Assembly (NCBI GenBank): GCA_027887045.1
Contig: JAPCJH010000001.1
Location: 434,001-498,000, forward strand
DNA: 64,000 nucleotides
Direction: 5' to 3'
Origin: Nitrososphaerota archaeon
GTDB taxonomy: Archaea > Thermoproteota > Nitrososphaeria > Nitrososphaerales > Gagatemarchaeaceae
Shown here: in pieces, positions 1 to 64,000 of the stretch
Position numbering within the stretch: position 1 is the stretch's first letter
How the letters are laid out: every line of letters begins with the position of its first letter
Position numbers and translations under genes: made by a program
Notes under the pieces: model-generated
Seen by the model: only the letters and a program-made list of their open reading frames with translations
What the model was told of the DNA's origin: nothing
Databases searched by the model: none

Positions 1-1
1 C

Positions 2-1723
2 CTCTGCAGGAGGGCCTTGTTGGGGGAGCTAGAACCGCTGGAGCTTTACGAGATGCCATTCGACGCCGCGGTTCATCAGATGGCCGGGCTGCTGATCGAG
101 CGTAGCTCGTGGAACCTTAACGATATGCATCAACTGTTCAGGAGGGCTTACCCTTACTCCGAATTGAGCTTTGAGACCCTCAAAAGGCTAGCGACGTATA
201 TGCGTGACAGGTACCCCAGGCTCGCTTACTACAACGACGCGGAGAACAGGCTGTCAAGGTCGAGGGACATAAAACCGCTCTTCACCTACTATTTCGAGAA
301 TCTTTCGATGATACCTGACGAGAGGCAGTACATCGTCATAACAGGAGGAGATACTATGGTGGGGGCGCTAGACGAAGCTTTCGTCTCTGAATACGGGGAG
401 GTGGGTGTGAAGTTTGTCGAAGCTGGCAGGTGTTGGAAAATCGAGCAAATTTACGGGAACAAGGTGTACGTGAAGCCCGAAGAGGACCCAACGGGCGCCG
501 TTCCTAACTGGGTCGGGGACGAGATACCCGTGCCGAGAGCGGTGGCGCTCGAAGTGGGAGCGTTGAGGCGCGGGTACGCGGAGAGCATCTTAGAACGACG
601 AGCTGAGGAGTTCGTTTCTGCCACTCTCGAGCGGTACCCGGTGCAGCGAGACACTCTGATGGATGCGCTCAGGGAAGTGGAGGAACAGGTCGCAGCCGGG
701 ATTCCCTTACCCTCGGACAAACTGGTCACCATCGAGAAGTGGGACAGATACGTGGTAATCCAAGCCTGCTTCGGACACAAGGTCAACAGGCTCCTCGCGA
801 GGGTCATAGGGTACCTTCTTTCGGAGAGAATCGGCCAGGCGGTCGCGGTTCATCAGGACCCGTACAGGATTGTGATAGAGGCTGATGTGTCAGCGAAGAC
901 CGTCCGCACCGTAACCGAAGAGCTCTTCAAAATGGACCTTCAAGTTGCGGCAGAAAGGGCGGTAGAGAGGTCAGGGATATTCAAGAGGAGAATCCTCCAT
1001 GCAGGAAAGAAACTCGGCACTATCTCGAAGGACGCGGATTATGCAAGCGTCTCAATCGCCGGGTTGATCGAGGCCATGAAGGATACCCCAGTCTATGATG
1101 AAGCCATGAAGGTGATTTTTCACGATGACTTCGACGTCAAAGGGGCGCGGGAGATGGTCGCCAAGATCATGGGAGGGGAGATAACCGTGCAGGAGCTGGA
1201 TATCGATGTGCTGTCTCCCATCGCGAGGATAGGTATCGAAGAGATCAGCAGGCGGGGGGAGATAGTTTCCCCCGAAAGACTTCGTGCGCTTCTGAGGCAA
1301 TCTACACGAGCCCGCATCCTGGACACGTTTCTCGTCGCCGTTTGCACGCACTGTTGGGAGTTCCTCGAGCTGAGACGGGTCCGCGACCTGGAGGGATTGG
1401 ACAAATGTCCGCGGTGCGGTCGAGATGCGATCGGGCTCTCCAGCGAGTCCTACGAGACGGTTTTCTCGCTTGCGCTGAAGGCTAGGAGTAGGACGACATT
1501 CCACGGTAAGAAGCTGAAGCTTCTCAATTCACTTCAAAAGTCGGCTGAGATGAGAAAAGAATACGGCCACGCCCTGGACCTTGTCCTCGCTGGACGTGGG
1601 ATCCGATTGATTGACGCTGCAAACCTGCTCACAAAGATGAAGAAAGAGGGGACGGATGTCGTCGACCTGGTGATCGATGGCGAGCGAGAAGCCCTACGAA
1701 GAAGGTATTTCGCCACTCCGTGA
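2..1723 (+). CDS. Lhr-type superfamily 2 helicase, C-terminal part (5' end outside window)
   Basis: The reading frame is open from base 2, so the window holds only the last ~570 residues of a larger protein; the TTG at base 17 is not a believable start. The fragment resembles the C-terminal half of archaeal Lhr (large helicase-related) proteins, which follows the two RecA-like motor domains. A CxxC...CxxC zinc-binding cluster (CTHC near residue 443, CPRC near 463) fits this region. Lhr enzymes are DNA-translocating helicases linked to repair. No helicase motifs can be checked here. The 3' end overlaps the convergent Nse3-like gene by 30 bp. In many archaea Lhr lies beside an ICC-type phosphoesterase, as it does here (about 4 kb away). 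The family call rests on overall resemblance. Confidence 0.75.
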   Translation, partial: LCRRALLGELEPLELYEMPFDAAVHQMAGLLIERSSWNLNDMHQLFRRAYPYSELSFETLKRLATYMRDRYPRLAYYNDAENRLSRSRDIKPLFTYYFENLSMIPDERQYIVITGGDTMVGALDEAFVSEYGEVGVKFVEAGRCWKIEQIYGNKVYVKPEEDPTGAVPNWVGDEIPVPRAVALEVGALRRGYAESILERRAEEFVSATLERYPVQRDTLMDALREVEEQVAAGIPLPSDKLVTIEKWDRYVVIQACFGHKVNRLLARVIGYLLSERIGQAVAVHQDPYRIVIEADVSAKTVRTVTEELFKMDLQVAAERAVERSGIFKRRILHAGKKLGTISKDADYASVSIAGLIEAMKDTPVYDEAMKVIFHDDFDVKGAREMVAKIMGGEITVQELDIDVLSPIARIGIEEISRRGEIVSPERLRALLRQSTRARILDTFLVAVCTHCWEFLELRRVRDLEGLDKCPRCGRDAIGLSSESYETVFSLALKARSRTTFHGKKLKLLNSLQKSAEMRKEYGHALDLVLAGRGIRLIDAANLLTKMKKEGTDVVDLVIDGEREALRRRYFATP

Positions 1724-2260
1724 GAGAATCAGCGTCATCAATGTCCTCTCATCGATCTCGGCCCTCGTCCGCCACCCGATTCTCAAGAGCGATTTGTCGT
1801 CTTGATCGATGTAGCCGCGTTTCACGTACCTGTCGACCGAATATTCCACTCGCCATTTGGGGAACTTCTCCCTTAGGAATTGTTCAAGCTCACGTCGCCC
1901 GACCCTTCCCTGTTTGGAGTTGATGAATGCGATTGATGACGCGAGGACGGCGAGGTCGTCAATTCTGATGCCCGCGGTCTCGGCCTCGCTCAGGGATGGC
2001 GGTTCCTTGAACCGGAGCATGTATCGGGTGGAATCGTCCGACCCGTCAGCGCCCTTCACCTGGTATACTTCCAGTCCCATCGGAGCGATGTCTTCAGACA
2101 AGACTTCGAGGATTTTCTTGTAATCCTTCCCGAGATGTCTCTTCATCTCCCACCCCTTCACTCCCGGGTTCCTCCCCCGTTGGAGGATGAGCACTTGGAA
2201 GCTCTTCCGGACCTTGCGTTCCAGTAGGGCGCGCTCCGGTTCCATGCTATTGGTCACCAA
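1694..2260 (-). CDS. MAGE/Nse3-like tandem winged-helix (KITE-type) subunit of an SMC complex
   Basis: A 188-residue protein, third gene of a tight SMC operon; its start overlaps the end of the kleisin-like gene by 14 bp. It reads as two winged-helix units. The first (about residues 25-85) includes a segment ending in GLEVYQV, like the MAGE WHA domain. The second (about 100-170) ends in YVKRGYI followed by WRTRAE near residue 163, closely resembling the WGPRAxxE hallmark of MAGE/Nse3 WHB domains. KITE proteins (ScpB, MukE, Nse1/Nse3) bind the kleisin and regulate SMC ATPases. Position and size fit that role. The MAGE relationship is my reading of motifs, not a database result. A generic ScpB-like protein is the alternative. 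Confidence 0.6.
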   Translation of the reverse strand: MVTNSMEPERALLERKVRKSFQVLILQRGRNPGVKGWEMKRHLGKDYKKILEVLSEDIAPMGLEVYQVKGADGSDDSTRYMLRFKEPPSLSEAETAGIRIDDLAVLASSIAFINSKQGRVGRRELEQFLREKFPKWRVEYSVDRYVKRGYIDQDDKSLLRIGWRTRAEIDERTLMTLILSRSGEIPSS

Positions 2261-3002
2261 CCGGAATCGCGACAGACTTCGCCTCGCCGGTCGCCTTTCC
2301 GTTCACCCATGCAACCGATATCTTGTTGCTGAGCGGGTCGATCTGAATTACGGCCCTCCCCTCGCTTATCAAGAAAGCTAAAATGTAGGAGCGCAGGATT
2401 GTCTCGTCGACCGACTTCCCCTTCACAAAGTCCCTGTAGTCGATCCACTCCTCCCCGGACTTCAGCTTGAGCTCGTCGTCGATGGAGTTCAACCTGGTTT
2501 CGAACTGGTCCTGCGTGAAGATCTTCAGGTCAACGAGGTCCTGGTAGTCTACAATCCCGGGCCTCGTGCCGTAACTTCCAAATTGGTCCTTGAACCTCTC
2601 CGACATTGGGGCTAGGTCTCTCCAGTAGACGAACGCCCTCTCGAGACCCTGAGGAGAGAGCTGGTCAATTTGGGCCAATGGGTGCCAGCTTTTGACGAAG
2701 GCGGCCGCGAGTTCATTCTTGGGGAGGAGCTTCACCTTGAGTTGCACCAAGAGGGGATCGATGTAGAGGGACGAGGCTCTGTGTTTGAGCCACTGGTCCT
2801 GGAGCTTCACGACCTGAGAAAGTTCGACCAAGGCTTGAGAGTCTAGAAGAAGGTCATCCAGGAATTCCCAGTCAGGGAGATGCTTCTTCAGGACCAGGAT
2901 CTTGTCAAGGATGTCCACATCAAAGGGGTTCGCACTCGAGTGTTGGACGTCCTGGAGCAGCGCGATGAGTCTGAGGATGTCCTCGAGTCGTTTGTTCGCC
3001 AT
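2247..3002 (-). CDS. Nse4-like kleisin of an SMC complex
   Basis: A 251-residue protein starting 1 bp after the SMC-like ATPase gene stops. The N-terminal half is helical, as expected of the segment that binds the SMC neck. The C-terminal ~50 residues (about 197-240) match the kleisin winged-helix pattern: DETIL, then a hydrophobic helix containing LAFLISEGRA, then a beta strand. This resembles the Nse4 C-terminus (pattern TVEN...FLIRDG) more than ScpA. Kleisins bridge SMC head domains and recruit KITE proteins, and here the next gene encodes a KITE candidate. The operon gives the strongest support. Assignment to Nse4 rather than another kleisin is inference. Confidence 0.6.
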   Translation of the reverse strand: MANKRLEDILRLIALLQDVQHSSANPFDVDILDKILVLKKHLPDWEFLDDLLLDSQALVELSQVVKLQDQWLKHRASSLYIDPLLVQLKVKLLPKNELAAAFVKSWHPLAQIDQLSPQGLERAFVYWRDLAPMSERFKDQFGSYGTRPGIVDYQDLVDLKIFTQDQFETRLNSIDDELKLKSGEEWIDYRDFVKGKSVDETILRSYILAFLISEGRAVIQIDPLSNKISVAWVNGKATGEAKSVAIPVGDQ

Positions 3003-3003
3003 T

Positions 3004-5019
3004 TTATTTGCTCCTGAGCTCCCTCACTTCGGTCGCGCCGTGCGCCGCCTGCACGGTGATGACATGGGCGCTTCTGTCGAAGACCGTGAGTATGGAGGGA
3101 GTTATCACGATGTATTGGGAACCTTGCTTGCCCTTGATGTGGGAAAGTATCATTTTGAACATGGCCTCGCGGTTCTTCGGATCCATGTGGATGTCGAACT
3201 CGTCCAGTGCCCTCATCGGCGAAATGACTCTCCCCTGCAGGGAGAGGATGAAAGCCATCAGCGCCACTGACCTCTCACCCCCACTCTGGGTGAAGGGGTC
3301 GAGAGTCGTAGGTGCCGTTCCTCGGAAACCGACGTTGAGTTGGATTCCCGCGTCCTCGATGTCGCCAGCTTCCTCAAGTCTGACGAAGCCAGTCGCGTCT
3401 GTCGCTGCGAGTATCGCCTGGTAGTCGGGATTGATCCCCTCGAGCAGCCTGGTGAGGGCGTCTTTCCATACCTTCTTCCTGCTTTCGAGCTCGCCGAGGA
3501 GGACCTTCTTGTTATCCTGAAGCTTCAGTAGTTTGACCTTCAGTTCTTCGATGTTCCCGGAGTAGTCGTTGTAGATTTTCTCTGCTTCTTCAGGGACGTC
3601 TTGCAGCTTCTGCAGATGGGCCGAGACTAGCTTGAGCTCTTCTGATATCTCGTACGGTTGCCTTTGGGTCTCTATCCGTGATCCAGCCTTCTCCAGGTCG
3701 GGCCTCAACCGCTCGAGCTCGTCCTTGTACTCTCTCGATGACCTTTCCAGCTCCCTAATCTCCGACTCAGTTACTTTGATTCTATAGGAGAGCACCTCCG
3801 ATCTCACTCTGAGCGAGATGTAGGTGTCGATGCTCCTCCTGATTGTGTCGTCGATCCTTCCTATTTCGGGCTGCAGAGAGGAGACCTCTCGATCGAGCTC
3901 GCTCTTCCGTCTGCTCGCCTCCTCCACTCCCTTAACCTCCCTGTCCAACAGATAGTCGAGGAGCTCGCGAAGGCGCTTCGCGTCTTTCTGCCCCTGCTTG
4001 TCCGCAATCAGCTCGTCGATCGTCTTCGATAGGCCCTCGAGCTCGTCGTGGATTCTCTTTGTGGTGTCCCGAGTGGCCTCGTCTCTAGACCTCTCCTTTT
4101 CGGCCCTGATGAGCGCGCCGTAGAGCTTCCTGAGCTCGACCTGCTTGTCGAGCAGCGTCTGGTGGGACTTCGACGCCTCTTCTTCGACGTCCTTCTGCTG
4201 GTCTTTCAGATTCGCCAAACTCTTCACCTTGCCCGTAAGTCGATCTTCGACCGATTGGAGAGATTTCACTAGCTTCGCCTCGGTGCTCCAGACGAGTTCC
4301 TTCTCCAGCAACGCCCGATGCTCGGTTAGATTCTTCTTTTCGAGGAATCGGTCGTATATCTGCTTCCAGTATTCGAGCGCTTGGTTCGCATTTTCGATAA
4401 GCTGCGACATTGAAGTTTCCTCGCTCGTCAGCCCGTTGAGTTCATTCTCGGCGAAAAGGATCTGCTCCCTGTAGTCCGAGAAGCCAACTGCTTCTTCGAC
4501 CATCTTGAGCCTCTGTTGCGCAGAAACGGCCCCGAGCTCCTCGATCATCCCCTGGTGCATAATTATCAAGAGGTTGTCTGGATTCATCCCGAACTCCCTT
4601 AGTAGCCGGACAACTTCGCTCTTGTCGATCTCCTTGTAGTCGGCTTCAAACCAGTATGAACCGTCCTTCCTCAGATACCGACTGAGCATGAACGTATCAG
4701 ACTTGGAATATGGAATCGGACGCTTTCCGTTTTTCTGCGTGTTATCGAAAACGAGCGACACCCTTGCGATATCTTTTCCCCGCCTGATTAGGTCGCTGAG
4801 TTTCCTTGAACGCTCCGTATAGACCTGACCCAGCGCAACTGAAATTGCGAGGAGGATTGAAGACTTGCCCGCGCCGTTCGGCCCCACTATGAGGTTCAAG
4901 CCGCCTTTGAGAGGAATCCTCCCATATTCGTAGCTCATGAAGTTCTCGAGAATTATTTCCTTGATGCTCGTGAGGGTTGATTCTGCTTCTTTGGAAATCT
5001 CCTCGACCCTCTTTGACAA
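3004..5019 (-). CDS. Short hinge-less SMC-family ATPase, Smc5/6-like
   Basis: A 671-residue ATPase with TTG start. Walker A GPNGAGKS lies at residues 46-53, the ABC signature QSGGERS at about 578-584, and a Walker B/D-loop region ALDEFDIHMDPKNR at about 604-617. The last motif closely resembles Smc6 (LDEFDxxMDxxNR) rather than the typical SMC LDExDAxLD. Between the heads are two coiled-coil arms of about 170 residues, meeting near residue 340 in a short polar turn. No ~150-residue hinge domain and no CxxC zinc hook is visible. It heads an operon with kleisin-like and MAGE-like genes, pointing to a DNA-entrapping complex. It may belong to archaeal SMC-related families reported recently; this was not verified. 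Confidence 0.85.
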   Translation of the reverse strand: MSKRVEEISKEAESTLTSIKEIILENFMSYEYGRIPLKGGLNLIVGPNGAGKSSILLAISVALGQVYTERSRKLSDLIRRGKDIARVSLVFDNTQKNGKRPIPYSKSDTFMLSRYLRKDGSYWFEADYKEIDKSEVVRLLREFGMNPDNLLIIMHQGMIEELGAVSAQQRLKMVEEAVGFSDYREQILFAENELNGLTSEETSMSQLIENANQALEYWKQIYDRFLEKKNLTEHRALLEKELVWSTEAKLVKSLQSVEDRLTGKVKSLANLKDQQKDVEEEASKSHQTLLDKQVELRKLYGALIRAEKERSRDEATRDTTKRIHDELEGLSKTIDELIADKQGQKDAKRLRELLDYLLDREVKGVEEASRRKSELDREVSSLQPEIGRIDDTIRRSIDTYISLRVRSEVLSYRIKVTESEIRELERSSREYKDELERLRPDLEKAGSRIETQRQPYEISEELKLVSAHLQKLQDVPEEAEKIYNDYSGNIEELKVKLLKLQDNKKVLLGELESRKKVWKDALTRLLEGINPDYQAILAATDATGFVRLEEAGDIEDAGIQLNVGFRGTAPTTLDPFTQSGGERSVALMAFILSLQGRVISPMRALDEFDIHMDPKNREAMFKMILSHIKGKQGSQYIVITPSILTVFDRSAHVITVQAAHGATEVRELRSK

Positions 5020-5099
5020 ATCGGTTCGCTTGCGAATTCTCTACTTGTTTTTAGAGGTTGCGAAAACGCTTTAGGCTCTTTGCTTGAGCCTAGGCCATC

Positions 5100-5783
5100 T
5101 TGGTCCTCGCCGGCAAGGTATTCGTCGTTAGGGAGAAGTATGAATTATCGCTGCTCGCGGAAAAGCTCAAGACCTTCAAGATTGAATCCGAGATGAAGGT
5201 AGAGGAGACGAGCTTCGACCTCATTTCAGAGGTCAGGGACCTCGTAATTGGGAAGACAACTCTCGAAGGGACTTTTGCGTTCGACTCCGTGTTCGTGGTC
5301 AGGCACAGAGGCAAGTCCGTCCCGATCCCGAGGACGTACGAAGCGCCGTTCACGTTCGACATATACAAGGAGAGATTGTTCCTAACCGTTTATGAGAAGA
5401 AGAGCCGCGCGAACAACATTGCAAATGAGATTAGCAAAGCGGTCTTCCTCAGCCTTGGGCAGATCGTCGAGGCGAGGATTCCTCCGGAGGTGCTGAAGAG
5501 ATACCATGAAGACAACTTTGAGGACACGAAGATAATCTTCTTCGACGACGTGGATATACCGAACATTTCCAAGCTCTCGCTCTATGGCTCTGCGCTAGGT
5601 ATGACGAGCCTCTACAACGAATACCTTGAACACGGGAAGTTATGGTACACGGTCATCAAGTCGAAGAAGTACGGCTACGTTGTGGGCATCACAAGAAACA
5701 GCGTGGTCACGGTCTTCAGCAGAGTGGACCTCCCGGACTTCAAACTCTTCGTCAAGAACGAGATAATTCCGCTGATCGGATAG
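5100..5783 (+). CDS. Conserved-looking protein of unknown function, divergent from the SMC operon
   Basis: A 227-residue soluble protein read from a TTG start 80 bp from the divergent SMC-like gene. I do not recognise the family. It shows mixed alpha/beta composition, no transmembrane segment, no cysteine cluster and no nucleotide-binding loop. The phosphoesterase gene starts 3 bp after its stop, so the two are co-transcribed. The shared intergenic region with the SMC trio and the location between SMC, Lhr and phosphoesterase genes suggest a DNA-repair or chromosome-maintenance link. That is guilt by association only. Confidence 0.7.
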   Translation: MVLAGKVFVVREKYELSLLAEKLKTFKIESEMKVEETSFDLISEVRDLVIGKTTLEGTFAFDSVFVVRHRGKSVPIPRTYEAPFTFDIYKERLFLTVYEKKSRANNIANEISKAVFLSLGQIVEARIPPEVLKRYHEDNFEDTKIIFFDDVDIPNISKLSLYGSALGMTSLYNEYLEHGKLWYTVIKSKKYGYVVGITRNSVVTVFSRVDLPDFKLFVKNEIIPLIG

Positions 5784-5785
5784 GA

Positions 5786-6541
5786 TTGCTCAAGGTAGTT
5801 CCAGGAGAAGCCGCGCTCGTCTTCTCATCAGGCGACACAAAAACTATCCTCGTGTCGGACCTCCATCTCGGTCTGGAGAAGGAGATGGCGAAGAAGGGCT
5901 TCAGTGTTCCGTCTTACTCGATGAAGATGCTCGAGAGAATCAAGAAACTGGGCGAGAAGTTCGCCGCACAGAGGGCCGTGATTCTGGGGGACGTGAAACA
6001 TTCGGTAGGGAAGGTGGAGGACATCGACTGGAGTGTGCTCCCCTGGTTCTTTGGTACCCTCCTGGAGCTTTTCGGTTCGGTCGATATCATTCCGGGGAAT
6101 CACGACGCGGGGATAAAGTCGCTCCTCCCCCCGCGAGTGAGACTCCACACTTCCGGAGGTGCACTCATTGGAGAAGACGGAGACAAGATAGGCGTCTCGC
6201 ACGGCCACGCCTGGCCCTTAGAAGAAGTCATCGCGAGCGGTGACATGGTCATTGGACACTCGCACTTCACATATGAAATGAAGGATAAGTTCGGGGGGAG
6301 ATCGCGGGAGGCCGTCTGGCTTTTCGGACACTATAGAATAGAAGAGCTGATGAAGAAAGCTGGATACAAGAGCAGGCGGAGAGGCGCCGGAAGCCTCGTG
6401 GTCATGCCCCCCTTCAATCGGATGGTCGGCGGTCAGCCAATAAACAGGGGAGACCCAATGCGATTCGGACCCGTGTTGTCTTCTGGGTCGGTGAAACTGA
6501 GTGAGTCAGACATATTCTTGCTGGACGGTACGAGAGTCTAG
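5786..6541 (+). CDS. ICC-type metallophosphoesterase (COG1407-like)
   Basis: A calcineurin-like phosphoesterase of about 251 residues. The metal-binding motifs appear in order: SDLHLG (D-x-H), LGDVKH (GD), GNHD and GHSH, with an SHGH motif between. The start is taken as the TTG at 5786, just after the upstream stop; a longer frame would overlap that gene needlessly. This family frequently accompanies Lhr helicases in archaea, and an Lhr gene is about 4 kb away. The substrate is unknown; a nuclease or phosphodiesterase acting on nucleic acid is the usual assumption. The C-terminal ~60 residues are basic. Confidence 0.85.
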   Translation: MLKVVPGEAALVFSSGDTKTILVSDLHLGLEKEMAKKGFSVPSYSMKMLERIKKLGEKFAAQRAVILGDVKHSVGKVEDIDWSVLPWFFGTLLELFGSVDIIPGNHDAGIKSLLPPRVRLHTSGGALIGEDGDKIGVSHGHAWPLEEVIASGDMVIGHSHFTYEMKDKFGGRSREAVWLFGHYRIEELMKKAGYKSRRRGAGSLVVMPPFNRMVGGQPINRGDPMRFGPVLSSGSVKLSESDIFLLDGTRV

Positions 6542-6548
6542 CGCTCGA

Positions 6549-6962
6549 CTATTTGTAGACCGTCGGACCCGTCAGCGCCCTCTTCAGGAACTGTTCGAGA
6601 GCACCTTCCCCGACGGCACCTATTACCGTGTCCACGGGATTGCCGTTCTTGAAGAGGATGAACGTCGGGATTGAGAAGACCTGGAACTTCGAAGAGAGGT
6701 TCATCTCTTCATCGACGTTAACCTTTCCAAAGGCGATATTCTCTGAATACTTTGCTGCAAGCCGTTCAATCGCGGGCTCCATCATCTTACACGGCCCGCA
6801 CCAAGCAGCCCAAAAATCTACGAGCAGAGGTTTCCCACCGTTACTGACCTGCTCAAAGTTTGCTTCAGTGAGCTTTACAATTGTTTCGGGTGGTTTAGGG
6901 ACTTCACTAGTCATTCTCTTCATCTTCTCCTGTAGAATTCTTTGAACTTCGGGATCCTCCAT
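6549..6962 (-). CDS. Thioredoxin with an N-terminal helical extension
   Basis: A 137-residue thioredoxin-fold protein with active site WCGPC followed by KM (about residue 54), the cis-proline loop IPT and a conserved final helix. It should reduce disulfides in the cytoplasm using thioredoxin reductase, which is not seen here. The first ~20 residues form a charged helix with a DPEVQRI pattern reminiscent of the start of archaeal PDCD5-type proteins. This is an extension beyond the usual ~105-residue core. It lies convergent to the phosphoesterase gene with 7 bp between stops. Start is ATG at 6962. Confidence 0.92.
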   Translation of the reverse strand: MEDPEVQRILQEKMKRMTSEVPKPPETIVKLTEANFEQVSNGGKPLLVDFWAAWCGPCKMMEPAIERLAAKYSENIAFGKVNVDEEMNLSSKFQVFSIPTFILFKNGNPVDTVIGAVGEGALEQFLKRALTGPTVYK

Positions 6963-7019
6963 TCATCTTTGAATGAGAAACAGACGCTATTTAATATTGC
7001 CTGCGATAGATGACAGATT

Positions 7020-7598
7020 GTGCCGGCAGGGAGTCAGTTAGTTTCGCTAATTCAGCGAAAACTGAGTGTCAACGAACCATCGAATTCAGGGCTTCCTACA
7101 GCGAGCGTCGCTTTGCTACTCCGCGAGAGGTCGCACGTTGAAACCTTGATGATCAAGAGGGCAGAACGTCAAGGAGACCCATGGTCAGGGCAAGTCGCAT
7201 TTCCTGGCGGAAGGAGAGAGCCCAGCGACGATACGCCGAGAGATACAGCGATCAGGGAGACCCGCGAGGAAACGGGAATAGATTTGATCACGAACGGCAC
7301 GTTCCTCGGCTACTTCGGGACGTTCCAGACACACACAGGGACCATGCTAGTGATTCCATGTGTATTTTCCCTTAAGAAAGAAGTCCAAATTCGCTCTGAT
7401 GAGGAAGTGGCTTCATTCAAGTGGGTTCCTTTGGAAACCTTCGCCTCCGAGAGCGCGCGATCGGTCCATACCTTCAAGAGCAATGAAACGACTGTGAAAC
7501 TTCCAGCCTTTCGGTATGAGGACTACTTGATTTGGGGACTGACTCACAGGATAATCACCACGCTGTTCGGCGAAGAAAGCGAAGCGGAGTCTTCTTAA
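7020..7598 (+). CDS. NUDIX hydrolase, CoA pyrophosphatase-like
   Basis: A 192-residue protein with a GTG start. The Nudix box is visible as FPGGRREP followed by AIRETREETGID (about residues 61-86), giving the REx2EE core that coordinates Mg2+. The upstream FPGG and overall length resemble NudL/YeaB-type CoA or nucleotide-sugar pyrophosphatases, although the exact substrate cannot be read from sequence. The gene ends 4 bp into the convergent DtxR-type regulator gene. It probably performs a housecleaning role on nucleoside-diphosphate derivatives. Confidence 0.85.
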   Translation: MPAGSQLVSLIQRKLSVNEPSNSGLPTASVALLLRERSHVETLMIKRAERQGDPWSGQVAFPGGRREPSDDTPRDTAIRETREETGIDLITNGTFLGYFGTFQTHTGTMLVIPCVFSLKKEVQIRSDEEVASFKWVPLETFASESARSVHTFKSNETTVKLPAFRYEDYLIWGLTHRIITTLFGEESEAESS

Positions 7599-8035
7599 CG
7601 CCGATCGACGTAATCCCTAATCGACCTCAGCAGTCTCGGGTTCCTTCGAAGGTACTCGGCCATCCTCTCGATTCTCTCCATCGTTTCTGGGTGCACATGG
7701 TGTTCGATACCTTCGGTGTCTTGGTAAGCTATCCGATCATCAACCCCGAGCATCGACAGAAAACCAGAGATCACTTCGTGCCGCCTTATGACTGAAACTG
7801 CAGCTTTTTCCCCCTTGTCGGTCAATTTCATTCCGCGGTAGGGCTCATAGAGGAGATACCCTTTCGCCGCGAGCTTTCCGAGCATGCTCGTCACCGTCGG
7901 CGGTTTCACGTCGAGCTTCGCGGAGATATCGGTCGTCTTCGCGTAACCCTTGTCGCGGATCAAGTGATGAACAGTTTCAAGATAGTCCTCTGAGCGCGGA
8001 GTTTTCTTCAGGGCACGTTTCCTTGTCGCGGTCAT
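7595..8035 (-). CDS. DtxR/MntR-family metal-dependent repressor
   Basis: About 146 residues from the ATG at 8035; a TTG at 8053 would add six. The N-terminal winged helix (SEDYLETVHHLI...DVKPPTVTSML) and the dimerisation domain with metal ligands (E/H-rich RRHEVI, then GIEHHVH) are typical of MntR/IdeR proteins. There is no C-terminal SH3 domain, as in MntR. It is divergent from an NRAMP Mn2+/Fe2+ transporter, with a perfect palindrome between them. The obvious inference is that metal-loaded repressor shuts off the transporter. Confidence 0.9.
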   Translation of the reverse strand: MTATRKRALKKTPRSEDYLETVHHLIRDKGYAKTTDISAKLDVKPPTVTSMLGKLAAKGYLLYEPYRGMKLTDKGEKAAVSVIRRHEVISGFLSMLGVDDRIAYQDTEGIEHHVHPETMERIERMAEYLRRNPRLLRSIRDYVDRR

Positions 8036-8071
8036 CCTATTTGGGCACTGCAAAGAAGCTGATAAAAAGGT

Positions 8072-8113
8072 TATAAATTAGACTTCACTAAAGAATTTAG
8101 ACGTATCTAAATT
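8072..8113 (+). promoter_or_regulatory. NRAMP promoter with palindromic MntR/DtxR-type operator
   Basis: A TATA-like box (tataaatta, 8072-8080) is followed by the perfect inverted repeat AATTTAGA-CGTA-TCTAAATT at 8094-8113. The palindrome covers the expected transcription start about 25 nt after the TATA box, which is where an archaeal repressor would block initiation. It lies between the divergent DtxR-family regulator and the NRAMP transporter. The operator role is inferred from position and symmetry. Confidence 0.6.
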
Positions 8114-8126
8114 TTTGGTGCATTTG

Positions 8127-9416
8127 ATGTCCATCAGGGTGGGTGCTGGGTTTGCGCGGTCTGTCCGTGAATTCTTCACCTACCTAGGTCCGACGCTCAT
8201 TGTGAGCATGGCATACATGGATCCAGGGAACTATGGAACGGCCATCCAAGCAGGTTCGACATTTGGCTACACCCTGGTGTGGTCGGTCTGGGCAGCGAGC
8301 GCTTTCGCAATGATTCTGCAATATATGTCCGGAAAACTGGGGATAGCATCGAATCAGAGCCTCCCGGAGATGGTAAGAGGTTCGCTGAGGAAGCGGAGAT
8401 ACGTCATCCCATACTGGCTGAGTGCGGAGCTCGCTGCAGCCGCGACAGACCTGGCCGAATACCTGGGAACTGTGATAGCGCTCAACATCCTCTTCAACGT
8501 CCCACTGCTGTATGCGGCCATCTTCGGGGCGTTCGATGTCATCCTCCTGCTGGCTTTGACGGCGAGAAGGTTCAGGTTGCTGGAGTACCTCTTCATGCTG
8601 TTCATCTCGGTCATCAGTTTCGGGTTCCTCTACGAAGTAATCGTGGTAAAGCCCAGCCTCGGTGCGATTCTCACGAACTCCCTGCCCCTCACTGGGACCC
8701 AACTGAACGCTCTGAGTATACTAACGGTCGTCGGAATCATCGGCGCGACCGTCATGCCTCACGCTCTCTTTGTTCATTCTTCCCTCACGAAGACGCGGGC
8801 CGAGGCCAAGTCGATTATCGAGAAGAGGCAGCTCATGAAGATGCACAGGAATGAGGTAATCGTAATCCTCTCGATAGCGGCGCTGGTCAACGTCGCAATC
8901 CTCGTAGTGTCGGCCGCGGTGCTCTATCCCGCCTCCCAACAGTGCCTCGCGTTCAATCCGGCATCTTCAATCTGTAGCATCGTTACGGTCAATCAGGCTG
9001 TTAACATCATGGCCCCTCTGTTCGGAGCCCTTTCGGCCACCGTATTCGCAATAACGTTGCTTTTCTCCGGAATCGCCTCTTCCGCCACTGGGACCCTCGC
9101 GGGCCAGGCGATAATGGAAGGCCTTCTAGGGAGGAGGATCAACGTTAACTTGAGGAGGTTGGTTACAAGAGTCGTCAATGTCTTCCCTACGACGGTAGCG
9201 ATATTGATTGGTCTCGACCCGCTTGCCCTACTAGTCTACAGTCAGGTTCTCCTCAGCTTGCTAATCCCACTACCGATGGTCCCCCTCGTCATCTACACGA
9301 GCAGAAAGAAGGTGATGGGAGAGTTTGTCAACAGGAATGCGACCATCGTTGTCGCCGGCCTGGTTGCTACCCTGATAATCGCGTTGAACATCTATCTGGT
9401 TTACACTTCGGTCTAG
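8127..9416 (+). CDS. mntH: NRAMP-family divalent metal (Mn2+/Fe2+) transporter
   Basis: A polytopic membrane protein of ~430 residues with about 11 transmembrane helices. The NRAMP metal-binding motif DPGN is in TM1 (AYMDPGNYGT) and the TM6 motif MPHALFVHSS is present, so the residues coordinating Mn2+/Fe2+ are conserved. The ATG at 8127 is preferred over TTG 8115 or GTG 8118 because the operator palindrome ends at 8113 and transcription should begin near 8100. Regulation by the divergent DtxR-type protein is likely. A decayed C-terminal piece of a second NRAMP gene follows directly. Confidence 0.92.
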   Translation: MSIRVGAGFARSVREFFTYLGPTLIVSMAYMDPGNYGTAIQAGSTFGYTLVWSVWAASAFAMILQYMSGKLGIASNQSLPEMVRGSLRKRRYVIPYWLSAELAAAATDLAEYLGTVIALNILFNVPLLYAAIFGAFDVILLLALTARRFRLLEYLFMLFISVISFGFLYEVIVVKPSLGAILTNSLPLTGTQLNALSILTVVGIIGATVMPHALFVHSSLTKTRAEAKSIIEKRQLMKMHRNEVIVILSIAALVNVAILVVSAAVLYPASQQCLAFNPASSICSIVTVNQAVNIMAPLFGALSATVFAITLLFSGIASSATGTLAGQAIMEGLLGRRINVNLRRLVTRVVNVFPTTVAILIGLDPLALLVYSQVLLSLLIPLPMVPLVIYTSRKKVMGEFVNRNATIVVAGLVATLIIALNIYLVYTSV

Positions 9417-9419
9417 AAC

Positions 9420-9558
9420 TTCGTGATTTTCTACTCGAGCAAGAGGAGTGTCGTGGGCGAATTCGTGAACCAACGCATTTCACCACCATGCTGGGGCGTT
9501 AGTTGTCGGAGGAACAACCCTCGCATTGAACGCGTGTCTTGTGGCGACTAGCCTGTAG
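9420..9558 (+). pseudogene. Remnant of a second NRAMP transporter gene (C-terminus, frameshifted)
   Basis: Right after the intact NRAMP stop, frame 3 (9420-9476) encodes a segment with VIFYSSKRSVVGEFVN, matching the last cytoplasmic loop of the intact gene (VIYTSRKKVMGEFVN). After a frameshift around 9471-9495, frame 1 encodes LVVGGTTLALNACLVATSL and then a stop at 9556-9558, matching the final helix of the intact protein (IVVAGLVATLIIALNIYLVYTSV in two parts). Two collinear matches in different frames indicate a decayed tandem copy. Divergence is substantial, so the duplication is old or the second copy came from a different NRAMP. Confidence 0.6.
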
Positions 9559-10051
9559 AGAGGCCCTTTGGGGCGGCTTTCATCGCGAGCCGGATTCTGC
9601 CAACTTCGCCGTGCTCCCAGGGGAAGACTACCCACTTGTCCACGACCTTCAGGCAAAAGTCGGGGTCGAATCTGCTCCATGGTTTTTTGAACAGAACAGC
9701 GGTCATCAGCTTGGCGGGTCGGGCTTTCTTGAGAAACGAGAGGACTGTTTCCATCGTATCTCCTTCATCGACAAGGTCGTCCACCACGAGTACCTTCTTG
9801 CCCTTGACGTTCTCAGTCAACGTGGAGATTATCTTGGGTTTGTTCCTCTTGGCTATCCCAATGTATGACTTCACGTTGATGATGTCTACGCTGACGCCTA
9901 GTTGGTCCGCAATCACCATTGCGACTGGGATGCCCCCACGCGCGATCCCGATTACCAGGTCAAACTCCTGGCCCGAACTCTTAATCGCCTCGGTCAAGTC
10001 AGAAACGAGATCGCCGTAATGAGTCCAGTCTATGGTGTAGAACTCGACCAT
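9548..10051 (-). CDS. Purine-type phosphoribosyltransferase
   Basis: A 167-residue type I phosphoribosyltransferase. The PRPP-binding motif VLVVDDLVDEGDTM (about residues 88-101) and the upstream IARGGIPVA loop are clear. The family (COG2236-like) includes archaeal hypoxanthine/xanthine-guanine salvage enzymes, which convert a free base plus PRPP to the nucleotide. The precise base is not readable. The 3' end runs 11 bp into the NRAMP remnant on the other strand. It stands alone. Confidence 0.85.
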   Translation of the reverse strand: MVEFYTIDWTHYGDLVSDLTEAIKSSGQEFDLVIGIARGGIPVAMVIADQLGVSVDIINVKSYIGIAKRNKPKIISTLTENVKGKKVLVVDDLVDEGDTMETVLSFLKKARPAKLMTAVLFKKPWSRFDPDFCLKVVDKWVVFPWEHGEVGRIRLAMKAAPKGLSTG

Positions 10052-10146
10052 CGTTCTGGCGTTCTAGAAATCATAGATAACCGTTCTAGGCTCGTTTTGC
10101 ACGGAGGTGAAGTTAGCCTCCGCTCCATAAGGAGTCGAGGCAAACG

Positions 10147-10992
10147 CTAAGTGAACTCTTTTCTCTCGAAAAGAAACAGGCCAGCGGCAGCTGTTAAGAA
10201 GAAGTAGATTGAGATGATGGCTAGTCCGACTGGGACACTGACGGCAAACGTGGTCAAGGAAAACCTCCCAGGCCCGGGAATCGTGTTTGTGACCGGGTAT
10301 GGAACCTGCAATATGTTCCCGACTATCTCCCCGCCGTAGGTAAGTATGAACCAAGGTTCAATCCCGACGAGCGTGGCAACGAGAGTCTGGACTAGGCTAA
10401 AGACGAAAAGGAAGAGGATGACCGTCACCAATATTGAAATCGAGCTCGTCTTGAACAGGGAACTGAAGAAGAAAGTGAACCCCATTACGGCTGCGAGGTA
10501 GAGTAGGGCAAACAGAATCGAGACCCATAATTGAGAGGGGACGCTGGCACCAAAATAAAACACCCCGTTTATCACCGCTCCGAGGGCGAAGAGTCCGACG
10601 GTAATGGCGGACGCTGCGTACGCTGCCATCCACTTCCCCACATAAATCGAGGATCTCCGGATGGGGTTGGGTATTATGAAGTAACCCGTCTTGTTTTGGA
10701 ACTCACCAGATATCGCATCTCCACCGAAGAACACGCCGGCCAGGATAATTACGAATGTGACGAACTGTCCCCACCATCCCGAGTAGAAGGTCAGATTGGA
10801 GGACAGGAAAATGCTGGGGCGATAGTAACCTACCACTGTGGTGAGTAAAGCGCTGATCAAAAGGTCGATCGCCAGTAGCACGTAGAATCGACGAGCCCTG
10901 AAGTAATTTCGGAACTCGTACTTGAAGATCGTGCGCACCTGGGCCAAGCTGCTAGGAATTGACCTGTCGGGCGACATATGATCACTTTTCAT
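10147..10992 (-). CDS. ABC-2 type transporter permease
   Basis: A 281-residue integral membrane protein with about six hydrophobic helices in the ABC-2 arrangement. A conserved GDAISGEFQNKTGYF stretch sits after TM2, as in NatB/ABC-2 families. It starts 6 bp after the adjacent ABC ATPase gene stops, so the pair forms one exporter. It is the last gene of a four-gene run containing two ATPase-permease pairs. The substrate is unknown. Confidence 0.85.
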   Translation of the reverse strand: MKSDHMSPDRSIPSSLAQVRTIFKYEFRNYFRARRFYVLLAIDLLISALLTTVVGYYRPSIFLSSNLTFYSGWWGQFVTFVIILAGVFFGGDAISGEFQNKTGYFIIPNPIRRSSIYVGKWMAAYAASAITVGLFALGAVINGVFYFGASVPSQLWVSILFALLYLAAVMGFTFFFSSLFKTSSISILVTVILFLFVFSLVQTLVATLVGIEPWFILTYGGEIVGNILQVPYPVTNTIPGPGRFSLTTFAVSVPVGLAIISIYFFLTAAAGLFLFERKEFT

Positions 10993-10998
10993 GTTCGA

Positions 10999-11943
10999 TT
11001 ACCTGCTGTCCTCAATCAGGTTGAGGTAAGCGTCTTCCAAGGCCGATGCAGATCCTTTGAAGCTTACCATCCCTATCCGCTTCGAAACGAGGTCGTAGAG
11101 GAGTTTCTCCTGCGCGTCCAGTCCACCACGGAACCGCACTCTGACATTTCTCGGATCCAATTTCTCCAACGAAACCACCCCGTCGACCGCTGAGATCGCC
11201 GTGACCTGAACCTCATCAATGTCGCGGGAGACCGTTATGTCGACTACCCCCTCGCCCCTTGAGAACTGCGACGTCACGTTCCCGAGAGTATCATACTTTA
11301 CGAGCTTGCCATGGTCAATCATGGCCACTTCGTCGCAGACATCCGCAACCTCGCTCAGGAGATGCGAGCTCATGAAGATCAGTTTGTTCCGAGTCTTGAG
11401 AGATTTCACGATGTCTCTTACTTCGGTCATACCTCTAGGGTCTAGGCCGGTGGTTGGTTCGTCGAGGAGGATGACCTCCGGATCGGTGAGCAACGCTGCA
11501 GCGATGTTGATCCTCTGCTTCATGCCCTTCGAGAACTTGCCAACCCTCTTGTTTTCCCATTCCGCCATTCTGACTTCGGCGATGACCTCGTCTACCCTTT
11601 TTGCTCTTTCCGTTCGGGGAATCCCCCTCAGTTCGGCGATTTCGGACAATGCTTCCCGAGGTGTGAACGCCGGATAGATCTCAGGCGATTCAATCAAAGC
11701 TCCTGCGTGGGCCAGCGCCTTCCTCACATTCTTTGTGATGTCCTGTCCGTTGATGTAGGCCTCTCCACTTGTGGGTTTGATCAGGTGCGTGAATATTTTC
11801 AGAGTGGTGGTTTTCCCTGCTCCGTTGGGTCCAAGGAAGCCTACGCATTTAGGACCTTCGAGCCTTAGGTTCAGGTTTGAAACGGCGGCAAAGCGTTCGT
11901 AGTTCTTCGAGAGATTGACTGCTTCTATTGAGGGACCGGTCAT
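10999..11943 (-). CDS. ABC transporter ATP-binding protein
   Basis: A 314-residue ABC ATPase with Walker A GPNGAGKT (about residue 38), Q-loop, signature FSKGMKQR and Walker B VILLDEPTTGLDPRG. The ~90-residue C-terminal extension resembles CcmA/NatA-type exporters. It lies 11 bp after the first permease gene and pairs with the downstream ABC-2 permease. The cargo cannot be deduced, but the upstream PadR regulator suggests a drug, peptide or lipid export role. Confidence 0.9.
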   Translation of the reverse strand: MTGPSIEAVNLSKNYERFAAVSNLNLRLEGPKCVGFLGPNGAGKTTTLKIFTHLIKPTSGEAYINGQDITKNVRKALAHAGALIESPEIYPAFTPREALSEIAELRGIPRTERAKRVDEVIAEVRMAEWENKRVGKFSKGMKQRINIAAALLTDPEVILLDEPTTGLDPRGMTEVRDIVKSLKTRNKLIFMSSHLLSEVADVCDEVAMIDHGKLVKYDTLGNVTSQFSRGEGVVDITVSRDIDEVQVTAISAVDGVVSLEKLDPRNVRVRFRGGLDAQEKLLYDLVSKRIGMVSFKGSASALEDAYLNLIEDSR

Positions 11944-11954
11944 TTCTCAGTCCC

Positions 11955-12722
11955 TCAGCTGACTACTTTCCTGAACAGGTACAGGGTCGCGCCCAAGGTT
12001 ACGATGGCGATTCCGCCTATCACTGCGTACGCGGAGAGGATAGTCCCCCAGTCGAATCCCGTCGACGTAAGGACTCGTACTGCGTCTACCGTGTAGCTGA
12101 TCGGGTTGAGCTTCGAGACAGTCTGAATCCAGCCTGGCATGAAACCAACCGGAACGAGAGCCGAACTCATGAACAAAAGGGGAAATGTCAGGGTTCCGCC
12201 GATCCCAAAGACTGTCTCAGCGCTCTTTGTTCTCAATCCTATGGTAAGCGAGATTCCTGACCATGCGAGGCCGAAAAAGGCGACGGTGAGGAAGATCAGC
12301 AGGATTCCTGGAATCCCGGTAACCACCGTCGCTCCGAGAGCAAAGGCCAGCACTAAGATGATCGCGGACTGTACCAAGACTCGGAAGGCGTCGCTGAGCA
12401 ATCTTCCGAGGAGAATGGCAGACCTGTTCACAGGAGTCACCAGTACCTTCTGGAGAAAACCTGAAGTCAGGTCGTCAACTATTGACGTCCCCGATTGCAG
12501 CGCACTGCTGAAGCCGTTCTGGAGGATGATTCCCGCTACGGCGAACTGGAGGTAGTTGCCTCCGGGGAAACCGGGAAGCTGCCCAAAATTTTTGAAGAGT
12601 TGAGTAAAGAGCACAAGGAAGATTATCGGCTGGAATAATGAGAAGAATAATAGGATTGGAGTCCTGATGAGCTTCTTGATTGCGCGGACGAAGAGGACCC
12701 ACGTGTCGAACATCAACGACAT
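11955..12722 (-). CDS. ABC-2 type permease (DrrB-like)
   Basis: A 255-residue membrane protein with six predicted helices and the ABC-2 family pattern (early LFQPIIFLVLF, later FPLLFMSSALVP). It begins 2 bp after the preceding ATPase stops, which implies translational coupling. DrrAB-like pairs export hydrophobic compounds. Together with the second ATPase-permease pair, it would be de-repressed when the PadR-type regulator releases. Confidence 0.87.
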   Translation of the reverse strand: MSLMFDTWVLFVRAIKKLIRTPILLFFSLFQPIIFLVLFTQLFKNFGQLPGFPGGNYLQFAVAGIILQNGFSSALQSGTSIVDDLTSGFLQKVLVTPVNRSAILLGRLLSDAFRVLVQSAIILVLAFALGATVVTGIPGILLIFLTVAFFGLAWSGISLTIGLRTKSAETVFGIGGTLTFPLLFMSSALVPVGFMPGWIQTVSKLNPISYTVDAVRVLTSTGFDWGTILSAYAVIGGIAIVTLGATLYLFRKVVS

Positions 12723-12724
12723 AC

Positions 12725-13738
12725 CTATCTCCTCCCTCTCCGGAATCTCATCCCAGAAGGTGGTTTTACGAGCTCCTCCGTCCTTATCCTATGTCCTGTA
12801 TGTTTGAGGAAGACATCGTCCAGGCTGGGTCTCGAAAGATTGATTGAGGAAAGATGGAGCTGGTTGGCGTCAAAGGCTCTGACGATGTCGACGATCATAG
12901 AGCTCGCGTCCTTTGCGTAAACGGTCATGCCCGAATCTGAATCAACGATATTTCCGACGCCGGGTATCGCGGCAAGCAGTTCCCTGGCCTTCGCTTTGGC
13001 GCCGCCATTTCTCTCGTCATCTTCAGCAAACGACAGTGTGATCGCGTCAGCACCGATCTCCTGCTTCAGTTCCGAAGGCGAGCCGCTTGCCACGATTTGA
13101 CCGCGGTCGATTATTGAGACTTGTCTGCAGAGCTTGTCGGCCTCCTCCATGTATTGTGTAGTAAGGAATATGGTGATTCCTTCGTCCTTGTTCAGCTTGC
13201 CAAGATAAGTCCACATTGTCGCGCGCGATTGTGGGTCCAGCCCCGTCGTAGGTTCATCAAGGAAGAGCAATTTCGGTCTGTGAACGAGTGCAGAAGCCAA
13301 GTCAAGCCGCTTCTTCATCCCTCCAGAGTAGAAAGCTGCCCGCTTTTTAGCGACGTCGGATAGCTCGACGAGCTTTAACAATTCGTCAACACGTTCTTCG
13401 AGGCTCCTGCCTCGCATCTGGTGAAGATTCCCCTGTAGAATCATGTTCTCCTTTCCCGTAAGGTCTCCGTCGACCACCGTCTCCTGGCTTTGGACCCCGA
13501 TAAGCTTCCTAATCTCCTTGGGATCTTTGTCCAGGTCGTATCCAGCAACGGTGACCGCCCCGGAGGTCTTCCTGAGCAACGTCGTCAGAACCTTGATCGT
13601 CGTACTCTTACCGGCCCCGTTAGGCCCCAGAAATCCAAAGAACTGGCCTTCGTCAACGTCGAACGAGATTCTCTGGATGGCTTTCGTCCCGTCGCTGTAG
13701 ACTTCAACAAGGTCCTTCACCGTTATGATCTCTGACAT
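12725..13738 (-). CDS. ABC transporter ATPase (DrrA-like)
   Basis: An ABC ATPase of about 337 residues from the ATG at 13738; an upstream in-frame start at 13795 would run into the regulatory repeats. Walker A GPNGAGKS, signature YSGGMKKR and Walker B LLFLDEPTTGLDPQS are present, with a C-terminal DrrA-type domain (about 220-310) and a final HTGHRIRTEE motif. First gene of the four-gene exporter operon, divergent from padR. It couples ATP hydrolysis to export through the adjacent ABC-2 permease. Confidence 0.9.
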   Translation of the reverse strand: MSEIITVKDLVEVYSDGTKAIQRISFDVDEGQFFGFLGPNGAGKSTTIKVLTTLLRKTSGAVTVAGYDLDKDPKEIRKLIGVQSQETVVDGDLTGKENMILQGNLHQMRGRSLEERVDELLKLVELSDVAKKRAAFYSGGMKKRLDLASALVHRPKLLFLDEPTTGLDPQSRATMWTYLGKLNKDEGITIFLTTQYMEEADKLCRQVSIIDRGQIVASGSPSELKQEIGADAITLSFAEDDERNGGAKAKARELLAAIPGVGNIVDSDSGMTVYAKDASSMIVDIVRAFDANQLHLSSINLSRPSLDDVFLKHTGHRIRTEELVKPPSGMRFRRGRR

Positions 13739-13773
13739 CGAATCGCGGAGGCCTTCGAAAGCTGTCCTAATAA

Positions 13774-13837
13774 GTATATCTGATACGATATACATACCAT
13801 AGTCTTAACAGGTATCGCATTCATAGCGATTATATAG
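13774..13837. promoter_or_regulatory. Divergent promoter region with two inverted repeats, likely PadR operators
   Basis: Two symmetric elements lie between the exporter operon and the PadR gene. The first is GTATATC-tgatac-GATATAC at 13774-13793, the second ATCGC-attcata-GCGAT at 13814-13830. A TATA-like element (gattatatag, 13828-13837) is about 25-30 nt before the PadR start. PadR proteins bind dyad sites next to their own gene and the divergent target, so these are good operator candidates by position. Confidence 0.45.
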
Positions 13838-13861
13838 TCCCCCGTCTACTACAATCACATC

Positions 13862-14410
13862 TTGAGCGGGATTGGCACTCGGCGTTGGATGCACCCACAG
13901 ACTGTACCTCGGGGATTCCTCAGATTGTACATCCTCTCTTTGCTCTCGAAGAAACCCGAAACAGGCTACTCGATAATGCAGGTGATAGATGAAAAGACCG
14001 AGGGTGCCTGGCGTCCTGGACCCGGCACCGTTTATCCACTTCTCAGAAGTCTCGTGGAGGATGGCCTCGCCAAACCGCTTTCGTCAAAGGAAAAGGAAAC
14101 GAGCGTCGCTTACTCTCTGACGAAGGAAGGCGTGAAGGAATTTGAGGTATTGCAACAGTCACTCATCGGGGCAGGGAAGAGACAGAAGGTGATGTTTCGC
14201 CTTTTCTCGGATCTGTTGTCGCCCGAAGTTTCTGCGAAGGTCTTCGTGAAACGAAGCCGCGAGATGTTCGAGATATTCCAAGATATCATCGGACAAGTTT
14301 CAGCTGCCGACCGCGCAATGGTTCTGAAAGAGCTGAAAGGCGTTCTGGACGAACAGGCGGCTTGGACAGAGGCTGAACTCTCCAGAAGGACGAAGCGCGT
14401 TGAACGTTAA
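13862..14410 (+). CDS. PadR-family transcriptional regulator
   Basis: A 182-residue protein with the PadR winged helix in its first ~100 residues: LRLYILSLLS, GYSIMQVID, WRPGPGTVYPLLRSLVEDGL. The C-terminal part is a helical dimerisation domain (Vinculin/PadR-C type). TTG at 13862 or ATG at 13889 may be the start; the TATA-like box at 13828-13837 places transcription start near 13860, favouring a leaderless 13862 or a short leader to 13889. It is divergent from two ABC exporters and probably represses them. Confidence 0.88.
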   Translation: MSGIGTRRWMHPQTVPRGFLRLYILSLLSKKPETGYSIMQVIDEKTEGAWRPGPGTVYPLLRSLVEDGLAKPLSSKEKETSVAYSLTKEGVKEFEVLQQSLIGAGKRQKVMFRLFSDLLSPEVSAKVFVKRSREMFEIFQDIIGQVSAADRAMVLKELKGVLDEQAAWTEAELSRRTKRVER

Positions 14411-14518
14411 TGGGCCGGGGCGGATTCGAACCGCCGACCTTGGCGCGCGAAGACGTTTCGCCGTGTAAGGGCTTGATGGAGAATCTCTGACATCCTAACC
14501 GAGCTAGACGACCGGCCC
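14411..14518 (-). tRNA. tRNA-Val(UAC) with two introns flanking the anticodon arm
   Basis: Acceptor GGGCCGG (14512-14518) pairs with CCGGCCC (14412-14418); A73 is at 14411 and no CCA is encoded. The T-arm GGCGG-TTCGAAT-CCGCC is perfect. The anticodon loop CTTACAC gives UAC. The 5-bp anticodon stem TCGCC/GGCGA forms only if 16 nt (14473-14488) are removed after position 28 and 17 nt (14441-14457) after position 43. The mature length is then exactly 75 nt. A TATA-like CTTTTAAAG lies ~25 nt upstream. Both introns are non-canonical; splicing itself is inferred. Confidence 0.85.
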
Positions 14519-14678
14519 GAAAAAGTTGCGTTGAAACCCTCTTTAAAAGCGCGCTCCCAGCTTTCGTCCCGTACGAGAATGGAACATGATAGATTCAGAA
14601 GGGAGAAATTGGAGGGCCACCGAGTAGGCCTGAATTCCCTAATATTTCGGGGACCGGTTGGGGTCTGAGTATCGGCAC

Positions 14679-15389
14679 TTGGAAACTTGGGCTTCGATCA
14701 ATATTCTGAAAGGACGGGTGGTATCGCTTCTGAGAGGCGACCCCTCTACACCTATGGAATGGGAGATGGCCCCCCTTGAAGCTGCCCAAAGATGGCAAGA
14801 AGAGGGAGTCGACGGTCTACACGTCGTCGATCTCGACAGGGCGCTTGGTTCAGGGACGAATGAAGTCGCAGTGCTATCGGTTCTAGAGGGGACCCGAATT
14901 CCAGTACAGGTCGCGGGTGGAATCCGGAGCGTCGATGAAGCGCTCGCCTGGCTAGGAAAAAGAGCCGTAAGGGTCGTAATCGGAACAATGGCATACGTGA
15001 ACCCGGACAAGATAGGAGAGATCATCGAGAAAACAGGCCCGCGGGGTGTGGCGCTCGCCGTCGACTTCAGAGAAAACACCGTCCTCTCCAACGGTTGGCG
15101 ACGCGATGAGAAGATTAACGTCTTCGAAGCTATCAAGGCGGCCGAGAACCTTGGCGTCGACGCGGTCGTTGTAACGGCTGTCGACAGAGCAGGTACCGCG
15201 GGTGGTCCTGACTTCGGCACATACGAGAAGCTCCGTTCACAGACGGAAATCAGCATTCTTGCATCTGGCGGGATAAGATCCAGCGAAGATGTAGACCAGC
15301 TGAGCGTACTCGGACTTGACGGAGTGATTGTTGGGCGGGCATTGTACGAGGGAGCAGTGAGGCCGGCGCACCTGCGATCGCGTCTCTGA
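14679..15389 (+). CDS. HisA-like isomerase with altered active-site residues
   Basis: A (beta-alpha)8-barrel of about 236 residues resembling HisA (ProFAR isomerase of histidine biosynthesis), with VAGGIRS, VVIGTMAYVNP and the C-terminal phosphate loops ASGGIRS and VIVGRALYEG. However, the N-terminal strand reads WASINI where HisA has PAIDI, so catalytic Asp8 is Asn. The usual DGT of the loop after strand 6 reads AGT. The Asp in AVDF is kept. It may be a divergent HisA or a paralogue with another role. Start TTG 14679 fits a TATA-like box near 14640; TTG 14658 is the alternative. It sits alone between two tRNA genes. Confidence 0.75.
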   Translation: METWASINILKGRVVSLLRGDPSTPMEWEMAPLEAAQRWQEEGVDGLHVVDLDRALGSGTNEVAVLSVLEGTRIPVQVAGGIRSVDEALAWLGKRAVRVVIGTMAYVNPDKIGEIIEKTGPRGVALAVDFRENTVLSNGWRRDEKINVFEAIKAAENLGVDAVVVTAVDRAGTAGGPDFGTYEKLRSQTEISILASGGIRSSEDVDQLSVLGLDGVIVGRALYEGAVRPAHLRSRL

Positions 15390-15393
15390 GTGG

Positions 15394-15495
15394 CGCGGGG
15401 GGTGGGATTCGAACCCACGATTCCCTTGAGGGAAACAGGCTTAGCAAGCTTGCGCCAATTATTGTCTGCGCCCTACCAGGCTAGGCGACCCCCGC
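15394..15495 (-). tRNA. tRNA-Ser(GCU) with an intron in the anticodon stem; CCA encoded
   Basis: Acceptor GCGGGGG (15489-15495) pairs with CCCCCGC (15395-15401); G73 at 15394 is followed by an encoded CCA (15391-15393). The T-arm is GTGGG-TTCGAAT-CCCAC, and a long class II variable arm (TTCCCTCAAGGGAA) is present. Loop TTGCTAA gives anticodon GCU. The stem CAGGC/GCCTG is complete only after removing 16 nt (15450-15465) between positions 29 and 30. Mature length is 86 nt. A TATA-like TTCTTTTAAGC lies ~25 nt upstream. Confidence 0.87.
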
Positions 15496-15539
15496 CTTGA
15501 AACATTGCCGCTCTCCTGCAGCTTAAAAGAATTCAAGAA

Positions 15540-15860
15540 GCGGCGGCGGCTCCGTCGGAGTTCACCAGCCTTTCCCGTTCCCATTTCACAGGACAACAAA
15601 TCCTCCACGTAGACGAGGCAGCGTGGCCAAGCCACCTTAGGGCTGCTCCCTCCCGGACCTCGCCCAGTTCGGCAGTTAAGAGTCAGAACCCCTCCTTCGA
15701 GGAGACCGCCCTTCATGACCGCCCACCTCGGCGTGAATTCATCTTATCGTCCTGCGCGGGTTGCGGGGAAGGTGGCTTAACCCGACGGTTACTGACCACT
15801 GCGTGTAGCCGGTTTCAGCCTATTGGGAGACGGCTGACCTCCCAGCCCTACCCGCCGCCA
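15540..15860 (-). ncRNA. Signal recognition particle (7S) RNA
   Basis: On the minus strand this region contains the SRP helix 8 signature GTCCGGGAGGGAGCAGCC (about 15641-15658), close to the universal GUCCGGAAGGAAGCAGC. The 5' end GGCGGCGGG (15851-15859) can pair with the GC-rich 3' end (GCCGCCGCC near 15541), giving the long rod expected of archaeal SRP RNA of ~310-320 nt. A TATA-like TTAAATAT (15882-15889) is ~25 nt upstream, inside the end of the neighbouring thiolase-type tRNA-modification gene. It scaffolds SRP19 and SRP54 for membrane targeting. Ends are approximate. Confidence 0.88.
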
Positions 15861-15872
15861 AGCTGTAGATTT

Positions 15873-16805
15873 CTATTTGGGATATTTAACGTGGGCGTTC
15901 ACGAGGTCTTTCATCCTGCACACACTACAAACTCCGCTCGAGGAGGGATTGCCGCACACGGTACATGGAATCGATTGTCGACCCGCTTCGGATGAGAGTT
16001 TCGATACTACTTGCAGGCTCGAACGCAAAAGGACGTTCTTCATTCCAGGATGATTTGTCTCCATCTCGTTAAGATAGTCTCTTACCTCGCTCCGGAGACC
16101 CTCGTGCATGTACGGGCAGCTGACGCTTTGGAAGGGTATCCCTGACAGAAACGCGAAAAGCGCCAACTCTTCTTCGTAGATTTCCATAAAAGGCTTCACG
16201 CGTCTAATTGGGAAACTGTCATCGGAATATGTGGGGTCGAGCCACCCAATTCTCTCGACGTCCCCATGCAGGAGATTCATTAGGAATGTTTGGACGTAAT
16301 CGTCCAAGTTGTGCGCTGTCGCGACCACGCCGACATCGGCCTTTATCGCCGCCTCGTCGATCGCCCTCCTCCGGAAGACCCCGCAGAAGCCGCAGGACGA
16401 GATGTCTCTCTCGTCTTTCCAGTCCAGCGCTTGGTCAAGCGAGAAACCGAAGAGTTCTTTGTAAGATACAATGATGTGTTGCACGTGGAGTTCCTCTGTC
16501 AGCTTCTTTGCATGCGCGATTGCTTCGTCCCGATACCCCTCAACACCTTCGTCGATCGAGATTGCGACCAACTCGTTCTTCTTGAACTGATTGAGCCCTT
16601 GAAGAATCTTGAGCAACGAAAGGCTATCCTTTCCACCCGAGACCGCCACGCCAACTCTCTCACCATAGTCTATCATGTGGTATTTCGAAATCGTCTTTCG
16701 TGTCTTCTCGACCAGGGAATTTCTGAAACACGAAGAGCAGAGCGACTCGCCGGAGTACCTACGCGTGTAGACTATGTTAGCGCCGCATCTTACGCATCCC
16801 GACAA
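15873..16805 (-). CDS. tRNA 2-thiolation enzyme, TtuA/Ncs6 family
   Basis: A PP-loop ATPase of about 310 residues from TTG 16805. The zinc finger CVRCG...CSSC is at the N-terminus, the PP-loop VSGGKDSLS follows, then CGFC and a later SCPY cysteine that together would hold an Fe-S cluster, and a C-terminal CTVC...CSVC zinc finger. This domain order matches TtuA and Ncs6/CTU1, which adenylate a tRNA uridine (position 54 or wobble 34) and insert sulfur from a ubiquitin-like carrier. Which uridine is modified cannot be read from sequence. The upstream in-frame extension to 16889 is probably untranslated because it overlaps the divergent promoter. Confidence 0.88.
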   Translation of the reverse strand: MSGCVRCGANIVYTRRYSGESLCSSCFRNSLVEKTRKTISKYHMIDYGERVGVAVSGGKDSLSLLKILQGLNQFKKNELVAISIDEGVEGYRDEAIAHAKKLTEELHVQHIIVSYKELFGFSLDQALDWKDERDISSCGFCGVFRRRAIDEAAIKADVGVVATAHNLDDYVQTFLMNLLHGDVERIGWLDPTYSDDSFPIRRVKPFMEIYEEELALFAFLSGIPFQSVSCPYMHEGLRSEVRDYLNEMETNHPGMKNVLLRSSLQVVSKLSSEAGRQSIPCTVCGNPSSSGVCSVCRMKDLVNAHVKYPK

Positions 16806-16824
16806 TTGCAGATTATTTCTGCAA
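16806..16824. promoter_or_regulatory. Inverted repeat in the divergent thiolase/site-2-protease promoter region
   Basis: TTGCAGA-ttatt-TCTGCAA (16806-16824) is a perfect 7-bp dyad directly upstream of the preferred TTG start of the TtuA/Ncs6 gene. TATA-like ggtattaag and ccttaaag elements follow at about 16830-16856. It could be an operator or a 5' leader hairpin; function unknown. Confidence 0.3.
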
Positions 16825-16883
16825 AGACTAGGTATTAAGAATGAAACCTTAAAGCGTTCAGGGCCAAGCGAGTTTAAGAGCAA

Positions 16884-18137
16884 TTGCAAGACGAGTACAG
16901 GAGCGTCAGTTTCAAGTACGGAGTCCTGATGTTGAGGACCAGACGGCTTCTCGGAGTCCTTGACAAGCTAGGTACCTACAGGATTACGAAACCACTCGCA
17001 TGGTTCATGCTCTACATAATGCCCGTAGCCGCCGTCGCGGCGTTCATCCTGCTGCTGGGGCCAATCGCGATCTTGTTCTCATCCCAGGGGCCGGGGCTTG
17101 CTCAGTACATCAGGTCGTTGACACCGCTCGCAAATCTCCTGCTTCCAGGGGTCAACCCTTACGTCCCTATCGTCTACGGTTGGATCGCGCTTATTATCGG
17201 GATGGTCGTGCACGAAGCATCACACGGCATTGTGGCACGAAGCCTCGGGATGCCGGTGAAATCGGCCGGGCTGCTCTTCTTCTTGATTGTGCCGATTGGA
17301 GCATTCGTGGAAGTCGACGACAAGGTCCTGAAGGAGGCTCGCGCCCGAGATTCAGGGAGGGTGCTCGCCGCCGGGTCTGGAATCAACCTGATCGTTGCGG
17401 TCGCCGCGCTCTTGTTGATGATCGTTGCCGTTTCCACGATGGTTCCAGCCACGAATGGTGCTGGTGTCTCAGTGGTGTACACCACCCCTCAGGGCCCCAC
17501 AGCTGCTGCTGCGGCCGGGGTAAGTCCTGGCGATTTTCTGTTGAAGATGGACAACAAGCCATACCTGCAAGCAATCAATGACACCGCGGTCTACAAGCCG
17601 GGGAATGTGGTGAACGTCACGATATATAGGAACGGCCACACGTTCACCATATCAAACGTGACGCTTGGAAGCAGGAGCTTCCTTGACACGAGGACCAACC
17701 AAACCTTTACTGTTGCGTTCTTCGGAGTGGGGGTAATCACGAGCGAAGGCCTTCAGAGCACTGTGAGCAACTACCTCCAAGCCTTCACCCGGTCCCCCGC
17801 TCCATACGTGTGCATACCCACACTTCCGAGGTGCCAGGATTACGTGCCTTTTTCCGACCCGCTCGTTGGATTCTACACATCTAGTCTGGGCCCGGCGCTG
17901 CCTGTTGTGGTCAATCTGCTCTTCTGGATATACTTCGTAAACTTCAACCTGGCTATCTTCAACAGTCTCCCGATATTCCCCATGGACGGCGGACAGGCAT
18001 TCGAAATCGGGCTGAGGGCGTTGGGACGCGGGAAGTTCAGCGACGAGTTGACGAGTCGAGTCATGGCCCTGGTCACGCTGTCGTTAGTCGCGCTCCTCCT
18101 GATAATCATCGTGGGACCGTATTTGTTCTTCAGATAA
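16884..18137 (+). CDS. Site-2 protease family (M50) membrane metalloprotease with PDZ domain
   Basis: About 417 residues, with several transmembrane helices. The zinc motif HEASH sits in a helix (GMVVHEASHGIVARSLG, about residue 110), a PDZ-like region follows (about 195-265), and the third ligand motif LPIFPMDGG is near the C-terminus. These are the hallmarks of site-2/RseP proteases that cut substrates inside the membrane, releasing membrane-tethered regulators. The start at TTG 16884 is tentative; ATG 16929 is possible but removes part of a conserved-looking first segment. No obvious substrate gene is nearby. Confidence 0.88.
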   Translation: MQDEYRSVSFKYGVLMLRTRRLLGVLDKLGTYRITKPLAWFMLYIMPVAAVAAFILLLGPIAILFSSQGPGLAQYIRSLTPLANLLLPGVNPYVPIVYGWIALIIGMVVHEASHGIVARSLGMPVKSAGLLFFLIVPIGAFVEVDDKVLKEARARDSGRVLAAGSGINLIVAVAALLLMIVAVSTMVPATNGAGVSVVYTTPQGPTAAAAAGVSPGDFLLKMDNKPYLQAINDTAVYKPGNVVNVTIYRNGHTFTISNVTLGSRSFLDTRTNQTFTVAFFGVGVITSEGLQSTVSNYLQAFTRSPAPYVCIPTLPRCQDYVPFSDPLVGFYTSSLGPALPVVVNLLFWIYFVNFNLAIFNSLPIFPMDGGQAFEIGLRALGRGKFSDELTSRVMALVTLSLVALLLIIIVGPYLFFR

Positions 18138-18202
18138 CGAGCGAAGTTTGACCCTAGCCCGCAGACCGTAGCGGGTTAAATATTCTCAACGACTATTCTC
18201 CC

Positions 18203-18523
18203 ATGGTTTCTCCAATCCTGATCTTTATGTCGTGGTTGGCGCTACCATCCCATTTACCCCTCGACGTGCAAACACCGCTCGATTTCACGGGAATCATACA
18301 GCAGCTCGCGCAGAAGTTCACGACTGCCGCGACGGCGCTTCTGGGGACCCTTGATCAGAGTGTGATTGCTGTATCGAGGGTCGCGTATGTTTCGACTTTG
18401 ATGCTCGGTACTTTGTTATGGGCCACTAGGGTTGAACGCAGGCTCGGAAGAGATTTGATCAAGGGCGGCATAGTGCTCGCCGTGTTGGCAGAGTTCATCT
18501 TCCCTCTGATTGGTAAGTTCTGA
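18203..18523 (+). CDS. Small membrane protein of unknown function
   Basis: 106 residues from ATG 18203, with a TATA-like ttaaata about 25 nt before it, supporting a leaderless transcript. It has an N-terminal hydrophobic segment, a polar middle, and two further hydrophobic helices near residues 57-73 and 86-102. I do not recognise a family. The pattern (signal-like N-terminus plus two helices) recalls small pilin-like or VirB2-type proteins, but no motif supports this. It overlaps the convergent pelota gene by 29 bp. Confidence 0.55.
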   Translation: MVSPILIFMSWLALPSHLPLDVQTPLDFTGIIQQLAQKFTTAATALLGTLDQSVIAVSRVAYVSTLMLGTLLWATRVERRLGRDLIKGGIVLAVLAEFIFPLIGKF

Positions 18524-19571
18524 AAGCGTAGCGGAGGAGGGCGACTATCCCCCCGAACGCGGAGACCTGTTTTCCAAACTCCAGGGATGAGTCAGCGAGA
18601 TAGACCTTCCCGCCCTGGGCCTCGATTGTGTTCATCGTATCCACAACTTCGTCCTCCTTGGTGGGACCTGAGAAAACAAAGTCCGTAACGGCACATCTGT
18701 CGATGGCCCCCGCAACCGCCGCTTCTCTGACTCGAGGAAGGGAATATGCTACCTTCCCGTCGTTGGTCGAGATTCTCTTCACCGCTTCGTTAACAAGACC
18801 CTGGATTTCTACGACCGAGCTGTCGGCGGCGACCTTATGGAACCCGGGAAACTTGAGCAAGCCTCTGACGCCGTCCGCGCCGGCCAAGTCGAATCCCTCG
18901 ATCACCCTTACCATTTTCCCGATGGATGGGTCATCCGATAGGAGGTTCCCGAGTGTTAGCTTTGTGTGCCCCGGTCCTGCGACCAGGATGGTGTCCCCCT
19001 CCCTTGAAGTCTCCTTGACGACTCCGAGCACCTTCCTGAAAAACGGCTCCGAGCTCTGCTCTTGAGACATCTTTCCCCCTAGACCAGAATCTATGCTTGC
19101 GACAATCGCCAAGTGTGACCCGCTCAGCGTGCCGACGCCGGCTTCACGCCTATCAATCGCGATGAGGATGAACCTCTTGTTCACGTTCTTACTCGAGTTG
19201 ACCAGCCGGATGTCAAGGGCGCTCCACCTTACCTTCCTGAGTGTAAATGCGTGCCCGGGGGACAGAGATTGCGCGTGGGTACCCGTCCTGCTGATGGTTT
19301 CGTCGCTGGCCTCCTTGATCGTTCCGCGTATCCTGATCCTTCCGACGCTGCTGTCGAGGTGGACCTCTTCCACCTCAAGCGCGATCGTGACCTTGACCCT
19401 CTCACCCTTGTCTGGGCGCGAGTACTCCTCCTCTCTCTTCACCACCTTCGAACTTTTGGTGACTACGACGTCCCCTTTCCGGATGAGGCGTCTGAGAACC
19501 CAGAGGTCTTCCGGTGATTCGATTAGGGCAGAGAGTCGTCCGTGCTTCGGATCGAAGCTCGTTATGATCAA
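18495..19571 (-). CDS. pelA: Pelota (Dom34), mRNA surveillance and ribosome rescue factor
   Basis: 358 residues matching archaeal Pelota from end to end: the Sm-like N-terminal domain, an eRF1-like central domain (about 130-260) and the C-terminal L7Ae-like domain. Unlike aRF1, it lacks the GGQ and NIKS motifs. With aEF1A or ABCE1, Pelota opens stalled ribosomes. It starts 10 bp after dnaG and is probably co-transcribed with it. Confidence 0.93.
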   Translation of the reverse strand: MIITSFDPKHGRLSALIESPEDLWVLRRLIRKGDVVVTKSSKVVKREEEYSRPDKGERVKVTIALEVEEVHLDSSVGRIRIRGTIKEASDETISRTGTHAQSLSPGHAFTLRKVRWSALDIRLVNSSKNVNKRFILIAIDRREAGVGTLSGSHLAIVASIDSGLGGKMSQEQSSEPFFRKVLGVVKETSREGDTILVAGPGHTKLTLGNLLSDDPSIGKMVRVIEGFDLAGADGVRGLLKFPGFHKVAADSSVVEIQGLVNEAVKRISTNDGKVAYSLPRVREAAVAGAIDRCAVTDFVFSGPTKEDEVVDTMNTIEAQGGKVYLADSSLEFGKQVSAFGGIVALLRYAFRTYQSEGR

Positions 19572-19580
19572 GGGCGAGTT

Positions 19581-20738
19581 TTACTCGAGCCCAAGATCTC
19601 TGAATGTGCCTATTCGCATGCCGTCGGGGAGACTCTCAATCTCTCCGGTCCTGTGGCCGATCAATCCCTTAACCCCGACCTTCGAGGCCGATTCAACCAA
19701 CCTCTGCGTTATGATCCCGTCGAATACCAAGAATTGAGCTCCGCTTGCTGACTCGAGTTTCGCCACGAGCTCGCTGATCGGGAACCTGCCAACCTCGTGC
19801 AAAGATTCGTCGAGGAGTATCGCCTCGAGGGTGCCATTCAAGGACGGGAATAGCTCTCTCGTCTTCTCCACGATTGGTTCCGCGGGAGTCTCCACGCGTT
19901 CCCGGGCGCGCTCTGCCCTTTGCGCCCTCGGCGTGGGCTCTCCCCTTTCGGAGCGTAACAGGTGCAAAACCTCCACTGGTGTGAGGTCCTCAACTTCCTT
20001 TCCGGTCGGGGCGCGCAGAACTTTTTCGACGCGAACCACCTGGGCTAGTTCTTTCTCGATCAGGTCTCCACCCCTGTCTCCGTCGAGGACGGCGATAAGC
20101 TTCTTCTTCTTCCCGAGTTCGATTATTGAATCAGGAACGCTAGTTCCTTCCAGAGCGACCACGTTCTCGATCCCTGCTCTGAGGAATAATACGACGTCGG
20201 CCCGCCCTTCCACAAGGTAGATCGTGTCAGATGTGTATACGCCAGGCCCGGCTGGAAGATTCTCAAGTCCGTAATTCACCACTCTTGCTCTTTTTGTCGA
20301 TTCGACAACGTCCTTCAGCACGTTTTCGCCTTCGCTCGTGCTCTTGGAACTCCAATCACGCATGATTAGCTTGGCTCTGTCGACGATCTGCTTCCTCTTG
20401 GATGCCCTGACGTCCTCGATGCCCTCCAAGGTGAACCTGGATGAGCACGGCCCTACTTTGTCGACACTCTCAACCGCGGCGGCGATTAATGCAGCTGTAC
20501 CGATGTCCGTCGACATCGGGATTAAGACGTCTCCGCGGGTCTTGTCGTTTTTCGACTCGAGGTTTATCTCAATTCGGCCCACCTTCCAGCTTTTTTGAAG
20601 CTCGTTAAGGTTCATTTCAGGACCGAAGAGACCTTCGGTCTGGCCAAAGATAGCACCGATTACGTCCGCACGTTCCACTACGCCGTCGACGTCGAACCTC
20701 AGTTTAACGAGGTACTTGATTATACCTGTATCTGGCAT
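19581..20738 (-). CDS. dnaG: Archaeal DnaG-type primase
   Basis: 385 residues with the Toprim domain in the middle (about 165-250): LVEGRADV, the VALEG region and AVLDGDRGG (DxD metal site). The flanking N-terminal archaeal DnaG domain is also present. In archaea this protein is mainly an exosome component and has weak primase activity. It starts with ATG at 20738, with an AT-rich stretch and TATA-like gtttatattc (about 20806-20816) upstream. pelota follows in the same operon, an RNA-quality-control pairing. Confidence 0.93.
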   Translation of the reverse strand: MPDTGIIKYLVKLRFDVDGVVERADVIGAIFGQTEGLFGPEMNLNELQKSWKVGRIEINLESKNDKTRGDVLIPMSTDIGTAALIAAAVESVDKVGPCSSRFTLEGIEDVRASKRKQIVDRAKLIMRDWSSKSTSEGENVLKDVVESTKRARVVNYGLENLPAGPGVYTSDTIYLVEGRADVVLFLRAGIENVVALEGTSVPDSIIELGKKKKLIAVLDGDRGGDLIEKELAQVVRVEKVLRAPTGKEVEDLTPVEVLHLLRSERGEPTPRAQRAERARERVETPAEPIVEKTRELFPSLNGTLEAILLDESLHEVGRFPISELVAKLESASGAQFLVFDGIITQRLVESASKVGVKGLIGHRTGEIESLPDGMRIGTFRDLGLE

Positions 20739-20831
20739 ATGCGTTCATCTACTTTTTTAGCTAGTTAACGGAAATTAGCTTTACAAAATTAGTTGAAACT
20801 ATCCTGAATATAAACTCTTAGATTTCATAGT

Positions 20832-21242
20832 TCAGGTTTCATAGGCATCGACGAGATGCCCGAAGCGCTTTAGGTTCTCGATGTGCCTGAAAACACCTCG
20901 GGAGGCCCTGAGGAGTCGCTTTCGTTCCGTGAGAGAGATCAGGTGACCATCATGTTTGAGGATTTTCGAGTATTTCGTGGCGAGGGAACCGCCTTCCCTG
21001 TCTAGATCAGTAAGGATTACGACCCTCCGGTGGGTTGCGAGCTTTTCTCTTGAATCGTGTTTCTTGATCGTCGATATACTAAGGAACGGCCCGTCGTAGC
21101 CGACCTTTCTGATCGCTGCCGCGTCCCGTTTACCCTCTACGAGTACGATGCCGCCTTCTTTTGACAGATAATTCAACTCAGTTACTAATTCCCGCAGGAA
21201 TTCGACGAAATCAGTGAACCTTCTGTCTGGGTTTCGTTCCAA
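20832..21242 (-). CDS. Small stand-alone Toprim-domain protein
   Basis: About 136 residues from a TTG at 21242; ATG 21293 and 21338 are longer options but add poorly structured sequence. Toprim motifs are visible: IVLVEGKRDAAAIR (catalytic Glu) and VILTDLDREGG (DxD). Such mini-Toprim proteins resemble RNase M5 and small archaeal primase-like proteins acting on RNA or DNA ends. It lies between dnaG and a structured RNA candidate, on the same strand. Its substrate is unknown. Confidence 0.75.
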   Translation of the reverse strand: MERNPDRRFTDFVEFLRELVTELNYLSKEGGIVLVEGKRDAAAIRKVGYDGPFLSISTIKKHDSREKLATHRRVVILTDLDREGGSLATKYSKILKHDGHLISLTERKRLLRASRGVFRHIENLKRFGHLVDAYET

Positions 21243-21389
21243 TAGTATCCCCGTAGGAATGAATGTAGCCCGTCTCTGACAAGCATGGCTCATCCGCCGG
21301 CTTTCGCCGAATCTCGCCAAGCCTCTTTTGGCGGGCAAAGTCTTTGGGAGGTACTCGGTAATAAGAGTTCGGAAGCGGCGGCTTTCGTC

Positions 21390-21461
21390 TGTAGCGCGTC
21401 TGGGTAAACCATCTGCTCATCAAAGCGTATCACCGCCTTCGCAGGTGGCCGTTTTACGCGC
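21390..21461 (-). ncRNA. Candidate H/ACA guide RNA
   Basis: On the minus strand: lower stem GCGCGT/ACGCGC, an internal loop (7 and 9 nt), an 8-bp upper stem CCACCTGC/GCAGATGG, then a K-turn-like apex with tandem GA and TGATGA. The lower stem is followed by T and the trinucleotide ACA. The 3' pocket strand to ACA distance is 16 nt, matching the usual 14-16 nt rule for archaeal pseudouridine guides. An outer 10-bp stem (21380-21389 with 21467-21476) also exists and could mean a larger RNA. It lies just downstream of pheT. Not confirmed by target matching. Confidence 0.4.
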
Positions 21462-21500
21462 AGTAGGACGAAAGCCGTCTGCCTCGAAACTCGCGCTATA

Positions 21501-23162
21501 CTATTTAGTCGTTCCTTCCTCTGCCCGCGTTTCCCTCTCGAGCAGACTTGTCAGGTCCAGCTCGAAACCGACGACGGGGAGGTTGACCCCGAATGCAGCA
21601 ATAGAACCTGGCGTGATCTCGCCGACGTGCCCTAGGGTGCCTCCAGAGAATTCTATCGAGGCGCATCGCCCCTCGAGGAAACCCCAGCGAGAGGAGCCAT
21701 GTGTTCTCAGTTCCTTCCCGTAGAGTGTCCTGAAGAACGCGTCCAAGTAGGATTTCGCCTCGGAGTATCCCGCCTGGGCATGAGCGATCAGGACCCCCAG
21801 ATGCCAACTTTCGCGAACGTATTCCTCCTCCCTGTTGTAGACGCGTCCGACCTCGAAGACCCTCTGAGGATACTCTTCCTTCACGTTGCGGGAGAGGACC
21901 CCCATAAGAGAGGGGAGGACGGAATCTCGAAGAACGGCGTGTTCGATGCTGCGCGGGTTCTCGACCTCTATCTTACCGTTGGAGGGTCTTCCAAAATGCT
22001 GGTACAGTGTCAATTCGTCCAGCAATTCATAGCCCATGGATTCGGTCAAGCCAGAAGACGTCATGAGCTCGACGAACTTCTCGATCAACTGGGAGACTGA
22101 GTTGAAGGAGCCTGGCGTTGGGCTCGGAGGGTATGCCGGTTCGATCCTGTCGATTCCGTAACCGAGGGCGACTTCTTCGGCCAGGTCGACCGGGTGCAAC
22201 AGGTCAATCCTGTAACGCGGGGCGAGGACGGAAACCCTTCCAAGAGGCTCGATTCTGCTTCGCCTCAGGCACACGTCAATCTCGGAAGAGTTGATCGCGA
22301 GTCCGGTTACCTTCCTCACCAGGTCTCTGTCGAGCGAGAACTTCCTCGGTCGAAGGTCGGGGGTGACTCGCCGACGGTCGCCATACTTGACTAGGACGAA
22401 CCCAATGCGAGCGCCCATGTCCGCCAGTGTTGTGCAGACTATTGCCAGAGTGTCCTCACCGGCTTCTTCGTCTGTGGAGGTGACATCGATGAACAGATTC
22501 CGTGTCGTGACAGAGACTTTCGTCTCGTTTCCGTTGATGATTGGTGGAAAGGAAAATATCAACCCCTTCGAATCCTTCAATATCGGGTAGCCACTCGCAC
22601 CAGCCAGTATGTGCCCGTAGGTTCTCCCAGTCTGAGACTCGGCCAGAATTTGAGCCAATTCAATTTTTTGCGAACCGCCCAGGGGCGTCAATTTCAGAGT
22701 GGGTGCGGCCGACTCATAGGAGATCGGGGGACGAATCACGTCCAGATTGTGCAGGCCAATCGCCACCTTGCGCCGTTTCCTACCCAAGCCGTTGTGGAGG
22801 TCCTCCTGCATCGAAATGAGCTGGCGTACGTCTTCCTTGTCCATCTTCAGACCCCGTGCAACTGCACACGCGACGTACGGCCTCACTCTGGCAAGCTTAC
22901 GGTCAACGCGGACTTGCACTCCCGAACTGCTGGTCGAGTACCTGGGTAGACCGAGCTGGATGCCGAGGATTCCACGAAGCGCTTTCGCAATCCCGTAATC
23001 TGTTGCTAGGTCCGGTCGGTTCGGGCTGTATTCGACCCGGACCGAATCGCTCTCCCGACTTTCTATGTCCAACCCGATGTACGGCAGTCGTGCCAATACT
23101 CTCTTTCTGTCGGCCCCGACCAGGCGCGTCAGTCTATCGAAGTAAAGTTTCACTACTGGCAA
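21501..23162 (-). CDS. pheT: Phenylalanyl-tRNA synthetase beta subunit
   Basis: 553 residues of archaeal/eukaryotic-type PheRS beta. The B1 domain is at the N-terminus, the B3/B4 editing region follows with the phrase YSPNRPDL near residue 45, and the catalytic-like B6/B7 domains are at the C-terminus. It starts with TTG at 23162 and overlaps the end of pheS by 29 bp, indicating translational coupling. With PheS it forms the (alpha-beta)2 enzyme; the beta subunit hydrolyses mischarged Tyr-tRNAPhe. Confidence 0.93.
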   Translation of the reverse strand: MPVVKLYFDRLTRLVGADRKRVLARLPYIGLDIESRESDSVRVEYSPNRPDLATDYGIAKALRGILGIQLGLPRYSTSSSGVQVRVDRKLARVRPYVACAVARGLKMDKEDVRQLISMQEDLHNGLGRKRRKVAIGLHNLDVIRPPISYESAAPTLKLTPLGGSQKIELAQILAESQTGRTYGHILAGASGYPILKDSKGLIFSFPPIINGNETKVSVTTRNLFIDVTSTDEEAGEDTLAIVCTTLADMGARIGFVLVKYGDRRRVTPDLRPRKFSLDRDLVRKVTGLAINSSEIDVCLRRSRIEPLGRVSVLAPRYRIDLLHPVDLAEEVALGYGIDRIEPAYPPSPTPGSFNSVSQLIEKFVELMTSSGLTESMGYELLDELTLYQHFGRPSNGKIEVENPRSIEHAVLRDSVLPSLMGVLSRNVKEEYPQRVFEVGRVYNREEEYVRESWHLGVLIAHAQAGYSEAKSYLDAFFRTLYGKELRTHGSSRWGFLEGRCASIEFSGGTLGHVGEITPGSIAAFGVNLPVVGFELDLTSLLERETRAEEGTTK

Positions 23163-24639
23163 ATTCTGGTCTCCTTCTCAACCAACCGAGGTCACTTTCG
23201 TAGAGTGTCCTCAGGTCGTCGAGCCCTAGCCGCAAGAGTATCAGTCGCTCGATCCCCAGCCCCCAGGCGAGCACCGGTTTTCTTACCCCGAGAGGCCACG
23301 TCACCTCGGGCCGGAAGACTCCGGAACCTCCGAGCTCAATCCAGTCCTTGGCGAGGTTCGAATAACCCATCACCTGAAGGGAAGGTTCCGTGTACGGGAA
23401 GTATGAAGGCCAGAGCTTCACGCTGCTCATTCCCAACTTCTTGTAGAACTCATTGAGGAAGCCCATCAGGTTTCGCACGTTAAGATTCTCCCCGATCATT
23501 ATCCCGTCCATCTGGTGGAACTCGGCGAGATGTTTGTAATCGAGGTTTTCGTTTCTGTAAACTCTCCCCACCGCAAACACTCTGGTTTCCTGCTTGCCCG
23601 AATTGGACAGAGCTTGTATCGTGAGCGAAGTGTTGTGCGTCCTGAGGACGAGCCTCCGGGCTTCTTGAATGTCCCAATTGTACCTCCACCCCTTGCTCCC
23701 CGTCTTCCATCCGTCTTCGTGCACTGAAGCGACGTTCGCGACAAGGCCCGTCCGCTTCAGGCTTCGGTCACTCAGCCCCTTGAGGTAGAACGTATCCTGC
23801 AAATCCCTTCCAGGGTGGTCTTGTGGCGTGAAAAGGGCGTCAAAGTTCCAGAAGGCTGATTGAATGTTTGAGCCTAGTACCTCGGTGAATCCCATCGAAA
23901 TGTATGCCTCTCGGACTTCGCCGATGAATTCGCGGACGGGATGGCGCCGCCCAGGGTATAGTCGAGGTGCCGTTGCCTCCACGTTGATCGGGCGGAACTG
24001 CTTCCCCCTCCAACTGCCTGTGGATAGCATCTCGGAAGTCAGCCTTTCGTCGTACTCCGCACCCGAGAGGGAGGAGAGCGCCCTCAGGCCTGACTCGGTC
24101 GCCCTTACCTTTGTCACTTTTTGTTCCCTTCGTGACACGATTCCTCTCTTGACCATCTCTTCGACGAGGTGAACCACGTCTTGTGACAGAGAATCCTGTC
24201 GAAGGGGTGCCTCTAGCATTGAAATTAGGTCTTCGAACTTTTGGGGGCCTTCTCCCTCGACCAAGACGAGGAGGGGACCACTTAGATCGTTGGAAGTTCT
24301 GACCCAGGAGGAGTTCTTGGCTCTTCCCAAAGCGGCTGAGAACTCGTCGCTTGAGCCGAATTCCTTCCTGATCTCGTCCAAGAGGGCTTTGCCCCCCTTT
24401 TCCCTGAGCTTGCTTACGAGGAGCAGCTCGGGAGGCATCCGCCCGCGGCTCTGCACCTCAGTGACGACGTCCTGCCGGACTTGGACGTACGACTTGGAAG
24501 CTAGCCATTCGAGCGCACGTCGTATCTGGTCCGGGTTGAGCTTCGTTGCGCGGACGACAGAGTCGAAATCTTTCCATTCCTCGTCTTTCAGCGAGTAGAG
24601 AATTTTCACTTCGATGGGGTGGAGTGGAGTCCCGGTCAA
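23134..24639 (-). CDS. pheS: Phenylalanyl-tRNA synthetase alpha subunit
   Basis: About 501 residues from TTG 24639, which lies 5 nt after the trpS stop; the longer frame to 24807 overlaps trpS and looks non-coding. N-terminal winged-helix DNA/tRNA-binding repeats (about 1-150) are followed by the class II catalytic core with motif 2 (VGRVYRNENLD, then EFHQMDG) and motif 3 (WGLGIERL). It charges tRNAPhe. Middle gene of the trpS-pheS-pheT operon. Confidence 0.93.
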   Translation of the reverse strand: MTGTPLHPIEVKILYSLKDEEWKDFDSVVRATKLNPDQIRRALEWLASKSYVQVRQDVVTEVQSRGRMPPELLLVSKLREKGGKALLDEIRKEFGSSDEFSAALGRAKNSSWVRTSNDLSGPLLVLVEGEGPQKFEDLISMLEAPLRQDSLSQDVVHLVEEMVKRGIVSRREQKVTKVRATESGLRALSSLSGAEYDERLTSEMLSTGSWRGKQFRPINVEATAPRLYPGRRHPVREFIGEVREAYISMGFTEVLGSNIQSAFWNFDALFTPQDHPGRDLQDTFYLKGLSDRSLKRTGLVANVASVHEDGWKTGSKGWRYNWDIQEARRLVLRTHNTSLTIQALSNSGKQETRVFAVGRVYRNENLDYKHLAEFHQMDGIMIGENLNVRNLMGFLNEFYKKLGMSSVKLWPSYFPYTEPSLQVMGYSNLAKDWIELGGSGVFRPEVTWPLGVRKPVLAWGLGIERLILLRLGLDDLRTLYESDLGWLRRRPEFASSETLLR

Positions 24640-24644
24640 GCTGT

Positions 24645-25775
24645 CTAATTCCCGGCTGATGCCAAGTAAGCCTTGCTCCGCACCAAGAGCTCCCGCGCGT
24701 CGGGCATGAGGGATTCGCGTTTCTTCTGATGCTGTTCCAGATACTTCTTGACCAGACCCGCCGCTTCGCTCTTGCACTCGCCGCACATCCGGACGCCCCC
24801 CGCGCATTCGTCGTAAACACGTTTGACGTGTAAGTCGTCAGTCGCAAAATGGAATTTGTAGAGGTCGTAGACGGGACAGATGTCGGGTTGTCCACCGATT
24901 CTCCTCTGTTCCTCCACCGTCGCTCTACCCCCCGTGAGTGCTGACATGACCTTCTTCGCCGCGGAGGCCGGGGACTCATCGAGAGTGAACGAGGAAGAAA
25001 GATTCCGTTTGGACATCTTTGAGTCCCCGCTCAGAGTGAGCATGAGCTTGTGGTAAACGGCTGAAGGCGGTATGAAGCCAAAGTCGTCGTGGTACTTCGC
25101 CGCCATGTCTCTTGCGAGCCTGATGTGTGGATCCTGGTCAGCACCCACGGGGACCAGCACAGGCTTGGGACCCCCGAATTCGGGAAGTTCGGGCATCAGA
25201 ATGTCCCCTGCTTGAACAAGCGCGGAGACGTACAGGCCAATAGGCCTATCCCCGTATATTGCCTTCAACATGTTATTGGTAACGCCTCTCGAGAAAATGG
25301 TCGCGAAGCGCATCACCCTCATCTCCTCGCTCTGCTTGTATACGATCGCCCTCTCTGGGTCCAGACCCAGCGCCAGTATGTCAGCTACGTTTTGGACGGC
25401 GATCTTGGCGCTCTCATTCAGCGTAATCCCGTTGTCGTTGTAGGCCTCGACATCAGCGATAGCGTAGAAGACCGTCGCCTTCTTTGAGAGCGACTGGAAG
25501 TATACCATATCGTCCGCCGTCATCTTCGTCCCTAGGTGGAAGACGCCAGTAGGTTTGATCCCGCTCATAATCGCGAACGGTTTGCTGTCGTCTATCGCAT
25601 CGAGTATTCGTCCCAAGTCCCTCTGCCCGAAGTCTATTCCTCGACTGAGGTGCGGGCTCGGCTTCTTGAAACGTGGGAGAAGCGGTTCGATTGAATCAAT
25701 GCCAAACTCGGTCTGAAGCCGAGCATAGTCTTTGATCGAACTGGAACCCCAGGGATCCAGTTGTTCTCTATCCAC
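24645..25775 (-). CDS. trpS: Tryptophanyl-tRNA synthetase
   Basis: 376 residues of a class I synthetase. The HIGH-type motif is GVFHLGT (about residue 77) and the KMSKS-type motif is SKMSKR (about 250). The sequence VPVGADQDPHIRLARD and the later CPVYDLYKFHF and CGECK patterns separate it from TyrRS and match archaeal TrpRS. First gene of the operon with pheS and pheT. The adjacent promoter region is shared with nothing; coaD lies 53 bp upstream on the same strand. Confidence 0.93.
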   Translation of the reverse strand: MDREQLDPWGSSSIKDYARLQTEFGIDSIEPLLPRFKKPSPHLSRGIDFGQRDLGRILDAIDDSKPFAIMSGIKPTGVFHLGTKMTADDMVYFQSLSKKATVFYAIADVEAYNDNGITLNESAKIAVQNVADILALGLDPERAIVYKQSEEMRVMRFATIFSRGVTNNMLKAIYGDRPIGLYVSALVQAGDILMPELPEFGGPKPVLVPVGADQDPHIRLARDMAAKYHDDFGFIPPSAVYHKLMLTLSGDSKMSKRNLSSSFTLDESPASAAKKVMSALTGGRATVEEQRRIGGQPDICPVYDLYKFHFATDDLHVKRVYDECAGGVRMCGECKSEAAGLVKKYLEQHQKKRESLMPDARELLVRSKAYLASAGN

Positions 25776-25828
25776 ATCGACTTCCCGCCCTGTTGATGAT
25801 TAAATCCCTTTCCGACGAAAAACCGCGC

Positions 25829-26296
25829 TCAGGGCGCGAGTAAATTCCCTTCGGCGTCAATTTCGCCGTTCCGGATTCGGGTTGATGAAATCGGGTTGCC
25901 ATCCTTCGCCAAAACGTTGTCTATGCCGACGACTTTCAGGGGCGGGTAACCGCGTTCCTCCCTCATCTTGTTCGCGATAGGGACCCTGCTGGACGTTTCT
26001 CTGGTGACCACAATTGCTTCTACGTCAGGGGAAGCGATTCCTGGACCAAAATAATCGTATAGCTTTGCTATAACATATTTCCGGCCCGGAAAGCGATCTT
26101 GCAACAGGGACTCCAGCTGCCTGACTCGCTGATCGTACGGGAAATCTGGTTTCTTCCCCTCCTTTGCCGCGAACTCGTCCGACGTCACGCCGATGACGAC
26201 TTCGTCTCCCACCTCGAAACTTCGTTCCAATAGCTTGATGTGCCCCTTGTGAATGTGGTCAAAGGTGCCGCCAGTTGCAACTCTCTTGTACCTCAT
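25829..26296 (-). CDS. coaD: Archaeal phosphopantetheine adenylyltransferase
   Basis: 155 residues from ATG 26296. The nucleotidyltransferase motif TGGTFDHIHKGH (HxGH type) is at residues 9-20, and the second motif ISSTRIR near residue 138. This matches the archaeal/eukaryal PPAT family, which makes dephospho-CoA from 4'-phosphopantetheine and ATP in coenzyme A synthesis. A longer upstream frame runs through the divergent map gene and is not credible. The ~105-bp space to map holds both promoters. Confidence 0.93.
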   Translation of the reverse strand: MRYKRVATGGTFDHIHKGHIKLLERSFEVGDEVVIGVTSDEFAAKEGKKPDFPYDQRVRQLESLLQDRFPGRKYVIAKLYDYFGPGIASPDVEAIVVTRETSSRVPIANKMREERGYPPLKVVGIDNVLAKDGNPISSTRIRNGEIDAEGNLLAP

Positions 26297-26401
26297 TGTT
26301 GTCAGAGACTCCCATTGTTTGGAAGCACTTTCAAATACATCGGAATTCTTCGCTTGGTGAGAGATAACCGATAAAATAGTTATCGCGGGTAGAATCAAAA
26401 T

Positions 26402-27292
26402 TTGAGCATTCCGAAGGAGTACTTCAAGGCGGGGGCAATCACCAAGGCAGTGAAGAACTGGATCAAGGGAAGAGTTACCACCGGAACTGGATATCTGGAA
26501 ATCTGTGAAGATGTCGAGAAGGAGATAATCGCGAGAGGTGGGAAACCGGCTTTTCCCTGCGCCATAGGAGTTAACGACGTCACGGCCCATTATGCTCCGC
26601 AGCCCGGGGAGGAGCGGCGTGTCGTGGAGAAGGATGTCGTGAAGGTAGACTTCGGTACGCACGTGGACGGGTACATCGTCGACACCTCCGTGACCTTCAC
26701 CGACAATGCCGAATATGAGACGCTTCTCGAGTCGACGGAGCGGGCACTGAACGCTGCCATCGAGGTAGCCAGACACGACCCCAGGGTGGGGGAAATCGGA
26801 AGAGCCATTGGCTCGGAGGCCTCCAAGCATGGCTTCAAGACCATCAGCAACCTGAGCGGGCACACGCTCGATCGATACGTGGTGCACGCCGGGAAGAGTA
26901 TCCCGAACCTGTACATGCCGAACCTTCCGACTCTGAAGAAGAACGAAGTGTTCGCTGTGGAGCCGTTCCTCACGCTCGGGAACGCGGCAGGGTACGTGGT
27001 CGACGCTCCCCAACAGACAATCTTTTCACTGGCTGCGAGACGCAGGCTCGGAAACACGGAACTGGATGAAGCAGTACAAATGATTTGGGATCTGAGGAGG
27101 ACGCTTCCCTTCACTCCGCGATGGTTTCTGGAGAACTATACGCCCGAGAAACTACAAGCAGTTCTGAGAGAACTCGTCAAGAGTAAAGTGGTGAGATCGT
27201 ACTCGACGCTGGTCGAAGCTTCAGGAAAGCCCGTCGCACAATTTGAGCACACCGCAGCTTTAGACGATGGCGGCCTGATCGTTCTGACCTAG
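26402..27292 (+). CDS. map: Type II methionine aminopeptidase
   Basis: 296 residues from TTG 26402. Metal ligands are visible: DFGTHVDGYIVDTS (two Asp), SGHTLDRYVVH (His), AVEPF (Glu) and the terminal FEHT (Glu). A ~60-residue insertion in the catalytic domain marks the archaeal/eukaryotic type II enzyme. It removes initiator Met co-translationally. Divergent from coaD; its stop overlaps the end of the convergent zinc-ribbon gene. Confidence 0.94.
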   Translation: MSIPKEYFKAGAITKAVKNWIKGRVTTGTGYLEICEDVEKEIIARGGKPAFPCAIGVNDVTAHYAPQPGEERRVVEKDVVKVDFGTHVDGYIVDTSVTFTDNAEYETLLESTERALNAAIEVARHDPRVGEIGRAIGSEASKHGFKTISNLSGHTLDRYVVHAGKSIPNLYMPNLPTLKKNEVFAVEPFLTLGNAAGYVVDAPQQTIFSLAARRRLGNTELDEAVQMIWDLRRTLPFTPRWFLENYTPEKLQAVLRELVKSKVVRSYSTLVEASGKPVAQFEHTAALDDGGLIVLT

Positions 27293-27489
27293 GCTGGCTT
27301 TGTAGCCTCGGCGTAGATGAGGCTGATCCTAGTCTGGTTACCACACTTCGCGCACTTGGCTCCGTCCTTTGTTATGTAGTCCCCGGTCTGGAACGGTCGC
27401 TTTGTCTTCTGGCCGCAAGCGGGACACTCCTCAATCGTGAACACGGTGAACTTGGTCTTCTTGTCCGTAGCGACGCTAGTCGTCGCCAT
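27289..27489 (-). CDS. Small zinc-ribbon protein
   Basis: 66 residues with two CxxC pairs, CPACG (about 22) and CAKCG (about 46), forming one zinc ribbon. Its ATG shares the last base of the DUF1512 gene stop (position 27489), so the two are translationally coupled. This coupling suggests an accessory subunit or regulator of the DUF1512 membrane protein. No specific family recognised. Confidence 0.8.
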   Translation of the reverse strand: MATTSVATDKKTKFTVFTIEECPACGQKTKRPFQTGDYITKDGAKCAKCGNQTRISLIYAEATKPA

Positions 27490-28610
27490 TATTGGGCGAC
27501 ACCGAGCGTGTTTCCGATTCCAGCGATTACGACGTTGTCCCCTTCCTTCGTTTTCTCCTCGATGACTCGGCCCAAGATTGTCATCACTTTGTCGGAAGCC
27601 TCTGCAATCTCCTTCCTCATGGCGCTGATCGCTTCGAGGATGCTCTGCTTCACGAGGATCGCGTAGATTGGGATTTTGTGACCCGACGCGACCTCTTCAA
27701 TCTGGTATTTTTCTACGCCGATGCCACCGATCGCTGCACCAACTCCTTCGGCGATCTCGCCAGTCTTCTCCCCCTCAAGTTTCAAGGCTGCATCGATCAT
27801 TATGATCGCGCTTGGTTTCACTCCCATGTCGTCGATGATGTGTTTGATGCCCACGCCCGGTTGACCGACGTACGCCATCGGGCCCTCCGCTTTCATCACG
27901 TAAAGTTTCCGTCCCTTGTATTCGCTGATGCTCATGACTGTGTCCTTAGCTACGACTTGCTTGTCACGTCCGTACATATAACGCGAAGCGATTACGGGCC
28001 CTATCCCATCCCCGACCGGCTGAGCTAGCTTAAACGTGTCGACCGCATTAAGTAGGGCGTCGGCTTCCTGGACTATCTGCGGCATGATCATCTGAAGCTG
28101 CAGCAGCATAAAGTAAGAATTCGTCTTCTTGCCGAGCAGATAATAATGGCGTACGACCTTGTGTATGTTGTTCAGCGCTCCGGCGACCTCGAGGAGATTC
28201 TCCGAGACAGAGACCGTGACGGGATTTTTGTCGGAGACAAGGTCTCCCACCTCCGTCCTCACTCTCTCGTCTCTGACCGTCACGACGTGATCGATCTTCC
28301 CCACGATTCCGTTCGGGTCTATGTCGACAGGCATTATGGTCACGTAGTCCAGGAATTGGTCGATTCGTGGGGAAGGGTCCCCAACCGTCTTCCCCGTCGT
28401 GGTCACGTAATCAATTGTTTCCTTCCTTGCCTTGTCCTTCATCAGTTTGAGCCGGCTGAGTCCGCGGCCGATATCGTTGAGAGCCATGTAGACTTGTAAC
28501 CTTGGCCCCAAGATTATGTACACAGGCACGAACAGGAAACTCAGCGCGTACAGTAGGCTGGTATAATCGATACCTCCAGTCTGCAAGACCAAGCCTGCGA
28601 GTAAAGACAC
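27489..28610 (-). CDS. DUF1512-family membrane-anchored protein
   Basis: 373 residues with a single N-terminal transmembrane helix (about 17-37, FLFVPVYIILG) and a large soluble domain, matching what I recall of archaeal DUF1512 proteins found in TACK archaea. The C-terminal half is rich in glycine-containing turns (GEGVGAAIGGIGVEK style). The biochemical role is unknown. It is coupled to a zinc-ribbon gene downstream. Confidence 0.75.
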   Translation of the reverse strand: MSLLAGLVLQTGGIDYTSLLYALSFLFVPVYIILGPRLQVYMALNDIGRGLSRLKLMKDKARKETIDYVTTTGKTVGDPSPRIDQFLDYVTIMPVDIDPNGIVGKIDHVVTVRDERVRTEVGDLVSDKNPVTVSVSENLLEVAGALNNIHKVVRHYYLLGKKTNSYFMLLQLQMIMPQIVQEADALLNAVDTFKLAQPVGDGIGPVIASRYMYGRDKQVVAKDTVMSISEYKGRKLYVMKAEGPMAYVGQPGVGIKHIIDDMGVKPSAIIMIDAALKLEGEKTGEIAEGVGAAIGGIGVEKYQIEEVASGHKIPIYAILVKQSILEAISAMRKEIAEASDKVMTILGRVIEEKTKEGDNVVIAGIGNTLGVAQ

Positions 28611-28718
28611 TGCCTACAACACTCAATTATTCTATCTCCACGACATAGTCTTAAGCGTTCCGCATCTCTGTTCCGTTCTCATCGACAGAATTCTTGCTTG
28701 GCCGAGGAAAAAAGAGAC

Positions 28719-28731
28719 TGTGAAAAAAGGC
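28719..28731 (-). terminator. T-rich terminator after 5S rRNA
   Basis: On the minus strand the 5S sequence is followed at once by GCCTTTTTTCAC (28720-28731). A six-T run right after a GC-rich helix is the usual archaeal intrinsic termination signal. Confidence 0.6.
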
Positions 28732-28863
28732 GCCGGCACCAAAGCTTCACGAGGGCTCTCGCACCTCACTAGCACCTTGGCGACATACGGTTTGACTTCT
28801 CCCCCTCTTTCGAGTCTGGGTTCGGAATGAGTCCAGGTCGGACCCGTATGCTATGGCCGGCTG
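28732..28863 (-). rRNA. 5S ribosomal RNA
   Basis: On the minus strand the gene begins GCCGGCCATAGC and contains CATTCCGAACCCAGA (compare CAUUCCGAACCCGGA, loop B/C of all 5S rRNAs). It ends ...GGTGCCGGC, pairing with the start to make helix I. Length is ~130 nt, a little longer than the 120-nt norm. No 16S or 23S is nearby, so 5S is unlinked, as in many TACK archaea. A TATA-like AAGTTAATC is ~25 nt upstream. The ends are estimated from helix I. Confidence 0.88.
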
Positions 28864-28951
28864 TCTTTCTTAGCATTGGGCCGCGTAGATTAACTTTTCG
28901 AGCGTGGCTCACATGAGAGATTTATTATGCCAGAGAAGATTGAGCGCGAGC

Positions 28952-29230
28952 GTGCAGAGGAAGCTTCTGGACATTCTCGCCTGTCCCATCGACAAATACT
29001 ATCCCCTCAAGCTGCTCGAGTTTAATGTGAAGGATCAGCTGATCGTTGACGGTGTCCTGCTCTGCGAGAAATGTGGTAGGTTCTACCCCATCATGGACGA
29101 GATACCTGTGATGCTTCCGGACGACCTTAGGAGCAAGAAGGAGGATTTGGATTTCCTTGCCAAGTGGAAATCGAAACTTCCGAACTCGGTGTTGGACTCG
29201 GGGAAGCCTTGGAATCTGAAGAGCACCTAA
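28952..29230 (+). CDS. Trm112-like methyltransferase activator
   Basis: About 92 residues from GTG 28952, which gives the canonical opening MQRKLLDILACPID; longer starts at 28913 or 28940 add an unrelated lead. Zinc ligands CP (residue ~11) and CEKCGRFYP (about 45-53) with IMDEIPVML match the Trm112/UPF0434 fold. Trm112 binds and activates several SAM methyltransferases modifying tRNA, rRNA and release factors. Divergent from the 5S gene. Confidence 0.85.
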   Translation: MQRKLLDILACPIDKYYPLKLLEFNVKDQLIVDGVLLCEKCGRFYPIMDEIPVMLPDDLRSKKEDLDFLAKWKSKLPNSVLDSGKPWNLKST

Positions 29231-29397
29231 TCCAGCACAGGGTGGACGCATCAGCGTCGTTGTTAAAATAGGAAAGGTGGCCAGGAGTGTGTTAGCAAAG
29301 TGGTTTGTGCCACGGCCGTTCACGAATTATGGGAAGATGCTTTTCAGTCCTGACTGCGTGGGTGATTAAGTAGTGCGATAAACTAGAATTATTGGAA
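29231..29397 (+). other. Intergenic stretch, no assignable gene
   Basis: 167 bp between the Trm112-like gene and the homing endonuclease. An open frame of about 48 codons (29222-29371) ends in GKMLFSPDCVGD but lacks a convincing start and matches nothing I know. A TATA-like gataaacta lies near 29372-29380, shortly before the endonuclease start. Confidence 0.3.
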
Positions 29398-30159
29398 ATG
29401 ACGAGATTTCAAGAGAAGACACCCGCGAGCATGGCAGTCGTCGAGACGAAGGAATCATGTGAATTCAGCAGCCTTAAGCAACAATTTCAATCCATCGGCG
29501 GAAGCAATCAGCATGGCTATGGGAATTGGTGCGCTGTCGCTGCGTACTTTGATGGAGACGGGAGCGTCTTCGTGTCACGGAAGAAGTTTTACAATGTTAC
29601 ATTTGTTTTGGAATGGTCTGACAACTACTCACCACAACTCGTTCAGCTTCGAGACTTCTTCATAGCCAACGGAATCAAAACCGGTGAAATAACACAAAGG
29701 AGAGCGGAAAATCTCTATCGACTTAGAATCTCCGGCCGAGAATCCATCTTCAATACCGCGAGAGGAATGTTACTCAGCATGTGCACGTTCAAGAAGAGGA
29801 GAGAGTTAGCCTCGGTAGCGGAGTATCTCCAAGGTACGGTGGAGGGAAATGAAGTCCTGAAAGTGCTTAATGAAGAAGCGGAAGCAGGACAGCGAGTGTC
29901 AAAGAAACGGTACGCGCTTGATTTGCCCTTCACGCACTCCGAAGGCGTCGCTATTGCTCGCGAAAGGATGAGAGAAGGAACGCGGCACTCATCAAAGTCG
30001 AGGGCAGTACTGACCAAGAGACAGGTGGAGGACATTCGGAGAGCCTATGAGGAATCAGGGACACCACAATCAAAGCTTGCCCAACTATGCCGTGTCTCTA
30101 GGGCGACCATTGTACGAGCATTGGGACGCGAAAGAGGCCATGTAGCTACCTCGGACTAG
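29398..30159 (+). CDS. LAGLIDADG homing endonuclease with C-terminal helix-turn-helix
   Basis: About 253 residues from ATG 29398. The LAGLIDADG-type motif reads AVAAYFDGDGSV (about 47-58) with the acidic catalytic residue; only one clear copy is visible, so it may work as a dimer or hide a degenerate second copy. The C-terminus (about 205-250) is a resolvase-like HTH: LTKRQVEDIRRAY then SKLAQLCRVSRATIVRAL. It is not inside an intron or intein; it stands 65 bp before the intron-bearing tRNA-Trp. It is the only mobile-type gene in the window. Confidence 0.85.
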   Translation: MTRFQEKTPASMAVVETKESCEFSSLKQQFQSIGGSNQHGYGNWCAVAAYFDGDGSVFVSRKKFYNVTFVLEWSDNYSPQLVQLRDFFIANGIKTGEITQRRAENLYRLRISGRESIFNTARGMLLSMCTFKKRRELASVAEYLQGTVEGNEVLKVLNEEAEAGQRVSKKRYALDLPFTHSEGVAIARERMREGTRHSSKSRAVLTKRQVEDIRRAYEESGTPQSKLAQLCRVSRATIVRALGRERGHVATSD

Positions 30160-30224
30160 CGCAAGTCACGGCAGATTAGTCCAAATCACATTTTAAGTAG
30201 AGCGCAACCATCCAGCATCGAGGA

Positions 30225-30397
30225 GGGGACGTAGCCTAGCATAGAAGGAAGCAAACCAATGCTTCCGCTCTAGAAAGGCATGGCGACAGGCTCCAGTGGT
30301 CACAACAAATAGTTTGATGACACCGCAGCGTGGATGATTTACCAGTGGAGCTGCAAAAGAAACCTGTAGATCGCCGGTTCAAGTCCGGCCGTCCCCA
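30225..30397 (+). tRNA. tRNA-Trp(CCA) with a D-loop intron and a canonical 37/38 intron; CCA encoded
   Basis: Acceptor GGGGACG (30225-30231) pairs with CGTCCCC (30390-30396); A73 is followed by encoded CCA (30398-30400). The T-arm is GCCGG-TTCAAGT-CCGGC. Anticodon stem ACAGG (30286-30290) pairs with CCTGT (30363-30367) and the loop CTCCAG gives CCA. A 65-nt intron (30297-30361) sits at the canonical 37/38 site. A second insert of about 34-36 nt (from 30241) in the D-loop folds as TAGA/TCTA plus GGAAGC/GCTTCC. The TATA-like cattttaagtag is 25 nt upstream, and a T run follows the gene. Confidence 0.87.
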
Positions 30398-30527
30398 CCA
30401 TTTTGTGAGTTACCTGGAGAATTTTCCCCGCATCAGGCCCCGTCCAGCTCCAACTCGGGCTCTTCCTTAGGGACTCAGTTTTGATTCCCGGGATTTAGGC
30501 AGACCAACGAGTCTGCGACGTCATGGC

Positions 30528-31181
30528 CTATTGGTAGAGTTCGTTGATTGATTCCCAGAGCTCTGGAAAAAGATATTGACTTTGCCTCCTTATCAGGTAA
30601 TCAGTGGTTCCTCCCTTGAGTCCCACGGTTCTGTCACCAATTTCTCCAAGTACAAGGTAAATGTGTGCTATCTGGAACTCTTGCACTCTGTAATCGTACC
30701 ACATCATAGCCTTTAGGAGTGCTCTCATTTCGTCATGATCTTCCATTTTGAGCAATTGCGACACCGTGATCGAACTCTTCTTCAGTTGATCGGTGAAAGG
30801 TCCCCAGATGTTTTTTGCCAATTGCTCTGACTGACGGTAACGGGGCGAATCTGAAGTACTCCCGCCTGCGCCGATTACCGTTCTTATCTTCAGGAAATCA
30901 TTTGGCCAAAGCCTCCAAAGAAGCTCTTCGCTTTTCACCGTGAGGCTGCTCCAAAGCGCCGCGGCTTGTTCCAATGAACGCGTTGCGCCATTGGGGTCTC
31001 CACTCATGATTTTCTTACTCGTCTTCTTCAACAAAAGATTGATTCTGGTCCAAATAAACTCAGACTCCTGCTGAACTCCTTGGAAATCCCGCTCGCCGTC
31101 GCAAATCAATTCGTCATCCTTTTTCTGGTAAGAAAGAATCTTGTCAGCATGCAAATATCTTTCATACGCAGTTTCTGGCAT
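30528..31181 (-). CDS. Tryptophan 2,3-dioxygenase-like heme protein
   Basis: 217 residues, shorter than typical TDO (~280-300). Family landmarks in order: YERYLHADKILSYQ (as TDO YGGYLRLDQLLSAQ), VQQESEFIW (as IQHQTSELW), an RYR segment, FQIAHIYLVLGEIGDRT with the presumed axial heme His, a GGTTDYL turn (as GGSSGVxYL) and LFPELWE. The distal active-site His of TDO is replaced by Gln. It may therefore do different chemistry from tryptophan ring cleavage. A TATA-like box lies ~25 nt upstream of the ATG, implying a leaderless transcript. No other kynurenine-pathway gene is nearby. Confidence 0.7.
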   Translation of the reverse strand: MPETAYERYLHADKILSYQKKDDELICDGERDFQGVQQESEFIWTRINLLLKKTSKKIMSGDPNGATRSLEQAAALWSSLTVKSEELLWRLWPNDFLKIRTVIGAGGSTSDSPRYRQSEQLAKNIWGPFTDQLKKSSITVSQLLKMEDHDEMRALLKAMMWYDYRVQEFQIAHIYLVLGEIGDRTVGLKGGTTDYLIRRQSQYLFPELWESINELYQ

Positions 31182-31313
31182 TCTGTCCCATTCTGTGGCG
31201 GCTCTTATATTATTTATTCAAGAGCTTTTGGCGTGGCCGCACAAATTCTCATGAGCAGAACCGAATGATATTTGAAGCCGACTTGGGGAGTGGGCGAGTG
31301 GCGGTCATCCAGG

Positions 31314-32024
31314 ATGCCTCACACGAACCGGAAGAAAAGAGCTGTGCAACCGAAGAGCAGGAATACGATGTACATTGCTGCGGGAATCCTTATCGTCGCT
31401 CTAGTGGGTGGCACGGGATTCTATCTATACACCGTGAATAGCAACGCAGCGAATACGAGCTCGAATACCGCCAGTTGCGGTGGGGGGTCAAAAACGAGCA
31501 CCTCAAGTAGCTCGAGCACTAGTCCGTTCGTGTATGCAAGGATCGACACCACTCTTGGATGCATCGAAGTGGAACTCTTCCCGTCCTCCGCGCCGGCAAC
31601 AGTGGCTAACTTCGTCAGTCTTGCTAATTCGGGCTTCTACAGCAATCTTGTCTGGCACAGAATAGTCGCGGGTTTCGTCGTACAGACTGGTGATTCACTT
31701 ACAAAAAATGGTGGAGGAGACAGGTCACTCTGGGGGACCGGAGGGTCCGGGCATACGGTCCCGCTTGAAGTCACGAATACGTCTCTGCGCAACGACAGGG
31801 GGTACCTCGGGATGGCTCGGGGTACTGACATCAACAGCGGCACTTCTCAATTCTACATCAATCTTGCGAGCAATCCGACCCTCGACGGAAAGTACACGGT
31901 CTTCGGGAAGGTCATCACCGGCATGGCTGTGGTCGATGCGATAGCGAGCGTACCGGTAAACTCGTCGAGCCAGCCAATCAATCCTGTGTTCGTAACGAGC
32001 ATCACAATACTTCCGGGCCCCTAG
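31314..32024 (+). CDS. Membrane-anchored cyclophilin-type peptidyl-prolyl isomerase
   Basis: About 236 residues from ATG 31314. Basic N-terminus, one transmembrane helix (about 20-42), a Ser/Thr/Asn-rich linker, then a cyclophilin domain: VWHRIVAGFVVQTGD (catalytic Arg region), LGMARGTDINSGTSQFYI and KYTVFGKVITGM. The topology puts the isomerase outside the cell, where it would assist folding of exported proteins. Upstream in-frame starts at 31272 add no conserved sequence. Confidence 0.9.
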   Translation: MPHTNRKKRAVQPKSRNTMYIAAGILIVALVGGTGFYLYTVNSNAANTSSNTASCGGGSKTSTSSSSSTSPFVYARIDTTLGCIEVELFPSSAPATVANFVSLANSGFYSNLVWHRIVAGFVVQTGDSLTKNGGGDRSLWGTGGSGHTVPLEVTNTSLRNDRGYLGMARGTDINSGTSQFYINLASNPTLDGKYTVFGKVITGMAVVDAIASVPVNSSSQPINPVFVTSITILPGP

Positions 32025-32063
32025 GGCCATCTCCAACGGACCAATGGACAGGCAAGTCGTCAA

Positions 32064-33275
32064 ATGATTCCAGGGAACACGCCAAAGGTCGGAATCCAAG
32101 AAGTGCCACGGCGCGTCAAGTTCCTCATCTTCTCACAAATCCTCAACAATTTCGGGTTCGGCTATTTCATAATCTATATCACTGTGTATCTGCCTGAAAT
32201 CAATATCAACGCGGGTGTTGTAGGAATACTCCTCGGGGTCCAGGGTGTTGTGTTGGTCCTAGCAGGGATTCCGCTAGGTCTCCTCTCCGACCTGAGGGGG
32301 AGAAAATGGTTCCTCATCTTTGGGAATCTATTGGTGGCCCCCACGATCCTCATATTCGCCTTCACGAATGACTTCACATTCTTTCTGTTCGCGGCCGCGC
32401 TGGGGGGTCTTGCGGAAGCCGCGGCCTTGTCGTCCTGGAATGCAATAATCGCCGACCAGACCGATCTAACAAATCGAGATGCGGCGTTCTCACTCTCTTT
32501 CATTGTTTCGAATATCTTTCTTTCATTGGGGATGGCACTTCCATTCTTTTTTCCTGGATTGCAATCAATTGTCGGGCTTAGCTCGCAGGAAATTCACAGG
32601 CTCTTCTTGTTACTATTTGGCCTGGCAAACTTCATTGCACCGTTGCTGATCTTCGCGCTCCTTAGGGGATACAAAGAGACGGTCATCCATAGGGAAGAAG
32701 CTTCCCGAAGAGGGAGCATCAGGATTCTCCTCAAGTTCTCCGGAATTAATAGCTTGATCGGCCTGGGAGCGGGTCTAATCATTCCGCTCGTCGGTACGTG
32801 GTTGTACTACAAGTTCGGCGTCCCCGACACGTACAATGGACCGTTCCTCGCGATCTCTGGGATGACAATTGCCTTCTCCGCCGTAGGCAGTTCCAGGCTA
32901 TCCGCCAGATTTGGTCTCTTCAAATCGATTCTGATGACATCGGGAAGCTCGACATTGTTCATGTTCAGTCTCGCGTTCATACCTAACGTATTTCTCGCGG
33001 GAGGTGTTTACATCGTCAGGACTGCCCTGATGAACATGTCCGCCCCCCTCATGGATTCTTTCTTGATGGGGATAATCACCCCCGACAGGAGGGGCCTCGC
33101 TAGCGCTCTTAGTGCTATCATATGGAGAATCCCCAACAGTCTTAGTTCAATCCTTGGTGGATTCCTCATTTACACCGGCCACTACGACCTCCCCTGGCTG
33201 GGTGCTTCGCTGCTTTATGTGGTAGCGATAGCGCTGTTGTATGCGAACTTCAAGGACGTCAAGCCGAAGGGGTAG
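32064..33275 (+). CDS. Major facilitator superfamily transporter
   Basis: 403 residues with twelve hydrophobic helices. The MFS loop 2-3 motif appears as GLLSDLRGRKWFL (about 72-84) and a second-half LSARFGLFK equivalent lies near residue 280. The substrate is unknown. It starts 40 bp after the cyclophilin gene and may share its transcript. The stop codon abuts the convergent channel gene. Confidence 0.88.
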   Translation: MIPGNTPKVGIQEVPRRVKFLIFSQILNNFGFGYFIIYITVYLPEININAGVVGILLGVQGVVLVLAGIPLGLLSDLRGRKWFLIFGNLLVAPTILIFAFTNDFTFFLFAAALGGLAEAAALSSWNAIIADQTDLTNRDAAFSLSFIVSNIFLSLGMALPFFFPGLQSIVGLSSQEIHRLFLLLFGLANFIAPLLIFALLRGYKETVIHREEASRRGSIRILLKFSGINSLIGLGAGLIIPLVGTWLYYKFGVPDTYNGPFLAISGMTIAFSAVGSSRLSARFGLFKSILMTSGSSTLFMFSLAFIPNVFLAGGVYIVRTALMNMSAPLMDSFLMGIITPDRRGLASALSAIIWRIPNSLSSILGGFLIYTGHYDLPWLGASLLYVVAIALLYANFKDVKPKG

Positions 33276-33656
33276 TTACGTGTCCTCCTTCGGTTTTTGC
33301 TCGACGCTCCTCTCGACCACGCGGATCTCTTTTTCAACTTCGTATACGCCCTTTCGCCAGAGGGCACCTACCGCGGGTCCGAACAGATACACGGAAGCAG
33401 TAATTACAGAGCCCACGCCGACGAACGCCATGAACGCTGCGAATATCTTCCCTGGATCGGTCGCCGGGGTGTTTGCTGGCCCTTCAGCGGTGACCAGCAT
33501 ACTTGTGAAGTAGAATGAGTCGATGTAATTCCAACCCTCGAAGTAGTGGATTCCGAAGGTGCCCACAACGAGTACGATTGTAACGATGAGGAGGGAGTAG
33601 ACCGCACGACGCAGCGACCGCCTGAATATGCCGGAAGCAAGTGTGGCGTTCGTCAT
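33276..33656 (-). CDS. Small two-helix pore protein, ion-channel-like with atypical filter
   Basis: 126 residues: TM1 (about 18-36), a pore-helix-like segment YIDSFYFTSMLVTAEGPA, TM2 (about 70-92) and a charged cytoplasmic tail. The layout matches two-TM potassium channels (Ion_trans_2), but the selectivity filter is TAEGP instead of TVGYG. It would therefore not be K+-selective in the usual way, or it is not a cation channel at all. The family call is based on topology. Confidence 0.65.
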   Translation of the reverse strand: MTNATLASGIFRRSLRRAVYSLLIVTIVLVVGTFGIHYFEGWNYIDSFYFTSMLVTAEGPANTPATDPGKIFAAFMAFVGVGSVITASVYLFGPAVGALWRKGVYEVEKEIRVVERSVEQKPKEDT

Positions 33657-33680
33657 CTTGTGTAATCGGTCGCTACGGCA

Positions 33681-33989
33681 CTAGAAGCCCGGAGGCAGAT
33701 AGTTGTTCTTGATGAGCCACTCTTCATGGGCCTTGATGTAGCGCCAAAGGACGTCCGCCTTATCATTGTCGAAGTCCCACGGAGCAACGAGAACAATGTC
33801 GTTCGCCCTGATCCAGACCCGCCTCTTCATCTTCCCCCTGATTCTGCCGAACCTTATCTTCCCGTCGACGCATTTCACGACGACGTGGTCCCCGCTCGCT
33901 ATCTTGTCCACCCGCCCGAGGAGCTCGCCCTCCTGCGGCAGGACCAGTTCCTTTAGGTTAGACTCACTCAGTACTTTTCTCTTACCCAT
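33681..33989 (-). CDS. eif1a: Translation initiation factor aIF-1A
   Basis: 102 residues with the S1-like OB fold typical of aIF1A/eIF1A: EGELLGRVDKIASGDHVVVKC, GKIRFGRIRGKMKRR, then IRANDIVLVAPWDFD. It stimulates Met-tRNAi binding and scanning-like start selection on the 30S subunit. ATG start. Convergent neighbour of none; the channel gene lies 24 bp downstream on the same strand. Confidence 0.95.
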   Translation of the reverse strand: MGKRKVLSESNLKELVLPQEGELLGRVDKIASGDHVVVKCVDGKIRFGRIRGKMKRRVWIRANDIVLVAPWDFDNDKADVLWRYIKAHEEWLIKNNYLPPGF

Positions 33990-34129
33990 TTCCTTTGACC
34001 TTCGCTGAAGTTGTTCTATTCAAGTTAGGTTCCCCTCATCAACCACGGCGGCAAATTTCACTCTGCCAGCTTGTGATTTGCAATTTTTGGTGCGTATCCC
34101 ATATATAACTATGCCTTCGTGATTCCTCG

Positions 34130-34732
34130 GTGCAAGAGCGAGTTGCGAGGAGCTTCTTTGTGGGACCAACTCGCCAAGTAGCGATGAAACTGCTCGGAAC
34201 TATACTAGTGAGACAAATGGGAAGGCTGGTGTTGTCAGGTGTCATCGTGGAAGTTGAAGCCTACCTTGGTGAAATTGACCCTGCGAGCCATGCCTACAGG
34301 GGTCTCACGAAGAGGAATGCCGTCATGTACGGAGAGCCAGGACACGCATATGTCTATTTCACTTACGGCTTTCATCACTGTCTCAACATAACGACAGAGA
34401 AGGTCGGAAAGGCCGGAGCAGTCCTCATCCGTGCGCTTCAGCCGCGTGAGGGGATCGACAGAATGAAGAAGAACAGGGGAGTAAACAAACTAGAATCCTT
34501 GACCGACGGACCAGGGAAACTGACCAAGGCACTTAGGATAGATAGGGCTCTAAACGGGGAAGATTTGGTGGCGTCTAAGAAGCTCTATCTGGTGAGGGGG
34601 AGTGGCGCACGAATCAATGTCGGAAGGAGCGCGAGGATTGGAATCAAGGTCGGCCTCGAGCATCGGTGGAGATACTTCATAAAAGGCAACCCTTACATTT
34701 CCAAGACAAAACCACGATCAGAGAATCCATAA
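34130..34732 (+). CDS. mpg: 3-methyladenine DNA glycosylase (AAG/MPG family)
   Basis: 200 residues from GTG 34130. AAG-family sequence: VEVEAYLGEIDPASHAYRG (catalytic Glu), RNAVMYGEPGHAYVYFTYG and LNITTE. It excises alkylated purines to start base-excision repair. A TATA-like catatataac (34099-34108) lies 25 nt upstream of the GTG, implying a leaderless mRNA and supporting this start. Confidence 0.94.
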   Translation: MQERVARSFFVGPTRQVAMKLLGTILVRQMGRLVLSGVIVEVEAYLGEIDPASHAYRGLTKRNAVMYGEPGHAYVYFTYGFHHCLNITTEKVGKAGAVLIRALQPREGIDRMKKNRGVNKLESLTDGPGKLTKALRIDRALNGEDLVASKKLYLVRGSGARINVGRSARIGIKVGLEHRWRYFIKGNPYISKTKPRSENP

Positions 34733-34757
34733 CTACCGCCAAAGTCGAGAAACCATG

Positions 34758-34889
34758 GGGGTCGTCGGCTAGGCCGCGAGGTTGATTTTGCTACTCGACC
34801 AAGCGGGGCTAGTCTGGTCTAGGCTTCAAGCCTTGGGTCTGCAGCAGCAGGAACGCTTGAGATCCCCGGTTCAAATCCGGGCGACCCCA
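34758..34889 (+). tRNA. tRNA-Pro(UGG) with a D-arm intron and a canonical intron
   Basis: Acceptor GGGGTCG (34758-34764) pairs with CGACCCC (34882-34888), A73 at 34889, no CCA encoded. T-arm CCCGG-TTCAAAT-CCGGG. Anticodon stem CAAGC (34827-34831) pairs with GCTTG (34855-34859); loop CTTGGG gives UGG with G37, as in tRNA-Pro. A 16-nt intron (34838-34853) lies at 37/38. A 40-nt insert (34773-34812) lies in the D-arm, bounded by a GGCTAG direct repeat, so the exact cut is ambiguous by 6 nt. Mature length is 76 nt. Confidence 0.87.
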
Positions 34890-34934
34890 TCCAAGACGCT
34901 CCGATTCCGCCTCCACGTCAAACATCAAGAAAAA

Positions 34935-34962
34935 GTGTCAAGGAGTTAAATACTTTTGACAC
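34935..34962 (+). promoter_or_regulatory. Inverted-repeat operator over the TATA box of the NrdD-like gene
   Basis: GTGTCAA (34935-34941) and TTGACAC (34956-34962) form a perfect dyad with a 14-nt spacer that contains the TATA-like gttaaatac. A further GTGTCAA half-site lies at 34996-35002, just inside the gene. The protein made from this gene has an N-terminal winged helix, so autoregulation is a simple hypothesis. Confidence 0.5.
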
Positions 34963-34976
34963 GAGGGCTCTGAGGG

Positions 34977-37064
34977 TTGCAAGCGGCGCCGAGACGTGTC
35001 AAAACAATCTACAGCGTGATAGCTTCTCCTCAGAGACTGGAGATTCTTCGTATATTGAACATCAAAGGTCCGCTCACATATAGCGCACTCAAGACCCTTG
35101 CGGGGTTCAAGTCGAAGAAGGAATCGGGGAAGTTTGCGTACCATCTGAGGAAACTCGTGAGACAGTTACTGATACAGTTGAACAGACAAGAGAGGAAATA
35201 CACGGTTACCAACCTGGGGAGACTCGTTTTGAATCTTACGAGGCAGATCGAGGAACAGTCGCTGGTCGAGAGCGGCAAACTGTACGTCAGGACGTCTCAC
35301 CAGACGATGGAAGAATTCAACGCGAACAAGATACTTCAGTCTCTCGTGAAAGAGGCGGGCATGCCCGTTGAGCTGGCGCAAAAGATCACCAGCGAGACTG
35401 AGTCGAGGCTGTACAAGTTCCAGACCCAGTACCTAACCGCACCCCTGATCCGTGAGATGGTGAACGCTCTCCTCGTCGAGCATGGTATGGAGGAGTACAG
35501 GCACAAGCTCACCCGTCTTGGGATGCCAATCTATGATGTCACCCAGTTGCTAGGGAGGGCCGGTGACGACGGAGGCAACGTCGAGTCTCTTGTTCATCAG
35601 ACCGGGAAAGCTGTGTTCTCCGAATACCTACTGCTCGAACAATTGCCGAGAGACGTTGCGGATGCGCACTTGAACGGAGATATCCACATCTCCAGCGCAG
35701 GATCTTGGGGTCTAACTCCGGATACGGTTTTCATAGATCTCCTCACAGTCAAAGGGGCAGGATTCAACCCCAAGGGGAGGCTCACCAATGTTTCAATGCT
35801 CCCTACTCCAGAGAACGCCGAAAGGGCCGTAAACATCGTTACTACGCTGGCTTCCTTGCTCTCGAGAGAGGCCTCGGTTGAGATAACATTCAGGAACTTC
35901 CTTCAGTACCTGGCTCCATATTGCAGGTCCAGGACGAAGAGGGATCTCGAAGCGATTCTAGTCAGGTTCTATGAAGCCGCGTCGGCGGCTCTAGGTTCGA
36001 GCGGCGGTCCTGCAATTACCATTGAACTGGATCAGTTCCGACATGATGACATCGGCAGGGATCTGATGGAGAAGACACTCGAGGCGACGCTGGGCGCCTA
36101 TCGAGACTTTGTAGAATACACTCCCCGCCCCGATGTCAGACTTTTGCTCGCAAAGCCAAACAGGGTAGAGGAAACTGGGATGCTCAAAAGAGCCGCCGCG
36201 ATCCTCTTCAATGGTGGGCGAATCGCGTTCTTTTCTCCGAACCAAAGAAGGAGTTTCTTAGGAATCAACGCGGACGTGTTACCTCAAGAGATGCAGGCGG
36301 ACAATATGAGTGTCCTACACAACCTCAGTTTGAACCTGCCACGACTAGCCTACGACTCGAACCAAGACGAGACCTATTTGCGAGCGAAGCTCGCCATGCT
36401 CATCGGCATTGCCGGAGACGCTTTGGCGGCGAGGAGGAGGGTTATCGAAAGAGTCTTGAAGAAGGGACTCCTGCCTACGCTCGGGATGGGTTCAGAGGCG
36501 GTCACGTCAGATATGATGCCTCTCATCATGAATCTAGTCGGGCTGGACGAGACGCTGGGACGCCTTATTCGCGATCCTTCCACCGAATCTAGTTCGATGC
36601 TTGCCGAGAAGATAGTCCAGACGGCTTCCCAAGTAGCCGTAGAAAAATCCGGAAAGAACGAGAGACTCGGGGTCGCGATGATTGACGAGGACGGAGCTGC
36701 AAGGCTCGCTGCTCTGGACGCCGAGAAATATGGCAAGGCTAACACTTCACAATCTCTGAAATCGGGCTACAGTCAGGCACCGAGACTGGTCCTCGCAGAC
36801 TTGGAGAGTCAGGAGAAGCTGAACTACATCAACAAGCTCGCGCTGAACCTTGCTGGCGGAGTCTCTGTGACCCTAGATGGCGCGGGGGACGATATTAGGA
36901 GCGTGTACAACCTCGTCGTTGCAGCCGCGCCCAAACTCTCCTTCTTCAAGATCGATAGGACAATCTCTGTCTGCCGGAGCTGCGGAAGCAAACTCGCTCT
37001 TAATTCAACGAGGTGCAGAAGGTGCAAGTCGGTGGCGACTGTGCACTACTCGACGGCGGGTTAG
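34977..37064 (+). CDS. Winged-helix / ATP-cone / NrdD-like protein lacking the glycyl-radical site
   Basis: 695 residues from TTG 34977. Domains: ArsR-like winged helix (about 10-90; SPQRLEILRILN, YHLRKL), ATP-cone (about 102-185; KLYVRTSHQTMEEFNANKIL), then an NrdD-like anaerobic ribonucleotide reductase fold, ending in a zinc site CRSC...CRRC. The protein stops ~12 residues later, so the C-terminal glycyl-radical loop of true NrdD is absent, and few cysteines remain in the barrel. I infer a pseudoenzyme regulator that senses ATP/dATP. It lies directly upstream of nrdJ, like a functional counterpart of bacterial NrdR. Confidence 0.8.
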   Translation: MQAAPRRVKTIYSVIASPQRLEILRILNIKGPLTYSALKTLAGFKSKKESGKFAYHLRKLVRQLLIQLNRQERKYTVTNLGRLVLNLTRQIEEQSLVESGKLYVRTSHQTMEEFNANKILQSLVKEAGMPVELAQKITSETESRLYKFQTQYLTAPLIREMVNALLVEHGMEEYRHKLTRLGMPIYDVTQLLGRAGDDGGNVESLVHQTGKAVFSEYLLLEQLPRDVADAHLNGDIHISSAGSWGLTPDTVFIDLLTVKGAGFNPKGRLTNVSMLPTPENAERAVNIVTTLASLLSREASVEITFRNFLQYLAPYCRSRTKRDLEAILVRFYEAASAALGSSGGPAITIELDQFRHDDIGRDLMEKTLEATLGAYRDFVEYTPRPDVRLLLAKPNRVEETGMLKRAAAILFNGGRIAFFSPNQRRSFLGINADVLPQEMQADNMSVLHNLSLNLPRLAYDSNQDETYLRAKLAMLIGIAGDALAARRRVIERVLKKGLLPTLGMGSEAVTSDMMPLIMNLVGLDETLGRLIRDPSTESSSMLAEKIVQTASQVAVEKSGKNERLGVAMIDEDGAARLAALDAEKYGKANTSQSLKSGYSQAPRLVLADLESQEKLNYINKLALNLAGGVSVTLDGAGDDIRSVYNLVVAAAPKLSFFKIDRTISVCRSCGSKLALNSTRCRRCKSVATVHYSTAG

Positions 37065-37156
37065 GTTCAACTTCGTCAGGGAAGAAACCGCGAAGAGTTC
37101 AAGTCAAAAACAATCCACTTCGAACCCTCTCAAGTGAGCCGAACTTTCTCATTAGA

Positions 37157-37202
37157 GTCTGGTTTTTGTCAATGTTAGACTAGCCACGCCAGACTTATAT
37201 GC
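37157..37202 (+). promoter_or_regulatory. nrdJ promoter with inverted repeat
   Basis: GTCTGG (37157-37162) and CCAGAC (37189-37194) form a dyad next to the TATA-like cttatatgc (37194-37202). A ttgtcaa sequence (about 37167-37172) resembles the TGTCAA half-site before the upstream regulator-like gene. The TATA box is ~15-20 nt before the assigned TTG, so initiation at or just after 37216 is expected. Confidence 0.4.
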
Positions 37203-37215
37203 GGCGCGCTAGGGT

Positions 37216-39534
37216 TTGCGGGTTACAAAAGGCGATGGAATTTTGACGTCAGCAGTTGAACAACCACGGGACGATGCGGACTTGGTTGCAGAGAAGAGCG
37301 CGGAGTTTAGGCTCCCACAGGAGACGCTCGCCGCTTTTGGAGGCGATGAGCTACGGGCACGTGTCTTTTACGAGAAGTACGCCCTGAGAGATGCCTCGGG
37401 GAAGCAGATCGAGAAGACGCCGGATCAGATGTGGCGCAGGGTCGCCACGGAACTCGCCTCGGTCGAGAAGGACGACGAAAAGAGGAGGGAGTGGGCGGCG
37501 AAGTTCTATTGGCTGTTGGAGGATTACAAATTTGTCCCAGGGGGAAGGATTCTGTTCGGCGCGGGGCAACCCAGAAACGCCACGCTACTCAATTGCTATT
37601 TCTTCAAGATCCGAGAGGATTCGATAGAGGCAATCTTCGATTTCTGCAAGGAATCAGCGAGGACATATAGCTATGGGGGAGGGGTCGGGACTGATATCTC
37701 GGTACTTAGGCCGAAAGGCGCGCTGGTAAACAACGCGGCGATCTACAGCTCCGGCTCGGTCTCGTTCATGGAGCTACTTTCGACGACGACCGGAACGATC
37801 GGCCAAGCCGGAAGGAGGGGAGCGCAGATGATTACAATCAGGGTGGACCATCCTGACGTCTTGGACTTCATCAACGTCAAACGGGACTTGAAGAAGGTGA
37901 ATTACGCGAACATCTCGGTGAAGATCACGGACGCTTTCATGCGAGCAATTGAGAACAACGAAGACTTCGAACTCAGCTTCAAGAACGAGAAGGTCGAGAT
38001 CCATAGAAAAATTCCCGCCAGACAGATCTGGACGGAACTTATCAAAGGAGCCTGGGAGTCTGACGAGCCCGGGGTACTTTTCTGGGACACCCTGAAGAGG
38101 GATTCCACAACAGAATACAACAACATGGAGGTCGAAGGGGTCAACCCCTGCAGCGAGCAGACGCTGGAGAACTACGGCTGTTGCTGCTTAGGATCAGTGA
38201 ATCTGAGCGCATTCGTCAAGGAACCGTTCACCGACCACGCGAGCATCGACTGGGACGCGCTTGTCAGGGGAACACAGTTTGCTGTAAGGTTCCTGGACAA
38301 CGTGCTGGACTACAACGCGGACAGGCACCCTCTACCGCAGCAGAAGAAGGCTTCGCTCTGGAGCAGGAGAATCGGGGTGGGTATCACAGGTCTTGGTGAC
38401 ATGCTGATTAAGCTGGGTCTGAAATACGACGAGGATGCGACGATCGAGTTCGTCGACAAGCTCTTCGAAAGAATCACGAACGTAATCTACGATTACTCAA
38501 CCGAACTCGCACCCGAGAAGGGTGCATTTCCAGCGTTCGACGCAGAAAAACACCTTGCCCAGCCATTCGTCAAGAGGCTCGACCCGAAAGTCAGGGAGAA
38601 GATTCGTGCCCAAGGAATAAGGAATGCGGCCATCACAACGATACCACCAGTCGGCTCCGGCTCGATACTTGCGGGAAGTTCCAGCGGAATCGAACCGGTA
38701 TTCGCTCTCGCATACACGAGGAGAAGCAAATCCCTCAGCGAAGGCGAATTCAAGGTCTTCCATCCGCTCGTCAGGGAGTACATGAAGACCGTGGGAGTCT
38801 CCGACGTGAACCAGCTGCCAATCTATTTTGTCACGTCTCATCAGATCAAGCCCGAGATGAGGGTAAAGATGCAAGGGACGATTCAAAAACACATCGACAC
38901 GGCGATCTCAAGTACCGTCAATCTCCCAGAGGAGATAACACCGGAGCAGGTCGAAAAAATCTACCTCCTTGCATGGAAGCAGGGGTGCAAGGGGATCACC
39001 ATCTACAGAGAAGGAAGCAGAGAGGGGATTCTGGAGACGGAAAAAGCCTCAAAGAAACAGTCTGCCCGGTTGGAAGCTGAGTTCGAAAGGCCGAGAATAC
39101 TGAGCGGTAGGACTCTGAAGCTTAGACTGCCACAGGGCGGGCTATACGTGACGGCGAACTCCGAAGGCGATTCTATCAAGGAGGTCTTCCTAAACATCGG
39201 GAAACTGGGAAGCGACGAAAAAGCCGACGCTGAAGCAATGGGGAGACTCATCAGCCTCTACATGCAACACGGAGGAGACATCAAGCACGTGATTTCGACG
39301 CTGAAGGGAATCAAGGGGAAGTACGTCTCCTGGGACGAAGGGGTCCAGCTCCTTTCCATCCCTGACGCGGCCGCGAAGGCGCTCGAACTCCTCGTAGCGA
39401 ACACCGTGGTAAAGGAGTCAGCGGGACCCGTGTCACAAGGTGGCGCGGCCTGCCCTGAATGTCACGAGAGTACACTCATCTTCGAAAATGGATGCTACAA
39501 ATGCACGAGCTGTGGATACAGCAAGTGCGAGTGA
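37216..39534 (+). CDS. nrdJ: Adenosylcobalamin-dependent (class II) ribonucleotide reductase
   Basis: 772 residues. RNR barrel motifs include FVPGGRILFGAG, NCYFF, GGGVGTDIS, NPCSEQ (active-site Cys/Glu: N-x-C-x-E) and TIPPVGSGS. The C-terminus carries a redox/zinc motif CPEC...CTSCGY...C. This is the B12-dependent enzyme making deoxyribonucleotides independent of oxygen. It has its own TATA box and follows the winged-helix/ATP-cone protein that may control it. No class I or active class III RNR is seen in the window. Confidence 0.95.
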   Translation: MRVTKGDGILTSAVEQPRDDADLVAEKSAEFRLPQETLAAFGGDELRARVFYEKYALRDASGKQIEKTPDQMWRRVATELASVEKDDEKRREWAAKFYWLLEDYKFVPGGRILFGAGQPRNATLLNCYFFKIREDSIEAIFDFCKESARTYSYGGGVGTDISVLRPKGALVNNAAIYSSGSVSFMELLSTTTGTIGQAGRRGAQMITIRVDHPDVLDFINVKRDLKKVNYANISVKITDAFMRAIENNEDFELSFKNEKVEIHRKIPARQIWTELIKGAWESDEPGVLFWDTLKRDSTTEYNNMEVEGVNPCSEQTLENYGCCCLGSVNLSAFVKEPFTDHASIDWDALVRGTQFAVRFLDNVLDYNADRHPLPQQKKASLWSRRIGVGITGLGDMLIKLGLKYDEDATIEFVDKLFERITNVIYDYSTELAPEKGAFPAFDAEKHLAQPFVKRLDPKVREKIRAQGIRNAAITTIPPVGSGSILAGSSSGIEPVFALAYTRRSKSLSEGEFKVFHPLVREYMKTVGVSDVNQLPIYFVTSHQIKPEMRVKMQGTIQKHIDTAISSTVNLPEEITPEQVEKIYLLAWKQGCKGITIYREGSREGILETEKASKKQSARLEAEFERPRILSGRTLKLRLPQGGLYVTANSEGDSIKEVFLNIGKLGSDEKADAEAMGRLISLYMQHGGDIKHVISTLKGIKGKYVSWDEGVQLLSIPDAAAKALELLVANTVVKESAGPVSQGGAACPECHESTLIFENGCYKCTSCGYSKCE

Positions 39535-39565
39535 AGAACAACCAAAAAGAGCCCTCACACAGCCC

Positions 39566-39838
39566 GTGTCCAAGGCTCGGGACTTGACAGAACAGAAGCG
39601 GAGATCGACCGCGATGCGTGTGATGATCGTATCCCCCTTGGTCATAGCGGCGTTCGTGATCATCGGTGCCGAGTCGGGATTCTACCTCGGAGGCGCTCTC
39701 GGTGTCTCGAGGCTCGTGCTGGGAATGCTCTTCGGAGCGGCGGGTTTGCTACTTGCCTTCCCGGTTCTCATGAAGATGATAAACCGGATGGTCGCGAATG
39801 ACCCTAGGGAGCCGAGTAGTTCCAGCGAGTCCGGCTAG
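39566..39838 (+). CDS. Small membrane protein of unknown function
   Basis: About 90 residues from GTG 39566, 31 bp after nrdJ; ATG 39488 inside nrdJ is a longer alternative. Polar N-terminus, then two transmembrane helices (about 20-38 and 46-68) and a Ser-rich tail. The architecture resembles small Atp-synthase-associated or DUF-type membrane proteins, but I recognise no family. It is convergent to the A-ATPase operon, overlapping the end of the 44-aa ORF by 4 bp. Confidence 0.55.
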   Translation: MSKARDLTEQKRRSTAMRVMIVSPLVIAAFVIIGAESGFYLGGALGVSRLVLGMLFGAAGLLLAFPVLMKMINRMVANDPREPSSSSESG

Positions 39839-39969
39839 GCTTTCAATCTGTCGAGCACGGCGTTCTTGGCTCTCTCCACGTCCTTCTGAAACTGCTGCGC
39901 CGCCGCATCGAACGCTTCCTCTACCTTCTTCTGAGCAGCCTTGAACGCTTCCTCCGTGCTGTCGCTCAA
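39835..39969 (-). CDS. 44-residue helical protein coupled to A-ATPase subunit D
   Basis: A short ORF whose TTG start (39967-39969) overlaps the subunit D stop as TTGA, a classic coupling arrangement. The peptide is almost entirely amphipathic helix (STEEAFKAAQKKVEEAF, then AAAQQFQKDVERAKNAV) with no cysteine or hydrophobic core. The heptad-like pattern suggests a coiled coil, perhaps binding the helical subunits D, E or H. Its place as last gene of the ATPase operon argues that it is translated. No family recognised. Confidence 0.55.
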   Translation of the reverse strand: MSDSTEEAFKAAQKKVEEAFDAAAQQFQKDVERAKNAVLDRLKA

Positions 39970-40610
39970 CGGGCCGCCTCCTTTCTCTCAAGTATCATCT
40001 TAACGTGCTTCAAGCGAACGAATTCCTCTCGTTCCCTTTCCTCGAGCGTCTGCTGGATGTACCGTATGGAGACTTCGTAGCGCGGGATGATCATGTATTC
40101 TAGTGCGTTCAACAACCTCTGAGTTCTTTCGAGTTCCTTTGCAAGCCTGAATATAGCACTTTCGAACTCCGCCGCCCGAAATATCGCCGGGAGGACCTTC
40201 CTCATCTGCCTGGATGCTCTGTCCACCGCTACGTTGCTGTCCGCGAATCCGTACGTCATTCCGACTTCCTTTTCTGAGAGTTTCAAAGAGGGGACGTCCA
40301 CGTCGACAATCCTCTTGATGTTGACTTCGACTTCGACGATACCGGGCGTGTTCGCGGCGATACCCTCGAGCCTCAGAGGTCCGAGCTTCAGGTAGGCGTC
40401 GTAGAGCGCGAGATATGCGTCAGACAGCGGCTGGAAAATCTCTTCACGCGCGCTGCTCGCCCGCTGGATCATCTCGTCCAGCCTCTTGAGCAGGACCTCT
40501 CTCTTGTCGTCCAAGACCTTCTGAACGCGCCTCGCGGTCTGCAGGCTGCGCCTCGTCTTGATTAGCTCAATCTTTGTGGGAAGGACCTTTGTCCCGAAGC
40601 TCACTGACAT
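39966..40610 (-). CDS. atpD: A-type ATP synthase subunit D (central stalk)
   Basis: 214 residues, helical throughout, with the conserved opening PTKIELIKTRRSL and the C-terminal helix YIIPR-type region (LEYMIIPRYEVSI). Subunit D forms the rotor axle in the A3B3 ring. It follows subunit B by 5 bp. Confidence 0.93.
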   Translation of the reverse strand: MSVSFGTKVLPTKIELIKTRRSLQTARRVQKVLDDKREVLLKRLDEMIQRASSAREEIFQPLSDAYLALYDAYLKLGPLRLEGIAANTPGIVEVEVNIKRIVDVDVPSLKLSEKEVGMTYGFADSNVAVDRASRQMRKVLPAIFRAAEFESAIFRLAKELERTQRLLNALEYMIIPRYEVSIRYIQQTLEEREREEFVRLKHVKMILERKEAAR

Positions 40611-40615
40611 GGGTT

Positions 40616-42028
40616 CTAATCGGACGACCTAGTCTTCACGTAATATTTCTGGATGAACTCTTCCTTGATATTGGTGAGTTCGGACTCGGGGAGGATGGAG
40701 AGCACGTCCCAGCCGATTCGCAGCGTCTCGTCAAAGGTTCTGTTCTCGTCGTACCCCTGTTTGAGGTATCTCTGCTCAAACTCATCCCCGAACTTCAGGT
40801 ACTTCAGGTCAGAGGAGGTCAAACCAGACTTACCGACTATCTCAGCGAGCGCCCTGAGCTCCTGTGCCCTAGCATATGCATTGTAAAGTTGATTCCCGGC
40901 CATTTGGTGGTCGGCCCTCGCTTTGCCCTGCTTGATCACGTACCCCAGTGCGGGGCCCATGAGCCTGCTCAGACTGGAGAGGACGTAGACGGGCGGATAG
41001 ATGCCCTTCCTGAAGAGTTCCCTCCCCAGAAAAATCTGTCCTTCCGTTATGTATCCCGTCAGGTCTGGAATCGGATGGGTTACGTCATCGCTGGGCATGG
41101 AGAGGATTGGCATTTGGGTTATGCTGCCCTTCTTCTGTTTGATCCGCCCAGCCCTCTCGTAAATCGTCGCTAGGTCGGTGTACAGGTAACCGGGAAATCC
41201 CTTCCTGCCGGGAACCTCTTCCCTCGCCGCGGAAATCTCCCTGAGCGCTTCAGAATAGTTCGTCATGTCGGTGATAATGACCAGCACGTGGGTGCCGAGC
41301 TCATAAGCAAGGTACTCTGCTGCGGTCAGGGCCACGCGCGGCGTGATTATTCTCTCAATTGCGGGGTCGTCGGCCAAGTTCAGGTACAGGATGCTTCTCC
41401 GAATCGCCCCTGATTCCTCAAGGGTCCTTCTGAAGAATGAGGCTTCGCCGTTTTGGACCCCGATCGCGGCGAAAACAACAGCGAATTCCTCGCCTTCCCC
41501 GACCACGGTAGATTGTCGAGCGATCTGAGCCGCGAGCTTGTTGTGGGGCATACCCGCTCCGGAGAAGATAGGGAGCTTCTGTCCTCTGACCAGCGTCAGC
41601 ATCCCATCGATCACGGAGACCCCGGTCTGTATGAGGTCTGTAGGGTATTCCCGCCTTTCTGGATTAATCGGAAAGCCATTGACGTCTCTGAACTCTCTCC
41701 CCACGGGATCGGGCAGACCGTCGAGTGGTCTCCCCAATCCATCGAAGACTCTGCCAAGTAGCTGGTCGGAGACGGGTAGTTCCATGGTCCTGCCCAAAAA
41801 CTTGGCCCTCGTGCCGCTCACTGACAGCCCTGAAGTTCCCTCAAAGACTTGGACGACCGCTCTTCCGAAACCCGTCTCGAGGACGCTGGCTAGTCTTCTC
41901 TCGCCGGTGTCGTCCTCGATTTCAACAAGCTCGTCGAAGGCAGCCTTCTCGACGCCGTCGACAACAATCAGCGGGCCCTTGATCTCAGCGACCTTGCTAT
42001 ATTCCAGACCCGACGGCGCTTTACTCAA
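40616..42028 (-). CDS. atpB: A-type ATP synthase subunit B (non-catalytic)
   Basis: 470 residues. The degenerate nucleotide site ([18 protein letters not shown]) replaces a true Walker A, as in archaeal B subunits; [19 protein letters not shown] and [22 protein letters not shown] are diagnostic. Regulatory stator subunit of the head. Overlaps the end of subunit A by 8 bp. Confidence 0.95.
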
Positions 42029-43811
42029 CGACCTTGACCTCCTGAACGCCGGAAATCGTCTTGAACTCGTCCATCATTTCCTTCACCAGGGCGTCCATCT
42101 TGTCCATCTCCTCGTTCTTGATCGCGAACTTCGACCTCAACATCTTCGAGATAACCTGCATGCTCCGGATCCTGGCCAAGGTTGTCCCGCTCTTGAGCGC
42201 TTTCAAGGCCTCTTCGTGGAAGGCTACGAACATCTTCATCATCTTGACCTGCTTCTCTGGACTGCAGTAGGCGTCGGTGTCGTCGTAGGCGTTCTGCTGG
42301 AGAAACCCGATCTGGATCATCCTGGCCACCTCGAGGATCAACTTTTCTTCGTCAGGAAGAGCCTCGGGGCCCAAGAGTCGCACGATCTCTTTCAGTGCAT
42401 CTTCACGCTGGAGAATCGAATAGGCGTCGGCCCGCGTTCTCGCCCAGTCCTTGGCAACGTTAGCGGACCACCAGTTGGACACAGATTCGATGTACCCGGA
42501 GTAGGATGTCATCCAGTTGATGGCGGGGTAATGCCGCGAATAAGCGAGGCGGGTGTCGAGAGCCCAGAAAGTCCTGACAAACCTGATTGTCTGCGAGGTG
42601 ACTGGTTCGGTGAAATCCGCCCCGGCGGGCGAGACGGCGCCTACCAGCGTGACGGAACCGAATCTCTCGGGCGTGCCCTGCGCTGCGACCCTCCCCGCCC
42701 TTTCGTAGAATTCGGCCAACCGCGACGCGAGATAGGAGGGATACCCTTCTTCGGCGGGCATCTCCTCGAGCCTCCCGCTTATCTCTCTGAGCGCTTCGGC
42801 CCACCGGCTGGTGGAATCCGCAACGAGCACCGTGTCGTAACCCATGTCTCGATAGTACTCGGCCATCGTGACTCCCGTGTAGATGCTCGCCTCTCTGGCG
42901 GCGACCGGCATGTTGCTGACATTTGCAATCAAGATCGTTCTCTCCATGAGCGGCCGGCCGCTCTGCGGGTCGATGAGCTCGGGGAACTCGGTGAGGACCT
43001 CGGTCATCTCGTTCCCTCGCTCACCGCACCCGATGTGGAACACGACCTTGGCGTCGGCCCACTTTGCGACGCTGTGGAGGGTCACCGTCTTGCCCGTTCC
43101 GAACCCTCCGGGAATCGCGCCTGTCCCTCCCTTGGCCATCGGAAAGAACGTGTCGAGGACTCTTTGCCCGGTCATCAAGGGTAGCTCGGGGTCAAGTCTT
43201 TCTTTGTTCGGCCTCGCAATCCTCACCGGCCATCTGTGAAAGAGTTTCAGTTCGTGCTTCTTTCCGCTCTTGTCTTCTGCCATGACCACGTTTTCTTGAA
43301 CATCGTATTTTCCTCCCTTGGCCGCTTCTCGAACGGTGCTCTTCGGGAGGTTAGGGGGCGCGAGAATCTTGTGGTCGATCAGGGCCGTCTCCTGAACGTC
43401 GCCGAGAATCGTGCCGCCCTCCACGCCGTCCCCCTTCTTGAGCGCTGGGACAAATTCCCACTTCTTGTCAAAGGGTATCTGATCGGCTGTGACCCCCCGC
43501 GTGATGAATGAACCGGCCTTCTTCGCGATGACCTCCAAGGGTCTCTGAAGGCCGTCGTAGATTGTGCCGGTCATCCCTGGACCGAGGCTCACGGAAAGGG
43601 GTTGGCCCGTCCCCGTGACTGGTTCACCTGGTCTTAGACCGGAAGTCGGCTCGTAAACTTGGACGAAAGCGATGTCGCCCGTCAGCTTGATGATTTCACC
43701 GATAAGCTTCTCTTCGCCAACTTGGACGACCTCGTACATCTTCCCAGCGGCCATCCCGGACGCCTTGACGGCCGGGCCAGAAATCCATTCGATCTTTCCC
43801 TTAGATACCAT
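42021..43811 (-). CDS. atpA: A-type ATP synthase subunit A (catalytic)
   Basis: 596 residues with Walker A GGFGTGKT (about 236-243), [31 protein letters not shown]-type Walker B region and the non-homologous insertion of A subunits in the N-terminal part. It carries the catalytic site for ATP synthesis. No intein is inserted. Start ATG, 6 bp after subunit E. Confidence 0.96.
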
Positions 43812-43817
43812 CTACTC

Positions 43818-44417
43818 CTAACCTCCCCGAAGCAAACCTGCGACGTCCTTCCTGAGCAAGGGTCTGAACCTCTCGAGCCTCGCCTCAAAAGTGTTCTCGA
43901 ATCTCACGCTACCATCTTTCGAAGTCATTGCCACTCCGCCCAAAACATTTATGCTCTCGTCACTGAGCGTGACTTTCACTGGACCTTTGTTCAGCTCCTT
44001 CAAAACTGACGCAACCATCTTCCTGTCTTTCGCGTTGCAGGCGACGGTGACGTTGTCCCCCAGGACCTCGGTTCCTTCAGAAATCAACCGCGATAACGCC
44101 TTTTCGTATGCGGACGACGGCGTCTTTTCCAAACTTGAAAGTGCCTCTTCGAAAACGGCGTTCACGGCTTCTTCTAGGACCCGAAGTTCCATGTTCCTCA
44201 CGTCCAACTCGGCTGACCCGATTATCTGCCTCCTGAGGGATTCAGCTTTCTTGGCGCTCGTTTCGTTGATCTTTGAGATTTCGTCAACAGTTGCTCTTCT
44301 GGTAGACTCTAAGTGATTCAGCGCCTTCCTCTTTCCCTCCTCCGTATCCGCGAGCACCTCGCTTGAGAACTGGCTCGAGACCTTGCCCAGAGTGTTTCTT
44401 GTCGCATTTCTGTCCAT
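43818..44417 (-). CDS. atpE: A-type ATP synthase subunit E (peripheral stalk)
   Basis: 199 residues: an N-terminal coiled coil (about 1-80, rich in AEEGKRKAL and RRQIIGSAELD patterns) and a C-terminal globular domain ending VRFENTFEARLERFRPLLRK. This is the E half of the E/H peripheral stalk. It begins 4 bp after subunit F ends. Confidence 0.92.
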   Translation of the reverse strand: MDRNATRNTLGKVSSQFSSEVLADTEEGKRKALNHLESTRRATVDEISKINETSAKKAESLRRQIIGSAELDVRNMELRVLEEAVNAVFEEALSSLEKTPSSAYEKALSRLISEGTEVLGDNVTVACNAKDRKMVASVLKELNKGPVKVTLSDESINVLGGVAMTSKDGSVRFENTFEARLERFRPLLRKDVAGLLRGG

Positions 44418-44421
44418 CTTT

Positions 44422-44718
44422 CTAGACCCCCAATATAGAGCGGAGCATGTCCCTGTATTCGACCTTTTCTTGCTTGCTCCCCGGTCCGGGGACTTCGTAA
44501 ATCAGGGGGATTGGCCGCTTCGAACGTATCTGTGTCAGGTCGTCGCGAATCGGTCTCGCGATTTCACTGCTGATCATGATCAGCCCCACCTCGGAGTCCT
44601 TCAGAAGCGTCTGAACACTTTTCAGCGCTTCTTCTGAAGTTGAAACATATTCGCCGGAGACCCCGGAGAGGACGAACCCCGTGACGAATGCCTTCTCACC
44701 GAGAGCCACTACCTTCAA
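44422..44718 (-). CDS. atpF: A-type ATP synthase subunit F
   Basis: 98 residues with a CheY-like fold: VVALGEKAFVTGFVLSGV, the acidic middle EVGLIMISSEIA and PLIYEVPGPG. Subunit F binds the D axle. Assignment by length and by position between the H-like and E genes. Confidence 0.9.
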   Translation of the reverse strand: MKVVALGEKAFVTGFVLSGVSGEYVSTSEEALKSVQTLLKDSEVGLIMISSEIARPIRDDLTQIRSKRPIPLIYEVPGPGSKQEKVEYRDMLRSILGV

Positions 44719-44798
44719 GTTGGGTATTGCAAACTCCGCGAGAATTCGTGTTTATAATCTGATTGGTAGTGAAGTGTCTTTTGAAAAAGGGATTTCAT

Positions 44799-45122
44799 TC
44801 ATTCGGCCGAAAGTCGTCTGACGACCTCGTCGACCGCGCTTCCTTTTCTTTTTGAGATTCCTGCCTTTAGACGTTCGAGAGCTTCTTCTCCCTTTTTGCG
44901 GAGCGCGTCCGCCTCGCGTTCAGCCGACTCACGAGCAGTTTGCAGCCTTTCCTCTGAAGTCTGTTGGGCCTTGGCTAACGCCCTACTCTTGGCCTCTTCC
45001 GCCTCCTCCTCGGCCATTTTCAATAGTTTCAGCCTAGCATCCGTCGCGAGAGCCTTGAGCCTGTCGAGCTCGGTTTCGAACTCCGCCAGCGCCTTCAGTG
45101 TCTCTTCGACGACCTGTGTCAT
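44799..45122 (-). CDS. atpH: A-type ATP synthase subunit H (peripheral stalk coiled coil)
   Basis: About 107 residues from ATG 45122 (a start at 45140 adds six). A continuous coiled coil with right-handed-type spacing (ALAEFETELDRLK, EEAEEAKSRALAKAQ) typical of AhaH. It pairs with subunit E. Subunits C, I (a) and K (c ring) are missing here and must be encoded elsewhere. Confidence 0.82.
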   Translation of the reverse strand: MTQVVEETLKALAEFETELDRLKALATDARLKLLKMAEEEAEEAKSRALAKAQQTSEERLQTARESAEREADALRKKGEEALERLKAGISKRKGSAVDEVVRRLSAE

Positions 45123-45166
45123 TGAATCAAAACGCAGCACAACCGCGGCGTAATTAACTTTTGGAC

Positions 45167-45499
45167 TCAGGAAGTCAGTTTGAGAATCGCTCTTGCCACT
45201 TCGCCGTCCGACTCCTGTAAGGCCGCCACAGCCCTCTCTCTCGTGACGCTGGCCTGTTGCTGGACGAGAAGAATATCCTCCTCATTGAAGGTCTCCTTCT
45301 CTACTTGTGATTCTTCGACTTCACCAGCGACCTGGAATATCCTGTTTCCCTGGGCATTCACCTCCGAAACCGTGGCGTTATGCACGTGGATTTCTTTGCT
45401 CGCGGTCCTGATTATCACTTCTTCTACGTCTGGGATCTCTTTCATGTCTATACCCATTCGTTCCATCATTCTTCTGGTCTGCCTGTCACCCATCTTCAA
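45167..45499 (-). CDS. nac: Nascent polypeptide-associated complex protein
   Basis: 110 residues: NAC domain (KMGDRQTRRMMERMGIDMKEI, then VIIRTASKEIHVHNATV) and a C-terminal UBA helix bundle (ARAILKLTS ending). The archaeal homodimer binds ribosomes near the tunnel exit. The start overlaps the PUA gene stop by 4 bp, a gene order conserved in many archaea. Confidence 0.95.
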   Translation of the reverse strand: MKMGDRQTRRMMERMGIDMKEIPDVEEVIIRTASKEIHVHNATVSEVNAQGNRIFQVAGEVEESQVEKETFNEEDILLVQQQASVTRERAVAALQESDGEVARAILKLTS

Positions 45500-45963
45500 A
45501 GTTTGGAACCCTCTCTGACCTTGACCGCCACCCCTGACTTAAAGCCTCGCATGACGCTCCCTGGCACTATTGCCTTCCCGACGCCCAGCACACGCCCGTC
45601 CCCGTCGAGCACGGTGACCTCGCTCCTCGCTAAGACGTTGTCTCCGGCCGACTTCACAAACTTGCAAAAGACCGATTTCCCTCGCCTGACAAACTCCGCC
45701 GCGTCATCCGTCACTATGACGCAGTTCTTGAGAAAGGGCTTCCGCCTCCGGAGTAAGGTGGCACCGTATACACTTAGTGCGATTGCGCCGTTCGGTTTCA
45801 TGGTTGCGAAATTCTTTCCGTTATAGAGGACCTGCTTCACCCTTCCCGACTTGCGCGAGTAAATGAGCTTGAGACCATCTTTTGGGAGGGCGGAGCTGAC
45901 CCCCTTTCCAAAGGAATAGTCGAGCATTAATGAGAGCTGCCTTCTCTCATCGAACAAACGCAA
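45496..45963 (-). CDS. PUA-domain RNA-binding protein
   Basis: 155 residues with TTG start 45963. N-terminal pre-PUA region and C-terminal PUA domain (about 75-150; KPFLKNCVIVTDDAAEFVRRGKS, LGVGKAIVPG). It matches archaeal PUA proteins next to NAC (COG2016-like) thought to bind ribosomal or tRNA structures, related to MCT-1. Function unproven. Confidence 0.87.
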   Translation of the reverse strand: MRLFDERRQLSLMLDYSFGKGVSSALPKDGLKLIYSRKSGRVKQVLYNGKNFATMKPNGAIALSVYGATLLRRRKPFLKNCVIVTDDAAEFVRRGKSVFCKFVKSAGDNVLARSEVTVLDGDGRVLGVGKAIVPGSVMRGFKSGVAVKVREGSKL

Positions 45964-46090
45964 CAGAGTGGAAGGCGAAAAAGGTCAAATAAAACTCGTT
46001 CTCACGATGTACCGAGTTTGGGAAGAGAGTACCACATTGGCAGCTGGGCTTCACCCTGCTCCGACTTGGAACTAAAACGGTAGCTTTAGC

Positions 46091-46624
46091 TTGGTCTCGC
46101 TGCCTAGCGTTCGGGTTCTGCGGGTCGGTCACAGGTTCGTTAGGGACGACAGGACGCTCACCCACCTCTGCCTCACTTCGCGTGCGCTCGGTGCGGAAGC
46201 CATCTACCTGGAGGAAGTCGAACCTGACATTGCCCGTTCCATCAGCCGGGTCAACGCGACTTGGGGTGGAGATTTTCAGGTGATCGAGGAGAAGTCATGG
46301 AGGGATGTGATAAGGAAAGCGAAGAAAGAGGCGCGAACCGTCGTTCATCTAACAATGTACGGCGTACCGATCCAAGAGAAGGTCTCCGAGTTAAGGAAGA
46401 GCAAGAAACTGCTGGTCGTCGTAGGGGGACCCAAGGTTCCGAGGGAGGTGTATTTCGCCGCGGACTACAACATTGCGGTCACGTCACAACCTCATTCTGA
46501 GACCGCAGCGCTCGCGATAGCGTTGCATGAGATTCAAAACGGAGAAGAACTTAAGAAGGACTTCGGCAAAAGTACGCTAAGGATAATCCCCAAAGACAGG
46601 GGGAAACGAGTGATTAGATCTTGA
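46091..46624 (+). CDS. trm56: tRNA (cytidine56-2'-O)-methyltransferase
   Basis: 177 residues of the SPOUT class: LRVGHRFVRDDRTLTHLCLTSRALGA at the N-terminus, and the knotted SAM site with VVVGGPKVPREVY and NIAVTSQPHSE. Trm56 methylates C56 in the T-loop of archaeal tRNAs. Its end overlaps the tfe start (TTGA), so the genes are coupled. In this genome the initiator tRNA T-loop itself carries an intron, so timing of this modification is interesting. Confidence 0.93.
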   Translation: MVSLPSVRVLRVGHRFVRDDRTLTHLCLTSRALGAEAIYLEEVEPDIARSISRVNATWGGDFQVIEEKSWRDVIRKAKKEARTVVHLTMYGVPIQEKVSELRKSKKLLVVVGGPKVPREVYFAADYNIAVTSQPHSETAALAIALHEIQNGEELKKDFGKSTLRIIPKDRGKRVIRS

Positions 46625-47130
46625 AAATCGAGTACGAGGACACTTTTGTAAAGGTAGCGGGCCTCATCGGCGGCCCCGACTACGTCCGCGTAGCCAGGGC
46701 TCTACTGAACAACGAAAACGCGACGGATGAAGAAATCGCTTCTGCGACGGGATTGAAAATCAAGACGGTGAGGAAGGCCCTCTATGACCTGTTCGGACGC
46801 AGCCTGATCACGGGGGTGAGGGTGAGGGATCCGAAGCGAGGGTGGTTTGTCTACAGGTGGAAAGCTCAAAGAGACCAAACCGACGGTTTCATCCAGACGC
46901 AGCGGAAGAAGGTTCTCAACCGGCTCAAGCAGAGATTAGACTTTGAAGAGACCCATGAATTCTACCACTGCGGGACAGCCACTTGCCCAACGAGGACCTT
47001 TGAAGACGCGATGGAGAGCTTCTTCAAGTGCCCCACCTGTTCAAAGGCCCTAAACAGGCTCGATAACACTGAGCTGAAGAGCGCGCTCAAGTGGAAGATA
47101 AACCAACTCGACGAGGAAATCAACAAGTGA
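46621..47130 (+). CDS. tfe: Transcription factor E (TFE alpha)
   Basis: 169 residues: N-terminal winged helix (about 5-90; EEIASATGLKIKTVRKALYDL) and C-terminal zinc ribbon (C near 120, CPT and CPTC pattern around 125-145). It assists TBP/TFB promoter opening by RNA polymerase. TTG start overlapping trm56; the next gene's GTG overlaps its TGA. Confidence 0.94.
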   Translation: MKIEYEDTFVKVAGLIGGPDYVRVARALLNNENATDEEIASATGLKIKTVRKALYDLFGRSLITGVRVRDPKRGWFVYRWKAQRDQTDGFIQTQRKKVLNRLKQRLDFEETHEFYHCGTATCPTRTFEDAMESFFKCPTCSKALNRLDNTELKSALKWKINQLDEEINK

Positions 47131-47681
47131 TTCCGAGCGAGACGCAGGCGCTCGAAATACTCAGCGAACGCGGGGCAAATCCCGTCACTATAGCCCATTG
47201 TAAGATGGTCGCTAACGTCGCAAAGACGCTCGCGGACGAATTCAAAGCCCGGGGAATCCATGTAGATGTCGAGGCGATAGTCGCGGGTGCCCTCTTGCAC
47301 GACGTGGGTAGAACCAAGGTTCAGACGGTCTTGCACGGTTACGAGGGGGCGGAAATCCTGGTACAGAAGGGGGTCGACCCCAAGGTCGTTGAAATTGTCA
47401 GGAAGCATGTCGGCGCGGGGATCACGCCCGAAGAATCGAGGCGTCTGGGACTTCCCGAAGGCGACTACGTACCGAGGTCACTTGAGGAGAAGATTGTCTG
47501 TTTCGCGGACAAGATCGTCGGCAAGGACCACCTCCAGCCGTTCGAAGAGGAGGTGCGAAGGTTCACCAAGAAGGGGCACGACGAAAGGCGCCTTGTAGAG
47601 CTGAAGGAGAGTCTTCAACGGGCGCTTGGAGCCGACCCAGAGACCTTGGTGCTGCAAAGAATTAAAGAGCGACAGAGGTGA
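47127..47681 (+). CDS. HD-domain phosphohydrolase
   Basis: About 184 residues from GTG 47127, which overlaps the tfe stop. HD motif GALLHDVGRTKV (about 55-66), an upstream HC-type metal ligand (IAHCKMV) and a later ADKIVG ligand. It belongs to the small archaeal HD family (TIGR00295-like). These hydrolyse phosphate esters of nucleotides or similar. Third gene of the trm56-tfe-HD operon. Confidence 0.88.
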   Translation: MIPSETQALEILSERGANPVTIAHCKMVANVAKTLADEFKARGIHVDVEAIVAGALLHDVGRTKVQTVLHGYEGAEILVQKGVDPKVVEIVRKHVGAGITPEESRRLGLPEGDYVPRSLEEKIVCFADKIVGKDHLQPFEEEVRRFTKKGHDERRLVELKESLQRALGADPETLVLQRIKERQR

Positions 47682-47692
47682 GGCAAAAAAAG

Positions 47693-47803
47693 ATGGCAGT
47701 CTGCGTTTGCAGAATTTGCAGACACAAGATTTACGAATTCTGCTCCAAGTGTTCATGCTGCGCTTACAATCGATGCGGATGCTTTCAGAAGCCTACGGAC
47801 TAG
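47693..47803 (+). CDS. 36-residue cysteine-rich microprotein
   Basis: ATG 47693 follows the HD gene by 11 bp. The product has nine cysteines in 36 residues: VCVCRIC near the start, CSKCSCC in the middle and RCGC near the end. The spacing suggests one or two zinc sites (treble-clef or rubredoxin-like knuckles). It is too short for routine gene calling. Operon position after tfe and HD genes supports translation. Function unknown. Confidence 0.55.
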   Translation: MAVCVCRICRHKIYEFCSKCSCCAYNRCGCFQKPTD

Positions 47804-47871
47804 CGAAACACGTTCTAAATCCAGAGGAAGGCGGTAACTTTAAGGCGGCTTACAGGGAGCGCTCGCTTCAT

Positions 47872-48009
47872 AGCGAGGTGGGGAAGCCAGACCCACAAAG
47901 GGGCTAGGTTTATCCCGGCGGGCTCATAAGCGCCTACTGAGAGACCCGCAGATCGGAGGTTCAAATGGTGTTGGGCAACGCCTGGCGCCTGAAAGTCCTC
48001 CCCTCGCTA
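47872..48009 (+). tRNA. Initiator tRNA-Met with three introns (D-loop, anticodon loop, T-loop); CCA encoded
   Basis: Acceptor AGCGAGG (47872-47878) pairs with CCTCGCT (48002-48008); A73 and encoded CCA (48010-48012) follow. The A1-U72 start, GCGGG/CCCGC anticodon stem and CTCATAA loop mark initiator tRNA. Introns: 17 nt in the D-loop (47891-47907), 15 nt at 37/38 (47929-47943) and 30 nt at the end of the T-loop (47967-47996, next to TTCAAAT). Removing all three gives exactly 76 nt with every stem paired. A TATA-like actttaagg lies ~25-30 nt upstream. Confidence 0.9.
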
Positions 48010-48065
48010 CCAACTCCACAGTCCGAACACAGAAGTTTAACAATGTCGCTTTCCTGATTCGTTGG

Positions 48066-49235
48066 GTGGATGGAGATTCAACCAGGTCTGTCCATGAGGC
48101 CGAGCCCATAGATGAGAAGACGGGTTCGGTAACGGTCCCAATCTATCAGAGCTCAACCTTCGGTTTTAAGAAGGCCTCAGAAGTCGTCCGGGCGGTACGA
48201 GGTCAGGGCAAGTCCTACGTGTACAGCAGATGGTCAAATCCGACCGTTGCGATACTAGAGGCAAAGTTGGCATCGTTTGAAGACGCCGAAGACTCAGCTT
48301 TTTTCGCTTCGGGGATGGCCGCAATTTCCACCGCGTTCCTAGCGTTCGTAGAGGAAGGTTCCCATGTGCTTGCGATACGAGACCTGTATGGCGAAAGCTA
48401 CAGACTGATTCACGAATTTCTGCCTTTGTTCGGTGTCAAAAGCACGCTAGTGGAAACGGAGAGCCTCACACAGATGAAGAAAGGGTTGAGGAAAAATACG
48501 AAAGTGGTCTATGTTGAGTCGCCTACGAATCCAACCCTGAAACTGGTCGATATCAGGAGGGCGGCGAAGCTCGCGCACAGCGTCAACGCCATGCTTTTGG
48601 TGGACAACACTTTTGCATCACCGATTAACCAGAAACCGCTGCAGCTGGGAGCGGATATTACGTTGCACAGCGCGACCAAATACCTCAATGGCCACGCGGA
48701 CGTCATAGCTGGGGTGGCTGCAGGCAGTGCAAAGGCGATTGGGAGAGTAAAGCACGTACGAAGAATCCTCGGGGGGACTCTGGACCCTCACGCTGCTTGG
48801 TTAATCCTCCGTGGGATGAAGACGATGTCCCTAAGAGTACGAGCGCAGAATCAGAGCGCCCAAAGATTGGCTGAGTTCCTGTCAAAGAACAAGCGTGTGA
48901 TGAGGGTGAACTATCCCGGGCTGAGAACCCATCCTCAGCACGGTCTCGCGGGACGCCAGATGAAGGGATTTGGGGGGATGCTCAGCTTCGAGATCAACGG
49001 GACGAAACGCCAGGCCATGAGATTAACAGAGTCGCTGAGAACAGCTACGCTTGCCGGAAGCCTAGGAGGGGTCGAGACGCTGGTCGCTCAGCCGGCGACC
49101 CTCAGTCACGCACAGATGTCGCCCGAGGATAGGCTCAGGACCGGTATCTCCGACAGTCTGATCAGGGTCTCCGTGGGCATCGAAGATGTGGAAGACTTGA
49201 TCAGAGATTTTGAGCAAGGGCTCTCAAAGATATAG
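48066..49235 (+). CDS. Cystathionine gamma-synthase/lyase family PLP enzyme
   Basis: 389 residues from GTG 48066. Fold type I PLP motifs: YSRWSNPT, ASGMAAIST, DNTFASP and the Schiff-base lysine in HSATKYLNGH (about 212). Family members perform gamma-elimination or replacement in Cys/Met metabolism (cystathionine gamma-synthase, gamma-lyase, methionine gamma-lyase, O-acetylhomoserine sulfhydrylase). Which reaction occurs here cannot be decided. Single gene; its end overlaps convergent tiaS by 35 bp. Confidence 0.92.
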   Translation: MDGDSTRSVHEAEPIDEKTGSVTVPIYQSSTFGFKKASEVVRAVRGQGKSYVYSRWSNPTVAILEAKLASFEDAEDSAFFASGMAAISTAFLAFVEEGSHVLAIRDLYGESYRLIHEFLPLFGVKSTLVETESLTQMKKGLRKNTKVVYVESPTNPTLKLVDIRRAAKLAHSVNAMLLVDNTFASPINQKPLQLGADITLHSATKYLNGHADVIAGVAAGSAKAIGRVKHVRRILGGTLDPHAAWLILRGMKTMSLRVRAQNQSAQRLAEFLSKNKRVMRVNYPGLRTHPQHGLAGRQMKGFGGMLSFEINGTKRQAMRLTESLRTATLAGSLGGVETLVAQPATLSHAQMSPEDRLRTGISDSLIRVSVGIEDVEDLIRDFEQGLSKI

Positions 49236-50550
49236 GTCCCCTGTTGCCAATCCAGCCAGTGATAAGGGGGCTTGATTTCCCCGGGTTCTCCATGCCATAT
49301 CTGATCAACGGCTTTGTCAGGTGACGGTTGGCGCGCGGAGATGAGACGTAATGACCGACGGCGAGAGCTCTGGGAAGCTCCAACATTCTTTTCTTAGCGT
49401 GCATTCTTGCGCCGCACTTCCTGCACTGGAAACCTTTGGCTGCACCTTCCGACTTGGATCCTGACCCACAAACGCTGCAGGTCGGATTACTCTGGACTGT
49501 GAGCGGGACCAGTGCCTGAATGATCAGCGTCTCAACGTTGATGGCTCTTGGGTGCTTTGTAGAAGGCCTCCTCACCCCTCCCGCTACCATGACCCGGTCC
49601 CCTTCAGCCAGACGTCGGGCGACCCTGTAGAGATCCCCGGTTGGCTTGTAGACAGCTGCTCGCGCTCTCTTTTGGCCCCTCTGCAATTCAAGGAAAACAT
49701 GGCCTCCGACCTCTGTGGTGACCGACTTCACTTCTCCTTGGAACCAGCCCGCGTGATACGCCTTGAGCGGCCAACCGAGCCGGGACCCCAAATGAGCCTC
49801 GGTGCACTGGTTCGAGAGGTATATCATGTGACCGTCGATATCCTCATCATACCTCAGAAGGCTGAAGGCTTCGAGAACTGATTCCGGGGAATCGCCCCGG
49901 ATTCCAGCGAACACGGGATCTGGGCCGTGCGGGGCGATTAGCGGGCGCTTCTTCTCGTAGTCATAATTATTGTAGGTGTGAGGGAACGTTGCTGAGTCCA
50001 TTCGACTGACTGATTCCGGACTTAGTCTTCTCCTAGTTCCCCAATTATCGCTTCTCCTGTACGAAATGATTTCGTAGGTGTGGTCGTAGGTTTCATCAAA
50101 TCCCAAGCTAGCTGAAGCGCCGACGAGCCCCATCCCGTTTCCGAGCGTGAAACTGCGAACACCGTTCGTCGAAAGCAACCTCGCTGCCCGTGTTTTGTTG
50201 ACCAAACCGGAGAGGGCAACACGATACAGCCTCTTGAAGGCGGGGAGCTTTCCCAAGTCTTCAAGCATGACGACGCCCGTGTTGGCGCCGTTCTCGACGT
50301 CCGAGTACCTTGCTGTGATGGAGCAGACGGATTTGAACGCGGCATCAGAATCCGATGCTTCGATAACCAGAGAGACCGCTGCGTTGCCTCTCGTCTTGAA
50401 GGGGATGTTGGGATTGAGGCGGACTAGCCTTGGATATTCGAGGATTCTGAATCCGAGTTCCATTGCGTTAGTCGCGAGTTTGTATGCGAGGAAGGTGGTG
50501 CACAGTCCGGCGGCCGAATCGCTGTCGTCGATGCCGATCATGCATTTCAT
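49201..50550 (-). CDS. tiaS: tRNA(Ile2) 2-agmatinylcytidine synthetase
   Basis: 449 residues: the N-terminal MIGIDDSDS motif (kinase-like TCKD domain), the FLD domain, an OB fold (GWFQGEVKSV region) and a C-terminal zinc ribbon CSVC...CRKC. TiaS attaches agmatine to C34 of tRNAIle2 so that it reads AUA. It starts with ATG at 50550. Confidence 0.94.
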   Translation of the reverse strand: MKCMIGIDDSDSAAGLCTTFLAYKLATNAMELGFRILEYPRLVRLNPNIPFKTRGNAAVSLVIEASDSDAAFKSVCSITARYSDVENGANTGVVMLEDLGKLPAFKRLYRVALSGLVNKTRAARLLSTNGVRSFTLGNGMGLVGASASLGFDETYDHTYEIISYRRSDNWGTRRRLSPESVSRMDSATFPHTYNNYDYEKKRPLIAPHGPDPVFAGIRGDSPESVLEAFSLLRYDEDIDGHMIYLSNQCTEAHLGSRLGWPLKAYHAGWFQGEVKSVTTEVGGHVFLELQRGQKRARAAVYKPTGDLYRVARRLAEGDRVMVAGGVRRPSTKHPRAINVETLIIQALVPLTVQSNPTCSVCGSGSKSEGAAKGFQCRKCGARMHAKKRMLELPRALAVGHYVSSPRANRHLTKPLIRYGMENPGKSSPLITGWIGNRGPISLRALAQNL

Positions 50551-50608
50551 TGATTATGAGAAGCAGGACCCGGAGCGATATAAGTTCGAAAAGTCTGGCT
50601 CTCGGAAT

Positions 50609-50842
50609 TCAGCCTTCGACGACTATCATCGTGAGGGTGCTTCTCACCTTGTCTAAGCGTCGTATCTTCCACGTGATCGTCTCTTTTACCTTCTCCATCG
50701 TCTCCCCCTCGATCTTTGCGACGATATCATACACGCCGTATACCACATAGACTTCCTTGACGTGCTCGATTCCTTTCAACTGCTTAACCAGCTCCTCTTC
50801 AGCGCCGAGGTCAGCGTTAATCAAAACGAAGGCCATGGGCAT
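50609..50842 (-). CDS. Stand-alone Lrp/AsnC ligand-binding (RAM) domain protein
   Basis: About 77 residues from ATG 50842. A TATA-like cttttatac (about 50873-50881) is ~30 nt upstream, which supports this start over the 50899 one. The beta-alpha-beta sequence FVLINADLGAEEELVKQLK and VYVVYGVYDIVAKIEGE is the RAM/SAM domain of Lrp regulators without the DNA-binding half. Such proteins form octameric rings and bind amino acids; they may partner full-length Lrp proteins. Confidence 0.88.
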   Translation of the reverse strand: MPMAFVLINADLGAEEELVKQLKGIEHVKEVYVVYGVYDIVAKIEGETMEKVKETITWKIRRLDKVRSTLTMIVVEG

Positions 50843-50955
50843 GGTCGTGTCTGAGGAAATGACTGGAGTGCCGTATAAAAGAATTTCAGATGTCTTCACT
50901 CAGACGAGTGTGTTTCTATCCTTAAGTAGAGAACGGGAGCTGAAAGTGCGAAACC

Positions 50956-51462
50956 ATGAACGTATACGCGCTGGAGTATAGACAAGACGACCCCACCAAA
51001 TGTACCGCTCGGAAGATGGTGCAGATGGACCTAGCGATTGCCGTCAACAGGAAGTACCACGCGGCTGACAGCACGCTCGTCCTCAATCCTTATGCATCAA
51101 GGACGGTCTCCTCCAGCGACAAAGATGCAAAGGGGATACTTGACGTTGATTGTTCGTGGAATCAGGCAAAAGAGGTATTTTTCAAGCGGCTTGGAGGTAA
51201 ACACCGGAGACTTCCCTTACTTCTAGCTGCAAACCCAACAAACTATGCGAAAGTGGGGATGCTTAGCTCGGTCGAGGCTGTTGCCGCCACTCTGTGGCTG
51301 CTAGATTATGTCGATGACGCGAGGCGGTATCTTTCGATTTACAAGTGGGGAAGCACTTTCGAATCATTGAACCATGAGCCTCTCGAGGAGTACCAGAAGG
51401 CACGCTCCGAACCGGGGGTTCTGGAACTCGAGAGGGAGTTCTTTCCCCAACTCTTTGAATGA
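50956..51462 (+). CDS. tsr3: rRNA aminocarboxypropyltransferase Tsr3
   Basis: 168 residues matching Tsr3/DUF367: YRQDDPTKCTARKM near the N-terminus, LLLAANPTNYAKVGMLSSVEA and the KWG...F motif late. Tsr3 transfers the acp group from SAM onto a pseudouridine-derived base in small-subunit rRNA. ATG start, upstream TATA-like ccttaagtag at about 50921-50930. Confidence 0.92.
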   Translation: MNVYALEYRQDDPTKCTARKMVQMDLAIAVNRKYHAADSTLVLNPYASRTVSSSDKDAKGILDVDCSWNQAKEVFFKRLGGKHRRLPLLLAANPTNYAKVGMLSSVEAVAATLWLLDYVDDARRYLSIYKWGSTFESLNHEPLEEYQKARSEPGVLELEREFFPQLFE

Positions 51463-51496
51463 AAAGTCTTAATTCGCGCCGATTGACATCCGTCGT

Positions 51497-51788
51497 GACG
51501 CGAGTCGGTGGACGAGCCACGGGGTACTCCTGGGGAAGTTCCTCCCTCACGCAGGATGCATGACGCTGAGAGGCGTAGCTGGAGACAGCTGGCGACGGAA
51601 CAGAAACGACACCCGTCCCGCCAAACGCCGTGATGGAGCAATCCTGAGGTCGGCGGAAACGGGATGAAACGGCCGACCCATGCAGAGCAAGGCCGAACAT
51701 GGTCGATGATGCGCCTGCGGGAGACCAAGGTGGGCCGCTAAGCTGAATCTCGTCTTGAACAGAAGGAGGACTATGACCGAGAACGCGT
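51497..51788 (+). ncRNA. rnpB: RNase P RNA
   Basis: Conserved regions occur in order: CR I GGGGAAGTTCC (about 51532-51543), CR II/III ACAGAAACGAC (about 51600), CR IV AGAGCAAGGCCGAAC (about 51683) and CR V GAACAGAAGGAGGACTAT (51758-51774). P1 can form between CGCG-TCGGT near 51499-51509 and ACCGA-CGCG at 51776-51787; P2 between GACGAG (51511-51516) and CTCGTC (51749-51754). Type A-like archaeal RNA of ~290 nt that trims tRNA 5' ends. Ends are approximate. Confidence 0.88.
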
Positions 51789-51793
51789 TAAGC

Positions 51794-51824
51794 CCCCACG
51801 TTGGGTTCGCAGCCTCGCGTGGGG
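51794..51824 (+). other. Strong hairpin directly after RNase P RNA
   Basis: CCCCACG (51794-51800) and CGTGGGG (51818-51824) form a 7-bp stem with a 17-nt loop. It starts ~6 nt after the last P1 base pair. It could protect the 3' end or aid termination. No clear T run follows, so I do not call it an intrinsic terminator. Confidence 0.45.
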
Positions 51825-51896
51825 ACCTAATTCCAAATTTGTGACCGGATACAGTCTTAAAGTGTCGAGGCACGGGAACGACCGAGGTTCTTTCAC

Positions 51897-53165
51897 ATGA
51901 GCAAATTCGCACATATGGCCGACGTACATCTCGGAGCTCACAGGGAACCCGCGATGCAGAAACTCGAACTCGCCGCGTTCGACGAGGCGCTCGATCGCTG
52001 CAAAGAACTGGGCGTTGACTTCATCCTGATTTCTGGGGACCTGTTCCACGTCGGGATCCCCGACCTCACTGTCGTGAACTCGGCGCTAAGGAAGATGATG
52101 CAGATCAAGAGGGCCGGGATTCAGATCTATGCGATTTACGGGAGCCACGACTACACGCCAACTGGCACGTCTGTCATCGATATCCTCGATACCGCCGGCG
52201 TAATCGTTAACCTTTCGAAGTGGAAGCTGGAGGGCGGAAAGCTTAGGCTTGCAGTCCATCAGGACGAACGGACTGGAACGAAGCTGGCGGGGATTTCCGC
52301 CAGAAAGATAGGTCTCGAGAGCAAGTACTACGAGATTCTTGACAGGAAGACGCTCGAAGATGAGGAGGGGTTCAAGGTCTTCGCCTTCCACAGCGGGATA
52401 ACTGAATTCAAACCTGAACATCTCCGAGAGATGGAGACCCTAGACATTTCATCGTTTCCGAAGGGGTTCGACTACTACGCGGGAGGCCATATTCACCAAC
52501 GGGGCGAATTTGGAGTGAAGGGATATGAGAAGGTCGTCTTCCCAGGGCCGCTTTTCACAGGCTACGGAAGGGACGTCGAGGACACCGCGAGAGGAGAAAA
52601 ACGAGGTTTCTATCTCGTCGAATTTGATGACAGAATCAGGTCGGTGAAGTTTTCTCAAGTCGAGGCCTTCGGCGGAATCTACCGGGAGTATGCTGTCGGC
52701 GGGAAAAACGCGGCCGAAGTGAATGCGGAACTGGTGCAAGACCTTGCTTCGATTGACGTGAAGGGAAAGGTCGTTGTCATTCGGATCCACGGCGAGCTAG
52801 CGGGAGGGCGCGCGGCCGATATAGATTTCGGCACAGTCAAGAAACAACTCGACGAAAGAGGCGCGCTCTACATCTATCTGAATAGGTACAGCCTCTCCTC
52901 GAAAGAAACCTCGAAAACTTTCATTACTGGTGAAGACTTGTCGGCTATAGAAAGGTCACTCTTCGCAAGGGGGGTCTCGAAAATCAAGGTCTCCCAGCAA
53001 GAGCTCAGTGGAGAGAAGGGCGCGGCCGTCGCCACCGAACTCTTGCGGGTCTTCCGGCAGGGGTCGCGTAGTAACGAGCTGAAGAAGGATTATCGCCAGC
53101 GAATGGTGAAAGACGGCCTTCAGACCCTGAAGTTGCAAGGGATTTCAACGGATGCAGAAAAATGA
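51897..53165 (+). CDS. mre11: Mre11 double-strand break nuclease
   Basis: 422 residues with phosphoesterase motifs ADVHLG (8-13), SGDLFH (about 47), GSHD (usually GNHD), FHSG and GGHIHQRG. Mre11 dimerises and resects DNA ends with Rad50. ATG 51897 with a TATA-like tcttaaagt ~40 nt upstream. It overlaps rad50 by 4 bp (ATGA). HerA and NurA, the usual archaeal partners, are not in the window. Confidence 0.95.
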   Translation: MSKFAHMADVHLGAHREPAMQKLELAAFDEALDRCKELGVDFILISGDLFHVGIPDLTVVNSALRKMMQIKRAGIQIYAIYGSHDYTPTGTSVIDILDTAGVIVNLSKWKLEGGKLRLAVHQDERTGTKLAGISARKIGLESKYYEILDRKTLEDEEGFKVFAFHSGITEFKPEHLREMETLDISSFPKGFDYYAGGHIHQRGEFGVKGYEKVVFPGPLFTGYGRDVEDTARGEKRGFYLVEFDDRIRSVKFSQVEAFGGIYREYAVGGKNAAEVNAELVQDLASIDVKGKVVVIRIHGELAGGRAADIDFGTVKKQLDERGALYIYLNRYSLSSKETSKTFITGEDLSAIERSLFARGVSKIKVSQQELSGEKGAAVATELLRVFRQGSRSNELKKDYRQRMVKDGLQTLKLQGISTDAEK

Positions 53166-55189
53166 TACTCAGGAAGCTTCAGCTGAAGAACATCAGAAGC
53201 TACAAGGCCGCAGAGGTGGAAATTCCTCTCGGCAAGACCCTGTTCGAAGGAGACATCGGAGCTGGCAAATCGACAATCCTGATGGCGATTGAATTTGCGT
53301 TCTTTGGTCTAGGCTCTGAGAGCGGTTCGGCGTTACTGAGGTTGGGCGCGCAGCGGGGCGACGTCCGCGTATCATTTGAAGTAGACGGGGTGGAATACGA
53401 GATTCATAGGACCCTCGTGAGAAAGGGAGCAAGGGTGCAACAGGCAGAGGGTGTCCTGAAGTCTGGGGATTCTGACGCCAACCTCTCTCCTTCAGAGATG
53501 AAAGAGAAGGTCCTCGACATACTTCAGTTCCGAGAGGCGTCGGACCCGAAGGCACAGAGCTGGATCTACCGCTATGCCGTGTACACCCCCCAGGAAGACA
53601 TGAAGAGCGTGCTGCTGCTCGCACCGAGCGACAGACTCCAAATACTCAGGAGGGCATTCGGGATTGAAGACTACAAAACTGCGGCGGAGAATGCCACGGA
53701 ACTCATTGGGGAGTTGAGGACGAGAAAGGCTCGTTTCGAGGCCTTCGCAGTCGGAGCGAAGGAGCTCGAACAGAAAGTTCGTCAGCTCAAGAATGAAAGG
53801 GAGAAACTATTGAGCAGAGTGACGGAACTCACTGACGAAGAGAAGGGGAGAGAACTGCGACTGCAGGAGCTCACAGCCGAAAGGAAGAAGCTTCATGGGG
53901 ATGAGGTGACCTTGAGCGGTATCGTCAGAGAACTTGCCATGAACCGAGACCTTCGCTTGAAACTGGACGAGGAGGTTTCGCGTTCGATGAAAGAGTCTGA
54001 GGACATACGGGCCAAGCTGAAGAAGCTTGAACGAAAGGTCACGGAGCTGAGTAGAATGAGCGATCCGACAGATGTTACTCAGGAGCGGATCCGGAATGAG
54101 TTACAGGATTTGGAAAGGAAGCGTGAGAAACTAACTGTCCTGACAACTCGCGTCGGTGACAAGCTCGAGGAGTACCGATCAATCCTGGAGAATGGAGTCT
54201 GTCCTGTCTGCGACAGGCCGGTAGAATCGAAAGATTTCGGTGAAAGTGAGAAGACGAAGGCCGCCGAACTGGAGCACCTGAAAGTGGAAGCCGACGAATG
54301 TGAACGATCGCTGAGGCGAAAGAAAGAGCTCTTGGAGAAAAAACAGGAGTTTGACTCGGCCATGGGGAAGCTCGTTGACTACGAAGAAGAAGGTGCTACG
54401 CTCAACGACGAACTGACCCGCGCGGATGAACGTGTTTCCGCTGCAAGAGAGGAGCTTTTTGCGCTCGCCGTAAAGATCCGCGAAACTCAGACCGCGGTTG
54501 ACGGCTTGGGGGAAGTATCAAGAAAGCTAGAGGATTTTGAGTCAAGAATCGGGGTGGCGGAAAGGGGGCTCCGCGCTGCGAGGGAAGAGTTGGCGGTCGC
54601 GAAGACTCGATCTACTGATCTGGTGAAGGAGCTTGGCGAGCGCGAAAATGAGATTGAATCAAAGAGCGAATATGCGAAAAGGGTCGATTCCATGAAGGAA
54701 CGCGAAATTTGGATGCAGGACTTCTTCGTCCCCACCCTTGAAGCGATAGAACAGCACGTCCTGACGGCAATCAACCAAGAATTCAATGTGAACTTCCAGA
54801 AGTGGTTCAGCGTGTTGGTCGACGACCCTGAGAAGGAGGTGAGGGTGGACGAGAACTTCACTCCGATCGTGTCGCAGGAAGGATACGAACAAGAAATTTA
54901 CTATTTGAGTGGGGGAGAGAAGACCAGCGTCTCGCTGGCTTACAGGCTCGCATTGAACACTCTGGTTCAACGGGTATCGACAGGAATGAAGTCGAATATC
55001 TTGATATTGGATGAGCCCACGGATGGCTTCAGCAAGGAGCAACTCGGGAGCGTGCAGGAAGTCTTGGATGACGTCGAGTGCCCTCAGATGATAATCGTGT
55101 CGCACGAAAAGGAACTTGAGAGTTTCGCCGACCAGATATTCAGGGTCACGAAATCCCGTGGGGAATCCAGCATTTCTGCCGGCACCTGA
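53162..55189 (+). CDS. rad50: Rad50 ATPase (short form)
   Basis: 675 residues. Walker A GDIGAGKS (about 30-37), zinc hook CPVC (C347, C350) at the tip of the coiled coil, signature LSGGEKTS (about 580) and Walker B ILILDEPTDGF. At 675 residues it is clearly shorter than most archaeal Rad50 (850-900), so the arms are short. The hook and all ATPase motifs are intact, so it should be functional with Mre11. Confidence 0.95.
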   Translation: MILRKLQLKNIRSYKAAEVEIPLGKTLFEGDIGAGKSTILMAIEFAFFGLGSESGSALLRLGAQRGDVRVSFEVDGVEYEIHRTLVRKGARVQQAEGVLKSGDSDANLSPSEMKEKVLDILQFREASDPKAQSWIYRYAVYTPQEDMKSVLLLAPSDRLQILRRAFGIEDYKTAAENATELIGELRTRKARFEAFAVGAKELEQKVRQLKNEREKLLSRVTELTDEEKGRELRLQELTAERKKLHGDEVTLSGIVRELAMNRDLRLKLDEEVSRSMKESEDIRAKLKKLERKVTELSRMSDPTDVTQERIRNELQDLERKREKLTVLTTRVGDKLEEYRSILENGVCPVCDRPVESKDFGESEKTKAAELEHLKVEADECERSLRRKKELLEKKQEFDSAMGKLVDYEEEGATLNDELTRADERVSAAREELFALAVKIRETQTAVDGLGEVSRKLEDFESRIGVAERGLRAAREELAVAKTRSTDLVKELGERENEIESKSEYAKRVDSMKEREIWMQDFFVPTLEAIEQHVLTAINQEFNVNFQKWFSVLVDDPEKEVRVDENFTPIVSQEGYEQEIYYLSGGEKTSVSLAYRLALNTLVQRVSTGMKSNILILDEPTDGFSKEQLGSVQEVLDDVECPQMIIVSHEKELESFADQIFRVTKSRGESSISAGT

Positions 55190-55216
55190 TTTGCGGGCGC
55201 GGGACCTAGACCGTCC

Positions 55217-55855
55217 TCAAGATGACAGAATCCCCCTGAAACCACGCTCCCTGTACTTGAGCAGAATCTGTTCCCAATCGATGTGGGCAAGAATGTACGT
55301 CAACAGCAAGGTCAGGATGAAAATTATGACGGAAGCTAAAGCGGTTCCTTCATGTAAGAATGATTCTGCCACTCCAAAGTACGCACTTCCAGCGTAAGCC
55401 ACAGCGACAGACAATACGATCTTCCCTGCCGTATCCGCGACTATGAAACGCCAGAATGGGAAACGAACCGCCCCCATGGGAACGAACAGAATGTCGTCTG
55501 GGAGCGGTGTTACAGCGAAGATGAATATCCAGAGGTCTCCGTACCTCCCAACGAATCCCCGGAACACGTCCAAGTTCCTCTTGGTTTTGCCCCTTGACAA
55601 CCGATAGCCGGACCAACCAAGGGCGTACGACGTTACCTTTCCGAGTGCGCCACCAAACCCGGCCGCTAGTCCGAGCAGCAGGGGGTTCAGCGTGCTACTC
55701 AGCAGAACCACGAGTAACAGGTAAGGGATAGGGACGAAGGGGACCACACTGCCGACGAGAGAAACGCCGAAGATCCCAGCGTATCCGTATTTTGTGACAA
55801 AATCTAGCAGGAAAGCAGGAACGTCGGACAAGGACGAATGACGGATTGCCGGCAT
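55217..55855 (-). CDS. VTT/DedA-type membrane protein
   Basis: 212 residues with four to six hydrophobic segments and the VTT-domain landmarks: GYAGIFGVSLVGSVVPFVPIPYL, the GxxxG helix AAGFGGALGKVTSYALGWSGY, the FVGRYGDLWIFIFAVTPLPDDILFVP-type loop with conserved PLPDD. Related bacterial and eukaryotic proteins are lipid scramblases or carrier-lipid flippases. ATG start 55855, 38 bp from the divergent nre gene. Confidence 0.85.
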   Translation of the reverse strand: MPAIRHSSLSDVPAFLLDFVTKYGYAGIFGVSLVGSVVPFVPIPYLLLVVLLSSTLNPLLLGLAAGFGGALGKVTSYALGWSGYRLSRGKTKRNLDVFRGFVGRYGDLWIFIFAVTPLPDDILFVPMGAVRFPFWRFIVADTAGKIVLSVAVAYAGSAYFGVAESFLHEGTALASVIIFILTLLLTYILAHIDWEQILLKYRERGFRGILSS

Positions 55856-55893
55856 GGGTTTAAGAAGACAAACAATCAGGAAAAATCGGACGC

Positions 55894-57213
55894 TTGCCCC
55901 GCAGAATCACCTGGCTGTCGAATGTAATCCCCGACACGATTACTGGTTTCGAGGAGAAGGTCGGAAAATCTATCGAAGTAATTGAAAACCCCCCGGCGTG
56001 GATGTGCTTGCAGTGTAGAGGTGCGAAGCTCCTATGCGGGAAGCCGCGCTGTCCGATCATTGTGAAGGCACAATCAATGGCGAGGATGGGAAAATCATAT
56101 GCGACAGAGCTTATCGACGGCTCGTCTCCTCCTGGCGTCTTCGTGGGCAGGCTGGGGTACCCGAAGGTATCCATTGGGCCTATGGTCCCCCAGCAATATG
56201 GTGACACCACCATCCTCGATACGCCCGAGAGATGGTTGGGGATGCCGATTGAAACAATCGTCGATTACAGGTATTCTCTGATCCGGGGGAGTTCGAGAGC
56301 AAACATACACGAAGCGAGCGACCCTGGCAAACTGTTACAAGCGCTACATGAGCTCGCGATGGCCTCGAAGCCTGTCGATTCGGAGCTCAGACTCACCAAG
56401 GCTCCCCGGAAGATACTGACATTGAGTGAAGACACCCAGCCCTACGGCCCGTCGGCGCCTATGGAACGGCTGAAGATCGCAAACCCGTCCGTCGATAGAA
56501 GGATCGAGACTTCGTATTACGACGGTGATCTCAAGGCTTTTGATGCGATCAACCGACTCTATTCGAAAGGCGTGCTCGTCACTAGGATTCAAAAGGCTTT
56601 CAGTGTCGGTATGTTCGGGGAGAGGTCACGAAGGAAGATAGTCCCGACGAGATGGAGCATAACCGCGGTCGACAGTTCGATCAGTCAGAGTTTGATGGAC
56701 CGAGTGAAGACGTACCCGACCATTGACGACTTTCGGGTATATTCCTATAAAGTCTACGACAACCAGTATGTGGCCATTCTTCTGCCAGAGCCGTGGAGAT
56801 TTGAATGGATTGAAGCCTGGTTCCCCGACACTACCTGGAACCAGTTCACCGATGAGCCGTACATGATAGGGGACTATGAGATTCATTTCGGACGAACAAC
56901 GTACGCGAAAGTAGGAGGTTGTTACTACTCCACGAGACTCGCGGTCACCGAGGCCCTTGAGCGGGAGAAAAGACAGGCAGCAGCCATTGTTCTCAGGGAG
57001 ACGTACCCTGGATACATCATGCCTCTCGGGGTATGGAACGTCAGGGAGAGCATCAGGATGTTGATGCGAGAGAAGTATCAGTCCTTTGGGGATTTCAGGA
57101 GCGCAATGAACGCGGCGCTGGGAAAGCTCCTCATCCCCAAAGAGAAGTGGATAAGCTCGAGCGTCTTGATTTCGCGCGAAATCACTCAGACGAAGATCAC
57201 TAGTTTCCGATGA
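55894..57213 (+). CDS. Nre-family DNA repair protein
   Basis: 439 residues from TTG 55894. Zinc-finger-like CLQCRGAKLLCGKPRC (about 38-53), GRLGYPKVSIGPM and an acidic/aromatic central region match NreA/NreB (DUF650/651), archaeal PCNA-associated factors needed for mitomycin C resistance in Haloferax. I see no PIP box at the C-terminus. It lies shortly after mre11-rad50, in keeping with a repair role. Confidence 0.88.
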   Translation: MPRRITWLSNVIPDTITGFEEKVGKSIEVIENPPAWMCLQCRGAKLLCGKPRCPIIVKAQSMARMGKSYATELIDGSSPPGVFVGRLGYPKVSIGPMVPQQYGDTTILDTPERWLGMPIETIVDYRYSLIRGSSRANIHEASDPGKLLQALHELAMASKPVDSELRLTKAPRKILTLSEDTQPYGPSAPMERLKIANPSVDRRIETSYYDGDLKAFDAINRLYSKGVLVTRIQKAFSVGMFGERSRRKIVPTRWSITAVDSSISQSLMDRVKTYPTIDDFRVYSYKVYDNQYVAILLPEPWRFEWIEAWFPDTTWNQFTDEPYMIGDYEIHFGRTTYAKVGGCYYSTRLAVTEALEREKRQAAAIVLRETYPGYIMPLGVWNVRESIRMLMREKYQSFGDFRSAMNAALGKLLIPKEKWISSSVLISREITQTKITSFR

Positions 57214-57254
57214 AGACGCAGCATTAATCTAGAGAATCGGAAGATGAAGCTGCG

Positions 57255-57950
57255 ATGACTAAGAAGCTCTACTGGGAGGACATGTATCTCCATGAGTTCG
57301 ACGCAAGAGTCGAATCCGTTGACGGGAATATGATATCGCTCGATCAGACGGCTTTCAACCCACGTGGCGGCGGGCTCGTCTCAGACACTGGCACGATCGG
57401 TGGAGTAAGGGTCAATGAAGTTCAGAAGGACGGCGAAATCATCTGGCACGTCCTTGAGCGGCCCCTGGCATTCAAGGTCGAGGACAGAGTCGGATGCGTC
57501 TTAGATTGGGATCGGAGATACAGAATCATGAGAATGCACACGACCGCGCACATCCTAAGCGCGGTCGTCCACGCGGAGACTGGTGCTCTCATCACTGGGA
57601 ATCAAATTGCCCCGGATGAGTCGCGCGTGGATTTCAATCTGGACAACTTCGATAGAGACAAGCTCTCGCATTACATCGGTCTCGTGAACGACGTCGTAAA
57701 GAGAGGTGTGGATGTGAAAACGTTCTTCATGAAACGAGAAGAAGTGCTTGCGACGCCAGGACTCATAAAGTTGGCGAATGCTATGCCCCCGTCATTGGAA
57801 ACTTTGAGGATTGTTCAGATTGGAGACGTGGACACGCAGGCGGACGGGGGAGTCCACGTAAAGAATACTGGCGAAATCGGAATGGTGGTGGGGAGGCGCG
57901 CTGAGAACAAGGGCAAGAGTAACCGCCGAATTTATTACACTGTAACCTGA
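57255..57950 (+). CDS. AlaX-type trans-editing protein (alanyl-tRNA editing domain)
   Basis: 231 residues from ATG 57255. Metal ligands HTTAH (HxxxH, about 96) and the C-terminal QADGGVHVKNTGEIG motif, where the usual Cys of CGGTHV is Asp, a change also known in other archaeal family members. AlaX hydrolyses Ser- or Gly-tRNAAla. It follows nre by 41 bp. Confidence 0.92.
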   Translation: MTKKLYWEDMYLHEFDARVESVDGNMISLDQTAFNPRGGGLVSDTGTIGGVRVNEVQKDGEIIWHVLERPLAFKVEDRVGCVLDWDRRYRIMRMHTTAHILSAVVHAETGALITGNQIAPDESRVDFNLDNFDRDKLSHYIGLVNDVVKRGVDVKTFFMKREEVLATPGLIKLANAMPPSLETLRIVQIGDVDTQADGGVHVKNTGEIGMVVGRRAENKGKSNRRIYYTVT

Positions 57951-57961
57951 AGTCCGTCAGC

Positions 57962-58138
57962 CTAGCGTCTGCGCGCGACCCAGAGTGGCATCTTTTTCGC
58001 GGTGCAATTCCCGCAGAGGCTTTTCATGGACCTGGTCGTCTCATCGAACATAGTGGTCGTGTGCGACATGCAGATTACGAGGCCACAGTCAGAACACTTT
58101 GCAACCGCGTGTCCTTTGCACACAGCACATCTAGCCAA
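57962..58138 (-). CDS. 58-residue zinc-binding protein
   Basis: TTG 58138 to TAG 57962, convergent to alaX (11 bp between stops). Cysteine pairs CAVC (4-7), CSDC (15-18), a CMSH site (23-26) and CGNC (42-45) can form two crossed zinc sites, and the C-terminus is basic (AKKMPLWVARRR). The other strand of this region has an open frame without sense. A small nucleic-acid-binding zinc protein is likely. Family not recognised. Confidence 0.6.
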   Translation of the reverse strand: MARCAVCKGHAVAKCSDCGLVICMSHTTTMFDETTRSMKSLCGNCTAKKMPLWVARRR

Positions 58139-58301
58139 TTTGTTTCATTTCTCTTTGCCCGGCAGTGAAGGCATGCCGCCAGTTCCGTGGGCCATTTGCA
58201 ACTTCGAGCCTTTTCAGAAGGTCAAAGACCTGGGTTAACTTCCTCACTTAGTCGGGTTCTTGTCTGTTGTGCATAACTGCTTAATAAACGCTCGCCGATT
58301 A

Positions 58302-58622
58302 TCAGATGGGAAGTTTGACCTCTCCGGCGTATTTGACGATTCCCTTGCCCTCCAATAGCGTAGCCACGCTCTGAGCATTTTCCCTTGGCAACCAGCCGGA
58401 CATCGCCTTAGTGTTTCCATCTCTGTCGCACAGCACGATCGACGCGGTCGAGTCTTTTCCGGGGAGAATCGAGTAAAGGTTCTCCTCGCCGACAGGGGTC
58501 CAGTCGGGTTTTCCCATCTTGATAAAGAGGAGCGGAGAGGAGGGGCCAGCGACACCCTCGAGAAATTGGACTGCGCGCTGAACCTTTGAGCGACCCTCTT
58601 GGACCGCGGCGAAGTAATCCAC
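58302..58622 (-). CDS. Conserved-looking small protein of unknown function
   Basis: 106 residues from GTG 58622, with a TATA-like gatataac (about 58646-58653) some 25 nt upstream, which fits a leaderless start. Mixed alpha/beta, with DRDGNT and a C-terminal KYAGEVKLPI strand; no known motif. The overlapping minus-strand frame at 58244-58555 is Arg/Ser-rich and looks like a shadow. Confidence 0.6.
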   Translation of the reverse strand: MDYFAAVQEGRSKVQRAVQFLEGVAGPSSPLLFIKMGKPDWTPVGEENLYSILPGKDSTASIVLCDRDGNTKAMSGWLPRENAQSVATLLEGKGIVKYAGEVKLPI

Positions 58623-58663
58623 GTGCCCGATGTTTGTGCTGGGGTTATATCAGTTCCCAGCCG

Positions 58664-59551
58664 CTAGCTGGTAAAGTAGAGGAGGACGAAGACCCCCGTC
58701 AAGGATAGAAGGATTCCGATAATCTGGTTGGCTTCAAGCTTTTCGCGGAGGAAGAACATAGCGTAGGAAATGGCGAATGCGCCGCCCATCCCGGACAACG
58801 CCGCTACGATCGGGAGCGAGCTGCTTCCGAAAGAGATGCCCAGGTTGAAAGAAAGAAGCCCGATTGTTTCCAAGACGCCCATCACGACAATGACTAAGTT
58901 AATCGAATGGCGGTCGGGCTTAACGTTCTGCTTCAAGATTGGCGCGAAGAGGAAGCCGAAGAGCCCGCCCAGGACTCTGAGAAAGAGTGGAGGTACGAAA
59001 TACCCGACAAATGGGGTTACGTAACCGATGCCCACGTAGACGGCACCAAACGAACTCGCCGAGAGAACCGCCGAACCGACGCCCGGGGTGAGCTTCAGTA
59101 GGCCTCTTCCCTGCGCATATCGGTGGAGTTCTGAGAACCTGGTTGAAACAAGGGCTACGCCTATCATTATCGCAAGCAGCGCAAGAATGCTCATGCTGGT
59201 GAGCATGGTGCCAAGAAGCAAGACCGCGAGGACTGTCGTTATCGCAGGATAGGAGTATGCGATGGGCGCTACGACAGAGACCACTCCTCGATGGAAGCCC
59301 CGATAGAGGAAAATGAACGCGAAGAAATTTACCGCGCCAACAATGAAGAGCACAAGCGTATTGGTTGTCGATAGGTTGAGAGCGGGATTGAGAATGGGTA
59401 GAAGGACTAGAAGCGTGGCGATGCTCACGACGTGCATGTAGACAGTTGTTCTGTATGAGCCTACTTTGAGGGACGAGCTGCGGGAAAGATAATCAGAAGT
59501 CCCCCAGCAGAATGCGGTAAGTGCACCAAGAAGGATTGGTAGATAGCTCAT
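58664..59551 (-). CDS. EamA/DMT-family transporter
   Basis: 295 residues with ten transmembrane helices arranged as two EamA repeats: GTSDYLSRSSSLKVG near TM1, FLYRGFHRGVVSVVAPI in the first repeat and SYAMFFLREKLEANQIIG in the second, the typical conserved loop. Family members export metabolites or amino acids. Substrate unknown. ATG 59551. Confidence 0.9.
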   Translation of the reverse strand: MSYLPILLGALTAFCWGTSDYLSRSSSLKVGSYRTTVYMHVVSIATLLVLLPILNPALNLSTTNTLVLFIVGAVNFFAFIFLYRGFHRGVVSVVAPIAYSYPAITTVLAVLLLGTMLTSMSILALLAIMIGVALVSTRFSELHRYAQGRGLLKLTPGVGSAVLSASSFGAVYVGIGYVTPFVGYFVPPLFLRVLGGLFGFLFAPILKQNVKPDRHSINLVIVVMGVLETIGLLSFNLGISFGSSSLPIVAALSGMGGAFAISYAMFFLREKLEANQIIGILLSLTGVFVLLYFTS

Positions 59552-59704
59552 GAACTCGTACCAGTGGGTAAGATGAATCCGTCCTTCCGTAATCGTCCGT
59601 ATAAAACCTGATTACAACAATACTGGGTGGGACCTGTTGGACAGAACTCGGGCCGTGGGCAGGCTGCGGAATCCTTCTAAGGCTCCGCCACGGCCCAGCC
59701 GCAG

Positions 59705-60727
59705 TTGAAAATAGACGTCGAACTAATGCCGGATTTGGTTTCCGAGGTTCCTCGTCTAGCCGAGAGAGCCGAAGAGCTCGGGTTCGACGGTCTGTGGGTG
59801 AACGAAACCAAACACGACGCGTTTGTACAAGTAGCACTTGCGGCGGCCAACACTGAGAGACTCGCGGTCGGAACCGCGATTGCACTGGCTTTCACTCGAA
59901 GCCCGACCGCATTAGCCTATGCCGCGTGGGACATTCAGAGCATTGCCGGGGGCAGATTCGTCCTCGGCCTTGGCAGCCAGGTAAAGGGACATATCGAGCG
60001 GAGATTTGGAACAGTTTGGGTTGCTCCCGGGTCGAAGATGAGAGAAGTCGTCCAGATTCTGAGGATTCTCTGGAAGAACTGGCAGACAGGCGAACCGGTT
60101 GATTTTGATGGGAAGCACTTCAAGATCAATCTGATGACGCCGTTTTTCAGCCCGCCCCCACTTGCGAGACCCGTCATCCCCATTTTCTTAGCAGGCGTCA
60201 ACCCAAGGATGTGCCGTCTTGCGGGAGAACTCGGCGACGGCCTTCATGTTCACCCCCTTCATTCGGTGAAATATCTGAAGGAAGTTGTGATCAAAGCCGT
60301 CAGCGAAGGTTTGCGAAAGAGTGGGCGCGACCGAACAAGCCTCGTGCTCGCCGGCTCGGTTTTCTTCGCGGCTGGAAATAATGACAAAGAGATTCGAAAG
60401 ATGAAGCAAGAGTGTAGGAAACAAATATCGTTCTATGCATCTACCCGGACCTACAGACCGGTCCTGGAAGAGCACGGTTGGGGGGACGTCTGCGACCGAC
60501 TTCACGAGAAGTCGATGAAAGGTCTTTGGAGTGAAATGGCCTCCGAAATAACAGACGACATGCTCGAGGAGTTTGTTATCGAGGGGACATGGGACGAGAT
60601 TCTGAATCGGGTTAAGGAGAGATATGTAGGCATCCTCGACAGAGTTCGCCTATACTTCCCCTTCGACGATTCCCCGAGTTGGCGTACATTCGCTCGTGGC
60701 CTCAAAGAGCCGAAAAATACAAGCTGA
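59705..60727 (+). CDS. LLM-class F420-dependent oxidoreductase
   Basis: 340 residues from TTG 59705, a TIM barrel of the luciferase-like monooxygenase family. Landmarks: LAERAEELGFDGLWVNE, AVGTAIALAFTRSP, GRFVLGLGSQVKGHIERRFG (cofactor-binding glycine turn) and FLAGVNPRM. It resembles the F420-using branch. Substrate unknown. It implies the cell makes coenzyme F420. Confidence 0.88.
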   Translation: MKIDVELMPDLVSEVPRLAERAEELGFDGLWVNETKHDAFVQVALAAANTERLAVGTAIALAFTRSPTALAYAAWDIQSIAGGRFVLGLGSQVKGHIERRFGTVWVAPGSKMREVVQILRILWKNWQTGEPVDFDGKHFKINLMTPFFSPPPLARPVIPIFLAGVNPRMCRLAGELGDGLHVHPLHSVKYLKEVVIKAVSEGLRKSGRDRTSLVLAGSVFFAAGNNDKEIRKMKQECRKQISFYASTRTYRPVLEEHGWGDVCDRLHEKSMKGLWSEMASEITDDMLEEFVIEGTWDEILNRVKERYVGILDRVRLYFPFDDSPSWRTFARGLKEPKNTS

Positions 60728-60745
60728 AAAGTTGCAGTACCCGTC

Positions 60746-61255
60746 TCACAATCGAATCGCTTGGCCATATTTCTCGCTAAAGGCGATTTCGGTCAATGGC
60801 TTCCTCTTCTTCTTCCCGAGAATCTTTCTAGCTGGGTACCCGAAACCGAGTACGGCTGAAGGTTGTAGATCCGACGGAATGCCGAAGTCCTTCTGAAGGG
60901 CGCTTTTGTCAATCCCGGTAAAGATTCGGGAAGCAATCCCGTAATTCCAGGCTGCCAGTTGCATGTCCTGGGCAGCTCGACCCGCGTCAATAAGGTGGAA
61001 TCCAAGTTTCGGGTTCGTGAGTATGATGACAGCGAAGTTCGCAATGGCGACCCACTTTCCAGACGTGCTGTCCGCCGCAAGCGTCTTCAGATTCTGCGGA
61101 TCATGAACAAGAATGAACCGCCAATGTTGCATGTTGTTCCCGCTCCCCGTAAGGCGCCCGGCGTCCAGAACCTTACGAACGATCTCGGGAGATACTTCAT
61201 TTGGTCCGAACTCTGCAAAGTCTAGCTTCGTGGCGATGCACTCATAGGTGTCCAT
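60746..61255 (-). CDS. Nitroreductase-family flavoprotein
   Basis: 169 residues of the FMN-dependent nitroreductase fold: the GSGNNMQHWRFILVHD FMN site (about 37-52), DAGRAAQDMQLAAWNYGIAS and GFGYPARKILG. It reduces quinones, nitro compounds or similar with NAD(P)H. Convergent to the LLM gene, which ends 18 bp away. Confidence 0.9.
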   Translation of the reverse strand: MDTYECIATKLDFAEFGPNEVSPEIVRKVLDAGRLTGSGNNMQHWRFILVHDPQNLKTLAADSTSGKWVAIANFAVIILTNPKLGFHLIDAGRAAQDMQLAAWNYGIASRIFTGIDKSALQKDFGIPSDLQPSAVLGFGYPARKILGKKKRKPLTEIAFSEKYGQAIRL

Positions 61256-61316
61256 GTCCCGCTACTCTCACCGCCCAAGTATTAAGGTTGGGACGCATTC
61301 GCCTACGATACGACTT

Positions 61317-61901
61317 TCAAATCTCGGGATTGACAAACTCGCTCACTTCGACCCCGTCGATGATGTCAGCTGAGGATCTAGTTGTAGGTTCGTGATAACG
61401 ACTCCTGTAGTTTCCTGAGGTCCTGACGTAGGAAAGGTAGTCCTTCATGTCATTCGCAAAGACTCTCACGTTGTCCGCTACAACCACGCTCCCCGACTTC
61501 AGTCTGGGCTCCACGAGTTTGAGGTATCTGAAATATTCGTCCTTGGACGCATCTATGAAGACGAGCCCGAATTCGCCGGTGAGAGTCGGCAACACATACT
61601 TGGCGTCCCCTACGATTACCTCGACTCTATCCGAAAATCCAGCGCGCTCAATGTTGCGTTTGGCCACCCTGGCGATTTTGGGGTCCCGTTCCACGGCAAT
61701 TATTTTCCCGCCTTTTGGTAGTAATCTCGCTATCCGAATCGTGCTGTAGCCCACCAGAGTACCAATCTCGAGGACGCGCCTCGGCTTGGCGTTACGCACA
61801 GCCTCGTCGAGGATCTTGCCTCTCTCTGGACCGATTATCGGAAGGTTACCTTCGCCTCTCATTTGCTCTATTTCGCGGAGGATAGAGTCGGGATTGCTCA
61901 T
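61317..61901 (-). CDS. Class I SAM-dependent O-methyltransferase
   Basis: 194 residues. SAM motif I VLEIGTLVGYSTIRIA (about 43-58), motif II IAVERD, FIDASKDEYFRYL and the metal-binding ADNVR (catechol O-methyltransferase type, COMT/CCoAMT). The substrate is probably a small catechol-like or other hydroxylated compound. ATG 61901. Confidence 0.9.
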   Translation of the reverse strand: MSNPDSILREIEQMRGEGNLPIIGPERGKILDEAVRNAKPRRVLEIGTLVGYSTIRIARLLPKGGKIIAVERDPKIARVAKRNIERAGFSDRVEVIVGDAKYVLPTLTGEFGLVFIDASKDEYFRYLKLVEPRLKSGSVVVADNVRVFANDMKDYLSYVRTSGNYRSRYHEPTTRSSADIIDGVEVSEFVNPEI

Positions 61902-62003
61902 CGGAATATCTGAAAGAGTGTCGGAACTTAATAGTGTTTTGCGCGGGCTCAGAATTCAGCAGAACGTTTTATAATGGCGGGACGCATCAAGAAACTAGTC
62001 GGT

Positions 62004-62360
62004 ATGAGTTCACAACAGGTTGACATGAAAGAGATCCAGAGACAGGTCTCGAAGATCGTTGACCCCGAGGTAGGCATTCCCATAGTCGAAATGAACCTGA
62101 TTGACAAGTTGGAGGTTAAGGAAGGGGTGGTAGATGTGCAGTATCACGCAACTACCCAGTACTGCCCGCCAGTTTTCGCCCTAAAGATTTCACAGGACCT
62201 GAAGAGTGGAATCCAGTCCGTGAGTGGAGTCAAAGACGTTCGAGTGGTGGTCACGGGCCACTACTTCGCAGATGCGATCAATAGGCAGGTCAACAAGTCC
62301 TCCGAGCCAGCGATGCAACCGGAAGCAACGCCAAAACAGCAGGTCAAGCCACTAGAGTAA
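62004..62360 (+). CDS. MIP18/DUF59-family Fe-S assembly protein
   Basis: About 118 residues from ATG 62004. The TATA-like ttttataatg sits at 61964-61974, so transcription should start near 61995 and the earlier ATG 61974 would be upstream of the mRNA. DUF59 motifs: VSKIVDPEVGIPIVEMNLID and YCPP. Proteins of this family help insert Fe-S clusters. It is divergent from the O-methyltransferase gene and overlaps DUF4443 by 17 bp. Confidence 0.87.
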   Translation: MSSQQVDMKEIQRQVSKIVDPEVGIPIVEMNLIDKLEVKEGVVDVQYHATTQYCPPVFALKISQDLKSGIQSVSGVKDVRVVVTGHYFADAINRQVNKSSEPAMQPEATPKQQVKPLE

Positions 62361-62967
62361 GCGCTGCCGAAAGAGCGCCCAAGACCGAAGAGATTTCGTC
62401 GTCCGAGCCGCTCACAATTATGATGTCGCCGTCCTTCGGCGCCAATTCCTTCCTTATGGTTTTCCACGCGGAACTCGGGAAGTCTCTCTCGCAGTCGTCC
62501 GAACCTTGGGGCATCGTGAAGCGGCTCTTCCGAATTGCGAATGTGGTCGCTCCCGAAGCGCCTATCTTTATGGCGGCATCCCTTTGCAATATGCCATTTG
62601 TGACCTTCTTAGTGGTCCTCCTAAGGAGAACGGCAGTCTGACTTCGCCCCATTGTGAGTTCCGACGCCCCGAGCGAGACGGGCCCAGATAGTCTCTCACG
62701 GATTGATTCGTAGACACGCTCTCCGGCCTTTGTTAGGTAACTGCCTGACGCGCTACTTCTCAGGTAGCCGTCTTGCCTGAGCTTCTTTAGAATGGTCCGT
62801 ATCGCCCCCCCACCCACACCGACTCTGCTCGCGAGCGCTTGTCGACCAATAATCTTGGTGTCGCCAGTGACAAGTAACACCAAAACAACATGTGGATCCG
62901 AGAAGCTCGGCGCGGGGCCTCTCTCCTTTTTGTTGATCGACTTCAAGAGTTTGGTGACAGCGGACAA
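62344..62967 (-). CDS. DUF4443-type protein with N-terminal winged helix
   Basis: 207 residues from TTG 62967. Winged helix (about 25-90; ASRVGVGGGAIRTILKKLRQDGYL) and a C-terminal alpha/beta domain (about 95-205) ending DGDIIIVSGSDDEISSVLGALSAALTL. I match it to archaeal DUF4443 from memory. Ligand-responsive transcription factor is the natural guess. Confidence 0.7.
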   Translation of the reverse strand: MSAVTKLLKSINKKERGPAPSFSDPHVVLVLLVTGDTKIIGRQALASRVGVGGGAIRTILKKLRQDGYLRSSASGSYLTKAGERVYESIRERLSGPVSLGASELTMGRSQTAVLLRRTTKKVTNGILQRDAAIKIGASGATTFAIRKSRFTMPQGSDDCERDFPSSAWKTIRKELAPKDGDIIIVSGSDDEISSVLGALSAALTLVA

Positions 62968-63036
62968 ACAATCCTGAGGGTCATCCCGTCGGCTTATCTA
63001 ATTTGCTAAGGAAGCTGGTGCAGGACGCTTCTTGGA

Positions 63037-63654
63037 ATGCTTATAGGCTGGATGGATTATCCAGCCAGCGTGGAAACGCGGGATGCTGCAGTTATCGCCG
63101 TCTTCTCGGCGTTGATTGTGGGTTCAAATTTTGCGCTGGCGAACGTTCCAAATGTTAAGCTTCTAGATACGCTCGTCTTTGTGTCAGCCTATGTCTTCGG
63201 ATTTGAGGTGGGTGCATCAGTGGCTGTACTTTCTGAGTTCACATGGAGCTTGGTAAGTCCTTGGGGGATGGCAGGCTACATAACCCCCCTCCTAATCGTT
63301 GGAGAGCTCCTCTTCGCGTTCGCAGGGTCAATTGTATCCAAGCTATGGAGAGTTGATTCCAAAGCATTCTCCCGTAACAATCTGTTCTTCGGTGGGATCC
63401 TCGCAACTTGCGCGTTCCTCTGGGACTTCGAAACAAACTTAGGAACCGCGCTGATTTCTTTTTGGCCAAATCTGACTCTGAGCGGAATCGTTGTCACTGA
63501 GCTGCTCGGCACCCCGTTCATGCTATTTCACGAAGTGAGCGATTTTCTGTTGGGAACGTTCTTCGCGCCCGTGATAATTCTCATCTTGCCGCGAATAGTC
63601 GCGAGGAGGCGTGGCGGACCATTAACCGTCTTGAGAACTGAGGGCAAAAATTGA
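63037..63654 (+). CDS. ECF-transporter S-component-like membrane protein
   Basis: 205 residues with about six transmembrane helices and the pattern of ECF substrate-binding subunits: N-terminal helix with DAAVIAVFSALIVGSNFAL, then VFVSAYVFGFEVGASVAVLSEFTWS, WGMAGYITPLLIVGELLFAFAG. Possible vitamin or cobalamin-type uptake, but no energising ATPase is visible. It overlaps the next gene as TTGA. A GGCTGGAT/ATCCAGCC hairpin spans the first codons. Confidence 0.65.
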   Translation: MLIGWMDYPASVETRDAAVIAVFSALIVGSNFALANVPNVKLLDTLVFVSAYVFGFEVGASVAVLSEFTWSLVSPWGMAGYITPLLIVGELLFAFAGSIVSKLWRVDSKAFSRNNLFFGGILATCAFLWDFETNLGTALISFWPNLTLSGIVVTELLGTPFMLFHEVSDFLLGTFFAPVIILILPRIVARRRGGPLTVLRTEGKN

Positions 63655-64000
63655 CGGAGAGGAGCAGTCTCTATGGCGTGGCAACCGTTGCAATTGCAGT
63701 GATCATTGTCTCTGCCTCGGTGGGTGCCTTTTACTACTTCCAGTATAGCTACGAAATCTCAAACAACGAAAAACTTGTTCGGGAGTTGAATGACAGTGGT
63801 TCTGCTTACGCTGGGCTGGCATCCAACTATAATGGACTCCTTTCGAAGTACAACGAGAGCGTGTCACTACTGTCCCGTTCCATCTCTGTCATGAATACGA
63901 GCGAGAGAGTCTATGGTGAAGCAAGCCGCGAACTCAGTGCTCTATGGCAGGAATACCTAGCTTTGAAACCCGCCTCGACAACCCTTCTCCACAATGATGT
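63651..64000 (+). CDS. Membrane-anchored extracellular protein, N-terminal part (runs off window)
   Basis: Open from TTG 63651 to the window end (116 residues). One transmembrane helix near residues 9-27, then a Ser/Asn/Tyr-rich extracellular helical region (YNGLLSKYNESVSLLSRS). The coupled start after the ECF-like gene suggests a partner substrate-binding or DUF4430-like protein, but too little is present to assign. Confidence 0.6.
   Translation, partial: MTERSSLYGVATVAIAVIIVSASVGAFYYFQYSYEISNNEKLVRELNDSGSAYAGLASNYNGLLSKYNESVSLLSRSISVMNTSERVYGEASRELSALWQEYLALKPASTTLLHND

Follow-up and report, generated by a model that had tools for sequence, protein, structure and literature searches.

Three consecutive open reading frames, encoding an SMC ATPase, a kleisin and a KITE protein, occupy positions 1694-5019 of the window (the whole 64,000-nucleotide stretch of archaeal DNA that was analysed). 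They are read in this order on the minus strand, and a further gene, X, diverges from them. The genes and their main features are the following:

3004-5019, minus strand: SMC ATPase without a hinge, probably of the Smc5/6 clade, 671 aa, TTG start
4861-4884, minus strand: SMC Walker A, GPNGAGKS (residues 46-53), invariant in the SMC alignment A3 except A50
3940-4029, minus strand: SMC coiled-coil tip (residues 331-360), at the position of a hinge or zinc hook; least conserved, with many members gapped
3274-3285, minus strand: SMC ABC signature, SGGE (residues 579-582), invariant in A3
3166-3213, minus strand: SMC Walker B/D-loop, RALDEFDIHMDPKNRE (residues 603-618), aligned to Smc6 chain u168047
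2247-3002, minus strand: Nse4-type kleisin, 251 aa
2304-2546, minus strand: kleisin C-terminal winged helix (residues 153-233), pLDDT 73-90 across most of 161-230
1694-2260, minus strand: KITE protein with tandem winged helices, Nse3/MAGE-like, 188 aa
1757-1774, minus strand: second KITE winged helix, WRTRAE motif at its end; W158, R159 and E163 conserved in the KITE alignment A2
5100-5783, plus strand: divergent neighbour X, 227 aa, candidate fourth component that tracks the trio

The initial annotation had placed the three genes at these coordinates, and the open frames confirmed this. It had also described them as tightly coupled, by a 1-bp gap between SMC and kleisin and a 14-bp overlap between kleisin and KITE. 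The gap was found. The overlap needs an upstream TTG; since relatives match the ATG better, the true KITE start is likely the ATG at 2245, 1 bp past the kleisin stop (the DNA here reads ...GACCAATAGCATGGAACCG). The sequence motifs quoted for the three proteins were all present, namely RALDEFDIHMDPKNREA in the SMC, SVDETILRSYILAFLISEGRA in the kleisin and GWRTRAEID in the KITE protein, the last carrying the WRTRAE of the second winged helix that had been called MAGE-like.

The SMC protein matches Pfam SMC_N (E 1.3e-33) and has a bipartite ABC head, in which Walker A at residue 46 and SGGE at residue 579 lie 533 residues apart with a coiled coil between them. The human Smc6 counterpart of its Walker B/D-loop reads FRCLDEFDVYMDMVNRR. 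When the profile of alignment A3 was compared with solved PDB chains, the matches were ordered as Smc6 (6e-54), Smc5 (1e-49), Smc2 (1.5e-42), bacterial Smc (4e-41) and Rad50 (3e-10). The single window sequence gave a similar picture, with Smc5/6 first (1e-25 to 3e-21) and then Smc (1.5e-19). The NCBIfam model for ASRP reached 46 bits on this protein against a cut-off of 300. The best PADLOC match, mad3 (2e-27), was taken as a generic ABC-ATPase match.

The hinge normally joins the two SMC motors. In the short archaeal SMC the arms measure only about 150-170 residues per side, and conservation drops to 0.18-0.25 at the tip, whereas the heads score 0.7-0.9. The Pfam hinge (PF06470) was never found in the short SMC among 61 relatives and 151 genomes of the phylum; its matches were confined to other frames, mostly of about 1200 aa. 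Moreover, none of 39 SMC members contains the CxxC of a zinc hook, and the window SMC has no cysteine at all. The short SMC has neither a hinge, as had been proposed, nor a zinc hook, and the hinge-less state may be derived.

The kleisin of the window, searched alone, gave no Pfam match and either none or insignificant ones in NCBIfam and PDB, and a family profile was needed. With this profile, Nse4/EID3 was found in PDB at E 1e-4, and only Nse4 proteins reached E < 0.5. Pfam Nse4_C matched 21 of 31 kleisin members (best 5.4e-6), and Pfam ScpA matched none of the 31. Confidence in the predicted model is moderate (mean pLDDT 67, pTM 0.36), and the fold match therefore rests on the winged helix. 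Its top match was Nse4 (7qcd_F, E 1.1e-4), followed by Rad21, the ScpA winged helix and condensin kleisin; against the C-terminal winged helix of ScpA it superposes with TM 0.78 by target length (2.5 A, 69 columns). The Nse4-like C-terminal winged helix that had been suggested for this protein is thus upheld by profile and fold. At the N-terminus, helices are predicted at residues 2-21, 31-44 and 48-78, and residues 2-73 gave an insignificant match to ScpA (E 0.35).

Searched alone, the window KITE protein likewise gave blank or insignificant results in Pfam, NCBIfam and PDB, and again the family profile was needed. Its top sequence match in PDB was a MAGE protein, at an E of 0.28 that is not significant alone. 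Pfam MAGE was found in 4 of 32 KITE members, with a best value of 3.6e-4 and two inspected matches falling under the Pfam cut-off; in one member (L086) the match continues until the MAGE profile ends. None of the 32 matched Pfam ScpB. The predicted model (pLDDT 81) consists of tandem winged helices, and its fold matches include MAGE-G1/Nse3 (5hvq), Nse3 (7dg2_C), Nse1 (7dg2_A), MukE, JetB and ScpB. The best profile and fold relatives of the three proteins are hence Smc5/6, Nse4 and Nse3/MAGE, respectively. Smc5/6 is a DNA-repair machine of eukaryotic cells, and the reading of the trio as a miniature set of this type in a soil archaeon appears largely right from the sequences.

A tree of SMC heads, built with seven Rad50 sequences as outgroup and with Smc1-4 left out, joined the short archaeal SMC to eukaryotic Smc5/6 with support of 100/99 (bootstrap, SH-aLRT) and set canonical SMC apart at 97/97. 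Rad50 formed a separate clade, so that the short SMC does not group with it. The AU test did not reject a grouping of Smc5/6 with canonical SMC (p 0.12) or of the short proteins with canonical SMC (p 0.17). In an earlier tree the outgroup had been a single Rad50, whose branch was 8 changes per column long; because of this very long branch the root fell inside the short group. This rooting was judged an artefact, and the tree was replaced by the one with seven Rad50 sequences. The suggestion that the trio is a minimal ancestor of the eukaryotic complex proved too strong, because the AU test leaves other placements and the missing hinge may be a derived state.

The trio is widespread in archaea. 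Of 80 archaeal loci that were fetched, 57 carry the three genes in the order seen in the window, with SMC identity as low as about 40%. Of 61 related genomes, 42 have the kleisin, and KITE is present in precisely these 42; both observations place the association far beyond chance. One SMC of the short type was found per genome in the relatives examined. At ANME-1-type loci the SMC is mostly not adjacent to the kleisin-KITE pair. A solo-SMC variant was considered for this group and dropped, because a kleisin turned up at another position in 9 of the 10 genomes of this kind that were searched, with KITE beside it where read.

In 44 loci gene X lies upstream of the SMC gene and is read from the other strand. 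It was present in 38 of 42 trio-positive and 0 of 19 trio-negative relatives, and in the phylum sample in 61 of 65 trio-positive vs. 4 of 86 trio-negative genomes. A search of PDB with its sequence found nothing at E <= 10, and Pfam yielded nothing credible. From its distribution and position, X is a candidate fourth component of the complex.

According to the summary in PMC9389158, Yoshinaga and Inagaki (2021) described archaeal SMCs, termed "SMC5/6-related", that fall together with SMC5 and SMC6 of eukaryotes. Judged from this description rather than from the sequences, the SMC of the trio very probably belongs to the same ATPase family. The SMC itself was thus very probably already known under that name. 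The summary in PMC9389158 covers the ATPase; it does not mention kleisin or KITE partners, the missing hinge, sole-SMC status or X, and the 2021 paper may overlap with these points. The trio would add the missing piece of an archaeal Smc5/6 counterpart, namely kleisin and KITE partners in one operon that can be compared across dozens of archaea. It resembles eukaryotic Smc5/6-Nse1/3/4 in head sequence, in the Nse4-type kleisin C-terminus and in the Nse3/MAGE-like KITE. However, the eukaryotic complex contains two different SMCs, whereas the archaeal set has a single SMC and a single KITE gene, its arms are much shorter and lack the hinge, and the Nse1 RING, Nse2, Nse5 and Nse6 are absent from the operon. 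Coalescin ClsN and Sph belong to the ASRPs, which are likewise archaeal ATPases of the SMC superfamily and distinct from canonical SMC. Most ASRPs carry a zinc hook and lack neighbouring genes in common (PMC9389158). Experiments have argued that archaeal SMC complexes are generally without KITE (PMC7055376), and the trio, whose SMC is of another type, appears to depart from this rule.

Taken as a whole, the operon is likely to specify a small complex of SMC, kleisin and KITE that is driven by ATP, belongs to the Smc5/6 type and serves as a DNA clamp in genome maintenance. From the family identities we infer its assembly, stoichiometry and interfaces as follows. With a single gene each for SMC and KITE, both proteins are presumed to form homodimers, and for the same reason Smc5 is not told apart from Smc6, nor Nse1 from Nse3. 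Two SMC copies would pair through their ATPase heads upon ATP binding, which would allow dimerisation without a hinge. The kleisin would bridge the pair asymmetrically, with its N-terminal helices on one neck and its C-terminal winged helix on the other cap, while KITE, probably as a dimer, would sit on the kleisin middle and help to clamp DNA atop the heads. The short arms would end in the variable loop; because their tips carry neither hinge nor zinc hook, closure of the complex on the head side is assigned to the kleisin. Its main action may be that of a DNA clamp or translocating clamp. Most relatives would use it alongside canonical SMC, and in Methanomethylicota it apparently takes the place of the latter.

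The same three kinds of subunit also make up canonical Smc-ScpA-ScpB, and the trio could be an old duplicate of it that lost the hinge, a second condensin whose likeness to Smc5/6 arose by convergence or long branches. The AU result for the short proteins would allow this; the kleisin profile also weakly finds an ScpA-like gene following a canonical SMC (2.3e-5), and the fold matches include ScpA and ScpB. Such an origin is nevertheless unlikely in view of the 100/99 support for the Smc5/6 grouping, of the ScpA and ScpB models that miss every member, and of the preference that all three proteins show independently for Smc5/6, Nse4 and MAGE. Defence against plasmids or viruses of the Wadjet (JetABCD) type, in which SMC translocation finds foreign circular DNA, seems improbable. 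Wadjet and MukBEF do share the SMC-kleisin-KITE make-up, the KITE protein resembles JetB and MukE in fold, and eukaryotic Smc5/6 has been implicated in anti-viral immunity (PMC10586767). On the other hand, the SMC is not of the JetC type, PADLOC matched none of JetA, JetB and JetD and hit JetC only weakly, through the coiled coil (7.7e-7). No nuclease was recognised in the set, and no Jet-type nuclease such as JetD in the trio or X. Moreover, the trio is lineage-wide with conserved neighbours, while the spread of Wadjet is reported as sporadic.

Those neighbours bear on a further reading, a Rad50/SbcC-like ATPase with two accessory proteins that processes DNA ends together with the nearby SbcD-related phosphoesterase and Lhr helicase. 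The phosphoesterase gene (about 5783-6541; TIGR00024, 8e-21) is kept in 27 loci and an Lhr-type helicase in 42, and the short arms recall archaeal Rad50. This reading is very hard to sustain, given that Rad50 is distant in profiles and tree, that the SMC has no zinc hook, and that a separate Rad50 with an adjoining Mre11-like phosphoesterase is encoded at 51897-55189 of the window. Rad50 also works without kleisin or KITE partners (PMC10586767).

In nearly all relatives the short SMC accompanies a canonical one of about 1180 aa with a Pfam hinge, which in one genome (G041) was found with an ScpA-like gene and ScpB, separate from the trio. The trio of the Smc5/6 type is therefore a second system in these relatives and not a replacement. 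The situation differs in Methanomethylicota-type genomes, where the sole SMC frame is of about 595 aa and a frame of about 1100 aa is absent (7 of 7 checked, 92-98% complete). Lack of a hinge match was not accepted as lack of canonical SMC in families f23 and f28, which encode an SMC of 1128-1161 aa with a divergent hinge; absence was retained only for families f20 (7/7) and f22 (2/2). The short SMC is thus apparently the only SMC in Methanomethylicota. It is a tentative further step that the hinge-less SMC, with the Nse4-like kleisin, the Nse3-like KITE and X, forms their only SMC machine and runs chromosome maintenance. If so, an SMC motor can work without a distal dimerisation domain. It has long been asked for which of their functions SMC motors depend on the distal hinge. 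This is now testable because hinge and hook are both missing, and the sole-SMC lineages and the tightly coupled X offer direct genetic and biochemical entry points.

The three genes of the trio were confirmed on the window DNA, and the motifs which the initial annotation had named were all found in the encoded proteins. The 14-bp overlap it proposed between the kleisin and KITE genes needs a TTG start at 2260 (-). An ATG at 2245, 1 base past the kleisin stop, agrees better with the relatives and is the more likely start. The assembly from which the window derives is 1.2 Mb and 56% complete. The trio and the other genes discussed here are as follows:

1694-5019 (-): SMC ATPase (671 aa), Nse4-type kleisin (251 aa) and KITE (188 aa), in that order
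2-1723 (+): Lhr-type helicase, C-terminal part (DEAD_assoc, WH_Lhr); conserved in 42 loci
5100-5783 (+): gene X, conserved, 227 aa, divergent from SMC; its presence follows the trio across genomes
about 5783-6541 (+): SbcD-related archaeal phosphoesterase (TIGR00024), adjoining or near X and conserved in 27 loci
51897-55189 (+): Mre11-like metallophosphoesterase, then Rad50 (675 aa, CPVC hook)

The suggestion of an Nse4-like kleisin was borne out, as the first matches of its profile were Nse4 and the human relative EID3 (1e-4). Nse4_C from Pfam matches 21 of the 31 kleisin members and ScpA matches none of them. The top fold matches of the predicted structure, whose model is only moderately confident overall, are kleisins with Nse4 first; the winged helix gave a TM of 0.78 against ScpA. 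The KITE was modeled better (pLDDT 81), and its closest folds are those of Nse3/MAGE, Nse1, MukE, JetB, and ScpB. The MAGE-like character claimed for it fits the predicted fold. The sequence evidence for MAGE is weak though in the same direction, with MAGE matching 4 of 32 members. In one of the fetched loci (L086) this match takes in the WRxRAE motif and extends as far as the last position of the MAGE profile.

As first proposed, the ATPase is Smc5/6-like, its family profile ranking Smc6 and Smc5 above all other solved SMC chains. In the profile alignments the conserved RAVDEFDxHMDPRNRE block corresponds to FRCLDEFDVYMDMVNRR of Smc6 and the ITP after it to LLTP of Smc6, while TQSGGERS of the archaeal SMC was found to align with Smc5. 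The two halves of each head were concatenated for a tree that was rooted on seven archaeal Rad50 and included eukaryotic and bacterial heads taken from profile-search alignments; in it the archaeal short SMCs and Smc5/6 formed a single group (support 100/99). Because the AU test did not reject two alternative placements (p 0.12 and 0.17) and Smc1-4 were left out of the tree, membership of the short archaeal SMC in the Smc5/6 clade is considered well supported, but not proven.

The lack of a hinge was also upheld, since the Pfam hinge model matched none of the 670-aa frames in the 61 relatives; in 55 of these genomes it matched another frame, usually of ~1200 aa. Conservation of the short SMC is lowest at its centre, which is partly absent in many members, and the CxxC of a zinc hook was found in none of 39 members. 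The shortest proteins (~585 aa) belong to Methanomethylicota. Smc5/6 and Smc-ScpAB are established families, and by analogy with them one kleisin would link the two SMCs of a dimer, and a KITE dimer would clamp DNA on their heads. In a hinge-less complex with short arms, a distal interface may not provide closure. The tips could pair via conserved coil segments (residues about 285-312 and 393-410) on either side of the variable tip; otherwise heads and kleisin alone might hold the complex together.

When 84,980 species genomes were scanned, 268 stretches with SMC relatives were obtained, the nearest named ones from soil Thaumarchaeota/Nitrososphaerales, and the best 80 were retained. Among these best 80 of 268 loci, SMC, kleisin, and KITE occur together in 57 or a little under; the figure is 56 if the window itself is excluded and all three genes must be complete on the fetched DNA. 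Order and strand are nearly always identical, and the loci lacking the full trio are mostly ANME-1-type or on short contigs. As named, the trio ranges over Thaumarchaeota, Bathyarchaeota, Hecatellales, Methanomethylicota, Hadesarchaea, Hodarchaeaceae, and one Methanophagales genome. In ANME-1-type genomes SMC usually stands on its own and the kleisin lies elsewhere in the genome in 9 of 10. KITE adjoins that kleisin in all six loci read, one of which (L063) is a contiguous trio. By profile search, kleisin and KITE co-occur in the identical 42 of the 61 relatives, and were found in 67 and 65, respectively, of the 151 genomes of the phylum sample.

A hinge SMC is present in all 32 good-quality relatives, trio-less families included, and one relative has the trio plus SMC, an ScpA-like gene, and ScpB (2.7e-29). 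At locus L120 (3801-4979, +), a Nitrososphaeria relative has an archaeal operon of the Smc-ScpAB type, in which a canonical SMC precedes an ScpA-like gene and then ScpB. In the phylum sample no hinge match was obtained in 42 of the 65 KITE-positive genomes. That this signifies absence of canonical SMC was rejected for families f23 and f28, in which a search with the full SMC model revealed a long SMC whose hinge has diverged. With the same model, the short SMC was the only SMC found in the 7 genomes of family f20, which are 92-98% complete, and in the 2 genomes of f22, other matches being weaker and to other coiled-coil proteins in frames below ~910 aa. Within f20, one genome is the same as the Methanomethylicota genome of locus L076 and two more are closely related. 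Therefore the trio appears to be the only SMC-kleisin system in this lineage.

Gene X is transcribed divergently from SMC, adjoining or near it, in 44 loci. It was found in 38 of 42 trio-positive relatives versus 0 of 19 trio-negative ones. In the phylum sample, 61 of 65 genomes with KITE have it, versus 4 of 86 without (Fisher p 3e-32, too optimistic given shared ancestry). No credible match to it was found in Pfam or PDB; it is possibly a fourth component of the predicted SMC complex. In Methanomethylicota an extra gene of ~510 aa lies between SMC and X (L076, 4200-5738, -; L142, 3539-5113, +). Three closed or nearly closed f39 genomes (G131, G167, G209) encode an X homologue that is distantly related (E 1e-22 to 1e-28) and no kleisin or KITE of the trio type. 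An archaeal SMC5/6-related ATPase type was already known (Yoshinaga and Inagaki, 2021, summarised in PMC9389158). No account of the kleisin and KITE partners, the hinge loss, the lineages with this as their sole SMC, or gene X turned up in the literature searched, which did not reach two key papers.

The Lhr-type helicase gene runs toward the KITE gene, and the ends of the two overlap by 30 bp. With this helicase and the SbcD-related phosphoesterase as conserved neighbours, a role for the trio in DNA repair is suggested. The Mre11-like gene and Rad50 place SMC-type and Rad50 systems within one window.

Follow-up and report, generated by a model that had tools for sequence, protein, structure and literature searches.

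A putative archaeal regulator of ribonucleotide reductase genes combining a winged helix, an ATP-cone and an inactive NrdD body

NrdR is a bacterial repressor of ribonucleotide reductase (RNR) genes whose sites are located close to the start of its own gene and close to RNR genes, an nrdRJ promoter in Streptomyces coelicolor among them (PMC9110341). NrdR is reported to be rare in archaea (PMC9110341, PMC12176259), and the NrdR box is reported to be absent there (PMC4009431). This scarcity of NrdR and its box raises the question of how RNR transcription is adjusted to demand in archaea.

Here, we have analyzed a stretch of 64,000 nucleotides (hereafter the window) from a Nitrososphaerota archaeon (G000) whose genome is 56% complete and 1.2 Mb in size and whose close relatives are recorded as Thaumarchaeota, Nitrososphaerota or Nitrososphaerales MAGs. 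The window encodes a protein that is probably an autoregulated, nucleotide-sensing transcription regulator of RNR genes, derived from a dead class III RNR and a winged helix. Full-text searches of the open-access literature revealed no description of this regulator family. NrdR proper (TIGR00244) is scarcely represented in the phylum, exceeding the cut-off in 22 of 300 genomes, all of them in family f5.

The features of the locus are listed in Table 1. The start of nrdJ is probably the TTG at 37243 (MTSAVE) rather than the in-frame TTG at 37216. No RNA genes were reported near the locus by ARAGORN or Rfam; by eye, the stretch at 34757-34889, which ends in GGTTCAAATCCGGGCGACCCCA matching GGGGTCG far upstream, resembles an intron-bearing tRNA gene before the regulator, and nothing was reported there by ARAGORN (bacterial mode) or Rfam. 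Elsewhere in the window, a 255-aa open reading frame (29392-30159) has no Pfam match at E ≤ 0.001 and contains AYFDGDGSV, which we take to be a LAGLIDADG-like stretch.

Table 1. Positions of features at the regulator-nrdJ locus of the window
Feature	Position	Strand	Basis or remark
Outer dyad GTGTCAA-N14-TTGACAC (arms 34935-34941 / 34956-34962)	34935..34962	.	Left arm not conserved as such
Candidate autoregulatory operator TGTCAA-AAGTAT-TTAAC	34945..34961	-	Overlaps TATA box
TATA box TTAAATAC of regulator	34946-34953		
Putative regulator gene (winged helix, ATP-cone, inactive NrdD body)	34977..37064	+	Open reading frame, TTG start, 695 aa
Predicted winged-helix DNA-binding domain, residues 8-92	34998..35252	+	Pfam DUF7347 at residues 11-85
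ATP-cone, residues 103-174	35283..35498	+	Pfam PF03477 match and residue conservation
NrdD-fold body without catalytic residues	35574..37061	+	Pfam NRDD, alignment, structure comparison
Finger-loop region FFSPNQRRSFLG, no Cys (thiyl-radical Cys position of active NrdDs)	36219..36272	+	
C4 zinc site (C666, C669, C680, C683)	36972..37025	+	Retained
Further dyad before nrdJ, AGTCTGG / CCAGACT	37156-37162 / 37189-37195		
Candidate half-operator TTTTTGTCAA upstream of nrdJ	37163..37172	+	Right half-site lost in window
nrdJ, adenosylcobalamin-dependent class II RNR without ATP-cone (lgN, barrel, TSCPD)	37243..39534	+	

Architecture of the encoded protein

In Pfam, the 695-aa protein matches the DUF7347 winged helix (37.7 bits, cut-off 27.6), the ATP-cone PF03477 (31.8 bits, cut-off 25.8) and, at residues 442-687, NRDD (98.3 bits, cut-off 26.2), and the product of the downstream gene was identified as NrdJ by TIGR02504 (549.6 bits, cut-off 399.95). 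A preliminary description of this locus had proposed a winged helix, an ATP-cone and an inactive NrdD body followed by nrdJ, with a zinc site and no glycyl-radical loop, and both points are borne out by these matches and by residue alignment: the four zinc cysteines are present, and RVxGY is absent from the window protein, which stops 12 residues past the zinc site. Membership in NrdR was rejected, since no TIGR00244 match was found in this protein at E ≤ 1 and its N-terminus is a winged helix, not a Zn-ribbon.

Residues were compared after aligning 44 regulator-family proteins, each from a different locus, with 12 active archaeal NrdDs (eight from Methanosarcinales and four from the same phylum), using the columns invariant in the active set and the numbering of L034. 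Active-site Cys221, thiyl-radical Cys450 and the RVTGY glycyl motif are present in 12 of 12 active NrdDs versus none of the 44 regulators. Of the adjacent Cys450 and Cys451, we take the former to be the radical cysteine; the latter is found in two regulators, and both together in none. The Thr, Gly and Tyr columns of the glycyl motif are occupied by these residues in zero, three and two of the 44 regulators, respectively, and the C-terminus of L128 (RTASGYLPLS), a protein that also lacks the Cys, is not aligned to this motif. Three zinc cysteines are retained in 39-41 of the regulators. As for the ATP-cone, R60, E81 and R124 occur in all 44 and E125 in 41, and R105, E126 and R159 of the window protein are identical in all regulators and in the 12 active NrdDs.

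An AF2 model built from a 37-sequence alignment (pLDDT 73, pTM 0.67, with the winged helix poorly modelled) has class III RNRs as its best matches, with a Foldseek E-value of 2.4e-21 to 4col and VIA-align Z scores of up to 29.6 (1h78: Z 29.5, 3.2 Å, 448 residues); in this model, the window protein has the NrdD barrel fold. The body is almost certainly a catalytically dead class III RNR. Although the NRDD family match and the NrdD-like fold might also be expected of a working anaerobic NrdD with an additional DNA-binding domain, such an enzyme is hardly conceivable here and was rejected, because the radical Cys, the second active-site Cys and RVTGY are absent from every regulator in the alignment, and NrdG exceeded the cut-off in none of the 101 genomes of the order, among which the window genome is 56% complete. 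NRDD itself was found in 92 of these 101 genomes. Among the matches listed, only G330:C30 is a high-scoring true NrdD whose match extends into the glycyl part at the C-terminus, and nearly all other NRDD matches listed in the order end near position 531 of 562. Since profile libraries assign regulator proteins to NrdD models, an anaerobic RNR may be attributed in error to their hosts during genome annotation. Shortened regulators of 545-637 aa are found at L139-L146 (families f12, f17, f33 and f9); several of them have lost the zinc site or the C-terminal portion, in keeping with an NrdD body that has ceased to act as an enzyme.

The winged-helix columns of the alignment are occupied in 43 of the 44 regulators and in none of the 12 active NrdDs, and the protein is very probably a DNA-binding regulator. 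An SGKFAYHLRKL helix is identical in the window clade and in the other sampled families of the order, and its identity in the window clade and f2 fits a half-site common to these two groups.

Gene neighborhood and distribution

Linkage to nrdJ, whose survey had been envisaged in the preliminary description, was defined as location on the same strand at a distance of less than 2.5 kb. By this measure, 85 of 92 genomes and 16 of 17 families of the window's order have the regulator ahead of nrdJ; nrdJ is interrupted in a would-be 86th genome (G370), and true loss or broken contigs are alike possible for the remaining six. Among 26 relatives collected by protein similarity (L002-L027), nrdJ lies downstream in 24, and the other two (L017 and L027) end at a contig edge. 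The linked NrdJ proteins belong to different types, namely barrel plus TSCPD without an ATP-cone (window), NrdJ with an ATP-cone (L111) and the Ribonuc_red_2_N type (L026), which implies that the position of the regulator has been kept despite differences in the type of reductase gene. In-frame, intein-like insertions were observed in nrdJ at L007 (3409-4394), L018 (3882-4537), L020 (8596-9623) and L023 (10179-11284); L002 has a gap (5015-5962) at the same place, and the window nrdJ carries no insertion.

Considering that the window NrdJ has no ATP-cone and that the two genes adjoin in 85 genomes, the protein might be thought of as a pseudoenzyme partner that brings an ATP-cone to NrdJ and uses its winged helix for autoregulation only. 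This is quite improbable, as the NrdJ of L111 has an ATP-cone of its own, the regulator is linked to different NrdJ types and RNR classes, and the candidate operator discussed below stands upstream of nrdJ. A role of the regulator in transcription of the neighboring RNR gene is the reading that we prefer.

Outside the order, an RNR gene lies directly downstream in five of the 34 regions read, and 29 have no adjoining RNR gene. Downstream of the regulator, nrdJ was found in L128 and active nrdD in L129 and L130, while in L125 and L131 a glutaredoxin-like gene precedes the active nrdD; nrdD is also downstream in L179, L180, L182, L183 and L184. Of 44 clustered loci, 20 contain pyrB, which encodes aspartate carbamoyltransferase, and 13 contain pyrI. 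In L121, L126, L118, L119, L132, L142, L147, L148 and other loci outside the order, pyrB adjoins the regulator on the opposite strand, and in several of them pyrI is located beyond pyrB on the regulator's strand. Pyrimidine synthesis is a second common neighbor, which may be a target or merely a trace of ancient gene order.

Protein searches of 300 genomes drawn from the phylum produced matches in 220, a number to be read as a maximum for the regulator, given that some of the weak matches could represent true NrdDs or different proteins with an ATP-cone; 40 regions were picked from this search, one to three per family and mainly high-scoring. Judged from such matches, the regulator family is old and widespread in the phylum, and its hosts probably include ammonia-oxidizing archaea, a label that we inferred. 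In a maximum-likelihood tree whose root is not fixed, the 12 active NrdDs are placed on one side of a branch with a support of 100/100, which allows a single origin of the regulator.

Candidate operators at the two promoters

In the window, the candidate autoregulatory site is complete save for one departure at an outer base, and TGTCAA-N6-TTAAC with at most one mismatch was found once versus 0.58 expected, which alone is not beyond chance. Upstream of nrdJ, TTTTTGTCAA was found once versus 0.11 expected in the window, which is not strongly beyond chance, and the case for an operator rests therefore on the relatives. In the window clade, 17 of 24 own promoters contain GTTAAATAC-NN-TTGAC, the same palindrome as the nrdJ operator, in a position overlapping the TATA box (mean of 0.00 in shuffles that ignore kinship). 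Among 23 regulator-nrdJ gaps of this clade (L010 was left out as a near-copy of L009), TGTCAA is present in all upstream of nrdJ and TGTCAA-N6-TTNAC in 18, compared with means of 1.19 and 0.02, respectively, in shuffles equally blind to kinship, and TTGTCAA is present in 20.

These data qualify what had been said about the two promoters in the preliminary description. The GTGTCAA/TTGACAC dyad reported there does flank the regulator's TATA box but is only half conserved: the outer arm GTGTCAA varies in relatives, which keep the inner GTTAA-N6-TTGAC, and the outer dyad was rejected as a conserved operator. The TGTCAA-like and dyad sequences reported before nrdJ exist as TTTTTGTCAA and AGTCTGG/CCAGACT; of the nrdJ operator, the window keeps only the TTTTTGTCAA half-site, whereas the suggestion of an operator common to both promoters holds in the relatives at the level of sequence.

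Placement across genomes provides stronger evidence for the operator than shuffles, which ignore common descent. When 20 whole genomes were scanned for TGTCAA-N6-TTNACA, 18 rows were obtained from 15 genomes, corresponding to 16 distinct sites because two were matched on either strand; 13 sites are located in the regulator-nrdJ gap, two in the regulator promoter (in the clade nearest the window) and one elsewhere, and the reversed pattern gave three matches. The operator lies 75-79 bp upstream of the nrdJ TATA box in all 15 loci measured in the window clade. For the f2 site, GGTGTHAA-N5-TTGANC, 16 matches were found in 25 genomes, 11 of which are in the regulator-nrdJ gap, four inside reading frames and one (G096) intergenic; since the reversed pattern gives 15, the evidence in f2 is placement and not number. 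Over the 25 f2 loci with a site, its distance to the TATA box clusters at 29-31 and 40 bp upstream, values approximately one helical turn apart, with L087 and L106 as misfits. From the f2/f3/f4 set, L111 and L112 were left out as the same loci as L082 and L085. In the regulator-nrdJ gaps of L082-L110, the operator is accompanied by the conserved palindrome TATGAANTTCATA and by CGATCAT/TTTGATCA words that recur.

Elsewhere in the phylum, the paired TGTCAA operator was found before none of 29 unlinked nrdJ genes, and single TGTCAA/TTGACA words without a palindrome precede four of them (L161, L165, L166 and L176). A TGTCAA operator common to all nrdJ genes of the phylum was thus rejected, and the set of targets would differ between lineages. 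With regard to linked nrdD, TGTCAA precedes the gene in L129, L130, L131, L179, L180 and L182 and lies further downstream in L184; none was found in the regulator-nrdD gaps of L125 and L183, the former having one TTGACA within the glutaredoxin gene. As it occurs in some loci only, TGTCAA before nrdD is not general. The regulator-nrdD gaps of L125, L131, L129, L130, L179, L180 and L182-L184 also contain a conserved AT-rich element, roughly ATTTTATAC then TCTAAAAATNTTAAGTA, before glutaredoxin/nrdD, which could be either a core promoter or another control element.

The absence of the operator from unlinked nrdJ genes, together with the 29 of 34 regions outside the order that have no adjoining RNR gene and often have pyrB instead, would also suit a regulator that controls itself and something else, the nrdJ operator belonging to another factor and the linkage being inherited gene order. 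We regard this as unlikely, considering that the same half-site is found in the regulator's promoter and before nrdJ and that the linkage spans different nrdJ types. It is likely that the regulator binds the TGTCAA-N6-TTNACA operator and controls both nrdJ and itself.

Proposed role and comparison with known systems

We propose that a class III RNR lost its chemistry, gained a winged helix and became a transcription regulator of ribonucleotide reductase. The NrdD body would hold a dimer or higher oligomer whose winged helices bind the operator, and ATP versus dATP in the ATP-cone, perhaps together with dNTPs at the old specificity site, would switch DNA binding; that the protein senses adenine nucleotides through its ATP-cone is reasonably likely. 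By masking its own TATA box, it would repress its own gene, and it would tune nrdJ transcription to the dNTP pool, the adjoining gene for the living enzyme being probably under its control.

The direction of this control is less certain. The chances that the regulator is a net repressor of nrdJ appear evenly balanced, and activation also fits, since the nrdJ site lies upstream of the TATA box and not on it. A protein that activates nrdJ, or that activates or represses according to its nucleotide state, is possible but somewhat doubtful: the upstream distances (75-79 bp in 15 loci, or mostly 29-31/40 bp) are in its favor, and two spacings about one helical turn apart suggest contact with the basal machinery on one face of the helix; however, the own-promoter site overlaps the TATA box, the usual place for repression, and ATP-cone regulators known from the literature repress (PMC9110341, PMC12176259). 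Of the earlier proposal of an NrdR analogue, the dead NrdD body, the ATP-cone, the winged helix, the linkage to nrdJ and the common operator stand as far as sequence goes, and repression would be one of two possible modes of control.

A wider reading, which we offer tentatively and with slightly less than even confidence, is that a whole RNR became, in a single early event in the history of the phylum, a nucleotide-reading transcription factor that replaces NrdR as the main RNR regulator and stays in place when the RNR gene downstream is exchanged for one of another type or class. Its body would read ATP/dATP in the cone and possibly also dNTPs at the former specificity site and NTPs at the active site that is now dead. 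The family provides a concrete candidate RNR regulator for a single large phylum, in which as many as 220 of 300 genomes may carry it, and, if the proposal is true, a clear case of an enzyme turned regulator of its own former pathway. What appears to be new here is a putative ATP-cone regulator of RNR whose DNA-binding domain is of another kind and whose body is a dead enzyme.

Compared with NrdR, which consists of a Zn-ribbon and an ATP-cone, the regulator likewise has an ATP-cone plus a DNA-binding domain and sites near its own gene and RNR genes, those of the regulator being predicted from sequence, with only the own-promoter site complete in the window; however, a winged helix takes the place of the Zn-ribbon, an NrdD body of ~500 residues is present, and the operator, TGTCAA-N6-TTNACA, differs from the NrdR box acaCwAtATaTwGtg quoted in PMC4009431. 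With class III RNR NrdD, it shares the ATP-cone, the fold and the C4 zinc site, but it has neither the active-site cysteines nor the glycyl-radical loop, has an additional winged helix, and belongs to an order in which the activase NrdG was not over the cut-off. With DUF7347/ArsR-like (HTH_20) regulators, it has in common a DUF7347 winged helix over the cut-off, which in this case is joined to an ATP-cone and a body of RNR origin.
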